Source: Allacma fusca (lineage: Eukaryota > Arthropoda > Collembola > Symphypleona > Sminthuridae). Taken from it: DNA of 64,000 nt. Positions 1 to 64,000 of the stretch are shown here, one piece after another. The stretch covers positions 41,712,250-41,776,249 of the forward strand of contig OX359249.1 in assembly GCA_947179485.1 (NCBI GenBank), in the 5' to 3' direction. How positions within the stretch are numbered: the stretch's first letter is position 1; each line of letters begins with the position of its first letter. The notes below the pieces were generated by a model. That model had not been told where the DNA came from, ran no database searches, and saw only the letters and a list, made by a program, of their open reading frames with translations. A program made the translations under genes and the position numbers.

Positions 1-2752
1 ATTTATTATTACATAAGTACTAAACATTGAGATTATTGTTTTCAAAAATTACTTGTATTGCTTCCAAGATACTCTTTGAATGAGTTGTACAGGGTAACAA
101 GGAACATTTTCAGTGCCCCTAAGCTGGTGAGGTAAAAACATTTAACATAATCTTTCATAACATTTCTTGATTTCTTAAAAATTACATTATATATTGAACC
201 TTGTCAAAATTAACAAACAGAGAGTAATGTGATATCATTAGTTGTTTTTGGAGGAGTAGCGGCTCATAGTGTGAACCAAAGTCAGAATTCAGAACGTTTT
301 CAAAAACATTTCTTTGAAAAAATATCGTGAAATCATGACTATGACTGTGATTTACATCATCCCATCGGCGTAAAATAGTTTTCACCTCACCGGCTTAAAT
401 GAGCAAGTTTCTTGTTTTCAATGAATATCGATAATTATTGCGAATATAATAATCAAATTTTTACAATATAGATGAAAATATATTCTCCACATAGAACGGA
501 CATTGTGACGTCTAACGAGACAGGAAAATTGCAACTGCTCCAAACTCAAGCAGAAATAATATTATTTTTGGTAATAACAATTAATATTATTATTCTTAAA
601 AACTATCGTTATTCAAATAGGAACGAATGTATTGAGGGTTTCGTTGTACTTAAAAAAAGATTTTCAAGCTTATGCATTCTACTGCAAAAATTCCTCACAG
701 ATGTTCGGCTATCGGAATAGATAGGCCCTTTTATAGTTAAATAAAAATTAATTAATTATATGTCTTGGGTATAGTAATACTATTTAGAGCAACATTTTAT
801 TGTAAGTATACAGTATAACTGTAAATAATGCTGCATTTAACAAGATCCAACAGCAATTCATTAGTACGGAATAGTAAGTACTATTTGTCTTGAACCATTT
901 GGAGGAGAATTCTGTCTTTGCCTTGTGCCACTCGCCAAGGAGATTTTAGAAACTGGCGTCGGCTCCATGAGAGAAAGGTAGGTTTTATATGTCTACTATC
1001 TTCTAGAGTGTGAACGGGATGTTCAAATTTATTATTCATAGGTCGCAAGTTTTTAGAAAGCATTTTCCAGATCCTTATATTTTCTTTCCCCTTTTTACTC
1101 GTTGTTGTTGGTGGAATCGATCCCAGCAATAGATCTTCCGACTTAACTAAGTTTTTGGATTGTGCTGCTTTCCCTTCTTCCCCTTTTTCCTGTGCAAATA
1201 AACAACAGTTTCACTCTACTATATGGTCTTGTTGAACACCTGGAAAGTATAAAGTCCAATATTATCGGACATGTTTACATACAAAAGATAACATTTACTT
1301 AAATTTTCACAGCGCTTGAAAAATTCTGGATACAATCAGGCAAACAGGTCACAAAATTGGAAAACATGATTTTCCAGACGGAAAGTAACAACGGGATGAT
1401 AAAAAAGGGATACGAACACGAGCAACGACAGATTGGTAAAAAGCTCAAAGTGAGTAGATGAAACCATACATTACTTGTGTGCAGCAAATAATTGACCTTC
1501 AATAAATTTCTTCCAATCAATGTAGACATGCTTGTATTAAGATGTTATTCTGTAAATTATCATTCCAAGCACTGGAGTGTTTTAACTAGTTGTTGAAGAT
1601 TCTTGTAGGTAATTAAATTATAATCACATTTGGGCTTAATAGAAATAGTATAATTGTAACTATACGTATATGTACATACATATGTACACGAAGTGGAAAT
1701 TTTCTGGTAGGGGAATTAATGAGAGATGTCTCCGAATTCCGGCAAAATAATACAGCATAAGAGAAGCCAGCCATTTCATATAGGATTAAAAACAAGAATG
1801 AGTTCTTTGTGAAGGAATGACAATGACAAGCAAGTATTAATGTAAAATATCATGCAAGCATGCACACAAGATGCAGAAATAAACAGGACGCAAAGTGAGT
1901 AAAAGCAGATGCTTCATACCAATCAAGGAAAAACCTGCCGTAAAGATAATTACACATAACACTTTATTCCCTCACAAGTTTGCAAATTCTAACAAGAATC
2001 TAAATAAAAATCATACTCTTTTTATTTATAAGCAGAATGTTTTCTTCTAAACATGTGAATCTACTCGGTATACATTGGTAACTGGTTCCTTTATTAGTTT
2101 AATTCTATACTCAAAAGGAAATAAAATATAACCACTAATATGTGCGTTCCATTGCATCGCATCGACTTCAATATAGCGGAAAATTCAGAAGCTCAAATGT
2201 ACACAGAACGGAGTTTTACACACATTTACTTGCCGTTACGATGCTTTTTGAAGGTGAAAAGAGAAAGTTTGTAGAAACAGCGTATAAACGTAAACAGAAG
2301 GGAGAGAAGATATTATAATCCTATGATAAAGACTTCTGACGCGTCGTTAATTAAAAATACGAGGATTCCCGGATATAGGTTTTATACCTTATTGAACTGC
2401 CGCTGCTGGTTTAGAGCTGAGATGGGATCCCTGAAACGAGTTATTATTAGTGGATTTAATGGACAGCATGAAAATTAAATACAAGTTCACGATCTAAGAT
2501 AAATGCACAATCAGTACAAACTAAATTCTTTTTTGTAGCTCGAATGTTTTTAAACAAAACTAAAAACAGGAGAAACATGGCTAGTCATACTAAATACGCC
2601 GAATAAGGGTGTTAAGACCGGAAGTTAATTTAGGATGGATGATATATAATAACATATATCTATTTTAGGAAAAGAATGATAAAAAAAAATTAGAAAAAGT
2701 TAAAGGATATCATTTCCATGGAAAGAGCGCTAGACAGGAATTTTAATAAAAG
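1..2752. other. Non-coding 3' flank of Stim
   Basis: No convincing coding exon on either strand. The short ORFs here are AT-rich, resemble no family I know and lack paired splice signals. On the minus strand AATAAA hexamers (TTTATT on plus) lie at 2021-2026 and 1963-1968. Either could be the Stim poly(A) signal, which would give a 3' UTR of about 0.7-0.8 kb. This is inference only. Confidence 0.4.
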
Positions 2753-5700
2753 TTAGTTTTCATGCGACATCATTCGGAGGCGCTTTTCCATTGTGCTGTG
2801 TTGAAAACTGACGCTTGCACATTTCCTTAATGGATAGGCTCGCCCGTCTAACCTGTGGTCGGTACGGATTCCAAAAGTCACCCGACGATCACGCCCACCC
2901 GACATTTCCGAAGTTTCGGTGCTCATGTCCTCCTCACCGGTGGACGACTCTTTGCTGGAGCAATCTCGACTGACAGCCCGTTCTCGAAGACTTATCATAC
3001 TGGAAACTGACTTAGATCGCATTATTGGCATATGAACGGCTGAACCAGTCGCTGGGGCTGACACTGTATTATCAAAGTAATTACCATCAGTTTCCGTGTT
3101 GAACTCGTTCAACTCTTGGATATTTTCAACAGAACATCAGAGACTTCTTAAACTACCAGTGTACGCATTAGTTTGTTAATTGTCAAACAAAAGGGGTTCA
3201 TTACGTAGAAGTGTATGTTGCCGCACAGAGAAAGCCAAGCTTGAAGCCAAAAGTTGTACACATTTCTGGTCTATGTAGAAGCGTCATCACGACTGAAACG
3301 TATGGATACAGTAATTACCTGCGGAATCTGGAGTACCAGAATCAACGGAAGATTTCACATGATAAGGAGTAGGAATAGGAGGTTGAATCTTCCTTGAGTG
3401 TCCTTCTGAAGTTGTTTCTTCATTGTGGGTTGGAAGGATTCGAAAAGGGGTTTCATGTCCAGGGTACATCAAGCACATGGAAGTGCTCACTAGCTTGTGC
3501 ACTTCCAAACAAATCACACAAAATACATTTTCCCACATTCACCAACACCAGCATTTTAACGATGAAGGAGACAAACAGTACAGCAATATACAGAAGCAGC
3601 AAGACAGGTCTACACCTTACTCAGATCACGTATAGATATTTTACATGTCCGAGTACAAAGAGGTATCGTCTCAAATAGAACAGAGCTTCCCATCACCATC
3701 TCTAATTTAGCCATTAGTACCACCTACTCAACGAGCTGGCTACAATGCTTTCATCACATTAGGTTATTCCATGAATGAAATAAACTGGAGTTGTTACTCT
3801 ATTTAGAATCTAGATATATATAATACTACGACAGCTCGACCAGCTTTTAACGATGCTAAAACAGTAAAATGTTCAGTTTCGACTACAGACACACTTAACA
3901 AAACCGGTTTATTTTTTCAATTTTGAAGGGTCTTTTACACACATAATGGGGATTTTCCATTCTTATCAATGGTATAAAATTAACCTCACCCGAGTTTTCA
4001 AATAGCTACAGTAGAAAGATCTTTTTAAACTCCGAAGGGTATTACAATATTTGCATCTTAGCACAGTTGATGAACATGCCAATCATGACAAAATAATCGA
4101 CAGGCAAATCGGCAAATGAATTGCCATGGCATCATGCTTATGGAATCAGAGAATGCATGGTAATCTACTTGGAAGGGGATCTCTCAATCGATCGGGTGAA
4201 GACAATATATACAATCGACATTACAACTAATTGTCAACCGAACTGACTGTTATCATTATCTTTAAGATGATTTGAAATGCTTTTAACGAAATAAACGGAC
4301 TGATATATTTTTCTAGATTTTAAACGCTCACCAGCTGAAGGACAATAAATAGAGCTGGCGCCGTCATCATCGATGTCATCTTGGCTGTTGCTTATCACAG
4401 ATCCTGGTCCTTCAAAATCAAATTACAAGTTAAGAGCAAAATGACCAGTTACTATGGCACAATCCTTATTCTTCCTTAAATCCCAGAAAAGATTAGTTTA
4501 AAGAAATAAAATCGAAATCAATTACCAACATACGGAAGCCCTCGGCCGATTCCTCTAAGAATAGTTTCTAAATACGGCAGCCCGGGATTATTCATAATGG
4601 GACAATTTACCAAAATTTCGATCTGCTTCCAGCGGTGCATTCTTTCTTGCAACTCTTGTGTGATTTCAGTTAAAGCAGTTCTAAGACAAATAAAAGTAAG
4701 GAAGTTGAAATGAAATGTAGTGTCACAAATGCGATGCAAGTAATTCCTAATTATGCTAAGGTATGTATATTCTTCCTTGCAGATTTTCGTATAATTTTAT
4801 GCGAATCACGGAATGTAAAAATAATATATCTAATGACGCATTAGAATTAGGAGTAAAAATAAATGCTTAATTAATTTTCAGTATGAGACTTGGATCTGTG
4901 ATGAAGAATACGAATTACTTTCTTTCCATCCAATGCATAATGAATGAATGATCCAAATTTTTAATTCGTATGTGAACAGAAAACTCATACTGAGCAATGG
5001 CAAACTGAAATTTAGAGTTACACTACGAGCACATATGACTGCACCTGCCTCGCTGATAATTTACGTACACATCAAGTATGTAGTTGTGTAATTGTAAACG
5101 CTTTGAAATAAGTCCTTGAAAGATCCTCCGCAAGGTGACAATAGTATAACAAAGCAGTCATATAAAAGTTATAATGACACTACGTGACAAAAATTTTAAA
5201 AAATCTTGCTCGTGTCACATATACCGGTAGTACCTGCACTCATGAATGCAAATGCTTGCAACTTGATTTATGGTACACATTTTTTTGAGTTTACCTGGCT
5301 TCCAGAATGGCTTTGTCCACATCATCGATGGAACGGCCATGAGTTGAGACAAATGCCCCCATCAAACTTGACCGTTTCTTCTTCAGTTTATCACACTGAA
5401 AATGTCAAGAAAACCAACTGAGTTAGCATAAAAGGAAAAATAACTATTTTAAAAGCTTTAACAGAATTTAGGATTAATTTAAAAATGGATTATACAAAGT
5501 TGAAGTAACAATTAAAATCTTACAGCATCTTTCGCCTGCTTCAATTGTTTTTCAGCAGCCTGCTTCTTTCTGTTGTAAGACTTTAATTCCAATTCATACG
5601 TGAACTGCAACCAATGCTGCAGAGCAGGAGGAGGCACCCAACATTTGTCCTGCAATTCCACTTCTGCCCGTTGTAATTCATTTCTGAGCACCTACGTTGT

Positions 5701-8700
5701 CAACACAAATATATCAAACACTTTATTTTTACACTCCTTTGGTTTTCAAATACTGTTGGAAATTCTAGCTTTTAATTTAATTGTGTAGCAGCAATAATTA
5801 AATTACGAAAATCTGGTCCTCCAACTCAGTACAACAATTTTGTGTCATATCTTTGGAGACGGACAAAGCAGTCGACGGATTCATAGATGATATAAAAATT
5901 GACAATAACTGAGGAAAAGATGTTGTTATTGGTGGAACAACTGAACAACATTCCCGAATGATAACCAGCCACAACTGGCAATTCACCCGTTTTCTCTCGC
6001 ACGCTATGAGATTCAACTTTAAACACAAGAGTGAACGTTGAACAAACGGATGACATTTACACTGTAGACTAAAGGACAAAATGATTTCGCTATCGGCCTC
6101 AACACTCCTTAAATAATACCTCCAAATATCCTAAAGAATAACTCTGCACATGAATATTCTCAAAATTATTGCAATAATTTCCCCCCTGTTAGTATCCCAA
6201 CGTGTGTTATACTACGTGCTTTAAATAATTCTTCGAGTCATTAACTACTAAGGTAACCCTCACAAATGACATTAGGTCCAGCTATTATTGCCAAACATTG
6301 TTTTTCAAGTGCCCTCCATCAAACCTATGAGGTTTCTTATGGTCTACATAAATACTGCCATTGTCAGGAAAGTAATTAGATGAGACCCATTATCTCATCA
6401 ACCAATTAATACTATCACGACGACCTACCTCATTGCAACACAAAGAACCCAAGAGCACTTATGGCATGGCATAGTTTACTGGCAACCAAAATGTATTTAA
6501 TGCGTTTTCCAATGATTTTCCCTCACCTCTACTTCGCCTTTGAGTCGATTAATTTCTTCGGAGCAAGGAATTCCGTCGTCCAGCGACTTTTTGAACAATT
6601 CCTCCTCAACAGCCTTTTCCTGTTGCGCTGTGCGTGCCTTTTCTAATTCTTTCTGCATATTCAAATGTAAATACAAATTAACGACACGTGTAAAAATTAC
6701 GATACTCAATTAAAGGCTAATTTTTGTGTTGGTATTGGAATAATCTTACTTGAAGGTCCATGAGAGCCTGCTCTGCCTTTGCTAAACTTTCCATGTCTTT
6801 AATCATTTTATTCAGGTCCCGCTGGGATAGCTTGTAGCGGCTATACACAAACCAGCAAACGATCAACGCCAGGACCAGTAGAGTAGTTAAAATGGAGTCT
6901 TTCGTACGATTTCCATGCTCTGTAAATTATAATAATAGTGATAATAGTCACTGAGTAACTCAATACAAAAAATTGTACTAAAATTTGTCATGTAAATTAC
7001 TAAGATTATGCACTTACCCTTGGGAGATCCGAATAAGACGACGTCTTGAGCTTTCAGGGCAATTTTTTGTTTGTGAATTAAATCTTTAATTCCGACCGTT
7101 GAACTTAGCACCTGTTGATGGTTAATAGCTAATCTACATCAAAAAATATGAAAACATATTCAATACATTTTTCCGGTACGATAATGTTAATCAGGCTGAA
7201 CTTCAACTTGTAACACAGGAAACACAATTCATTAAAAATACACACCTCGGTAAAAATGAACCATTTACAGCGTTGTCAATGAAGTTTTGGCTGTATTGAG
7301 GCAGGCCTACGAACAGTGTAAGCCATTCCGAAGTTTGGGCAATGGTCCAGTTGTGAACTTCAGACCGAACCCAACTTTCCCATAACTCACGTACAGAAAT
7401 ATGATTATCATCATTTTGATGAAATTTTTTCTGACGGTTTTCATAATCTCCTTCATATTTGAGTTCCTCCCGGAGAAACTAAAAATAAATAAAATAATTC
7501 ACGAAGTTCAAGAGAAGAAAATTGTTCTCATCACAAACTTAACTCTAAAATCCTAGTGGTCTTTTAGGCATCACTTAAAATGAGAACATCCCTGGTGTAT
7601 ATGTATGAATGAATGTAACTTTTCATATGCGATATCGATGACTAAATATTGAGTACGAAAAGAAAGATCCAAGGGAAAATATCCATCGAAGTTCATTAAC
7701 GTTGTATTTCGGCATTTCCTGATGTCAATGAACATCTTGGCTCGAACTGTGCAATGCTGGCGATAAGTAAATCTTAAGTGTTGAAAGTGGGACTGGAAGC
7801 GTCAAAACAAACTAGAAGAAATCGTGAAATCATAAAAGTTGCGATCAACCAGTTCCGATCCTTCGGGAAGAAGAAACGCAGTGATGACGCGGAGCCATAC
7901 TCACAGCAAGCTACAGATACACGCATATTCTTGAGGCCTGTCATTAATATTCATATGACACTAATACCATTTGACACGCAATCTCATAACTGGCAGCGGA
8001 GAGATACAGGCCATTTTTTTTATTCAGCATATTAACCGTACACGTATCTTGAAACATGCAGCTTCGAAAATCGTTTGTGTCCACACCTATGCATGTGTTC
8101 GCCCAGATCAGAAAAATACGATGGAGATTTGAAGTAAAATACTATCATCATTATCTGTAAATACAAGTGCTAAGACCACGCGGTGACAGTGTGGCTGCTG
8201 TATTGAGCATTCAAGGCAACGGTAATGCAAGAAAACCCCATGAGCTGAATGAACCACAAAACAAGAAGTGCAGAGAAAAATGTGGTAAGGGAGTGAGAGT
8301 ATGAAATTCCAACGCTTAATCGTACATATAAATACATGTCTGTTTACTGGCATCCAAAGGTGGTCCATGAAAATTAAAAGGCTACCAATCGGGCACCAAG
8401 ACTAATGACAGAGTTAAAATTACTCTTCCTAAACCCAATATCCTGTAGTAATTATTTTCAGTATGGGAATTCGAAAACACTAGTAAACCAAATCGTGTAG
8501 TTTCCGATATGAGAATGGTTTGCAAAATTCTGCTTCCAAACCAACAACCAACAAATGAACAAGTAAACCTAGTTTCACTAAAAAGTCAGAGCTGATTCCC
8601 TGTTACGTTTAAATCCATATGCATGTATATATACCACGACTAAAATATACTTATGCTAATATCAGTGACTTAAATACATGAACTTTACAAAGAAAGGAGT

Positions 8701-9986
8701 GTTATATTACTATTAGGTGGAATTTGTGGCTCATAAAAGAGTATGTGTACTCATACGGTTTTGGTAATAGCAAAGAGTGAATGACTATTAATCGTAAGAA
8801 AATAGCAAGGGAGAAACTCACAGACAAAATATATTGTCTTGGGGTGCAAAAGAGGTACTACATGAATATACATAAATCCTGAGGGGAGCTGAATTATTAG
8901 CTGGTTTAAATCCGTTGAGTTTAAGTTGTGTTTTATTTTCTGGATGCAGTAGAGCGATCATGATGTCGGCAAAATAGCTACACAACCTTGTAGTATTGCC
9001 ATGTTCTACTACATGCAATTGTGTATTGTGTCTCTTTGGAATATGTAAGTGAAAGAATCCACTCTTTCGAGGTTAGCGATTCAGGATTCAGGACGAAGGA
9101 CAATATGGTTTTCATTAAAAAATTCACCAGAGGTAGAATGAAGATGATGCCGAAAAAAGAAAGATAGATTGTGCGGTGCGTGTCGTAATAAAGAATGCTC
9201 TTGGCGGTTGGCCAGTACTTTATCACGTTTAGCCGGAGACGGGAAAAAATAGACCGGGGTTCAACTCTGAGCAGATTTTTATGTTAATATAATTCGATAT
9301 CTCACCTCATCAGATTCGTCAAAATCGATATTTCCATTTTTATCATCGTCTATCTGACGATGAAGAGATCGTATGGCCTCCAACGCCAACAGTTCATTGT
9401 CATTGAAGGAAGAACACCAATTCTCACCACAACCACCATCTACGACCAGCAAACAATGCATTATTTTTAAATACCACTATCTTCCAAATCATCATTATTT
9501 CACTCGGAGAAACCCGCAACAGGATACGTTTTATTCCATGCAGCACTTGCAAATAAAATAATAACAACTGCCACACTTCCCCTTCCCAAACAAGCTACCC
9601 CATCAGATAAACGTCAAAGTTCGGAGAGATCTCTCATTCCAATACAGCTCTGTCGTGACGTGTCAGCAGTCAACATACCCTTCCACATGATATGATCTAC
9701 TGTATCTTTTAGACAGGCGTAAACAATTCACCGCAAGGAAGAAGACAATACTCCATGTGCGAAAAATACTCTTTACAAATATTGGACATCTTTTCAAACT
9801 AAAAATACCTTTAACAGCATTGCTGCTGGCAACGTTTACGGAATCTTCTGAAGCATTCCGGCCACCGTCGTTTGGCTGACCAGATAATTTGGGCTGAACA
9901 CCTTCAGACTTGACGGTCTCAAGCAGGAGAAGACAACAAGAATATATTATAATTGATCTTCGAGTCAGACTATTTTTCCAAGTCAT
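2753..9986 (-). CDS. Stim: Stromal interaction molecule (STIM), ER calcium sensor
   Basis: Single-pass ER membrane protein that senses luminal calcium and opens Orai channels at the plasma membrane. Twelve coding exons: 9986-9809, 9439-9306, 7478-7246, 7133-7018, 6919-6750, 6652-6527, 5691-5524, 5395-5295, 4680-4526, 4409-4332, about 3405-3319, and 3114-2753. Reading phases agree across all joins, giving about 635 residues. Seen in order: signal peptide (1-27); canonical EF-hand loop DDDKNGNIDFDE (about 90-101); SAM domain with NWTIAQTSEWL; membrane segment (about 229-246); coiled coil; and the Orai-activating CAD/SOAR region (about 342-432) with ALQHWLQF, KKKRSSLMGAF and HRWKQIEIL, very close to vertebrate STIM1. 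The acceptor of exon 11 is ambiguous, with several in-phase AGs. An acceptor TTGCAG lies just before the ATG, so an upstream non-coding exon is likely. The C-terminus read here is Ser-rich and lacks the Lys-rich tail of vertebrate STIM. Confidence 0.95.
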
Positions 9987-12900
9987 TGCTCACCTGCAAC
10001 ACAATCCAAAATTAAAATGTAACACCAAAACAACGCTCACATCCTTCTAGACTAATCCTTGAGGAAACTATACTCCCAATCAGTCTGCCCATTCTGGCGA
10101 CAACTTTTTCATACTTCAACTACTTTCCTCTACCTTGCACGTATACTCCTAGATACTACACACTAACCAATTAATATACATACAATCAGCATTTAATCAC
10201 AATATCATAAACGACAAGCAATCCATAAAAAGTACGCAGTATTTTTTTCAGTAGCAGTCATATATATAAAATCCCTTCATAAAATCGGCGAACTTTCCAA
10301 CTCACAAAATACTTCCCCAGCTTAATTATTTTTGTGTGTGCACAAATTAACAACAGCATAAATACTAATCATCGTTGGAATTTCCATGAAACCCCAACTC
10401 CATTCATTCACAGATCGACATTAACCTTTATCATTACACAAGCCAAACATCATTACTTAATACACTTTTGTTAAAACTCTATCTCAACGCAAGTAGTACA
10501 ACTGCTCCTATTGTGCAACAAAAGAAATAAGTACAGGTGGATTATCACCATTATGCTACTATTTACTATGTAGCTCATCACAATTCCTCCATAATCACAA
10601 ACATGTTCAAAGTTATTCCAATCACCACACATAATAATATGTACCGTGCTCGCTCCCTTGTTTACAACATTACACCTCATCCAGTTAACTTGTTGTGAAA
10701 TTGTGCTCCTACACAATGGAGCTCACGCAATTAGTACAATAATAATAACAAATAATAATAATAATAATAATAGTATAGTAACCGTGATAAATGCTATTAC
10801 CAGTTTTGAGAGAGCAGCATCCAACCTACGAAGCAACACAAAACTTGAACCATTCTTCTAATTCCTTCTAATTCCCCATTCAAACTAATTGCCAATTCCT
10901 GAGTTTCCCGGAAATTCACCCATAAAACACAAGTATTGACAAAACTATAGTTTCGGGACGGGACGGGAGTAGTACAGTATCGATTGAGTGATTTATTATT
11001 TTATTTACAATTTATCTATAAATATACCTCCGCCTAACGTAACTTTAACACCTCCAGTAATGCACACACAGTTATGAAACACTGACAACTATGACAATGA
11101 CGACGGAATTCACACTAATGTCGACTCTGACAGTTAGCAGTAGTTATCAAACTGGGACTGAATTGTCGGAATTAGAAATTATAGAATATACTGTACTTGC
11201 TATACACTTGCTATCGGTCATGAGTTTCGTCGACACGAAATCACTTCAAAAGATCATATGAATCTTTTTTCCAGCTCAAATCCCACCAGAGTGCATAATA
11301 TCCTATGTGTTTGACTGTGAGTGAGTGAAGTGCAGGAGCAGAGTTGAGAGTATTGGAATAATCTAGCCCCGTTCCTTCACGTGGCTCGTATTTGCTTTAG
11401 TCTTTTAGCCAGCATTCACAACTTCACAAGAACAACTGTGTGAACACAAGCGCCACTTTACCTCAACTGAAAATTCCTCTGTACAGGAGCTCACACTCTA
11501 TAATATCATTACATCACTATCTTTTTTCCTCCAAGACATTTTTATACGCAGACATATGTATAGTTAGTTCTTCTTGGGTTTCCTCTTCGGTTCAAGCTGA
11601 AATAAAAAGTACTCCTAGACCAAGTATTTTTATGAGAAAAACCTTGTTTCTTTCCAAATCCTTCGTCTTCCCATCCAAACGTACACTACAGATACTTCTT
11701 CCTACTATTACTTACTCATGCTTAATCCTGAAGAGATTCCATTTTATGAGCGAGCCATACTACACCAGTATATATGAGCTCAGCTAATCCCACTAAATTG
11801 CGCTAGCATTTCTTATTTTAATGTAATGACAATTTAATGCATCAAAGAATTGATTTAGGACATAAATATATGCATGTGTTTATACGGATAGTCTGGGCCT
11901 GGGATATGAGCAGATGAGGAGAGACTTCCGAGTCCTAATGGAACACGTTACAAATGTCATATGAAGCCTAAATCACCCTCCAAAACTTAGTGATAGAGTA
12001 GAGTCATGATTATGAATGCAGTAATTATTGCAAGTAGAAATAATTATCGAAATCTGTGTATGCCTTTTTGCTTGGAGTTGTGTACTGGTGAGAGGTATGA
12101 GACCTACTCGTGACTGAAATTACCAAGGAAATTATGTAATGGAGCAATTATTCACCTTGTGAAGGGATAATGGTCCTGGGAAATGTGAGACAGTGGGGAT
12201 ATTGTGGACTAACTCTCGCAAGTGATTTATGTAATAGTAATGCTGAATCTGCTTTGAGGAGGGAAAGTGGAAGAGAATGGATTTTGTATACGTAGGCAGA
12301 GTGGATAAAAGTATTAATGAGCCCGTATTTCAAATTCAAAGGAGAGTTATGGGAGGTGGAGGTATGTACATATGTGTATCTGTAAGACCGGCGTCTAATT
12401 TCACATTGCACTTGAACCTGTGGCAATTGTCACCTATTATTAGATCTGGTGGAATCGTTACTCTGGGTTTGATATGTTTATGGGTATAGGTTCACTTACA
12501 TACACCTGACGGTACTAAAAATAACTTGATTGCCTTTTGTCATTGTCACCTCACCTGCAGGAGAGCGTGGCCTTTCACGACAAGTAAGGTTAGAGGGTAT
12601 GAGCTGATGTTCTTGTGGATTTAAAAAGTATGTAAGAATGGAGGAGTTTAAATTATCTTGGGTATAGATGATCGTAGTTGGATTTTTTTAAGGGAAGTAG
12701 GTCTATTCGAAATATTAAGATACATCAAGTCCAGACTCTACTTGTAGATCATCCACTCTCTGGCCCTGACTACCTCCAACTTGTACTTTGTTAGGATTGA
12801 CATCCTCGTTGGTATGCGATTCGTTTCCCGAAAGTGAGAATAATATTTATATCTTTCGGAGAATTCTTACAAGTAAGTTCAGTCGATGATTTATGCTGTT

Positions 12901-14970
12901 TACAATTTCTTTTCGTGTTTTGGAAGGCAGCGAGTGAATGCTTTTGGCTATATGAAAATATATGAAGGCGTTAGTTTTATGCAAGAGCTTATATTACAAC
13001 CTACTGGTAACGGGTTTGAATGATTATTTGTAAACAGTATGGAAACATTGTATTTGGAACGGTAGGTAATGTAACTATGTAAAATACACATTAAAGGGAC
13101 AAGATTATACAGCCCCTGACAGAATTTTTGGTCTTATTATTACTATCGAAGAAAAGATAGTTATTGAAGTAAACGAGTTTTATAAGCAAGCTCAATTTCG
13201 ATGGAGATAGTTCTTCAGAACAAATAATAATAAAATTAAATGCAACTAGTTTTGACAGAATCTGATAGTACTTATCAAGTACATCGTTTCTCTTTAACGA
13301 CTTGGAGTTCCCCTTCCATACATATTTCCCATGAAATTGCTTCTAATGCAATGCAACATCAAGGATTGGGGATTGTAACTGAATCGTAGAGTTATGTTAT
13401 CTGATTCTTGTGAACGTGTCGAAACCTCTGTTGTTTATACAATCACGTCAGAGCTTCAGAAAACAAAATTGCATTGAGCGGAAGGTCTTCTTTTTTAGTA
13501 CTATAACCTGCAATGCAGGAACCTTGTCTGTCAATAATACGATATGCAGCCAACAACAATACGACGAAGCTTTGAAGAGCATGCTTGTGTCTAAATCTAT
13601 TTAATCCACGATAATCTTCTATCTACACGTAGAATACAAAAACAATGAACTTGAATTGAGTGCTTTCAACAGTTCTCATAATTAAGGTTAAACTTATGCA
13701 TTTGTGATGTTCACATCAAGATGTCATACCTGACGAAAACTTAAGTAAACTGTACTTGGATTTTCTCCGGAGGAACGACAGCTGTTTACCTTATTTACCA
13801 AAATTAAAGGAACTGCTAGAAAACCGCTTTTATCTCCAGTAATATTTTGCTTCACTTTTAAAAAAATGAATTTATAAATTTTTGCACTTCTGAGACGATG
13901 GCATAGGTTCTTTTCATCAAAACAGCAAAACGAAGCAAAATGAAGCAAATTATTACAAATCTTGCATAACTGTTGTAGTAGCTCACAATCACAATCATAT
14001 CTAAGACCTTAGAAGAGATCCAAACCCAACCAGTTGTTATTCGGAATAAATTATTTTTCGTTTAATGAAAACAGTAAACACTAAGAGCTAATACTGAAAA
14101 TATTATGTTACATTAAGTGAATACAAACAGTAACTTTTTCTTGTATCAAGAAAGTCAGTCATAATCCACGGTAATCTATTGATATTTACTTTTCCCATTT
14201 AATTACACAACCCAAAGACAAAAATAATTTTATTACATAGAAATAATAGCACAACTCGTTTAAAACTACATAAATGGATTCTACTTCTGCCATACAACTT
14301 GAAATAACGAAAACATTCTGCGATTATCACATGACAAAAAACATACTGCTTCAATGAAAATTAGTGAGTAAAATAAAATTATAATAAAATCATTATTTAG
14401 CTCGTAACAAATTTGCCAGCCTCATCAAGCAGCTTGTATAATGTGTAAGTAGACTATTTTATTTACAAAGTAATCATAAAACATAATATTGTCTTGTCGG
14501 TGGATAATTTCAAGCAAATTATTTATTTGTCACATTTCAAGTACAGTCACTACCCCGTCAATTTTATTTTGTATTTGTTATCGTTGAGTAGTCCATATAA
14601 TCCATTTTTCAGATTTTTATAGATTTTCCTAAATGAAGGGGCAAGATGAAATAATTGTACGTATGTATGTAAGTACTCACTTAGGTATATAGAAGTATAC
14701 ATATGTGATACTTGAGACAACTTCGCAAGTAAACCTCTTGTGGCCTTGCGGAAATAACATCTCTAAATTACATACTTTTAACATTTCCTGCAGCTTTTTT
14801 TGGTTTTGAGGAAAATGCAAGTGGTTCGTATTTTATTTGTCTCAGATCCACCCACTTAATTTTGCTTTTCCAGCTAAGATTATTTTGATAACACTTTAAC
14901 GAAATGCGAGCATGTTTCCAATAAAAAAATGTGTGTTTAAAAATCCAGGACTGCTTTTTACTAAACCACA
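9987..14970. other. Stim 5' region and non-coding spacer
   Basis: About 5 kb without a supported gene. From about 9,990 to 10,900 the plus strand is rich in A and C and poor in G, as expected of a minus-strand Stim leader intron. From about 11,850 to 13,000 it becomes rich in G and T. The change suggests a divergent promoter zone near 11.0-11.85 kb, with a plus-strand transcript of unknown product leaving it. A short GC-richer patch (cgggacgggacggg) lies near 10,957. ORFs here look random. This is inference from composition. Confidence 0.3.
10750..10771. repeat. AAT trinucleotide microsatellite
   Basis: An uninterrupted run of about seven AAT units, with an imperfect AAT-rich lead-in from about 10,737. 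It lies in the probable first intron or leader of Stim. Confidence 0.8.
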
Positions 14971-15354
14971 ATGTGTGAAAAAGGGATTTTCACCTGCCCA
15001 GACCAAATGCACCTATTAGAAGCTGACCAGAATACACAACAGGCCTTAGGATTGGTAGATGAGCCGCTTCTGAGCGACTCTCTCGAACGCATTACAGAGC
15101 AGTTAAGAGCAACCTCTGAAATACAAGAAAATTTGTGCGGAATGGCTACCTTGGACAGTGCTATTCTTAAAGCTGAGACAGAGAGTCGAAAAAGATTTGA
15201 CATTATTGCTTGGAGGATACGTGCCGCACTTTACCTTGCCCTGCTCCCGGCTGCTGCTGTCCTGTACAACTTTTTTCAGCGCAATTGCTCTTGTATTACC
15301 CTACTTAAGACAAAATTATTGGATGGCTTTACTTCACTCGATGAACATTCTTGA
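14971..15354 (+). CDS. Unrecognised small ORF, possible membrane protein
   Basis: A 127-residue ORF starting at ATG 14971. I do not recognise the family. Residues 1-85 are acidic and helical looking (ITEQLRATSEIQENL, AILKAETESRKRFD), and a hydrophobic segment AALYLALLPAAAVLYNFF lies at about 88-105. Its base composition is less AT-rich than its surroundings and codon use looks coding-like. Just after the hydrophobic stretch a run of six T sits in CTTTTTTCAG. The overlapping +1 frame (ending at 15475) carries a second hydrophobic segment, SAIALVLPYLRQNYWMALL, so either a one-base length error in the T run or a splice acceptor there would join two membrane segments. No neighbour explains it; it may be one exon of a larger gene or spurious. 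Confidence 0.35.
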   Translation: MCEKGIFTCPDQMHLLEADQNTQQALGLVDEPLLSDSLERITEQLRATSEIQENLCGMATLDSAILKAETESRKRFDIIAWRIRAALYLALLPAAAVLYNFFQRNCSCITLLKTKLLDGFTSLDEHS

Positions 15355-18300
15355 TGCAAGCAACTGCAAACGAGGACATTTTACGTGTGAGAAGGAGCAT
15401 AAAAATTTCGGCAATTCCCAATTTGTACACCATACAAATACATATACTCAGACAACAGCATATAAACAAAGTTAACTTTGGTAATAGCATCCAAACTTAT
15501 ACCGTGGATGTTATCACTGCACTGTAAGATTTGGAAATCCTCTATTAAATAATTAAAGCAATAAAACCAGACGTTAATTTGACGCGTCATTGCTGTTTCC
15601 AGTATTGTCTGTGTTAATAAATTAATTGACATCCCGTATAAATTCGCAGATGTGTCTCTACAACCTACACATACTATTTTAGCATTTACATGTACACATA
15701 GATATGTATATTAATGTTTTCGTAATCTCTAAGCCTTAATTTTTCAAGGTAATTATGAAAGCTTGGGATGTATTTTAAAATAAGTAAATACATGTGTACA
15801 TAAAAATACTATTTTTTATTAAAATAACTTAGTTTTCAGTAACAGTTACATTATTAAAATAATTTATTACTTGGGTATAATCGAAAAAAAATATACATTG
15901 GCTGGTAGTAAGCTAGATGTAACTTCCATTTACTTATATTTACCATATTTTAGTATTTAGCTACTGCAGTGCAGTAAAGTTTATTCATTGCCAGTGCCAG
16001 TGTTTGAGGATATTTTGATAGTTTTTCTTGCCGTGGAGTGGAGTGTGGTATGAGTTGAGAATCTCTGGGTGGAGATGGCGACGGTGAAACGCAGAGTAAA
16101 CAGTCGGCAGCTGATGATTTCCCCGTCTCATGATATAAGTTAATGAATCAAAGGCAGTGGCTGTTATTGCAGATGACTGCTGGTAATTATACGAAACAGT
16201 GTCGGCCACTTTGAGCCTTGTTTTCCCGGTTCATGACTCCGAGGACTTCCACTCCCTCCTTAAACAAATGCTCTACATTCACGAACAAAACCAATCTAGA
16301 ATAAAAATGCCCATGGACACTTGGACGCCTCCATCCGCTACATCATCCCCAGGTCTATCGGGGAGATACATACATGTATAATTAATTCCGTATAAGAACT
16401 GAATCTCAACTGTCTCTCATCATTAAAATGTACCTTATTATGAATTATCGAATTGCCGAGCTTACATATGCAGTCCCTTCTACATGAACATGAGCAACGA
16501 TTAATTTCACCTACGCGTTTAATTCTTTTTATTTGGTGAATAGCTTGTCCTTTACTAAACCACATTTTCCCAGCAGCAACATCAACAATTTCTCATCCTC
16601 ATCCTGCAGCAAGGTCTGTTCTTATTCTCTGGCTACGTGGCAGCGATAAATAGTAATTTAAAGTAATAACGTAATCTTTTTCTACGAAACTCCTTCAATA
16701 TTCTCTCTTACACTCTGCAAGAACTCAATTGTTTTTGTGACACGGACGCTTTTACTTTCGTGCATATAATATTCTATAGCTCCTCTCCTCACTCACAATG
16801 AGTTAGTATTTCGAGTTTTTCTATGGCACAATATATATCTTGGAAATAAATTGAACTATTCGGAAGGGAGGCAATCAAATGTCTAGAAATCTGGATGAGA
16901 ATTACTGAGAATCCAACTCACTTTCTAGCCTTACCTATTTCTTATTTCTTAGAAGTAAATCATCTCCTTCATCTGCATAATGTCTCCGCATACGCATTGA
17001 ATAAACCGGTATCTAACGAGGGCATATCATTTGGACGAATAAACGATAATGCATAAAGCTAGCCATTCGTTCATATTTTATGAATATTATACCTGGTTTA
17101 ACACTTTGAAATCATGCGTGTCAATGAATGATAGTCCAAGAGGATTCAGCAAGGTCGGGAGGACTTGTGCTGTTTCCATTACGTAAAATCAACGAGAGTA
17201 CTGCGTGAAACGATAAGCACGAAACGGCAAGCATCAAGTGAATGAGTTTTGTTTAGTAATGGGGTGAAGGATGAATTTTTGACTGATGCATGAATAACTT
17301 GAATTGTTCATTCAGTCAAATTGTGAGCTCATGATTTTAAGGGAGGTTTTCGTTACTCAAGTGAAGTAGCTTCCCGGTAGGACACCTAAAAAGGGTTAGC
17401 AGTCATTCAAAGCATTGGATGGTGCATGTAAATGGTTGTACAAGTCTAGTGTAAGTAATTGCCTTTTAAAAGATGCTACTCCTGCGATCCTGCAGCCGTA
17501 CATAAACAACATTTTAAGCGGGATGAGTTTTACGTAAGTGAGCATAACTGCATACATGCAAACAGCTAAGCTGCACCTCTTTTCATGAGAACTCCAGCAA
17601 AGAATCCCAGCATTACAAAATCAACGCGAGTCATGTCAAAACACGACCGTGAAGAGGTGGATAAGTAAATGCCTTTAAATGCTTTTGTCGAGACACATTA
17701 TTTTCAGTACCAAATACAAAATAATCCAAAACACTTGAGGCCACGTATACTGGCTTTCCAGTCTGTCTGAAGTGAAGCTAGATGTTTTCGCCAAATCATT
17801 TTAATCGTATCATATAATTTTGTGTGCAGCATTGCAAACTTCCATGAACACTTCCTTGAAATTAATATTTGGCATGGTCTCCTGGCACTTTCATAGTATT
17901 TACTAAAGTACGAGAACCAACATGCGTGATGCTTCCATACAAGATTCAGCAAGGTAAATAAAAATGCAGCTAAACAATATAAACGGTAGCCATTTCCTTA
18001 ATCACAATAAATATTTGACTTATAGTATTCTCCCGTAGGAACACTTTAAATTCCCCCAAGCCGTACTTTTATTAATGAGATATTTATTATTACTCGGAGT
18101 CACAATTACTGCTGGAGCCGTATCAAATCTAATGGGGCGTTTTTGTAAATACATAAATAATACGAACGTAGTGTTTCTCATCCAATGAGTTTTTGTTGAA
18201 TTGAAAATACTAAATTTTTAATGCAATTTAATGCTAATGCTATAATGCTGGAAGGAAATTTCTGAATTGATCATTAGCCAAAAGCTATAATAATGAAAAG

Positions 18301-20747
18301 AATTCGTTCACCTTGTATTCTGCTAGCATCTACTATTGCTAACATTAACAAGGTGGACATGTGATTAACTGCGAAGACCATCTAATTCCGCCCGTTGACG
18401 TAGGTGAGCACGTTTTATTCATGAATTAAAACCCATTCAGTAGAATGAATCGTTGAAATGCAAAGGGAAAAAACAAGTGCACTCCCCACATGGGAAAAAT
18501 TGAATGAAAACGTGAAAATAAGAGTGGAAGTTAAATTTTGTCATGTAATGCCCAAACAACAATAAATAATTTACAGGGAAATAATGAAAGGCATGTCATT
18601 TGCTACTGTATTGTTTCTAAGGATCACTTGCAGAGTTGTGTAAACCATTTAAAACTATGTTAGTGGAAGCAGGAAAACGGTTTTGCTGATTGTTCCTCTA
18701 CAAATGTACAGGACATCTGATGCTCTTCAGGGTACCTCACCGTATAATATTATTTTACACATAAAGTGGAAACAAGACAATGATATGCAGCCACAGTTAC
18801 AGTACTCATTTGTTACATACAGATCCGAGACCCATACAACAACACATAAATCAGTATAAATATTCTGAAAGTTGAGAATTTAAGGTAAATCAGTGTTTCA
18901 CTAACGAAATAATAATTTCCTCAATCTCCTCCAGGTATCAAGCCATGGGAAAATTTTAAAAAAATAATTATAATACTTATTCGTTGTAATTAAATCCGAT
19001 ACAATAATTACTGTAGTAATTATTAACATTGCAGTACTATGGAAAAAATTGATGGTACTTGTCGTGATACTAGGATCAGGTTTTTAGAGTGTAGCCAACG
19101 AGTGAAAATAAAATGTAGAAGAGGCACATCGTATGTACTTGACTATATTGCAATGTGATATGTGATGAGTCTCATCTTAAAATGTGATGAACTGGGCCAT
19201 TTTTGTGTGAATATTGGCGAATAAACTGGTAGGGTAAAGACCACACAGATTTCGAGTTGGCGTTGCACGAGACTTCATTGACGAGTGAGAAGCTGAAGGG
19301 GAGGATTGTTCAGGGGAAGTTCTTCGAGCTCAGAGACCAATGGGTTGGTGATGTTGCTGAAGAATAGTCGATGGTAGCCGCCCTTTACACGAGAAACTCT
19401 TGGAGTAGATAACGTTGAAAAATTTTCGTTTCAACCCAAACAGAATCAGTAAGGCATTATCCTGTGTTGCTGAAGGAGCAGACAGTGGACTGTCGTCATT
19501 TTGGAGGAAAAAGTGTCGACAAAAATTTGGTCTCCTTTGAAATCATCTCCTATAGAAATGTGGATAGTATATTTTATTTAAATCGTGCAAGATTTCTGTT
19601 TCAACTCGTTAAATTGGTCAGTTTTAAGCTTACTTCGCCCCAACTGAGAACTTGTTCGAACCTGGGAAAATTACCAAGTGATCCCTGCAAAGTGTACCTT
19701 TTTGGATTCGACCTTAACATTTTTTAACTAGTTTGATTGCAAAAATTAATATTTTTGGAAATAAATTCTTTTTGCATCGGAAATTCCTTGGAAAGATTCA
19801 ATCAATCTGGAGGCAACCGACATGACAGTCACCAATATCGCAATGATGCGACCATGCTTTGCGGGATATCCGTTTCAAGGTGCAATATTTTAAACATTCC
19901 TCTGTTCAAAAAATTCAATTCTGCTGGAAATTCCTTTACCTATTTCGGAGTTTATGCATGTAATTATTTGTCAAATCGTTTAACTACTAGAGGTCATGTG
20001 AAGTATTACATGCTTTGGGAATAATACAAACTTATTAGTGAACCTTGTTTATTTTTACGATTGCTCTATTTGTACGACAGAACGATGGTAGATTTTTTTG
20101 AATGCGCTGGAGCTGGAAGACGAAGGGAAAGTATTCTTTTCCGAGGTAGAATCGTAAACTTAATTGGGGGGTTGTAAATTATTCTAAGGGCTGACAAATC
20201 AGTTGAAGATAGATATTTTTTCTGACTCAAGTCGTAAATACTCTTTGTGATACTTTTCCTTTATGTATTGTGGAGAAGTGGAAGTATATGTTTCCCGTAC
20301 ATTTACGCGGATTATTACTCTATACGCGGCTCACATCCCGCTGTATTTATGTTCACTTCCAAACGGTATAGAAAGATGTCAAAGGTTTTATACAATTCGT
20401 TTTATTTACTGCTTCAACTTCACCATTGTTTCTTGACAAGTGTAAATTTCCGTGTAATCACTTTTCTTGCTTCTGTTGTTCAACTTTACCGATTCTTCAA
20501 ATGACAGCTGATTTACAGCACAATTATCGTCATCATTTGTGTTGTCGACTAACTTTTCATGGGATCATTATAGTGTGTCCTTAAATTCAGTAGAAAATAT
20601 AACATAAATATCTCAACCGTAGTAACTGTACCAAGTTCCCACCAATGTCACTCCTCGTGAGACTTGTACACTTGAACAAAAAGAACGGTCAGTTATCATG
20701 ATTCATAATATTTCCTAATTGAGATTATTCAAACCTGAATACATTAG
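15355..20747. other. Non-coding stretch upstream of Pax3/7
   Basis: No convincing exon. The missing first coding exon of Pax3/7 should lie here or further upstream. It must end in phase 1 so that its last G joins GT CAA GGT at 20748. I searched for a short ATG exon with a good donor and found none that stands out. The plus strand at 16,860-17,450 is G-rich in patches. Short ORFs at 15,985-16,209 (minus), 16,199-16,381 (plus), 19,464-19,727 and 19,737-20,024 (plus) have no family resemblance. Confidence 0.35.
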
Positions 20748-23700
20748 GTCAAGGTCGGGTCAATCAATTGGGCGGAGTTTTTATAAATGGTCGTCCCTTA
20801 CCAAATCACATAAGACTTAAAATCGTGGAAATGGCAGCTGCCGGTGTACGACCTTGCGTCATTTCTCGTCAACTCCGAGTTTCACACGGATGCGTTTCGA
20901 AAATCTTGAACCGATATCAAGAAACTGGTAGCATTCGTCCCGGTGTTATTGGAGGTAGCAAACCCAGAGTTGCTACCCCGGAAGTTGAGAAACGTATTGA
21001 AGAGTACAAGAGAGAAAATCCTGGGATATTCTCTTGGGAAATAAGAGACAGGTAAGAGGACTTTATGAATTACTGCTGCCTGAGTAAAGTCAGGTTCTTT
21101 ATCCAATGCAGAGCGCTTCTGAGTCGTCGGTAGGAAGGATTTGCTATTTCCTGCCCTATAGGCTTGCACAGCTGAAAGCATCAGAGATTAGGGCTTGCTT
21201 AATAGTTTCCTCCGTTTATGTATAATTTGTTAATATTGAAAATTAACTCGGTGTGACATTTACAGTACCCTTCGAATATGTTGTAGGTTGATAAAAGAAG
21301 GACTTTGCGAGAGAACTAATGCCCCATCAGTGAGTGCAATTTCTAGATTGCTACGGGGTCGTGAGACTGATTCCGATGACAAGAAATTCATTGACGGTAA
21401 GGATTTCAATTTTTGAGAACCATGTGGCTTAAAACTTTGTTCCTCCTCAGTTTCTACCTTCCATTACGTTAGACACATAAATCAAAGGGACCCAACGCAT
21501 CTCAATAAATCATGTTTACCACGCAGCCGAATTATTATTACTGCCAGGAGCAAGGAAACCAACCCACCACCAAAGTCTGATTTTAAAACAATAATTTCTC
21601 CAAGCCTGAATGACACGAGCTTACTTTTTAGAAGCCAGTATCCACACACGGAGTTCAGAGTAAAAGTGACAGATAGGAATTAACTTAATTTCTTTCCCGG
21701 GTGAGTCTAGACCAGACTGAGGGAAAAACTTGAGAAATTGATAGGCAGGAGGCGGAGTTAGGATTTTACGTAATAGAATCTCTGGGTTGAAAACGGACGG
21801 AGACTTATTATAGTTACTAAAGTAGTCCCTTTGTATCCGACGATAGTTCATTTCTCATTGTCCAAACATACTTATCAAGTCACATTTATCATGTTGCACT
21901 GGGGTTCGCTAGAAAGTAGATACATACCAACAACCACCTGTAGGTACTGTCGCATTTGGGATCCGATGTAATCCTTGGTATTGTAATAATTTCTTTGTCC
22001 TTCAATGGAAATGTGCCGTAATGCTCTATTGAATAAGGCCAACAATTTTTTTAGCGAAAGGAAAAGTGTACAAACATTTATGTATGTATATGACTGCAAC
22101 AACCAAGTTGTCACTGACAGTATGGGATCATGTTTGCAACCACCAGTGCTTACATACATGGATAGGAGGCCAGACTTTACAAATTGACTCCTACACTGGT
22201 ATTTTCTCTTTCACATCAGCCAGCGCAATGTTACAAGATTGAATTTGAAAATTAATGCCTTCCTCTTTTGATTCAATTAATTCGAGCTCATTTATTCTTT
22301 TATTATCATCCATTGGAAACTCATGCCTTTCAACTAAATGCAATTTGTGATTCATGGCTGCCTATTTTTCACCCCCAACAGTTCTATTTTTCTGCTCAAT
22401 TTATATCTCTCATCACGTTGTTGTAGTCAGCTATTAGTGTATTCATTTCAGAATTTATCTGTTTTTCAAAGCTACTGATAATTCTCCTGTTTTTGTCTGG
22501 GTAAGATTTTTTCAGTGAAATTTTATAAATGACAAAAAATATGTTGGTAAAGATGGAAAATGTAATCAAGCTATTGAGTCCTAGAAAAACTAGTAAAACT
22601 GCTCCGTCTTCCCCAGATACAAACTTTTTGTATAATTTACTGAACAATGTCGTCCCTATCTTCTATTCTATTACCTACGGGTGCATATGTACACCTTTTT
22701 TTACTCCAGACTGTAAGATGTTGCAATTTTAACCCAAATCCCTGCACAGAATCCTCACTATATGTTACTCTTTTATAAGCATTCTATATTCATTGGCATG
22801 AATGGTGGCAAATTGAATTAAACGTGCTATTTGAAAACACATTGTTATAATGGAGATGATGTGGTATTGGTTTTTTTTACTACTGCCGAGATTCGACAGT
22901 ACTTACAATCTGAATGCACATGTGTTTGTTTTTACTAAACTTTACGCGTGGTTTTTGTTCTCAAATGCTGTGTTGTGTCGGATTTGAGTTAAATGTCTTT
23001 AATGTTTAACATATGCATGTTAAGTGAGGCAGTGAGTAATCGGGGTTTAATGGTTATTAGGTGGCGGAGATAAGAGTAGCGAGGCAAGTGATTGTGAGTC
23101 TGAGCCAGGCATTGCCTTAAAAAGAAAACAACGTCGAAGTCGAACAACGTTCACAGCTCATCAACTGGATGAATTGGAGAAGGCTTTTGAACGCACTCAG
23201 TATCCCGACATTTACACACGGGAAGAACTGGCTCAAAGAACCAAACTAACTGAAGCTCGTATTCAGGTAAATCATCCTTCCATAATATTCTTTGTATTTT
23301 CCGCTCGTATCAGAAACCACAACTATTATTGTTATGCTGCACAGAGTTTCTTTTATTAAAAGCACCCATCGTATTCTCTCTGTATGCTTGCATGCATTTG
23401 CAATTTTGGCAAACATCACGATTGATGCAATTGGACAGAAGTTAGTTAAACAGCAGTTTAGCATTCACATATTTTTGTCTTTTTTGCATTAGCAATGTCT
23501 GAAAAAGCTTTAGGTGCCAGCTCAGCACTGCATGGACCCTTCATAAGCAAGAGAGCAAAAAAGCTTTGTGGGTTTGGAATGCTTTCTTTCATTCGAAATA
23601 ATATTCAAGGATTTAAAACATTTATTAATTTGAAGAAGCTTCAAAGCTTCTGTATTATTTGTAAAAATTTTGTACTGGTATTTGACTGTTTGTTTTTACA

Positions 23701-25420
23701 ATACTGTATGACAAGTTAGATCCATGCTTGACTTTGGCCATTTTAGTGATATCGCTAGTTTGCTGTTTTCTCCTGTAATATCTGTAAACTCAATTGCATG
23801 CGTGATGGATAGAAAATTTAATGAGAGATACAGACACGTGGTGATGGTATTAAAATGCTAATATAAGGAAACTGTTACAGTTGTAAATCATACATAGGGT
23901 GTCACACACAAGAGGATTGAATAGAGACATGTTGAATTCCCACAGGTATGGTTTAGCAATCGAAGAGCTCGGCTGCGAAAGCAGATTTCAAGTGGAGGTG
24001 GAAGTTATGGGAATATGGGCCTGTATGCAAGTTCTACATCGTCGTACTTATCACAGCAAGATTTCCAATCAAGTACTCAAGTAGCAGGAGGAGCCGGCTC
24101 TACAGGTACAGAGACAAACCAAACAGTAGAGTTGTGAGAATTAACAGATTCTCTGCTGTTACAAAATAAAATGCTTGTGCCTGAAAATATTTTCATAGTT
24201 TCGTACAAAGGCGAGTGGAGAGTATGGGGAGAACTATGTATTTACCGTATATTAGCACTAGAGGAAAGGATTCTAGGCTTTTGAATAGCATTGGTAGTTG
24301 AGAGGATTGATGTGATCATGGTAGTGTGACGGTCTAAACACAGCATGAATGACAAATAATGGGCTGATAAGGTGGCTGGGTGTGTTCAACGTTCCATCGA
24401 TTGTCGACACCTTTTTTTCCACTTTCCCCTGGCTGACTCTCTTCGCCTGAGTGACAATTGCATCCGTTCAGCGTTCTAATTCCAAAAAATTCTTCTCTCT
24501 TACGACATGCACCCACTAACCCAATCCATAGTCATCCATTGTAAAAGTATCATGGGTTTGAGTGACGAGTTAACCTTTTTATGTACTGACGATTGTCCCT
24601 TTGCTGTAGCTATAATAATTTCTGATTACGCCTATCATCTTGTAGTGACTATGATAGCTCAAGCTGTACGAGTATAAGTACTCAAATTGCAGCTTTGGGC
24701 TACGAACCTTTTCATGAGGAAGAATATCATCACCATCATACGCACTAAATTACAGTATTATTATAACATGCAACAATAGAAATAAAATTTGACTAATAAT
24801 CGCAGGAGCGCCTGGTGACAGCCTACAGTATAGTTCAGTGATTGAGCCAGCTCCACCAGCATCCTCAATGACAAGATGTGTGTCCATGTCATCGCCCGTT
24901 CCATCCACTGGCTCGTCTTACACGGGATCTTTAGGAAATTCTTTAATGGGATCAGCTTATACGCCCTCATCAGCTATCATCTCACAGCAGGTGAGCAGCA
25001 ATCTACCATTTCATTCATTCACAAACTAACCATTCCCACACATTCCAATAATCCTCTCATCTCTATCTCTCTCCTCCATGAAACTAAAGAATCAATGACG
25101 GTGAAACATTTTCATTCTCATCTTATCTTCTTAATCTCATTACTCACTATGAACTACTGCACTTCACTTTCCCTCCCTTGTTTCACTATATATACCCCTC
25201 TGATTTCATGACTCTGCATCCACAGGTTGGAAATCCCGGAGCGCCAGGAAGTCTAGCAAGCTACGCCGCTACTTGTCCTGGCCAAGGAATGACCGAGGAA
25301 ACTTGGGGTACACTTACTGGTCGACCCAGTATGGCTTCAACTTTGACTCCAACTTCGTATCCTCCACCGCCCGGTCTTATAGCACCACCACGGCACCAGT
25401 CCTTCTATGGCTGGTACTAA
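20748..25420 (+). CDS. Pax3/7: Pax3/7-type paired-box homeodomain transcription factor (gooseberry/pairberry group), 5' exon missing
   Basis: DNA-binding segmentation and neural regulator. Six coding exons: 20748-21051, 21287-21396, 23061-23266, 23946-24105, 24806-24990 and 25226-25420, with phases agreeing throughout (about 386 residues present). Exons 1-2 encode an almost complete paired domain, [20 protein letters not shown] through [13 protein letters not shown]. Exons 3-4 encode a complete homeodomain ([32 protein letters not shown]) with Ser at position 50, the mark of Pax homeodomains. The linker [17 protein letters not shown] is characteristic of the gooseberry group. The rest is Ser/Thr/Pro/Gly-rich and ends SFYGWY, probably the activation domain. 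The first intron-free read starts at an acceptor (ATTAG), so the initiator exon lies upstream. The octapeptide HSIDGILG of Pax3/7 is reduced to FIDGG, split by the intron. A read-through end after the homeodomain is noted separately. Confidence 0.95.
24106..24170 (+). other. Possible intronic end of a short Pax3/7 isoform
   Basis: If the donor at 24106 is not used, the frame continues with TETNQTVEL to TGA at 24135-24137, and AATAAA follows at 24165-24170. The product would keep the paired domain and homeodomain but lose the Ser/Pro-rich C-terminus. The sequence is seen directly; use of this end is inference. Confidence 0.3.
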
Positions 25421-25917
25421 AAATAACATTAAATAACTCTTTACCAAATAAAGAAACACTCAGTGACGCAAACGACTACCGGAGAGACACACATCTGTTA
25501 TTATCTGCTGACACTGCCTCATGTACCTACCCCTTGTTTCGTAACAGTAGCCCTATACCGATTCATCTCTAGCACAATGGGACTACACAAAAATCCAGTC
25601 CTTAACACCTACTTCGTTTCATTTCCTCAGAAATTGATGGATAATATTACAGTAATTATAATGGCATACAGCAAACCGCAGCGTGAGCATGGGGATGTAG
25701 CACAATGCTCTTTAGTATAATGTATTGTATTGACATATGATCGTTGTAGCCGCGGACATCATCATAGACAATAATACTCGTGCCTTGGATATACTCATGG
25801 AAACCATTTTTATTACTCTATGTTACATGTTACGACTGTTATATGTCAAACTCTTGTACATGATCTACACGTAATTTATGTCGTTCTGTCTGTGTTTAAA
25901 TTGTGTTGAATATGTAA

Positions 25918-25923
25918 AATAAA
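25918..25923 (+). terminator. Poly(A) signal of Pax3/7
   Basis: AATAAA about 500 bases after the Pax3/7 stop codon, followed by T- and GT-rich sequence. A second hexamer lies at 26504-26509. It is the first AATAAA at a sensible distance after the stop, apart from one embedded in the proximal 3' UTR near 25,447. Confidence 0.45.
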
Positions 25924-28900
25924 TTATAATGTTGCATCATTAAAGTTGTTATGGACGTCTGGGGCTTACATCCGCAACGAGATTGAACTTCAACGTCTGA
26001 TATTTCTTGTAAACTAATTAATTAGTGAATTTTGTAAAGCATAACAATGGATGATATTCGGTTTGTAATTTTGTCATTCACAAAGTTTGGCATTATGACA
26101 GCCATTTATTTAGTAAGGGTACACACCATATAGTAATAGGAATTTAGCAGAAATTTCTTGACAACTTGAAGATATTTATAAACATATTGCATAGGAATAA
26201 GCATATACTTAATACTATTTGATAGTTGATAAGCTCACCGCAAGCAACTTGCCGACCGTATAACGATGAATAGTTGAGATGTACTTTAAATTGTAAATAT
26301 ACCCTGTAGTCTGTAGTAGTTCGTATAAAATTACATTGTCGTTATTATTTTTCTCACGTTCACCGTGTGTAAAATTAAAGGTATACATGTAATTATTACT
26401 ACAACACGTATACACTATTCAGATGATACTCGTCTTGCTGTACATTTTAGTGTCGACCAAAAATTCAATATGTATACCAATGAGCAGCGAAAATTATACG
26501 ATGAATAAAGGAACCAAAACCATACTTTTAACCAGAATTTATTCTTGATTTTACATTTACCTGAATATTTTATTTGGCTTGTTTGTTCGTCTTTCCTTCA
26601 TGTTACCTATTTTAGTTGGTCAAAATTTGTTTGCAAGCTTGCAAATTAATATGCCTTAAGACTATAAGAGATACTCAAACCAACAAAACCACGAGTGGAG
26701 AGGAAATACACAAGTACATTGGTTACTGAAAAACCAATGGCAATTATTTCCCAATAGTATCGAGCTCTGATATACAATGTATAAAATGTCTGCGACTTGA
26801 AGGAGGAACCTCCTGGACATGTTGTGTGGGAAAATTTGTGTAAGTAGTCGGTGAAGAGTGTGAAAAATGGTAGTTTTGTTTGCGAAAGTTTTCTTATTTT
26901 TCCACTTTACTTCATGGCCGTGGGATTTTTAGATGAAGTTCATCCAAGTAGTAAAATGGTAGTTTCTCCCACGGTCACTCATCCTTTACATGGGGCTAAC
27001 TTTCTAACTTTTAGTTCACTCAAGCATGATGCTATCAAAAATATATAGACACTCTGAATTGATCACTTCGTTACAAACTCCACCATGTTCTTTCAGCCAC
27101 CTTTCTCACAAGACTACGAATTTTTTTGCATCCATACAAGCGCTACTTTTCCTCCTACAACAGCTTATCCTGTAACTCTGAAGAGCAGATCCGGGCTAGC
27201 TACAGGCGAAGCTATTATTATCTACTTACATGTTATTTATTTGCTTACACTTTATGCATTATCATATTATCAATGTTTTTACTTGATTGCTTGAGATTTG
27301 AGAGTATTTGATGGAAAGAGGTTTTGTTGTGATTAGATACTTTACGTTTATTATTGATGACCAGAGGGAAATTTATGTGCTACTGTGTAGCTCTCTGAAA
27401 ACAATCATTGTTGTGGTTGGTCAGGCGTGTCGGATTCATTACTCCATTATCTTTACATTGATATAGAGTGTTTTAGTGTAAGATGGTCGTCTGCTCCGTT
27501 CACGTTCTCGTCGTCTTCCTTTCCATTTGTATTTGTTACAGGATTCTAAACTTAGGTATAGCAATAGTAGCATAGTACAGTAGTTTCCATACCCAGGAGG
27601 TTACGGGCTTCGAATGGGTCTATAGTGACTCGGATTATGTATATATTTGTATTGAGTTTAGGCTACTTATAAACTGCTGTTGTTCTTCACGAGCTCTCGG
27701 TAAAAATTTTTTTCAACGAAAAAATTTTTTCCTCTTTTAATTTCATGTAAGAAAGTGAAGCACTATTCATGTATATAATGGGACCCAAGATGACTCGACA
27801 ACCCCTGCAAATAGCAACAATGAAATTACTTCTTTTTCTTTCTCTTCACAGTCTTCACTGGATTCTATTCAAACTTTCCGTAGAGCTATTAGCTATTACC
27901 AAAAGCTAACTGGATGCATCCATGAAAAACTGCTGTTGCGTCCGACATCTGCTCTACTCATCGTCGACGTATTCTTTCCCAGTCAGTCTCATCCGTGTTG
28001 TACCTTTAGTATTATCATCGAGCCAATGATTTTAACATATTTATTCATTCTCAATAATAGCAGTATCAGTGCTCAAACATAATGTAACTCTTAAGTCATC
28101 TCAAACTAATCTAGGAATGAGCACAACAATAATAATTAAAATATATGGAGTGGTTGCGTCTTCCGGAGCCTTATTCCTCCGAACAACTTTATAAAGGCAG
28201 GATAGAGAGGAAACGCAATTATTTTTACTGTCGGTCTTCGTATCCCGCGCCATCAAACTTGTAAACCTCCATTTCGGAAGCTCAATATGTAAGACACCGT
28301 TGTAGCTTTTAAACTCACACTGACTTCTTAATCTAGCGTAAACAGATTTAATTCTTGCCTCGTGCTTTATTGTAGCAGAAACTGAATTTGCACACTACTA
28401 GCCATGATAACGGACTTTTTACCATGTTTTGGGTGGCAATATTCTTGGACTGTGTGCGCAAAACAATGCACGAAGAAAGGAACTTGGCGTTCTTTATCAT
28501 ATTTTGATAGGCATGTTGAAAACTAATGACGGAGCTAAAATCCTCAAGTGTGCATACTTACTGGTGAATAAGATGATAGAAAAGGAGGCTGTTAAAGCAT
28601 CAACCGTTGCTAAAGCAGTTAGGCTCACACATGAAGGGGGAAGACTGGTTATGATATAAGGAGTAATGTTTTGTCCATGCGGATGGTGACTTGAATTAGT
28701 TAATTAGAGTACAAGGAGGATAGACTGTAATGACAGGAGACACCTTCTGAATTAACCGAGTAACAATCGAAACAAATTCAACTCAGTCTCGGTTACAATG
28801 AGAATTTTATGCCAACTGCTCAAACCATCCATCCATCCATCCAGAGTCAATTAGCAGAAACTTTATATTAAAACAACATGCAGCTTTTACCCTAGGTTAT

Positions 28901-29770
28901 AGCATTGGATAGGCGTGCTCCTTTTTTAATTTCTCGCTCTTTTTCTCGTCGTTTCCCAACAATGTGACGGATGGGGGAAAAATTACCCTGCTGATTTTCC
29001 ACCTTTCTTTCTTCTGTTGTGGACAAAAATATCTTTGCTGGAAATTCATTGCCATCCATAATCGACTAACTACTTTGCGTTGACTATATCGTATTTTAGT
29101 TAGTTTTAACAAATTACCTTTTCTCCGCGCTTACCATTTTATTTTCCACTTATAGTTTTCCTTTTCAAGCTCCTCACGGTGTCTTGTCACATTAATCCCT
29201 TATAGTTAAGTAGCATAAAAGGAGTTCTAGTATTTATCTTTTCTCTTATTTCTCAAATGATTGGAATTATTCCTCCCTGAATAAATTATTAAGGCTTTTG
29301 CAGTATGTACATTGCTTTTTTTCTTAAAGCAGTGTGTATTTAATGAGGTTATATTTCATGTAACTCAACACCCCTGACGTCAACCAATATGTAATTATGA
29401 TAAACAATTATCTAGATCAAAGTTTTTATCGACCATAGACCAAATAAGGATCAAATTTAAGGGCCTCTTTTCCCTACCAAAGCAGATACATACAGGAGGA
29501 ATATGATTCTCAATTTTGGTATCATAAACTTATTATAATTTGTTAATTAATTATTAAAGCTTCGTATTATTTCATTTATTATGATTGATTACAGTACTAG
29601 TCGGTGTACACCTATTTTCTTTTTGGATACGCTGATTTACTCACTTAATCGAATCCATCAAAAAATTAATATCCTTTAGATAGAATCTTAATACATTTCA
29701 TTTAGAATTTTGCTAAATTAAAATTAGTATACCTGAATTAATACATGCTTGCTAAAAGGATGAATCGCCA

Positions 29771-29790
29771 AGAGAGAGAGAGAGAGAGAG
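29771..29790. repeat. AG dinucleotide microsatellite
   Basis: Ten perfect AG units, flanked by non-repetitive AT-rich DNA in the gene-poor interval. Confidence 0.9.
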
Positions 29791-32700
29791 CCTCCGAACT
29801 TATAGAAAAGTTATGTACAAATAAACCAAATTTAGTTGTACGATATTCCTTTACTTTTAGGATTCAATGCCGAATTAAAGAACCTCCAGAATTTTAAATT
29901 TCTCAACGCAAAATTTGTTGTGGATGATTTCATACTTACGGTCTATAGATTTATATGTTTATGGTTTTTAACTGCGGCACCTAATACATAAATGAATCAA
30001 TAAGTTTTGATAATAGAGACAAATGTATATTGTAATGTATGTAACATTTAGGATACTGAGAATACTAATTGATGGTAACATTTTGAAAGAATACACAGAT
30101 GTACTACGGAGGTGAGGTTTATGCATTGTTTGAGGAGCTCCTGTAGGTTGGTAATGATTGACAAGTCCCTCCGGCCTTCCTTTCAGCTATCATAATAATT
30201 ATTCTACATGTAACCTGAAACGCAGAGTTGTACCTAATGCCAGTCAACAAAGATTTGTTCATGTTTTCCTACTATAGTTGCTTCCTCTGTTGCTCAGCTA
30301 TCGCTGCCTACTTAAACAGGCGTGAGTTTACTTTCATTTCATGTGATGATGTTGAACGGTAATGTCTATAGAGACCATTTATTTAAATAGCAGGGTAATT
30401 TAAACGTGTCGTGTAGTCTAGTGGTTAAGTCATCTCGTCGTGTAGTACATTTTTTTCAGATGGGCCTATCGCACAGAGGAAGGATCTGTACATGTACATA
30501 CGTAGAGTTAGTGTAGTGCTCCTATAATATTGCAACTGGGCTCTGACTGCGGTATGTATGTACTAAAGTAGCCGAGAACATGAGCACATACATAGTATGT
30601 TTTTGGTGGATTTAGTTACATATATGAGGTTTTCATGTCGTCTATTTGTACTAGAGGTAGAGAGAGATACGTATGCGGGAAAAATGAGTGTACTGTTAGT
30701 GTGTGTTGGAGAGTCAGTTGGCAATGTTGAAGTATTCGTTTTTTGAAGGAGAGAAGCAAGTCACGTCAGTCGCTACGCATATTAAGTGAGGAGATATGCA
30801 TTTTAAGATGATAGATAAGCCTTTGGCGGTACTCCCTCCCTCACACCTTTACCTGTAATCATCCTCTCTCTATGGCTCACTATTTATACACACTGAATTA
30901 GCCAACCAACCAACCAGTGGCCTTCCCATGCCATTTCCAACTTCCTCCAAACTACCAGCATCTCTTGGAAAAAAAAGTTTGTTTTTTTATATCCATCTCG
31001 TCTTTCTTTTTACTTAAATCATCATCTTTGCTGGTGACTGTATACTTCATAACAACATAAGTAGCAACTGCTACCATCATACTGTAGACCAGAATTCATC
31101 TTTCTCTCACATGTACAACACAGTAATGTTCCCGTACACGGATGGATGGGGAACAGTTGAGACGAGACTACTAGCTGTTGTTCGCCAACCAGCAAACAAT
31201 CATAATAATAACAATAATAGGACGGCCTCATTTTTATATCAAAATTTCCTAATCATGCGCATCTAATTAGACTTGATATTAAATCTTAAATTTATGATGA
31301 TTGCACCAGTCTCACTTGATTACACATAATTATACGATGGAATCCACAACTCAATTCTTCAATCATCAGAGTCACTTGTAGCCCCGTATTTTTTATCGTC
31401 ACAATATTATTATTACTTTCCTTGAGTTATTCTTGTGGCTTTTTAATCATGAAAAGATGAGAACACTTTGGTAGATCGCGGTTGAAAATAATCGCTCCAT
31501 CCACCCTATCTTCCTTCTACAGAGAATCATGCTGGCGAGAAAAAAATCATCAATTTTTTAAAATATGGTCGCCTGGTTGTTACTACCAGGTCAGTCTCTT
31601 GATTATTTTCCGTTGTGCCTACACAGTCAAAGCCTTATGCATTCCGTAACATTTTGCTACCAATAATTTATTATTTCCTTAAAGCTACTTCATTTTATTT
31701 AAATTGAAAGTACATACATACACACGATATTTTTTGTGCAGTACAAAAGTCTTTTGCACGTACTAGTAAGTGTTATACTCCTATGTTATCCTGTGTAAGT
31801 ACGAAAGTCATAGTCATAACATTACTTACAGTGTATATTTTGTGGTGCTGACTGAAACTTTTCGATTTATATCGAATCCAATGCCACACATTTTTTAGCA
31901 CAAAACCGGCAACCACGTTCAGTGCTAATAATGGTACAATCTAGCCATACTGAATCATGGGTATAGATCTCTGGTAATGTGTAAGCATAAAAAATAAGTA
32001 AGTTGTGTCAAAGCATGAGACTATGTATTTCAAACGTGATATTAGAACAAGTCATTTATCTGTAGTACGTTTCGTATAGTTGACAAGTCATGTGGAAATA
32101 ACCTTTACGAGTACTAGTAAATTATAATTCTATGCTGCCTTTAACCGTCCCATTGTTATATGAAGCTGAAGACTAGCGCACTAAAAAAATTTACTCCCTA
32201 TATCTGTCCGGTTGTCCACACTACATTTCTATCTTCCACTTCTTTATTCCAACGAAATCATTCCCATGGTCTTTTACAACCATTCCGGCTGGGTGGGATT
32301 TAGCTGTTAAGTTTCACATGAAACCTAACTGCAACAACGGTATGGCTAGGATGAAAGTATGAAAGTGACATTCTGAGGTATACATGAATATATTTTTTAA
32401 ACAAAGCCTTTCAAAGCTTATTTCCAATTTTTCCGAAGTATTCGTATAGTTATCTTTGATTTTTCAATTTTTCATCGAATCCCAATACCAGTAAAAAGCC
32501 ACTTGTACAAATGGACCTCTAGCTTGATGTTACAGTATATGAGCTTGATTGTGTCGACCAAATGCCATAATTATTATGGTAGAACGCTGACGAGCAAGTT
32601 TTACCGAGGAAACTTAACTAATTAAGATCCGGTACTTAAAATGAATGGAATCATGTTTGATTAAACCTCGGCTACTGTAGGAAGCTTTGGTAAACACAGT

Positions 32701-35700
32701 CGTTTCAACAACCTGAGTCTCGACTTAATTGCAAAGGGCTAAGTTTTGAAACAAAATATTCTCATGATTGACGTGAGGGCTTGATGGAGCTACTGTTTTC
32801 CTACAACAGACAGAAAAGATCCTTCCAACAAAAGCAAGAGCAGAAAACAGGAGCAACGCAGCGGAAAAAATTACTAATTTGTTATTTTTTGTCTGTAGAG
32901 TACCCCGCTCATGTAAATTGTTAACTCGTCAGAATGACAGAGCAGAAAACAATCATAAGTAGCTCAAAAAGAAGAGGGCTCCAGTACGAATTCACTGTGT
33001 TGATGAAACTGGTCTTGCAAAGTGAAATCAACCTCATAATTACTTTCACAAAAATCTAAACTCAGGTATTTTTGTTGTAAGTACAATATTGAAGGGAAAT
33101 GTCACAATATCCTCCTAATTTCGACACATACACAGAAATGATGACAAGGTTATGGGATGCGTGCTGAAGACAGAGATCTGTTAGCACTTGCACAGTTGTT
33201 TTATTGATGGGAAAATATGACTTGGAAATGGAAATGTCGTAACTCTATTGTGGTTTATTTCATGACATTCTGTCATTTACAATGAGGGAATTATCTCATG
33301 TACAACTGACATAATTGTAGTGGATAAGAATAAAATGATTCCACATTCTACCTACGTACCATATATGTACGTAGTAACCACATAATCACAACATTCGAAA
33401 TACCAAAAGTTGCATACACCTGATAACCATGGGATTCAGTAAATAATTAACAACCTGCTTCATTACATGCGGTGCGTGAGGAATTTGGTGAGCAATGCTA
33501 AATCTTAAATACCTTAAAAATGTAATGTCCTTATCATTATCTGTACAAATAGAATGGCCAGTTTTAGTGTTTAGTAGAGATATCTAGAATGCACAACATT
33601 CACACAAGAAACATTTTAGAAAATTATTTTGAGAGGATAAGCAACAACCCTATAGTTTATAAGGTGTGTGGTGGAAAACTATTGTGGCTCAAACTCTCAC
33701 TACAAGATGTTTCGTTGCTCTCGGTATTAAATAAACCCAAAAAGTAAGTTACACACTTGAATTACAAAGTGAACGAGGAACAGAATATGAACACGTAAAG
33801 TTCCGAGTTGAGGGAGTTCGTAGCAGCAGAGCATTGAAGTAAACTCGAGATGACTCCTGGAACGATGAATCAATTTTAATGGTTCGTGTGAGCATGTAGA
33901 GTAAATCATCCCTCTCTCGTTACACTTAACCAACATAGGAACAAATAGGACCAACAGACTGTAGACCACCCATCTAATTAATAAATTAACTTACGGCAAA
34001 CAAACATTCATTTCCCCTGTGCGATCGTACCCAAGAACTGGCATGGCACGCATGTACGTATGCATGTATAGAGGTGTGCTATATATTCCTGATACCAGAT
34101 GTTATTAAAGGCAAAATAAAAGTTGACTAGTGTAGTACAAGTGACAGATTTTGTACATGCGTGCATACGTACGTACATGTGTGAGGCAAATAGAAAAGTA
34201 AGTGTCATTTGTCAGAATTCGCCGATGACAAATCTCTTCACAAACGATTTAATGTGGTTTATTGCTGAGTGTAGTGCACATCAAACCAACTCAAGTTTAC
34301 TGTAAAGTTACTATTTTGAGTAACTTGAAGAAGCTGCACCCCGCCCTTACCGTGGTCCTTTTTAAGGGGAAGTAACATTTGATAGGAGGTCTACGCGTGT
34401 CGTACGAATATTTCCAAAGAAGAACACTTCATTTAAAAGTTATAAAAAGGAAAATGTAAGGTTGGAAGTCAATAAGTTAAGGAGTGTCTGTGTATGTAAT
34501 CTTACGTTTGTAAAATAATCAAGTTGGCTTTGTAGGGCACACGTGTGAGTGGACATATCTTGGTGAATAAGTCCCACTCATTTCAGAGGGGAAAAATTCT
34601 CTGTGATCATATTTCCCCTTCTTCCTTCACACCTGCTTCCTTCATTTCCATTCTGAGTTGACTCCGTTTTAAACAAAGTATACAGTCGAGCTAGTCAAGT
34701 ACTACAAAGACTTACACAGAGCCACAAAAATAACCGCATATGAGCCCTTTTCCATCTGTATTACAAGAATTAATTAGACTAATTGAATGTTTTCATTATT
34801 TCCCGGAATTTCCAAGATAACACTCCAAGAATTTTGATAGTGTTTACCCTTGGCGACCATTTGTCTGTCTTGTACACTCACCATTTTTCTTCAAGGGTTC
34901 TCTTCAGACTTCCCTTCTTGTCGCTCACCCATGAAATAAACCTTTTCGCTTTCTCTCTATTTTACACTCGGTGCGCAACACCATTCCAACAAACGCTGAA
35001 ACTTAGTACACGGGTTCGTTACTTTTTGTAAGAACACATCTTGAGTAAACTGTAATAATATTTTTACACAAAATCAACATTTGTCTTTTTCTGAGTAATG
35101 ATCAGACTGAAATTCTTTGCTATTAGGGATAACAAGCATGAAGCCAATGCGAAGACAGAGTATCAATTTTAATGAGGAGCGAATACTGATGTAAATGCAC
35201 GCAGATTATTGAAGGAATATTAGCAATTTACAACGTGAACGTTGTATTTTCCTATTTTATAAAACTATTTGAAACAATGTCATGTTTTCTATTTGTAAAT
35301 GAACAGGGTGCTTAATCTGGTGCATTCCGGTAGTTATAAATGTAATGCTGCGCTCACGGTCTGAACCATCAAACTAATGCAAGTTCGTTAAATTGAGGAA
35401 AAGGTTTCATTTAGACACACATTACAGAGAAACAAGCAGTTATTGCACAAGACTTTGAAATGCATATTCGGGGATAATAGATTCGGAGCCCTACATTATT
35501 TGCATGTTGGTAGGTAAAGGCGCAACAGGTGATATCAGTATCTATATTTCCCCTTACGTTTACAAGTATGTACACGGGTACACAAGACAATACGTATGTT
35601 GTCATTTTAGGGTTTTTACATCCACTTGCTGTAGAACAGCTCAATGGTAAATTATTTAAAAATGACTGGAGTAACACAGGAATCTAGTGACAGAGAAATA

Positions 35701-36006
35701 AAACTTAATTGTAGTCCATATGAGACCATTGCCTGAAAACTTACTCCTCCATTCCTGGGAAATATCTAAATTTGTAGAAAATTTATGTGCACTTATTAAT
35801 GGCTGCCACAAACTCAATCCTATTGCGAAATATCAAGATCCTAATGCAGTCGCATATTTTTCAGCCTGCAGTCAAATTAGTTAACAAGCCCACTGTTTAT
35901 TGCTCAGGAAGGTGTTTTTGTTACTCAAGCTACGCTTGTCCTATGTAAATTTTCCCTTTGACTTTCGAGGAGTCAAGGACTAAGGTTAGATTATTGTTGT
36001 ATTTTA

Positions 36007-36020
36007 ACACACACACACAC
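36007..36020. repeat. AC dinucleotide microsatellite
   Basis: Seven AC units followed by AAG, within the gene-poor interval. Short, with no visible function. Confidence 0.8.
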
Positions 36021-39000
36021 AAGTAAGTTTCGGAGGGAAAAAAACTTCTCATTTGTGCATACACTTACAATTTCTGTAGATACTTTAAACTTAGTTAATT
36101 CTGTACTTGTGGTTACTTTATAACGACACATACCGCATTTGTTTATTATTTATGTTAGAGAGTATTGAGAGGAAACATTGGAGTACTGCAACACGACAGT
36201 GCTTGGCGTACTTGTTGAAACTGTGAATAATATGTAAATGCAAATACAGTCGCGGGGGTGGATTTTATTTCCTTTAACAAATGCCGCCTGAAAAATTCTT
36301 TGAAGAAGCGATAGCTCCTTATTAAACAGCCGGGAAGTGAGCTTACGCGGATGAAGAACAGAGATTCCCTAATGAAATGATGAACCCTCTGGAAAAGGTA
36401 CCTGGGGTAATGGACGTACATACGTACTCCATTGAGAAAACTTTCCAGCCCTGCACGCAGTTCATAGTTCATACGTATTCATAATTACAAGGGTTGTAAA
36501 CTAATAATGCTGCGGTAGTGTGTAAAAACAAATGATTGAAAGCACTTGGGAAGCTTTTATAGAATGTAATACAATCTATTACACATCTCCCATGAATCTA
36601 CCTCATTCACCCTATCTTCCTGCCTGTTTGATTCTAGTTTCTATAGTGTTCCCTTATCATTAGTACCTTATCATTTACTACTCTCCGTACTTTTCTTTCT
36701 TCCGTTTAAATCTTCTTGTTACTACTTTATTTCAAACGTAAATTACTACAAAAGTTGATAAATATACACACATAAATATATTTATATTGGAATCGGTCCG
36801 ATTCTAATATTAAAAAAACTTCCAATTTTATGTTGTGTACATATTAAATAAGTTCTGAACTACAATGATATTAGTGGGAAATCCTGTACCCTCCGCTGTA
36901 AAGTTAAAACAAAATTCTGGCTCACTGCTTTTGCTTAACGTATTGTTCCATACTTTTGGCCTATAGTTAGTACTGTATTGCTATCTCAAAACTTGTAAGT
37001 TTAGTAAGAACTTTGGGTAGCACGGAAATTTAGTAGCGAGACATTGCCACAGTGAATGAGATTTGGGGAAGATGATTTGAAGACTAGACGGAGCAATGTT
37101 CAATGTATTGAAAAAACAATGATAGCGAATCCTATAGACTGTAGTCATATCTGTCACCGAGGGTAATATGTATACGCAGATGTTGATCTCCTGTTGGATG
37201 CCATGCTGCGGTGTTTGGGAAAGCCCTTCCAACAAGTTAAGAGACACACAGGAGAAAAAAAAGGAAGAGCGACAATTACATGTGTGTTTGAGTTTTGCTT
37301 GGCGGTTGGATGGATTCATTTGCTTGATATTTTCTTGAGACTTGCGTTTTCGTTTGTACTGATGGTGGGAGCTCATTAGAGACTTTACCAATTTCACAAT
37401 CTGCCAGTTGAATAAACGGACGGCCGCCAAAAGGACCGCCAACTAAATTTATCTCAGTGACAAGCGATGAGAAGACGAGCAACAAAAATCCTCTATAGCA
37501 AAGGAAAAGGATACGATTTTCTCGTCAAGAGTAAAAACTAAATTTAACCTGTTTCCTCCATGCTTCATCATCACCAGGAAGAAAGGCCTGATGCTCCATG
37601 GATGTGTACCCTAAGGAGCAAGTAGGAGAAATGAGATCGTAAAATTAGCAATAGGTAAGAAAAAAGAACTTCAAAGTGACAGAATTACAATTGTTTAGCA
37701 GGCATGGAACCCGACTTATTTGATGGGTATTAAGCACATTTAAAAATTTACGATCGAGACCATGTAATACATTTGTGGATGACTGCCTCGAGTCTGTCTA
37801 CCTGAGATTAATTAGGTGAGATGAGGTGATGTTATTGTTGGTAAAGTTAATGAAGATTTCACGAGTGGAGAAGCGTAGGAGAAGGAGTGAGTGCATAAAA
37901 TCAGCATTTCAGACTTATTCTCTACGTTTGTTATCTATTTGTTATCGGTCTGTCCGTCCGTCCGTTTTCAACAACCACCATGCACCAAACAACGTTAACC
38001 AGACCCTGGGTATTATGATGCTTTTTACCTTTTGCTTTATAACTTTTGTTATCATTAACAATATAGTACTTCCCGTGTATACCCACATGATTCGAAAAGC
38101 TTCCTTTGCCCGAGGGTCCTTATCGTCATCGTTCTTAAAATCCTCTGTGTCGTCACACCATTAAACTTGAACAATTTGATGCTCATGTAATGACCAATAA
38201 AGGCTACTTGAATGTTTCTTTACTCCAAGTTCACACTTACATATCATATAACCAAATAAAGAGTCCGCACGGGAAAATTGACGGGTGATCAATTTTCACT
38301 GTCTTTATTTAATTTTCCGCTTGTTTATTTTCTCCAGAAGATTTTAATGTAGTACAAACTGTCGTCTAGGTTTTATATTTGAGGGTTCTTACGTCGAAAA
38401 TAATGTTGAACTTGGAGTTAAAAAATCGACTGTAACCTACATAAATACTTGATAAAGTAATCACTACAGAGTTAAAAATTTCAAAAATGTAATAGAGTAG
38501 ATATGTAGATACTTGATCACAAAAGGTTTCATTACCCTAGGCTTCAGATCAAATGATTTGTTAAGTTTCATTTTACAATTCTGAGCCTTTTCAATCAGCC
38601 TTATAAAATATGCAATGCCAACAGAGCAGAGGATTAAAATTATTTGTGTGTACTACAAGACGTGAAATAAAAGAGCTGATCTTATTAATGAAATTCGAGC
38701 TCAATTCAAGATAATAATATGAATGGGAAAGAAGAAACGCCTTGTAAATATCTTCCGATGTTACAATTCAACTATCATGGTATTCCAGACTCAGAATGAC
38801 TGGAGAGTTTGATATGACTGAAAAAGACAGGAAGAAAAACGAAATGTATCACATACTTTTCTCCGAGCGTGAAGGGGCATCAAGACGGATACAAATATAT
38901 AGGAATCTGTGTCATTGTCATCAGTTGGTAAAAAATTCAGAACGTATTTAATCCATAGACTGCTACACAACCTGTAATGAATCCGTGTATCATTAATTTG

Positions 39001-39224
39001 GTCCTTCTTTTGAATAGGATGTCGAGGGATATTATAGGAAAACGCCAATGTTATTCTTGAACGACTACCATACTCTCGAACCTTTCCTCAGAATATTTTC
39101 TCAGCAAGTGTAAAGCGTCCGGTAGGTGTTTGTAATATAGAAAATTAAAATCGTATCAGATGTACATCCAATTTCCTAAAGCTTAATGTTTGTAGGAAAG
39201 AAAATGTTGTTTATATGTTTGGCA

Positions 39225-39297
39225 GTTTAGTGGTTCGCTTCTGAGGTTGGTGTTTTAACTTTAGTTTCGCCGACCGGGTGAATCTTAAACTGCTTGG
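39225..39297 (+). other. Degenerate tRNA-like sequence
   Basis: Starts GGCAGTTTAGTGGTTCGC and ends AAACTGCT, so seven bases (GCAGTTT/AAACTGC) could pair like an acceptor stem around a tRNA-sized insert. TTTAGTGGTT resembles an A box. There is no good B box (CCGGGTGAATC is the nearest). It is not a functional tRNA as read; it could be the head of a tRNA-derived SINE or a chance match. Confidence 0.15.
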
Positions 39298-41054
39298 GTG
39301 CAAGTAAATGTATTTTACTATGTATAGCTATAAGCTACTAGCCCTTACTGTGCACTACATTTGTACTACCAAAGAGTGCCAAGTCATTGTGAGAGACTTC
39401 TTAGCGAGAAGCACAAAGAGTGTGTTCAGTTTTTTCATCATCTTCTTCTTCTTGACTCTGTTGGAAAACAGAGGGGCGTCAGGACTTAATTTCCAGGTGG
39501 AAAAGAAAAAATGAAGGATTGGACAAAATTTACCTCAAAAGAACCGATATTCACGCCACACAATGTGATCCATTTATCTTCTTCGTACCCTTAACATCAA
39601 TCTTTGGACACTTTTACACTGAAAAATACACTGGCAACTCTCTCACCTCTTACTTACACGTAAGACCCTCTTGTCTTTGAGTAACGTCAAAACTATCGCT
39701 GTATATGTAGCAATGATGAGTATGAAACCAATTGGAGCAATAACAGTAGTATCTGGGAGAGTTACCTACTTTTTGTGCCCGACTACTTATTATCTATACA
39801 TTCAATGAGTAAGTCTGAGAATGGTAGCTCTATATTGTATATGTTTTTACCGTGGTTTCTCTATCAGCTCAAATAAGTAACTTTTTTTCTTAAAACAAAA
39901 ATATAAAAAACACACCCTCAGAACATCCCCGGTGATCAACTTATAAATTGCCAATTATTGAAACCACTAATCCACTCTCATCCTTTCCTCCTCCGTATGG
40001 ATTGCTCGTTGCCAGAAGCTAATATCTATACTTTTCTGTGCATTATCGATAAATGTACATCACCTCTTTGTTGGAAATCACATCTTCAAAAGTAATTATT
40101 ATTAATTTACTAGTTTCTCTACTAAAAAATACTTGCATTTTTCATTCAATACTCGAGCTATACCTTCTTGGGATCCATACTTTTTGGGTATGTATGTTTG
40201 CACTAACCTTTTTGTAAAAACTATATTCAAACCATGCGTTAATGTATTGTATATCTATCTGTGTATGAAACATACGTGCATACTTTTATGAGGATGGACT
40301 TGCGTGTATTTAAAACGAAAAGACCCTTATCATGTTTCACCTGTTGTGGAAAACACAGAACTCCGAGTGATTCTTATGCTGAATTATGAGATGATACGAG
40401 TATGTGCTTAAATTGAAAACAAAATTTACAACATTCATGGAAGAGACAATAATTTGGATTATGCACGGTTGCTTCTTACTCTCTATACTCTAATTCATTT
40501 AGTAATACATTAAAAGAAATTTTATTAGGGAGATGAGACGATATGGGATCATGAATAAGTCATCAATAATGTATGCCTCCTCATGAACTCAATCTTTATT
40601 CTTTCACTAGATATTCACGATCCATCCTAGCTGGTACCAAGGAAAATGCCTAACTTTGTATAACAGATCAGGTGCTCCTAAACCCTAAATATTGATGCTT
40701 TTGAACTTCTTTTAGATTTTATTGCATCAAATAACTGTAAGTACCTATCCTTCGACCTCAAATATGTGCTCACCAATTATTGTTCTAACTGAACTGAAAC
40801 ATGATGAAGAAGCGTGGTAATTACTTGAAGCATTTGGATTCACGCCTTTAATACACACAGTTTAAAATCTGCTAATTCGATGGGAAAGGTTACTACTGCG
40901 ACGGGGTAATTTTTACGCACATGCATAAAGATAGCGTGAGAATTCCTTCTGATTATGATAAAGATCAAACATGTAGTTATGATACCGTTTCTACTGGGTT
41001 ACACGGAGATGTGGTCGACATGAAACAAAATTCAGATTTATTATGTTTAGCTAG

Positions 41055-41225
41055 ATATCGTCGGTGAAGAGGCAAAATGATCTAGGTGCATAATCGATTA
41101 GAATCAAAATGATCTACATAACTTTTTCCCTAAAGGCAAAATGAACTGGGTGCAAGCCTCTTTAAAAGCAAACTGATCTACATACAATTTTCCTTAAAAG
41201 CAAAATGATCTAAGTGCTGGTCAAT
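41055..41225 (+). repeat. Left arm: five 32-base tandem units
   Basis: Cores AAAATGATCT or close variants recur at an exact 32-base spacing. Units one, three, four and five begin with an (A/G)GCAAAA type lead, unit two with ATCAAAA. Units one, three and five continue into a GTGC-type trailer. The second and fourth units (CTACATA trailers) resemble each other more than their neighbours, hinting at duplication of a dimer. Confidence 0.85.
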
Positions 41226-41760
41226 TTTTTTTTGTGAGAAAAATAGCATCTGTAAGGAGGACACGTGGCTTATAAGGGCTAACCATGACTGTAATTGACC
41301 TAGGGTTGTGGGTTAATATTGTCTGAAGGGTTTGCTATTACTAAGGATCATTCCGGCAACTAAAGTTAATTTCACTTATTGGATCTAATACATTTTTAGT
41401 TACTAAAACTGCAACATTCGTTTATTTTAAAATCGACGAATTAAAAGACGAATCAAAATCACAGTAAGCTCATGTGTTAGTGTGCACATTGAATTGGTTT
41501 TCCCTTTAATAATTCTCAACCTGGAGTTTTTTCAAATCGTATTTTACGATCATCACCATTATCATAACATTCGGAATCATTTTCAAATGCTAAATCATAA
41601 TTGACAACTTTTTTTTTCAATGTTACTGAAAGAAAGAAATGGAGGCATTGGGGAATTAAATGCATGTATAAAAGATTTTGAATACCTCTTGGAATACCTC
41701 GCATTTTTGTACACCGGCATTAGAATGTGTTTACTTATATTGTTTTTATTATAATTTGTA

Positions 41761-41919
41761 TCTAGATCATTTTGCTTTTAGGAAAAGCTGCATGTAGATC
41801 ATTTTGCTTTTAAAATTCAATGCAAGTAGATCATTTTGCCTTTAGTGAAACTGCAAGTAGATCATTTTGATTCTAATCGATCATGCACGTAGATCATTTT
41901 GCCTCTTCACCGACGATAT
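41761..41919 (-). repeat. Right arm: five inverted 32-base units
   Basis: The inverted core AGATCATTTT recurs at 41764, 41796, 41828, 41859 and 41891, a period of 32 with one 31-base step. The outermost two units match the left arm best (ATTCTAATCGAT is the inverse of ATCGATTAGAAT), so arm ends are conserved more than arm interiors. Confidence 0.85.
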
Positions 41920-43928
41920 TGTATTTACATAATGGTCATCTGTTTCTAGAATGTTGTTACAGTGCTGTCGCATATTTTGCACAACATCTGACTCCAATGG
42001 AAGTATACAATCATCAAAAGAGAATATTCAAGCACGTTAGCGCCTTCCAAAAATTCAAATAACAATATCGGGGTTAGTTTAGAAAAAGAAAATTCCGGCC
42101 TAAAAGGAAACGTTTCATGTTCACATGTCTGTTGGGGAATGTTTCCCTTGTTTCAATTTATGAGTACAAATTTAGGTAAAGGGGCGAACGATAGTTGCTA
42201 CACTCCCATCTCCATCTCGCATAGGATTTAAGTATCACTTGATTTCTCTAAGTTGTTCGTCACAACTGGTAGAGTTCGTTACAGATGATGTTTGAAGTCT
42301 TGTACTTATAGATAATTAAATAAGATAAAAGAAAGTAAACCCTACTTATGTAAAGTCATTGGTAAGTGCAAAAATAACTACAATGCAAAAACCCGAGTAA
42401 TTAAATGTACTAACAAGGTTAATCACCCCAAAATGTATGATTACCCAATTTAAACTTGCACGTAGGTACAAGTACAATTCAAATTGCAGTACTGTATATT
42501 CGTAGCATTCAAATTAGTAAGCCATTCTTGTTGTTGTTACTAATTGAAAGAATATTGGCATTTCTTAAATATGGGGCATCTACATTTCCATAATATGAAA
42601 CCAGAAATTCAATCCATACCTAAAATTAAGGATAAGGTTTCAATAGCTTAAGATGTATAGTAAGCAATCTTAAGCAAAGTATTGCTTAGGGTTGACAAAA
42701 CTACTGCGGCCGCTAGTAGTAATTATCTGATATTTATCTATAATTGTGGGCAATGAAAACATATTTGATAAATAATATGTCTGCTGCGGGTCCCCTCTGT
42801 GTCATTGCTATCATTGACCAACCAGACACAAAAAAATTTATTTAGAAACATTGAAGAAACTCAAGCTAGAGTGTAGATGCCTGCAATTAGTATCTGTACG
42901 TACTTACGTTGAGAGAACGGGAATCTTTTCCAGCTCACAGCAAACTTAGATTGTAAGTTACAAGGTTGACTGCCTCCTCTGAGGTATCAAGTCGGCATGA
43001 TTTACAAACATCTTTGTATTTACGGCTGGTACTTTGTCAAGTCAGGAAACTCAAGACCAAACGTATCAAATGAACGAGAAAGACTAAGTTTTAAGTTTAG
43101 CTTCTGATGACGAAATGGTAAAGATCACATGCCATTGATGTTAGTTCATTCCCAAGCACGCCGAGATGAAACCATTTAGATAAATACACGAGCACTACAA
43201 TCCGGAAAGTAGACTTTAAACCTCTGCCCTATTTACTTCAAGGATAGGTTCGAATAACTGAAGAAGAGATATTGCATGGATAGAAGAATTCCATAGTAAA
43301 AACAACCCACTAAAATAAACATCATTTGGTCGATAATTTTACAATTTATTTCTCAAACGGCCATTGTTGGTGTGCTATTGGTAGCTTAATAATACGATGC
43401 AAATAATTAGTTTTCAACTTTAGTAAAATTCTGGAAATGTTTTTAATTGAAAATGAAGTAAAGGTCGTTATATTTTAACAGGCTGAAGAGCATTTTGATG
43501 CTGCGCACAACTGTTTCTGATTGCTTGCTTACCAGCGAAACTCGCAAGTTCTTATTGCTAGTCTTAGAAGTTAAATCTACACATTAGAATATTCAAGACC
43601 TACCACAAACAAATAATTAAAATGTATATTCAAATATGAACAGTAATGATTGAATTTTAAATAAAACTGAAGACCTATCTACCTAAATTACGCTGTCTCC
43701 ATTTAAATACATCGCTTCTATCTGTATATTGTATGAGGGTATAATATTAAACTGCTATTTTATATCACTTATCACGAAAGAATAAATTGATTTCTCTTTT
43801 TCTCGCAAGAGAAATAATGTTTCCCGTTTCAAATATTATCTTTCCGTCCTAAACAACTTTCACTGCTTGAAATAAAATATACTAAATCAGACTCATAAGA
43901 GACGTAAAAAGTAATGCGGTTGGCACGA
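41920..43928. other. Non-coding 3' flank of LAMTOR1
   Basis: About 2 kb between the foldback element and the LAMTOR1 stop codon, without an ORF of note or a splice-bounded exon. It should include the LAMTOR1 3' UTR. TTTATT (minus-strand AATAAA) sites are present but none clearly marks the end. Confidence 0.35.
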
Positions 43929-44914
43929 TCAGTCTGACACTGACATTGCAGCTTGTTGCTGCCCTCCAAACGGAACAACTAGATCTTCGCTGTGAACTAC
44001 ACGGATGGAATACAAAGCCGCCTCAACTTCATTCATCGCCCACTCCATCTGTTCCATTGTTTAAAAATAATTACCATGTTACTAACGTCAATATCCTCTT
44101 AAACAAATTAAAGAGCTACTTTATGAATTTGCTAGCATCAATTCATACACATATTTACTTACAAGGTCAATGTCTTCTTGTGAAATCAGTGGAGCTCCAA
44201 GATGCTTTTCAGGATTTGGTGTGTCACCAAGTAATAAATTCGGTGGACGTAGGAGAGTAGGTGACAGCGTCTGAACTTTTGCAAGGTAATGCCTAGTTCT
44301 TTCCTGGAACTCTCTCTGGTCCAAGGAATGGGAACCTGAACCAGAAACATCAATCATGGCCGATGCAGTTTCTTGAAGGATCTTCGCCAACTCATCTTCT
44401 TGGCCCCTCTGAGGATGCGAACCCGAAGAATTTCCTACTACACGGGAATCACTACCAAGCCAAATAAAATTCATCATTACTAATTTTAATCCACCTCCAC
44501 ATAACTCTCAAAAAACCAGCAGAATACATTTCCACTTCGAAAACTTTACCATCGCCACCAACTCATAATATTTATAAAAGGAAGAACCCATCACCAAAAA
44601 TAAACAAGGGTATGTACGCATCAATATAAAAAACATTTAATCTTGTATTTACCTCTGCGGTACCCTCACCACTGGTGTATTGCTCACAGGGTCCTGAAGC
44701 AATCGTGCTCGCTCACTGCTATCAACGCCCTAAAATGCAAAGATCAACGTTTACAAATTAAACGCCCACTCAATATCCCCAAAATTTCCAAACAATAATT
44801 TACAAAGTATTCTCACAAAAACAAAAGCCGCAAGTTGTAAAATAAAAAAAATATAAAACTTCCACAACTTACCTGTGAATCGTCATCATCATTGCAGCTG
44901 AAGCAGCAACCCAT
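43929..44914 (-). CDS. LAMTOR1: LAMTOR1 (p18), lipid-anchored Ragulator scaffold subunit
   Basis: Scaffold of the pentameric Ragulator complex, which tethers Rag GTPases and so mTORC1 to the lysosome surface. Four exons: 44914-44873, 44729-44653, 44451-44163 and 44048-43929, with phases agreeing, 175 residues (human LAMTOR1 has 161). The start MGCCFSC provides Gly2 for myristoylation and Cys3/Cys4 for palmitoylation, as in the family, followed by an acidic run (NDDDD). The ERARLLQDP segment is the usual conserved N-terminal motif. ELAKILQETASAMIDVS matches the family core, and the last exon, ALYSIRVVHSEDLVVPF, matches the family C-terminus. A second in-frame ATG lies only six bases upstream at 44920; initiation there would give MKMGCC and block myristoylation, so 44914 is the preferred start. 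Confidence 0.93.
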
Positions 44915-44920
44915 TTTCAT

Positions 44921-47900
44921 GGTTAGGTCTCTCACTGCATTAAACTCAATTTTGGTCGTGGGAGAGCAAGTGACAGCTTAACTGACTTCACATATAAGTA
45001 GAAAAAGTAGATACGACAACTCACTCAGAAGTAACAAGTTATACAATCTTGGTTTTGCTCTATTTGCAAATGTCCATCACACATTTCCTTCCTTACCGTA
45101 TATAGTTTTACTATTCACTGTATGTAATTCCGATTACAGCCTTTCTGTTTAAATCTACAAAAAAAAGTAAAGCATGTAGATTTCAAAACGCTCAGCTTCG
45201 GAGCTCACCTCATCTTAAACTTTTCGAGTAAGTACGTATATAAATATATCCACGAAATTAAACCAAGGGATCTGTTTATAGTTTCAGTGTTTACAACACA
45301 ACTACCAATACGAATCTTACACTATTCCGTACTTACTTACATAGAGCATTTCTATCAAATGTAAGTAAACTTACAAATCTGCTCCGGCCCTTATCCGTTC
45401 TTGTATGTACATGCCAATGCTCTGTGAAACTGTAAACATGAATCCAATAACGAATCCCCACTCATGCACCCAGTCTTCACTTGTTATGTGAAGTAAGCTT
45501 TATTTAAAGCACTGAAAGAACTGAACACTGAACAACTCAACACAAAAACACTGAATCACTGAACTTCTCCTCTACTCACTCTCAAGCTGCACGGACGGAC
45601 CCCCACTATTGCCTGTAGCCATATAGGTGTACTACAATATACAGCTCCGTAGGCGGCATTTACAATTCACATAATGTCAACATTGTAACGGAGTTCCGCA
45701 TTGTCAACTAGCTCGGGTGGGAATTTGAACTGTCTTCTCCCAGATCAACTTCTTATAAGTAATCCATTACACAGTAGGTTTCTTGTCATATTTGTGAATT
45801 CCAATCCTCAAGTGTTCACTAATGGATTTGTACATGAGTCCTCAATTAAATCAAGTATATACAACTCTGTTTAGAACTATGCATTTGCATATGCATGTGA
45901 ATGTAACAAAATAGTACAATAGTAGGTTTTTGGATAAACCGCCTCCAAGTTTTTTTCAATGATGCCTCGAACGTGATTGTATTCACTCATTTGAAGATTT
46001 CACGCCTGACGTTTCTGTAATTTATAATAATGAAGTGAATGTGGAGTTGCTGCCACTGCAGTATTTTAAAAAGTAAATGGAGCTCTCAAGCACTGTATAG
46101 TCAGAATCTGCATAGTTTTTCTATATCAACCCGAACAAATTGATTTTTTTGTTGTTGTTAAGCTGATATGATTTTGGAGGAGGGAGAGAGGGCATGTAAC
46201 TACAGGTGTTGGAAGGAGTGTAGGGATTAAAATATCTGTATGAAAGAGAATGTCTGATCATTGATCTAATTCTGAATCATATTATAAGCTGGCATTTTAG
46301 TATTGCTACTTGCTACAACCAGTGTAATAGCCATTATCCTGTCTCCCGTCTCCTCTGTTGTAGTAGTAGTGAGTTTAAAAACAATTGAATTTTGTGAGTG
46401 ATTCGTTGCATGGCTGCGACAGTGGTGGCCTAAGCATTACGTGTTTTAAATTTGAATAAAGTGTTGTGTGGTTAAATCAGATGATACTATTTTGAGCTCA
46501 TATACTTATTTAGTAGTTATTTGAGTTTGTCCAGTCAGGGATCTGTTGCAGAAGGTCGACGGCTGTACCAATACGTGGAGAAGTAATGACGTAATTTCAT
46601 TATTTGCAATATTTTATGATGCAGTGTATTTTTTGAAATGTGTCTGTGTGGGCTGGATTTGTGGTTACATGGCAGGTGTCTTCGTGTGTTTATAAGTTCA
46701 AAAAAATAAAATTACTCTATTTACATTTATTATTCAAGAGTTGCATGTTGGAATTGTAAGGTGCTGAAACGTGAATCACGTTTACTTTCCTACCCATGAG
46801 GTTTATTAGAATATTGACGGCATGTAAAAATAATTCGTAAGTGTGTGTAGACAGTCAGTTGTTGTTACGTGAAGGGTTCTTCTCGAGCTTCGAATATATT
46901 GTTGTCGTTATAGAGAGATTGTGGACGCTGTTCATGGTACGTGTGGGAAAAATGGAGGAATGACATTGTGTGGTTTGAAAATACAGCTCTTGGAACAACT
47001 TTTACTTCTGAAGACCTGGAGTTTTGAGGAAATGACTGATGGTATTAGTGCCTGTGAATTGTAAAGAGTCGAGATTTTTGCATCCTGCATAATAAGGTAA
47101 GACCTGAAGCTCTGTGTAGTTTTTGTGTTTTTTTCAAATAATTGCTTTTTGAATAACTATTGTAGTAATGGGCGTATGTACCTTATGAGCTATAGTGGGT
47201 CACAATGCAGTTGTTGTGGGATAGAAAGAATACAAATAAGCTCTTTTCAAGAGTAGTGTTTGTCATTTTTACTTTCCTCTGAAATAGACAATAATAAGAT
47301 TTATGATTATTTGTACGTAGGCTTTGTGATCATTTTGTTTATTAATGCCTCGTCATACGGGGGAACTATAATGTATTGACGGTTTTATGTTTTTGTGTTG
47401 TATATAGAGCATTGGTGAATCAAAAACCAAAATAGTGTTTTGGATTGGGACTGGGGAATGGGATAATATCACTGTTATATAATAAACAATACAGTGCATA
47501 CTGGGACTGAAGCTATACAATTTTGCATGTTCAAGTTTATTAGTTAAATTATTGGACCTGACTATTAAAACAACTGGAGAAACTATAGACGTATCGTCAT
47601 TTATCAGTCGGAGCGATTGCAATGAGCTGAAACTTGAAAGTACATAATTTAAAAGAACAATACAATATTGGATGTTGCCTCTTGCTCGGCAGTCTGCAGT
47701 TGAAACTTTTGTAATTATGTACACTAAGCATGACTGAAGAATAACCTTGCTGACCAAGGGAAACTTTTGAACTTTGTGAATTAAGCAACGAAGGCAGTGA
47801 AGAAATTTTACCAGGATTGGTGGCATGTTAAGTATCTCGCATGCAAAGTAAATTACCCTGCGAGATAAAGTAGTGTCGGGGTGATTGGGAGACGAAGAAT

Positions 47901-48001
47901 TTCAAGTCATTCTATTAGTGGCTTCGGTTGTGTGAAGTCGGTTTTCACATAACTTTGGTGTACGTGTGTAAAGAGCTTTTAAATTTTATTTTGAAATCAT
48001 C
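44921..48001. promoter_or_regulatory. Divergent promoter interval of LAMTOR1 and CPD
   Basis: About 3.1 kb between the divergent start codons. On the minus strand five TCAGT pentamers (arthropod initiator core) cluster at 45,511-45,562, a plausible LAMTOR1 start zone. The plus strand turns strongly G+T-rich from about 46,140 to 47,300 (for example ttggaggagggagagagggc), as expected for a leader or first intron of CPD, which suggests transcription starting near 46.1 kb and a spliced 5' UTR. A 157-codon minus-strand ORF at 47,353-47,826 overlaps this zone but shows no family features. The promoter positions are inference. Confidence 0.35.
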
Positions 48002-51000
48002 ATGCTACTTTCGACTGGATTTGTATTTGTCACGCTGCTGGTTCAGCTGACAGTTACAGCATCCGAGGCAGATGATATTTGGTGGCAAAAGTTGTCCACT
48101 TCCTATCCTCGTTATGAAGACACAACTAGAATCATCCGTGATATGCAGACCAAATTCAGTAATTTGGTCAAAGTGTACTCAATTGGGAAGTCCACACAAG
48201 GGAAGGAGATGTGGGTTATTCAGATTTCGAATAACGTTACCAGCGGCAGGACTTTGCTCAAGCCAATGGTTAAAATCGTTGCTAATATGCATGGAGATGA
48301 GACTCTTGGACGGCAACTAATGCTCATGTTATCATCCTATTTACTGCGTAAATTTTCACAAAATGATGCAAGGTTAGTGAACCAATTTCTTAAAAATATG
48401 GCAGTAGTTTTGAAAGATGGACTAAAATTTGGTTTGAATGTTCTTAGATATGGTTGATGATAATACTGAAGTATTTTATGATTATTATATTCATAAATAT
48501 ATTTAATTATATAATAATGTTCTTTCAGAATTGTATCTTTGCTCAATTCGACTGATATCCATTTAATGCCGTCCATGAACCCGGATGGGTATGAAAAAGC
48601 TGTAGAAGGGATTTGTTCGCCTAATCCAGATCAAGTTGGCCGACATAATGGAAATAACGTAGACTTAAACCGAAATTTTCCAGATCAGTTTGTCACACGA
48701 AAGGATGATGGTGAGGGACTTGTGGCTGGTCGTCAAGTAGAGACCTTAAACGTAATGAAATGGATTGTGACAAATCCGTTTGTTCTGTCGGCTAATCTTC
48801 ATGCTGGTTCATTAGTTGCCAGCTACCCCTACGATTCCGTTTCACTTTATATAGAGTGAGTCATTTTTTCCAATGAAAGAATTATTATCACCAATATTCC
48901 CATTTACTTAAATATTACTTCCTTACCCTAAAATCCTTCCTTTACCTTGCCATTCTAGTATTATTTGAATTATTATAGTTCCCGTTAATTGTGTTGTATG
49001 TATGCCTTTTAATGTAGAAGACATGCAGATTATAAAGGAGCTAACGTGCCTAGTCTTTCTCCCGATAATACTGTCTTTGTCTATCTGGCTAAGTTGTACT
49101 CGCAGGCCCATAAGACCATGCATGATTCCAACAACTGTGGCGATAATTTTCCAGATGGGATTACAAATGGTGCTGAGTGGTATAATGTTAGAGGTACGAT
49201 TTTTCTCATTGCCAGCAGTAATTTGTGCTTAGTGTAAAGACTCTATGATACATTTTAGCATATCTAAGTGTATTTGGCTTATGTTTTTAGGTGGTATGCA
49301 GGATTTTAACTACTTCCATTCGAATTGTTTCGAAATAACTTTGGAGCTATCCTGTTGCAAGTTTCCCAACGCAGCTCAAATCCCTACCGAATGGGAAAAC
49401 AATAAAGAAGCTTTGTTGCAGTATTTAGAGGCGGTTAATACTGGCGTTCGTGGTGTTGTCGTAGGAGCAGATGGTCACCCGATAGAGGATGCTAAAATCG
49501 AAGTTTATGGGATCAGTCACAATGTTACTTCTACGGATAGAGGAGAGTATTGGAGACTACTTGCCCCTGGAAATTACAAGATCAAAGCCAGTGCTCTGAG
49601 GTATGAATGCGTTATTTCTACATAGAAATTTCCATGACCTATATACCGAAAATCTCATAAATGCTGCCTGAAAATATAATTTACATTTTCTTATCTTCAG
49701 TTTGCTCTTTGTTGCACCCCATATTGTATCATATATTACTGTATTATAGGCATGAGGATGCTGACTGGGAAGAAATATCTGTAAATAGTACGGGCCAACC
49801 AACGATCGTAAATTTCAAGCTTAAGTCTCATGATATGGTATTCAGCAAATCTACGTTGAGTGCAACACCGGGTAATCTTATTTTAGTTTTGGTCCTCATT
49901 TTAATATTTTCGCCATCGCAATTGTTTTAACCTAGTTATTATTAGAGTTGTAGTTATGTAGAAGCCAGGTATGTACCATAATTAGTTTTAATATTTTAAG
50001 CTAATCAAATGTATATTTAAAGGCGGCTGTTTCCTACCTATTTGAGTTGCATTATGTAGAAATTGTTTGTTTTCAGCGTTAAATTAGAGAACTTTCAGCT
50101 CAGCTAATTATGAATCTCATGCTGTTGCTGTATCGAATCTCAGCCTTACGCAGCTTTTTACAATGTGTCACCTTGCGCATTTAAATGATTATATACGCCA
50201 GATATTATGAAGAGAATGATTTGTAAAATATAAAGTGACCTTAATAGAATTATTGTGGGAAGTTTATAATATAAGATCAATATAATATAAGGGAAGTCAT
50301 AAGATCTGTTTCACACGTAGGGAAAATATATTGTGAAAAATAAAATAAAGCTGCAGTATTATTACCGATTTTATTACATCATGAGGAATCTTGTATAGTT
50401 TAGTGAGAAGAAGGCTTCGAGATTTTAAATGTATCTGTAAGTGTAAAAGTACCGTCAAATATTTTAACAAATAAAATGTATTGTTGAAATTATATGTATC
50501 GTAAGCCTTCGAACCTGAGATGAAACATCATAACTATGAGCAACTGGAAGTACTCATGAAAAACATTAGTCAACAGTATCCTGATATAACAAGACTTTAC
50601 ACTGCGGGCACAAGCGTTGAAGGAAGACAGCTGTATGTAATTGAAATTTCAGATAATCCCGGGCAACATGAGTTGGGTGGGTTCACATAAAAAAAATTGC
50701 ATTGCTTTTCAACGCTTCCTAAATCCATAGAACACATTTTTTTTCATATCACACACGGTACCCCCCCCCCCATGCCGCAAAAATATTATATTGCCAGTGT
50801 TATGTTCTGGTAATGTATTCATAACATCTATTATATATGCATTTGCAGGAGAACCTGAATTCAAGTATGTTGGGAACATGCATGGAAACGAAGTAGTGGG
50901 TAGGGAAATGCTTCTCATGCTAATTCAGCACCTTTGTCATTTCTACAAGAAAGATACAACTATTACCGACCTAATTGACAACACAAGAATTCATATCATG

Positions 51001-54000
51001 CCATCCATGAATCCCGATGGATACGAACGATCTAGTCAAGGTATGCAGAGTATTTTCTGTAGTCGGTTGAATAAGTAATTAATTATACTCCGTAATGATG
51101 ATAAAGCAATAAGTATGCAAACATTGCTTTGGTCACCCGACAATTTTATTGTCAATGTAATCTTTTCTACTACACAGGTGATGTACAAGGTGTGATTGGA
51201 CGAGCAAATGCGCATCAGATTGATTTAAACCGTAATTTTCCTGGTCGATTCGATAGTCAAAGTGATCAAGCTGAAGCAATGAGGTATGGCCCAGAAAACT
51301 TAGTAACACAACCGGAAACGGCTGCTATGATGAACTGGATGTCTCAGATTCCTTTTGTACTTTCTGCAAATTTGCATGGAGGCTCACTTGTAGCTAATTA
51401 CCCCTTTGATGATACTCCTTCCGGTGACTCAGAGTATGCACCTAGTGAGGACAATGCTATTTTCCGTGCGCTGGCCCTGACGTATTCCAACGTGAGTCAA
51501 GTCAATAAATTATTAGCACCGTTACAAACACTACTCATTCATTGGTACTTAAAATCTTATTTGCGTCTGTCAGGCTCATAAAACAATGTGGAAAGGATAT
51601 CCGTGCCCTTCTATTATCAAAGATGAAAAATTTGATCATGGCATCACTAATGGGGCTCAGTGGTATGTTGTCAGTGGTGGTATGCAAGACTGGAATTACT
51701 TGAATACCAATTGCTTTGAAATCACTCTTGAGCTGGGTTGTGTAAAATTTCCCTTCGAAGATCAGCTATCCAAGTATTGGGACGACAACAAAAATGCACT
51801 CATAGAATACATAAAACAGGTTCGCTTCATACAAAATAAATACATAGTTAGCTAAAGCTTACCTCAACAACTGTTAGTTGCGATTGTGGTGCTTGCCTTT
51901 TGCATAGTTTTACTAATAAAAATATTGGTGCTATATAGGTACATACCGGAGTTAAAGGATTCGTACTGGATGAAAATCGGAATCTCTTAGGTCACAGTAA
52001 AATCACAGTGGAGAACATCAACCATCCAGTTTTTGCTGCATCCGGAGGAGATTTCTGGCGTTTGCTTATTCCGGGAAGTTACAACATAACAGCTCACTCC
52101 AACGGGTAAATACCTGTACATATAAAATTTTATAATACAAATATTGTATTTAATTAATTATTACGAAGATGATTTATTTGGTGTTACTTGTACTTGTTTA
52201 GCTACGTAAGCCAGACGCAGCATGTAGTTGTAAAAAAAAATGAGCGGGCCGTTCAAGTAAATTTCACATTAGAGACCATGCCAGCTAGGGACTGGTCATT
52301 GAAGAACGACTTCGGGATCTTGACCAGTATTGATACAGAAAATTTCTCTTCCATTGATGATGCAAGTTTGGATTTGCTGTCGATGGAAAGCATGAATTTC
52401 TTTGATCACCAACACGTGAACGGTCTCCATCATTTAGTCATAACAGATCAAGTTAGTTTCTTTGTATTCTCCCTTGATACTCATGCAGTGATTGTTTCAG
52501 TTGGCCGTAGTTTAAAATTACAATTTTATCAGGTGGGTTCACCAGATGATCGCAAGGTTCACATAGGTCTCATGGGCAGCTTTCTTGGAGCTGGGGGAAA
52601 CGAACTTTTAATAAGACTGTGCCGCCACCTAGCTATGGGAACTCAAAAAAATGACCCTATCGTCTTAAATGTTTTAAAACAAGCAGCCCTGCATGTATTT
52701 TTTACTGATGCTCCTCATGACAAAGGTAAACTGACTAGTTGTACTCGGTCATTGTTGTCACAAAAGCTTCCATTTTCGGTGGATGTTTATGTTTATAATG
52801 TAAGTACTCTTCTTTGGGCAGATAAATGCTTCGCAGGAAATAAGGATGGTGCTGCAATAATGCAAGGGGTGGTTCAATCGATTTCTACAGCGTTGAAATC
52901 TATGCATGTGGATCTTATGATTGCATTTTCATCCGGAGGAAAATTTGTTAGGTAATTACCGAGTAATATAATATTATTTATTAATATTATAATAAAAGAA
53001 TAACTTGACAAAGCCGTGTTAAGTTTAAAAATGGGATATACATTCATGTTATTACATAGTGCATCCGGAAATGTCCAGTCCGTACATGAGGGTATTCAAG
53101 AAATATTCAAATCCGTGGGCACTATTGCGTGTAAATCAAGTTCGACGACTCAAGCTATGACTCAGTTTGCTTTGAATGAAGCAAAACTTGAGAAATTGGT
53201 AAGTGCTCACGTTTTACTGTTGCCAAAATTTTATTCAACCAGTAGAATGCATCCGTCGGCTGGTCGTTCACTCGGCTAAAATAAACGTACACTTAATTTT
53301 AATTTATCTCGTGCAATAGTTGAGATAATTAACCAACTAGGTAGGGACCTTGCGGTGTTTCAATGCTAAATTAAAGGTAGTAGTGAAGCCGCCCGAAGTT
53401 AGTGAATTTTCTCACCATTGCAAGATAAATGAAAATCAAGATTACGTTAGCCCAGTGTTACGTTCGTTTGCAGAATGGATGGACTAAAGATATGTAATAA
53501 AATAGAATATCAGACATCAAACTGCAAAGATATCCATATCCTGCCTTTTAATATACTTTTAACCGTAACTAATACTGCCTTTATCCCTAAAATATAAAGT
53601 TTTCCCTATACTAAACCAATAATTTTATAATAGTGAAGAAACATAGTTTATTTTTCGCAGGTTTCTTTGGGGTTATTTTGTTGCGATTACCCTGATCCAT
53701 CAGATATTACTAAAGTGTATGTAGAGCACCTGGACCACATCTTAAACGTTCTCCAACTTTCTGCACAAGGTGAATTATCGGGCAGTACACGCCTCGTTAA
53801 GCATATTACACATGTTCCTCCCTTTCAAAGACAATTTTTAATCCACTATATTTTGGGATATTAGGATTGAGCGGTCAGCTTTTCGACGAAAACAGTCATT
53901 TCATTAGAGAAGCTAATGTACAAGTTCTTACTTCAAGTGGAAAATATGAACCTGTTCGGATTAGTTTGAACGATGGATATTTCATTCATTTGCTAAATCA

Positions 54001-56068
54001 CGGGAAACACGAATTACTAATCTCTTCTGCTGGTTTCCAACCTCAAAGAATACCTTTCGAAGTAACAACGGGCTCAATGACCACGCTACATATTACATTA
54101 AAGAGAGGCTCTGGAGGAGAGACTGTCACGGAAAGGTTATCCACGGCAAGCACAGAAACAAATGCAGAATACTTTTATTACCCACGCTTGAGTTTTGAAG
54201 AACTAAAAAAGAAAAATACAGATCTGCTAGATGTTTATAGGTATATTTAATTTTACAGAATGTGTATTGTTAATTTCTTTCGAATGACTCAGCAATTATG
54301 ATTCCGTTTCCAATAGTTTTGAACGGAGCAGTGGAGAAATCCTGGGACTTAGAGTGGGTTACCAGCACTGGCGGAAGATAGCTGTTGTATTTGATGAGTT
54401 TTCTTTGTCCCCCTCATCTTTGCTAACTTGGACTAGGAGTTACTTGCAGTTATTTAGCAATCCGAAGATTAGTGGCGTGCAATTTAATTTTCTTCTAAAA
54501 GATGGAAACGGTACAATGTTCAATAATTCTTGATATGTTTTATATTACGAATTGAAGTTTGCTATAAATTTCCATTATTTTGTCTGACAGATACTCTGGG
54601 TGGTCTTGATTTTAGAACCGTTGAAAGTTGGATACGTCGAAACAGATTCCCTATAGTTTTCCATATATTTTGTTCGCCACCGAATCCAAATTTGAAAACT
54701 TCATTGTTGGCTCAGTTGCCCCAGATTGAAAAAGCGGTAATCTAGATTAAATTTGTTTTTATACGGTCAAATAAATAATAAATTTGCAATAACCTTCTTA
54801 AATTTTGTATTTAGATGTTTGGAGACATTTACGACATAACATTGAAGCTTGTTCACAGTACGAGATCAGCAGACAGTTGTTCATCACTGACTAGAACATC
54901 TTCATATTCCTACAATTTGGCAGTAATAGTTTCTTTCCTTTATTTTGCTATTATATGAATTTGGGCGGCATAAATTGAGCAAGTCTGATTCTAATAAGCC
55001 TTGGTTATTTGTTAGTCGTTACATGATTCGACCCAAACTTGGAGTTTTCCTTTGAATCTCCAATGCTGCACAAACCACTCAGTGGTAGACAACAATTTTA
55101 TAGACGTCCTCAATTCGCTGAATAAGACATCTGTGCATGGGATTCAAGGTAAGGTGTCCGGGTCGGAGTACCATTTTATATAAATTGAATTGAATGAATT
55201 ATTAAAGAACAATTGCGATTATAACTTAGGAATCGTGGCGTCAACTCATCATGTTCCCATCCAGAATGCTGAATTAGTGTTCGGAGCTAATGAAACCACT
55301 ACTTGGACAGATGATTTAGGTCATTTCGAGAAACCTCTGCCTGAAGGAACTTATAATGTTTCGGTGAGGATTACCAGTATTAAATTAACAAACTAATTAA
55401 TCCAGTAATTATATTGTGTCGTAGTGGTAATCATTCCTTTTGTAATTTAAAAAACACGTTTATAGGTGAAAGTAGACGGGTATAAACTATCATACAAGAC
55501 AGTCAATGTTTCCAGAACTAATTATGTTCAGATTTTATTCGCATTGCAAAAAGATGAGACTGTTTGGGGTCTGCCGCGGTTGGTTTTTGTAATAGTTATT
55601 GGTGAGTATGAATCCTCCTATAACACTACCTTTAGGTCACAAACTATTAATCACAGTTTGTGGGTAATTACAACGAGTTAATTGTACTTTGTAGCCCTGG
55701 TCGCACTGTGTATCGTGGCATTGTGTTCACTTATTGTGGCGGTTTGTCGCCGGAGGAGAACTAGACCTACCAACAATTACGGATTTTTTCAAATGAATAA
55801 TCACCTTATTTTTGAGGACGAAGATGAACAGCTTTTTTCTGCCAAGGGGAAAACAATAGTTGGTAAGTGTTTATAATGTAAAAATTCCACTTTTATGGAA
55901 TTGTCCAGCAATAAACGTCTCGGTATTCATTTATGTGAGCATTATTTGTGTACATTTTCACACGTAGAAAGTCAACTAAAGACCACCGATTCTGATGATT
56001 CCGATTGTGAATACACTAACGATATTTTACTGAACTCGGGAATGCGTCAGTGGAGTCGCAACACATAG
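48002..56068 (+). CDS. CPD: Carboxypeptidase D (silver), four-module transmembrane form
   Basis: Golgi/secretory metallocarboxypeptidase removing C-terminal Arg/Lys from processed peptides. 22 exons with agreeing phases, 1641 residues: 48002-48372, 48529-48855, 49018-49193, 49291-49600, 49750-49871, 50506-50676, 50849-51040, 51178-51491, 51574-51819, 51939-52105, 52202-52951, 53024-53198, 53661-53769, 53865-54240, 54317-54510, 54591-54736, 54815-54922, 55016-55148, 55230-55363, 55466-55601, 55695-55862, 55968-56068. A signal peptide leads. Module I has NMHGDE (H97, E100), LNRNFPD, NLHAGS and ITLELSC; module II has NMHGNE, LNRNFPG, NLHGGS and ITLELGC, so both look catalytic. Module III ([12 protein letters not shown]) and a further module IV lack zinc ligands but keep transthyretin-like folds. 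A membrane helix (about 1545-1570) and an acidic tail ([23 protein letters not shown]) end it. The family usually has three modules and about 1400 residues. Weakest border: the acceptor at 53023. Confidence 0.93.
49872..49930 (+). other. Read-through end of a one-module CPD isoform
   Basis: If the exon 5 donor at 49872 is skipped, the frame runs on as [18 protein letters not shown] to a stop at 49928-49930. The product, about 454 residues, would hold module I alone with a C-terminal hydrophobic tail like a GPI-anchor signal or tail anchor. AATAAA pairs lie at 50339-50349. Single-module products are known for Drosophila silver from memory; the hydrophobic tail here is seen directly, and its use is inference. 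Confidence 0.45.
50761..50771 (+). repeat. Homopolymer C tract
   Basis: Eleven consecutive C in CPD intron 6, in otherwise AT-rich DNA. A similar run of about nine C lies near 62,310. No function is visible; such tracts are prone to length error. Confidence 0.7.
53396..53476 (+). repeat. Dispersed repeat, copy A (CPD intron 12)
   Basis: The segment from agttagtgaattttctcac onward aligns, with small gaps, to 60449-60545: both share AGTTAGTGAATTT, CTCAC, ATAAATGAAA, ATCAAG, and a TTACGT-CGT block. It lies in the 462-base intron between CPD exons 12 and 13. Family unknown; no ORF. The two copies are diverged, so the insertion is old. Confidence 0.5.
55863..55915 (+). other. Possible alternative tail end of CPD with intronic poly(A) signal
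   Basis: Failure to use the exon 21 donor adds GKCL and a stop at 55874-55876, with AATAAA at 55910-55915. The product would keep the membrane helix but lose the last 33 residues, including the [15 protein letters not shown] sorting-type cluster. Alternative tails are known for Drosophila CPD from memory. Use here is inference. Confidence 0.4.
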
Positions 56069-58972
56069 TAGCAAATTATTGATACTTCCTACTCCTCATA
56101 ACTAGTATTCCATCCCAGTAGCAGCAATAGCCTCATTGTGTGTAACGCAAGTTTTTAGGTTAACAAGCCATTACTTCCGTGAATTTCATTTTCAACGGTT
56201 TAGTTTCAATGCTAATATTTCGATAGCTATGAGGGAGTAAGTTCCTGTAAACATTGAGTTCTTTGGAATCGATGTCACAAGGAATGACCTTGATATGATT
56301 GGAGATGTCATTTATTTGGTGCTACATCCATCCACCTTCAGTTTCAAAAAATGTACCTTGGTCCGGTAAACTAGATTTTTTACGACTTGACATTCTTATA
56401 AATATAATTGTTACAAGACTGAACGGGAGTTTTTAACTATTTTTAGTCGGAAAAGTTGTACATAATTACAGTTCTTTGATTGTAAGAGTAGGCTTATAAT
56501 TTTAAAGTTTGTAAAAAGCCGTCATTGCTTTGCATTTGATTTCAAAATTGGGATAGTTAGTGCGTGATTACCTTCGACAGTAACGGAAGATATACAACAT
56601 CACGTGCATTTTTAATTATTTTGTAATTTTAATCATTGTTCTAATATTTATTTTATTGAAATTAATCACATCATACCATCATTCAAAATAGAGCAGTTCG
56701 ATTTGCTGAGTATTCGGGAAATCACATGATAAATATGAAATATTATTTTCAAGAAACTAGTTCAATACGGCTTTTTAATATGTAATGGGCATCGGAGATA
56801 TTTGCGCGGAAGAAAATCAGTGTTCAAATTAATCATTCACTCCGACTTGCTTGTTAGTTCACTTAATTGGAATTAATCCTTAACTAGGAATTCACACTAA
56901 ATTGATTAATTATTTGTAATAACTGTTTCACTTTTGGCGTTTTACTTAGTAGAAATAAATGACCGGTATTGATGTCTTGATTCGATTCCTGATTTGCATC
57001 TTGTGAAAAATGTTCATTTGAGATTACTGGAGTTTAATTTGATTTCTTACGTCTATCTATTTGCCAGTTTACAAGTTTTAGTTTACGCGAAATATTAAAG
57101 AAATTGAAGAATCAGGATCATCAATAGTTCAGAGCGTGACTTGATGGAATGAAAAGGACGACACTGATTAGCTAAGCACTAAAATAAACATGGTTGTGTG
57201 CAAAAACCAATGAAATAAACTACCGAATGTCTCGTATCAATAATTTTATTCTTTATTCGATTCCATACTCGTTACTACATACAAAGAGCGAACTATTTCG
57301 TACATGTTGTGTACTAGAAGTACTTATTTTATACTCTTATTTGTAATTACTAGACATTTCGACAGAATATATCGATTGTATAGAAATCTCTGGTTACCAG
57401 AGAGAAGAAAAAATTAGCTAGTTCGGCAAACCACGCAGTAATGAATACGTGACGAAGTACAAAAGCGGCATTGGTTTATTTAGCGAATTCACCTTGAAAG
57501 TTTTCTAATTACGAAATACTATATTCACCGTTCTAATAGTTTTGTGTGCTGAGAGCATACTTATTGAAGCTAATTCTGCGATAATTTTGTATAACTCAGG
57601 AATAAATTGCACATACGAAGGCAATTGTTTCATTTTACCGACTCAGAAGTTCATGTGGACGTGAAAGGGTATTTAGCTAAAACACTTGCAGTGCGGTATG
57701 CAGTCAAGTGTAATGTATAATTTTGTCATCGTTTATATAGTTACATTATTCAATTCCTACTTCCTACTGCAAATTTTGCAAGTATGTGTATACTGCTGCT
57801 TCAAATCACCAATAAGATACAAGCAGATAACCGACCTACTCGAATTTAAATAACTGACTTGGATAAAGCTTCTTAATTACGTACAATTAGTTTTTATAAA
57901 GTAAATTGAAAGTCAAAACAAAGTTTACTGTTCATAGATACTAGTATTAGAGCTAAGTGACTGAATTATTTGTTGTAAGTATATACCGCTCACAATTAAG
58001 TTCTGAAGCGTATTTACGCCTTTACAATTTTAGTACAGTAATCAACATATATTTAACGGCAAAACTAAACGAGTTAGACGCAATTAAAGCTTATTGCCTT
58101 GTGGGGCATACGTGATTCTCAGAATATGGTTCATACAAAACATAGAATCTGAAGTGAAGAACACAATCTTTATTAACATATTATCTGACTAACCTGCATT
58201 GTAGGGCAGTGCAGTAAAAAACTGAGGCACTACTAATAAGCTAAAAATTGCCATGCACAGTGCAAATGTGTCCGACCGTAAGCTACAAAGGCATCTGGGT
58301 TGATACACTGGGAAAACTCATAAGTTCAACTTAATCGTGCAAGATGTGAATAATAATGGTTCCATTAATTCCAAACCATGCCAAATTCACTCGAGACTAC
58401 AAGCCGATTCCTGGAATTTAGGAACTCATAATAGGTATTAAAATTTAATTGTAAATGCTTACAGCATTCAAATGTTGAACAATCCGTCACATACATCACC
58501 AATAATACTACAAGATTTTTCCTCCTACACGTTACTCGTAAACAGTCCTTGTACGTTCATGCCTGTATATGCAGGTATCCCTTGATGAGAGTAAATACAT
58601 AAATACACACATATTGTTGTGTTGTAAATATTATTGTGATGATTGGCACCTGAATTGCATTGAAAATTTTTCTCTTCCTTACCAAAGGCTAGGACAACAA
58701 AGTTGTTTTTCAAAACTGACCATGCCAAACAAGAACTTCACAAATGACTTTTCCTGCTGCTGTATACAGTTTACCATAAAAGATGAAGTAGATCGTCTAT
58801 AAATTATTTACGAGTAAAACAGGAAGTAGTGCCAAGTTAGTCTTTGTTATTGGCAACGAAAATTTTCGTGGGTCCAAATGTAACAAAACTAAGTACTAAA
58901 TCTTATCGAATGCAGTTCGTACATGAACAGGGTCTACTTGTTAAGTGAGTATACGGACTAACTATGTAATTT
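56069..58972. other. Convergent intergenic region between CPD and ABITRAM
   Basis: About 2.9 kb holding both 3' UTRs, which converge here. A plus-strand AATAAA for CPD lies at 56954-56959. Nothing coding is supported: the small overlapping ORFs near 58,525-58,802 lack family features. Confidence 0.4.
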
Positions 58973-59676
58973 CTACGTAGGTCTCGTAGACAAGTTTTCC
59001 AGATATTGCTCTTCTGTCAACAAATTCTCAAGCTGTATTTCGTGGTCTGACATTCTGGGTGATACTATAGCAATGTAATTTAGGTTGTCCGCTTTTAAAA
59101 GCTCTGGCTTACTGACAAGGGTATCATTGACTTCAAGTAATTTGGCTGTCATACACGTTTTCACGACATAAGGCTCTGACTGTTCTTCACAATATATCTA
59201 TAAGTGATTCAAAATTTAAGAAAATCACAAAAATATTGTATTCGTTTCCAGATTCATATTTACTGCAGGTACTTACGAGGCAAAGAGTCGATGTACTGGT
59301 TAACAATTGAGCACCACGTTTTCCTTTTCCAGACACTCGGTTATCAAGACGGTTCAGTGTATCAGAAACCTTCATTTCATAATATCGTCGGTAGCATTTG
59401 TTTACTTGTACCTAGTAATTATTTTTCTCATTTTATGCATACCTGAAAAGTGACAGACTTGATGGTGAGGTTTCTGACAAGTATAGGATGTGTTCGAGCT
59501 AGCTTAATGACGCACAACTTGTTCGAATGCACCAAAAACGTGTAATCTCCACCATCAGAATCACAATTATACTTTTTGGTGTAATATCGGTCTTCTAGGG
59601 GACGGACATCAAATTTTCCTTCTGCGAACTCTTCCACAATTGAAGGAGGAGCCCTGGAGAACTCTTCAATTAACAT
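58973..59676 (-). CDS. ABITRAM: ABITRAM (Simiate / FAM206A), actin-binding transcription modulator
   Basis: Small conserved animal protein reported to bind actin and influence transcription and neurite growth. Three exons: 59676-59443, 59369-59277 and 59197-58973, all phase 0, giving 183 residues (human 181). Family landmarks are clear: LEDRYYTKKY and HSNKLCVIKLARTHPIL in exon 1, NRVSGKGKRGAQLLT in exon 2, and LLEVNDTLVSKPELL, YIAIVSPR and LLTEEQYLE in exon 3. The exon 2 acceptor (ATGAAG) has a poor pyrimidine tract but is fixed by phase and homology. The gene starts only 168 bases after the CMC2 stop on the same strand. TTTTCAG precedes the ATG closely, so an upstream leader exon (candidate donor CAG/GTGAGC at 59768) or trans-splicing is possible; TATAAAA at 59786-59780 (minus) may instead be its own TATA box. 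Confidence 0.93.
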
Positions 59677-59779
59677 AATTCTGAAAATTTACAGCAAATC
59701 ATGAACATTATTTGAAAACTCGATGGCATTTGGACTTGACGGATAGACAATCGCATCGGAGTGCTCACCTGGATTCTAT

Positions 59780-59786
59780 TTTTATA
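59780..59786 (-). promoter_or_regulatory. Possible TATA box of ABITRAM
   Basis: TATAAAA on the minus strand, about 104 bases before the ABITRAM ATG and about 59 bases after the CMC2 stop. If real, transcription would start near 59,750. Alternatively this is CMC2 3' UTR in a shared transcript. Confidence 0.25.
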
Positions 59787-59844
59787 CACAGATTTAGCAA
59801 GTATTAAGCTGAAAGATGTGCTACGACAATCAATGTTTACTGGG

Positions 59845-60920
59845 CTACTGGGATGATCGCTTCGCTTTTTCTTGCTCTATATCCCTAATTCTTTTGTATG
59901 CGGACTTTTCAAAATTGGCACGACGTTTTTCCAAGCGCTAGATCAAAAATTCAAAATGAAATTGATTTTTAACGTACATATATGGCACGCTACACACTGC
60001 CTTATAATTTTTGCCAGAATTTAATAACTAAAACTAGACCAGTTAGTACCATTTTTCCGTACAACACATTCATTAAAATCAAGGAGCAAGGTAGAATAAC
60101 AATTTACAGTTTGTATGTCTGTGAGCCATTAATCAATATAATCAACATCAACTATTTACAAAGTTAACATATACTTACTTACTATCAATTATTATTTTTG
60201 ATGTGGTTTTTGAGGCTCTTATTTAGTTTATTTTACCTCTTCAACAAATAGGCATAAGCGGTGAGCAGAGAAATCTTTACTATTACAAAATGCGAGGACA
60301 CGCACAGGATCTTTTTAGCCAATGATAATTATAACACTTTAATAGCAGGATATAAACAATTCAGCTTGTCGTTTGATATCTCCACATTATTAAATAACGT
60401 TAAATCCCACTCGTTCTACGAACGTATGGACGTGAATTCAAACATCTCAGTTAGTGAATTTCCTCACTATTATTGTTACCAAATAAATGAAATCAAGCTG
60501 ATGGTCATTTAAGCCTGGTTTTACGTCCTTTCGTAGAACGGGTGAGATCCCCTGTTATTCCATATTGATAAGCAGTAATAACTTGTTAACGAAATAACTT
60601 ACTTCTTCCTTCAAGCACTTCAGCATAGAGTCATTAATATCATTACAAAAACCGAGAAACTTCTTGAACTGATGCTGCAAAAAAATGTAATAACAGAGTA
60701 ATCAAAATATAAAAAATTCTCAAGCCGTACAATACCAGCTTTCGCAATTGACTCGAAGCTACTCTATAAGTAGACCAATACGCTAATACTGATACATAAA
60801 CATGAGAGATACAAACATTAACCCCGAGAAAAATCATACCTCCGCATGACACTTCTGAAGTGCCTCAATTATTGCGTTGCATTCTGGAGTATGAAGATGT
60901 TTCGACAAGTCAGTATGCAT
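59845..60920 (-). CDS. CMC2: CMC2, twin CX9C mitochondrial protein for cytochrome oxidase assembly
   Basis: Small intermembrane-space protein of the COX assembly group. Three exons: 60920-60840, 60674-60603 and 59937-59845, all phase 0, 81 residues (human 79). The start MHTDLSKHLHTPEC is nearly the same as human CMC2 (MHPDLSPHLHTEEC). C14-x9-C24 and C37-x9-C47 form the twin CX9C pair that is oxidised by the Mia40 pathway; LGFCNDIN and LKCLKEE match the family. The basic C-terminus (RLEKRRANFEK) is also usual. The ATG lies only 58 bases after the stop of the preceding same-strand exon and the stop 168 bases before ABITRAM. No AATAAA is seen between the CMC2 stop and ABITRAM; AGTAAA just after the stop is a weak alternative. 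Confidence 0.95.
60449..60545 (+). repeat. Dispersed repeat, copy B
   Basis: Second copy of the repeat at 53396-53476, on the same (plus) strand, inside CMC2 intron 2. Its outer parts also contain an imperfect inverted pair: CCACTCGTTCTACGAACG near 60,407 against TTCGTAGAACGGGTGAG near 60,530, suggesting a small inverted-repeat (MITE-like) element of about 140 bases. Confidence 0.5.
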
Positions 60921-60978
60921 TCAGAGGCATGAAAGGAAACGACTTGACTGAAGAACAAATGGCAGTCCGTAATGAACT

Positions 60979-61333
60979 TTACGTGAAAAATCCTTCACGC
61001 TGTTGTACAGTAGGTAAATCAATAGGGGATGGAGGAGATGGGTCACGGTAACGACTTCCACCAGAGTACCGGTAAGGGTTCGGAGATGGAGATGAGGCAA
61101 GAGCTCTCACTGCGACCAACCGACTCTTCTCAGTCACTTCCCGAGCTATGTTATGTTGCAAATGCAAAAGTTCTTCTCGGTCTGATGAAGATCGACCTGA
61201 CGAGGTTGATGAGTATGAAGAATGGTAAGAGTGATTCGGTTTAGTTGCTGCTAATCCGGAAGTTGGAGCGAACAAGCTAGATGCGGATGTGGATGATGAG
61301 TAGTAAGAATTGCGCGAAAGATTCGACGACGGA
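60979..61333 (-). CDS. Terminal exon of an unrecognised Ser/Tyr-rich protein (partial)
   Basis: Acceptor TTATTTGCAG precedes 61333 and the frame stays open for 117 residues to TAA at 60979. The exon must be entered in phase 2, so upstream exons are needed and were not found with confidence; a candidate lies near 61,790-61,851. The first part is low complexity (SRNSYYSSSTSASS, SYHSSYSSTSSGRSSS). A more ordered charged stretch follows (SDREELLHLQHNIAREV, TEKSRLVAVRALA), then a Pro/Ser/Tyr-rich tail ending QQREGFFT. I do not recognise the family. Good splice signal, less AT-rich composition and clean frame support a real exon. It ends 58 bases before the CMC2 ATG. Confidence 0.55.
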
Positions 61334-61389
61334 CTGCAAATAACAAAATTACAACAAATAATTCTATTATTACTACCCACACTGGTCAA

Positions 61390-64000
61390 ATATTTTATGC
61401 ATTTACTACCTTACTATCTATATACTACTACTTTTTATGTACTTATGTACTTATATAAGTACACGATGTACATATGAAGTTGCGGAGCACCTACATACAA
61501 CTTATTAAAGATAGGAAATTACAATTCTATGTAATTATTTCACTTATGCGTGTCGAAACCATTTATTGAAAACTCGATTCAATTATGCAAATATTTAGTT
61601 CCCTACTAATCCCCTAATCCATTTGCAATATCTTCAGTCTTCTCTACAGACTAAAAAAAAATCAAGTAGCCTACTAATACATCATACTCACAGGATTTAA
61701 AAACTAGTTGACGACAAACAGAAGCAGAACCAAAGTCTCAGAAGTGATACAAATGTTAAAGATGAAACTTAAATGAGGGATCGTACTTTCATTCCTTTTA
61801 ATCCTTTGTAGACGAAAAGACAACCATGCCGGACTTCCACTTACACCGTAACTGTAATAAATTCAAACTCAGAAATTCCCTCAATATTTCAAGTTCAACT
61901 TCACACTGTATCACACCACACCCAGTGTAAGTGCGTAAATCTGCATGTACTTGTATCCACTACCTTTGTAATTTGTATGAGCTCCAAAACGTCTAGTCAT
62001 GTACAGTCAAGTAATACGCGGTTTATAGCTCAATACTTCAGTGGGACACGAAATAATCCCATCAATGTTTTTCCACCACCTTTGCCTATCATGATTGTGC
62101 CCTTACCTCTAATAAATGCTTTGACTTCAGACACTCGTAACCTCTAAAAAGTTTGTTAAAAAATAATTTAATAATAATAGTTGATCAATTTTAAGGATCA
62201 AATCCTATGGTTACTTACAAGCCCATAAAATATGAAAATAAATGTCTGCTTAAATATAAATTGTACTATTCCAAACTTCCATTAGATAATTTCCCCTAAA
62301 GCACACAACCCCCCCCCTTTCCCCACGGAACCCATATACGGGACAAGTATAATATCAAATATTCATTTCTTTCATGTTTTAGCAAAATTTTGCTATGTTT
62401 TATAAACGTTCTTTCATTGGATCTAGAGATCAATATTTGGGATCCTTGAGGGGTATAGCAAAGTTGAGGTGTTTTAGGGATTTGGAAAACCATAACTTTT
62501 TAAAAAGTCCTGGTGTTACAATTTTTAGAATTTGTATCAATTTCATTAGACAAATTTTTCTAAGAAGCTGAATTTGTAGCAAAGACGAAGAATTGAGAGA
62601 GAAGGACATATTTTATTACACTGACATTCAACAGGGTTTGCCTGTAGACACAGTATAATAGTTATTCTTTTAAACCCCAAAATATAAATATTTGCAATAA
62701 TTAGTGCTCTTAAGTTTTATGTGTATAAATGGTTGTGAGCTATTCTATTAGTTCTCCTCTAATGACAGATATTAGGACTTTCTCAATAATTTCCTTTGGA
62801 CAGTCCGAGTCTAATTTCTAAATCCATTCAAAAACTTTGTAATTGTACCACGGGCACCAATTAGCAGTCCAATTACTTCTACTTTGGTTAGCTTATATTT
62901 AACCACAAAGTACGGTATACAAGTTTATATATATACGGGTTTGTGAGCAAGAAGTGTAACGCAAGGTTCAAAACTGTTTGAAAACAACAGTATTCTTGAA
63001 ATCCCAAAAAATCCCAAATATATTCAAATATTTTCAAAAATTCAAAAATAGCAGAAAATGTTTTTGAAAGAATTGGTTGAAAATGGGTAAACTGATAGTA
63101 GGTGTATTTATATGCAGTCAGGTGGGGACTATTTTTTAGAGGAATTTTTGACACCTTGTTGAAACTTCGGGTTGTATTACTGTATTTCGTACTACTGCAA
63201 GGCACTTTTCTTTCCATTAGATGGACAATGTCCTCCTAGTTACCCCATAGTTCCAGGTCGCCTGCTTCCCTGTCCCTGTCACACACTCACACACTCCCTA
63301 TCCCTATTAACACGAAAATCCTGAGATTTAGTAGTAACAAAAGAATTCTGTCTCTCAAATATCGATTGGTGAAACCAGTAAATATGATAGATCTATACAA
63401 GCTTTCGTTATTTCACAAAACAGTGCTAAACAGTAAAGCTACTGAATATTTTTGGAAAGCATCTCATCTCACATATTAAATAAAAGTAATAATTTGTTTC
63501 TGCAATGAAGCTTTACATTCATCAAAAACAGCGATGCATTAATCTGTATTAATAATGTAAACTTTTCCAATGTACTGAAATTTATGGGGTTTCCGTATCA
63601 CGAGTTAGTGTTTGCGACATACTAAGTGATAAATATCAAGACCTTTTCTCATCCTAATTTCAAAATGTTATGTTAATGTTTTTTATTGTGTGTTATGCCG
63701 CATTTTTTATACATATTAAGCTCTATCATTCTTTTCCTCACTTTTTATCAATAGAAGGAGAAACCTTTCCCATTCATTGAAAATAAAAATCCTAGTTTCA
63801 AGTTCGTATATTCATTGACTTGACGAACGACTTTACTGCATGTGACCAACTGTATTCTGCGTGCAGGATGTGTAAATTGTGGATCAACATGCATATTAAA
63901 TTAAACCATTCTAAATGCTGTCATGTCAACGCTTCAAGCGTGCCAAGATGCAGCTGTACTGAATATTGATGTTCCAAGTTAACATGTAAGTACATGTGTG
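61390..64000. other. Non-coding or unresolved right end
   Basis: May contain introns and upstream exons of the Ser-rich gene, but none is certain. A block at about 62,296-62,580 reads as an AT-rich repeat-like sequence with a C9 run and could belong to the 3' end of the LINE-like remnant next to it. No other signal seen. Confidence 0.35.
62740..62920 (-). mobile_element. Degenerate LINE-like (non-LTR retrotransposon) C-terminal fragment
   Basis: On the minus strand the text YKLTKVEVIGLLIGARGTIT followed by KFLNGF and then, in another frame, CPKEIIEKVLISVIRGELIE resembles the conserved tail of R2-like non-LTR retrotransposon proteins, where a (V/I)GARGTIP motif is followed by a Lys/Ile/Leu-rich helix. 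The reading frame is broken and the reverse transcriptase proper is absent, so this is a 5'-truncated relic. The assignment rests on motif memory. Confidence 0.45.

Follow-up and report, generated by a model that had tools for sequence, protein, structure and literature searches.

A non-autonomous transposon with inverted arms of five 32-bp units in the springtail Allacma fusca, probably derived from a DUF7869 transposase element

Many MITEs have short terminal inverted repeats (TIRs), and the target site of piggyBac elements is TTAA. In the excerpts available of the papers cited here, Sola transposons are described with a 4-bp target site duplication (TSD) and TIRs of 11 to 1124 bp, and Mutator-like elements with a TSD of 7–12 bp (PMC10741241), while the 4-bp TSD of Sola2 is stated to be AT-rich (PMC3627910). 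Galileo is described, likewise in excerpt, as having a 7-bp TSD, with internal tandem repeats in some subfamilies and a proposal of secondary transposase sites (PMC3573991). The hAT elements usually have 8-bp TSDs (PMC12730594, in part), and the tandem subterminal motifs of hAT Buster elements are thought to have roles (PMC4298943, in part).

Chromosome X1 of the springtail Allacma fusca carries a transposon of 857 bp at 41059–41915 of the window, the window being the whole stretch of 64,000 nucleotides that was analysed, and the structure of this element is confirmed. With a probability of roughly 0.85, the element belongs to the cut-and-paste DNA transposons, is non-autonomous (MITE-like) and probably arose by internal deletion from a DUF7869 transposase-encoding element of about 5 kb. 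It is a new family of an ordinary kind of transposon. Its features are given below, where L-numbers (L030, L051 and so on) are fetched stretches of the genome and C1, C8 and C10 are contigs.

41055..41058, no strand: first copy of the TSD (ATAT), from the flanks of 30 copies and the L030 empty site
41059..41915, no strand: non-autonomous TIR transposon, 857 bp, with ends CGTCGGTGAAGAG...CTCTTCACCGACG; boundaries from 30 loci and genome copies
41059..41280, no strand: left-end cassette (arm and about 60 bp), common to L036 and L043, in which the middles are different
41059..41217, plus strand: left arm, a 13-bp tip and five units; the 13-bp cores start at 41072, 41104, 41136, 41168 and 41200
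41281..41692, no strand: middle, 412 bp, apparently non-coding, origin not found
41693..41915, no strand: right-end cassette (arm and about 60 bp), 91% identical over 223 bp to the C10 end (L056)
41763..41915, minus strand: right arm, a 13-bp tip and five units with one 31-bp step
41890-41902, 41858-41870, 41827-41839, 41795-41807 and 41763-41775, minus strand: right-arm cores
41916..41919, no strand: second copy of the TSD (ATAT), from the flanks of 30 copies

The initial annotation had placed a mobile, Foldback-like element at 41055..41919. Its mobility is borne out by the genome copies, the TSDs and an empty site, and the structure of the span stands, but the outer 4 bp on each side are the TSD and the element proper is shorter by these. 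The perfect inverted run at the ends is 30 bp including the ATAT of the TSD, rather than the 19 exactly inverted bases that had been given. The description of a middle free of transposase motifs appears correct: the element is not overlapped by any open frame of at least 110 aa, and tblastn of the partner transposase frames against it gave nothing better than E 0.46. A weak blastn match of 36 bp (81%, E 4e-4) was found between the middle, at 41639–41674, and the transposase frame of L051. Scans of the window for Rfam families and tRNAs found nothing. In appearance the element is a pair of end cassettes, each about 222 bp long, on either side of a 412-bp middle, because similarity to the C10 end and to L036 starts at base 635 and similarity to L043 at base 640; the C1 stretch begins at the cassette start itself and is therefore uninformative on this boundary.

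The core GGCAAAATGATCTA, with up to 2 mismatches, has 10 matches in the 64-kb window where 0.90 are expected, all of them within the element, and none of 100 shuffled windows reached this number. A 32-bp periodicity was found in both arms by Tandem Repeats Finder and by a repeat finder. Steps between the core starts are 32, 32, 32 and 32 bp in the left arm and 32, 31, 32 and 32 bp in the right, when a weak half-unit match, present at arm position 30 of all the arms, is disregarded; this agrees with the earlier claim of five units in each arm with one 31-base step. Left-arm cores start at positions 14, 46, 78, 110 and 142 in the window element, in C8 and in L051; right-arm cores start at 14, 46, 77, 109 and 141 in the window element, in C8 and in C10, with three degenerate core matches past the fifth unit of the C8 right arm set aside. 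The register of the first five units, including the one 31-bp step, is kept in both the window/C10 and the C8 lineages. Paired in register, the two arms of the window element match at 97% over the outer 63 nt and at 81% over the inner 88 nt, and it was rightly noted that the ends of the arms match better than their middles.

A unit motif of GCAAAATGRWMTA-NN-TGCA was derived from 25 units of five arms, in which the core columns have a mean information content of 1.71 bits and the other columns 0.85. At core position 9, all 15 units of the window/C10 lineage have A, whereas 9 of the 10 C8 units have G; no probability is attached to this contrast, the units of one arm not being independent. Since the number and spacing of the units are kept in both lineages, the five-unit arms look like a fixed, putatively transposase-binding architecture.

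The genome searched comprises 392,743,791 bases in 91 contigs. The A. fusca assembly is described, in the excerpt available, as 392.8 Mb in 95 scaffolds, with six pseudomolecules of 81.9, 75.61, 66.08, 58.81, 55.59 (X1) and 48.07 (X2) Mb (PMC10427803). For the 865-bp stretch made up of the element and its two TSD copies, near full-length matches number at least 40, from the 40 of 1,177 candidates that were scored. Genome-wide, the 21-bp end with up to 1 mismatch is present at 2,088 places (1,051 + 1,037) and the reversed 21-mer, as a control, at none; the search with the end sequence that had been proposed thus finds the element far from single-copy. In 1,028 (528 + 500) of the 2,088 ends position 6 is not G, and some ends are unpaired. 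The total would allow for no more than about a thousand elements with two ends, of which roughly half would be of the GG type found in the window. Two-ended copies are found on all six chromosomes.

The two TSD copies are identical in each of the 30 best-matching copies, being ATAT in 28, ATAC in one and ATAA in one. A further 14 two-ended copies have identical pairs in 11 cases, two of which are AAAT, and a one-base difference in 3 (L036, L046 and L050). A 2-bp TA duplication is ruled out, as ATAC and ATAA are each repeated on both sides. When the flanks of L030 are joined, they align over the junction to L045, which has a single ATAT there, with 238 of 258 columns identical. Of 43 such joined flanks compared with 362 kb of sequence, this one alone gave a paralogous empty site, the kind of evidence for a target duplication that the initial annotation had proposed to look for. 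The identical TSD pairs and the single-ATAT empty site give good support for insertion by cut-and-paste with a 4-bp stagger.

Divergence from the consensus in the 30 best-matching copies is 0.12–1.86% with a median of 0.35%, and 0.23% in the window copy, in a sample that is biased to copies like the window's and in which variants are under-sampled. Older layers exist, since the pieces of ten other copies align at about 70–99%. An apparent second subfamily ("B") was rejected, being the same interior in the opposite orientation, with 17 of 30 copies flipped. The copies of 2.1–2.6 kb (L037, L039 and L049) were also rejected as coding copies, since no long frame stands out in L039 or L049, and their extra DNA is taken as putative nested inserts. 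Two copies, L036 and L043, have the same end cassettes as the window element and other middles. Part of the L043 middle matches DNA adjoining the C10 end, which suggests separate internal-deletion events.

All 30 best-matching copies have five units per arm, when one extra left-arm match and the weak matches to AT-rich sequence interior to the right arm are set aside. When nine other copies were read by core pattern match, L048 was complete and eight were without, or had displaced, at least one core. Alignment of 22 arms from 12 other copies revealed exact 32-bp deletions in four arms, one each of L040 (with two such deletions), L042, L045 and L047, a 59-bp deletion in one L045 arm and no case of whole-unit (32-bp) gain; L031–L050 were mostly picked for odd or unpaired ends, and these deletion counts are not frequencies. 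No arm gap of 8 bp or more is present in L036, L039, L043, L044 or L048, and any missing cores of these copies are therefore point changes or small shifts. In L046 both arms, and in L037 and L049 a single arm, are disturbed, with smaller gaps. Whole-unit loss, presumably by unequal exchange or slippage, is real, and free growth of the arms is not supported. The proposal that arms grow and shrink holds for shrinkage by whole units, with no gain among the arms aligned; the picture of free-running arrays is not supported, since the arms have five units in every best-matching copy, these being the copies most like the window's, and the same register in the other lineage.

Copies of 76–81 bp contain only the two tips, each with a single unit. 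Five of these were read, and the TSD is identical in four and has one mismatch in the fifth. The mini-end pattern is present at 97 + 93 places in the genome, with at least 21 77-bp pairs exact at both ends among the 100 places listed, on all six chromosomes. These 77-bp copies have an ATGA core and, as the sixth base of the tip, T, so that tip type and core type are not strictly linked. The dispersal of identical 77-bp one-unit copies suggests that four of the five units may be dispensable for movement, and, as both one-unit copies and unit-loss copies exist, the full array would not be strictly needed. The 326-bp copy in L047 is nearly both C8-type ends joined, minus one left-arm unit. Over at least C8:5718836-5760817, ends of mini elements are spaced at about 3,496 bp, in what looks like a tandem array of units of about 3.5 kb with one mini element each.

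A search with PF25273 (DUF7869) identified 71 places in the A. fusca genome, with open frames of up to about 600 aa, and no place in 14 control genomes. One of these lies 3.6 kb inward of an unpaired end, at C1:7345213 (L051), where there is a five-unit left arm with 81% identity to that of the window element over 158 bp. The longest frame of L051, at 351 aa, matches PF25273 (E 1.2e-9), which is its only match above cut-off in Pfam, and NCBIfam gave nothing; the next longest, an upstream frame of 117 aa, has no Pfam match. A PDB search of the transposase frame gave a single weak match (E 0.074). Candidate acidic residues are visible in this frame. The right end of the L051 element was not found within the 7 kb fetched.

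The best complete candidate for a transposase-bearing element is on C8. It is 5,080 bp long, with exact 43-bp inverted ends at C8:30540493 (plus strand) and C8:30545572 (minus strand) and ATAT on both sides, as read from 270 bp of each end. Between these ends, C8:30543443-30544447 is 98% identical to the L051 frame, is open over 466 aa and is itself a DUF7869 match. The arms of C8 and L051 are about 79–82% like those of the window element on the same side. A third frame, at C10:53040624-53041643, is 69% identical to the L051 frame with one stop inside the match, and is about 1.1 kb from an end (L056) whose outer 59 bp are the same as those of the window element's right end; a left end of the C10 element was looked for in one stretch (L057) and not found. 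The frame at C1:57638687-57639703, 68% identical to that of L051 and without a stop, is followed by the same right arm lacking its tip (L055; 88% over 179 bp). The expected partner sharing the ends was found in the form of relatives with a transposase-like DUF7869 frame, on C8 between the ends and on C10 close to one. A search for a non-G base after ATCTA gave 10 places, with no partner among them. Other DUF7869-related frames of about 600–900 aa (such as those at C10:51586647, C10:64981669 and C8:17998656) are 24–38% like the partner and are putatively further transposon lineages.

Internal deletion of a DUF7869 transposon of about 5 kb, with the middle replaced or captured, would have generated the 857-bp element. 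The DUF7869 transposase would cut with a 4-bp stagger and act in trans on the short copies. Each unit (GCAAAATGRWMTA-NN-TGCA), spaced about three helical turns from the next, may be a transposase binding site. The tip and outermost unit would suffice for movement, while the other four units may raise affinity or help to assemble the two ends. Exchange between the arms may keep the outer 60 bp or so of both alike. Nearly every unit is ATGA in one lineage versus ATGG in the sister lineage, and a tentative extension, itself on the doubtful side, is that this DUF7869 group has fixed ten-site ends (five per arm) in which the transposase and all of its sites would shift recognition together.

The window element resembles MITEs in being short, non-coding and multicopy and in having ends common with a coding element. 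It has no transposase, has TIRs and a TSD, and shares its ends with transposase-bearing elements, at the similarities to C10, C8 and L051 given above. Its arms, however, exceed the short TIRs of many MITEs in length and regularity. It is like hAT Buster elements in its tandem subterminal motifs, but these have another transposase and usually an 8-bp TSD, and in the window element the repeats themselves form the inverted arms. Mutator-like elements are ruled out by the 4-bp TSD, and piggyBac by a TSD of ATAT, or rarely ATAC, ATAA or AAAT.

Assignment of the window element to the Sola (Sola2) superfamily is the somewhat favoured choice among named groups, and would refine rather than oppose its reading as an internal-deletion derivative. 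The likeness is in the 4-bp AT-rich TSD (ATAT, AAAT), the terminal inverted repeats and an element size of a few kb, although TSDs of ATAC and ATAA do not fit AWWT, and tandem five-unit arms such as those found here go unmentioned in the available excerpts of the Sola descriptions compared. TSD and TIR length point to a Sola-like family, and it is not filed here as a Sola member; DUF7869 (PF25273) is putatively Sola-like. The Foldback/Galileo type of the initial annotation, in which tandem-array arms expand and contract by unequal exchange, is by comparison very improbable. The window element has in common with these Drosophila elements the long inverted arms built of tandem units, and the loss of whole units in some copies, together with the 59-bp deletion, slightly raises the odds. 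Against this, Galileo has a TSD of 7 bp, a P-type transposase and strongly variable arm length, while the element here has a TSD of 4 bp, a partner frame that matches DUF7869, and five units in the best copies and in a second lineage, with whole-unit gain absent from the arms aligned. Membership, and with it the proposed kinship, fails on the TSD and on the transposase, PF25273 being the only match above cut-off for the L051 frame.

The other alternatives concern what moves the family and what the units do. If the DUF7869 gene were only a passenger, another transposase would move the family; the catalytic residues of the DUF7869 frame are candidates, the C8 and C10 elements are known from end sequences and frame matches, and DUF7869 is not mentioned in the papers of the literature searched. 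This is nevertheless improbable, as the DUF7869 frame is by far the longest in L051, is enclosed by the two ends on C8 and close to the end on C10, and belongs to a set of 71 genome places that behave like a transposase family. It is also unlikely, though less so, that the units have some other role, in replication, small-RNA or hairpin formation or host-factor binding, instead of being transposase sites. The one-unit copies, with their mostly identical TSDs and wide recurrence, make four of the five units look dispensable and so speak for such a role; the conserved unit register speaks against it, as does the lineage split of A versus G at position 9, which would be expected if the transposase had changed recognition. 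The internal-deletion derivative of a DUF7869 element remains the preferred reading.

DUF7869, a Pfam domain of unknown function, is in this way linked with a 4-bp TSD, with complete transposon ends and with short copies that are young. Natural length variants of 77, about 326, 857 and 5,080 bp, with one, four or five units per arm, allow the question to be asked of what subterminal site arrays do. The joint shift of ten sites would, if true, provide a natural series of a transposase and many binding sites co-evolving. No description of this family was among the top matches listed in searches of the openly accessible literature.

The surroundings of the element in the window include an exon with a PAX paired-box domain at 20723–21052 on the plus strand (PF00292, E 1.9e-62) and zinc carboxypeptidase exons at 47972–54247, also on the plus strand, with Peptidase_M14 in four frames and a carboxypeptidase regulatory domain in a fifth. 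The latter belong to one or more genes, possibly a multi-domain carboxypeptidase D. The Pax and carboxypeptidase exons agree with animal DNA. A frame at 44124–44507 on the minus strand has a weak LAMTOR match (PF15454; 26.7 versus a cut-off of 25 bits). Elsewhere in the genome, full-length copies of the element at C8:8798051, 8842354, 8882105 and 8921871 are spaced 40–44 kb apart, suggesting a large tandem segmental duplication.
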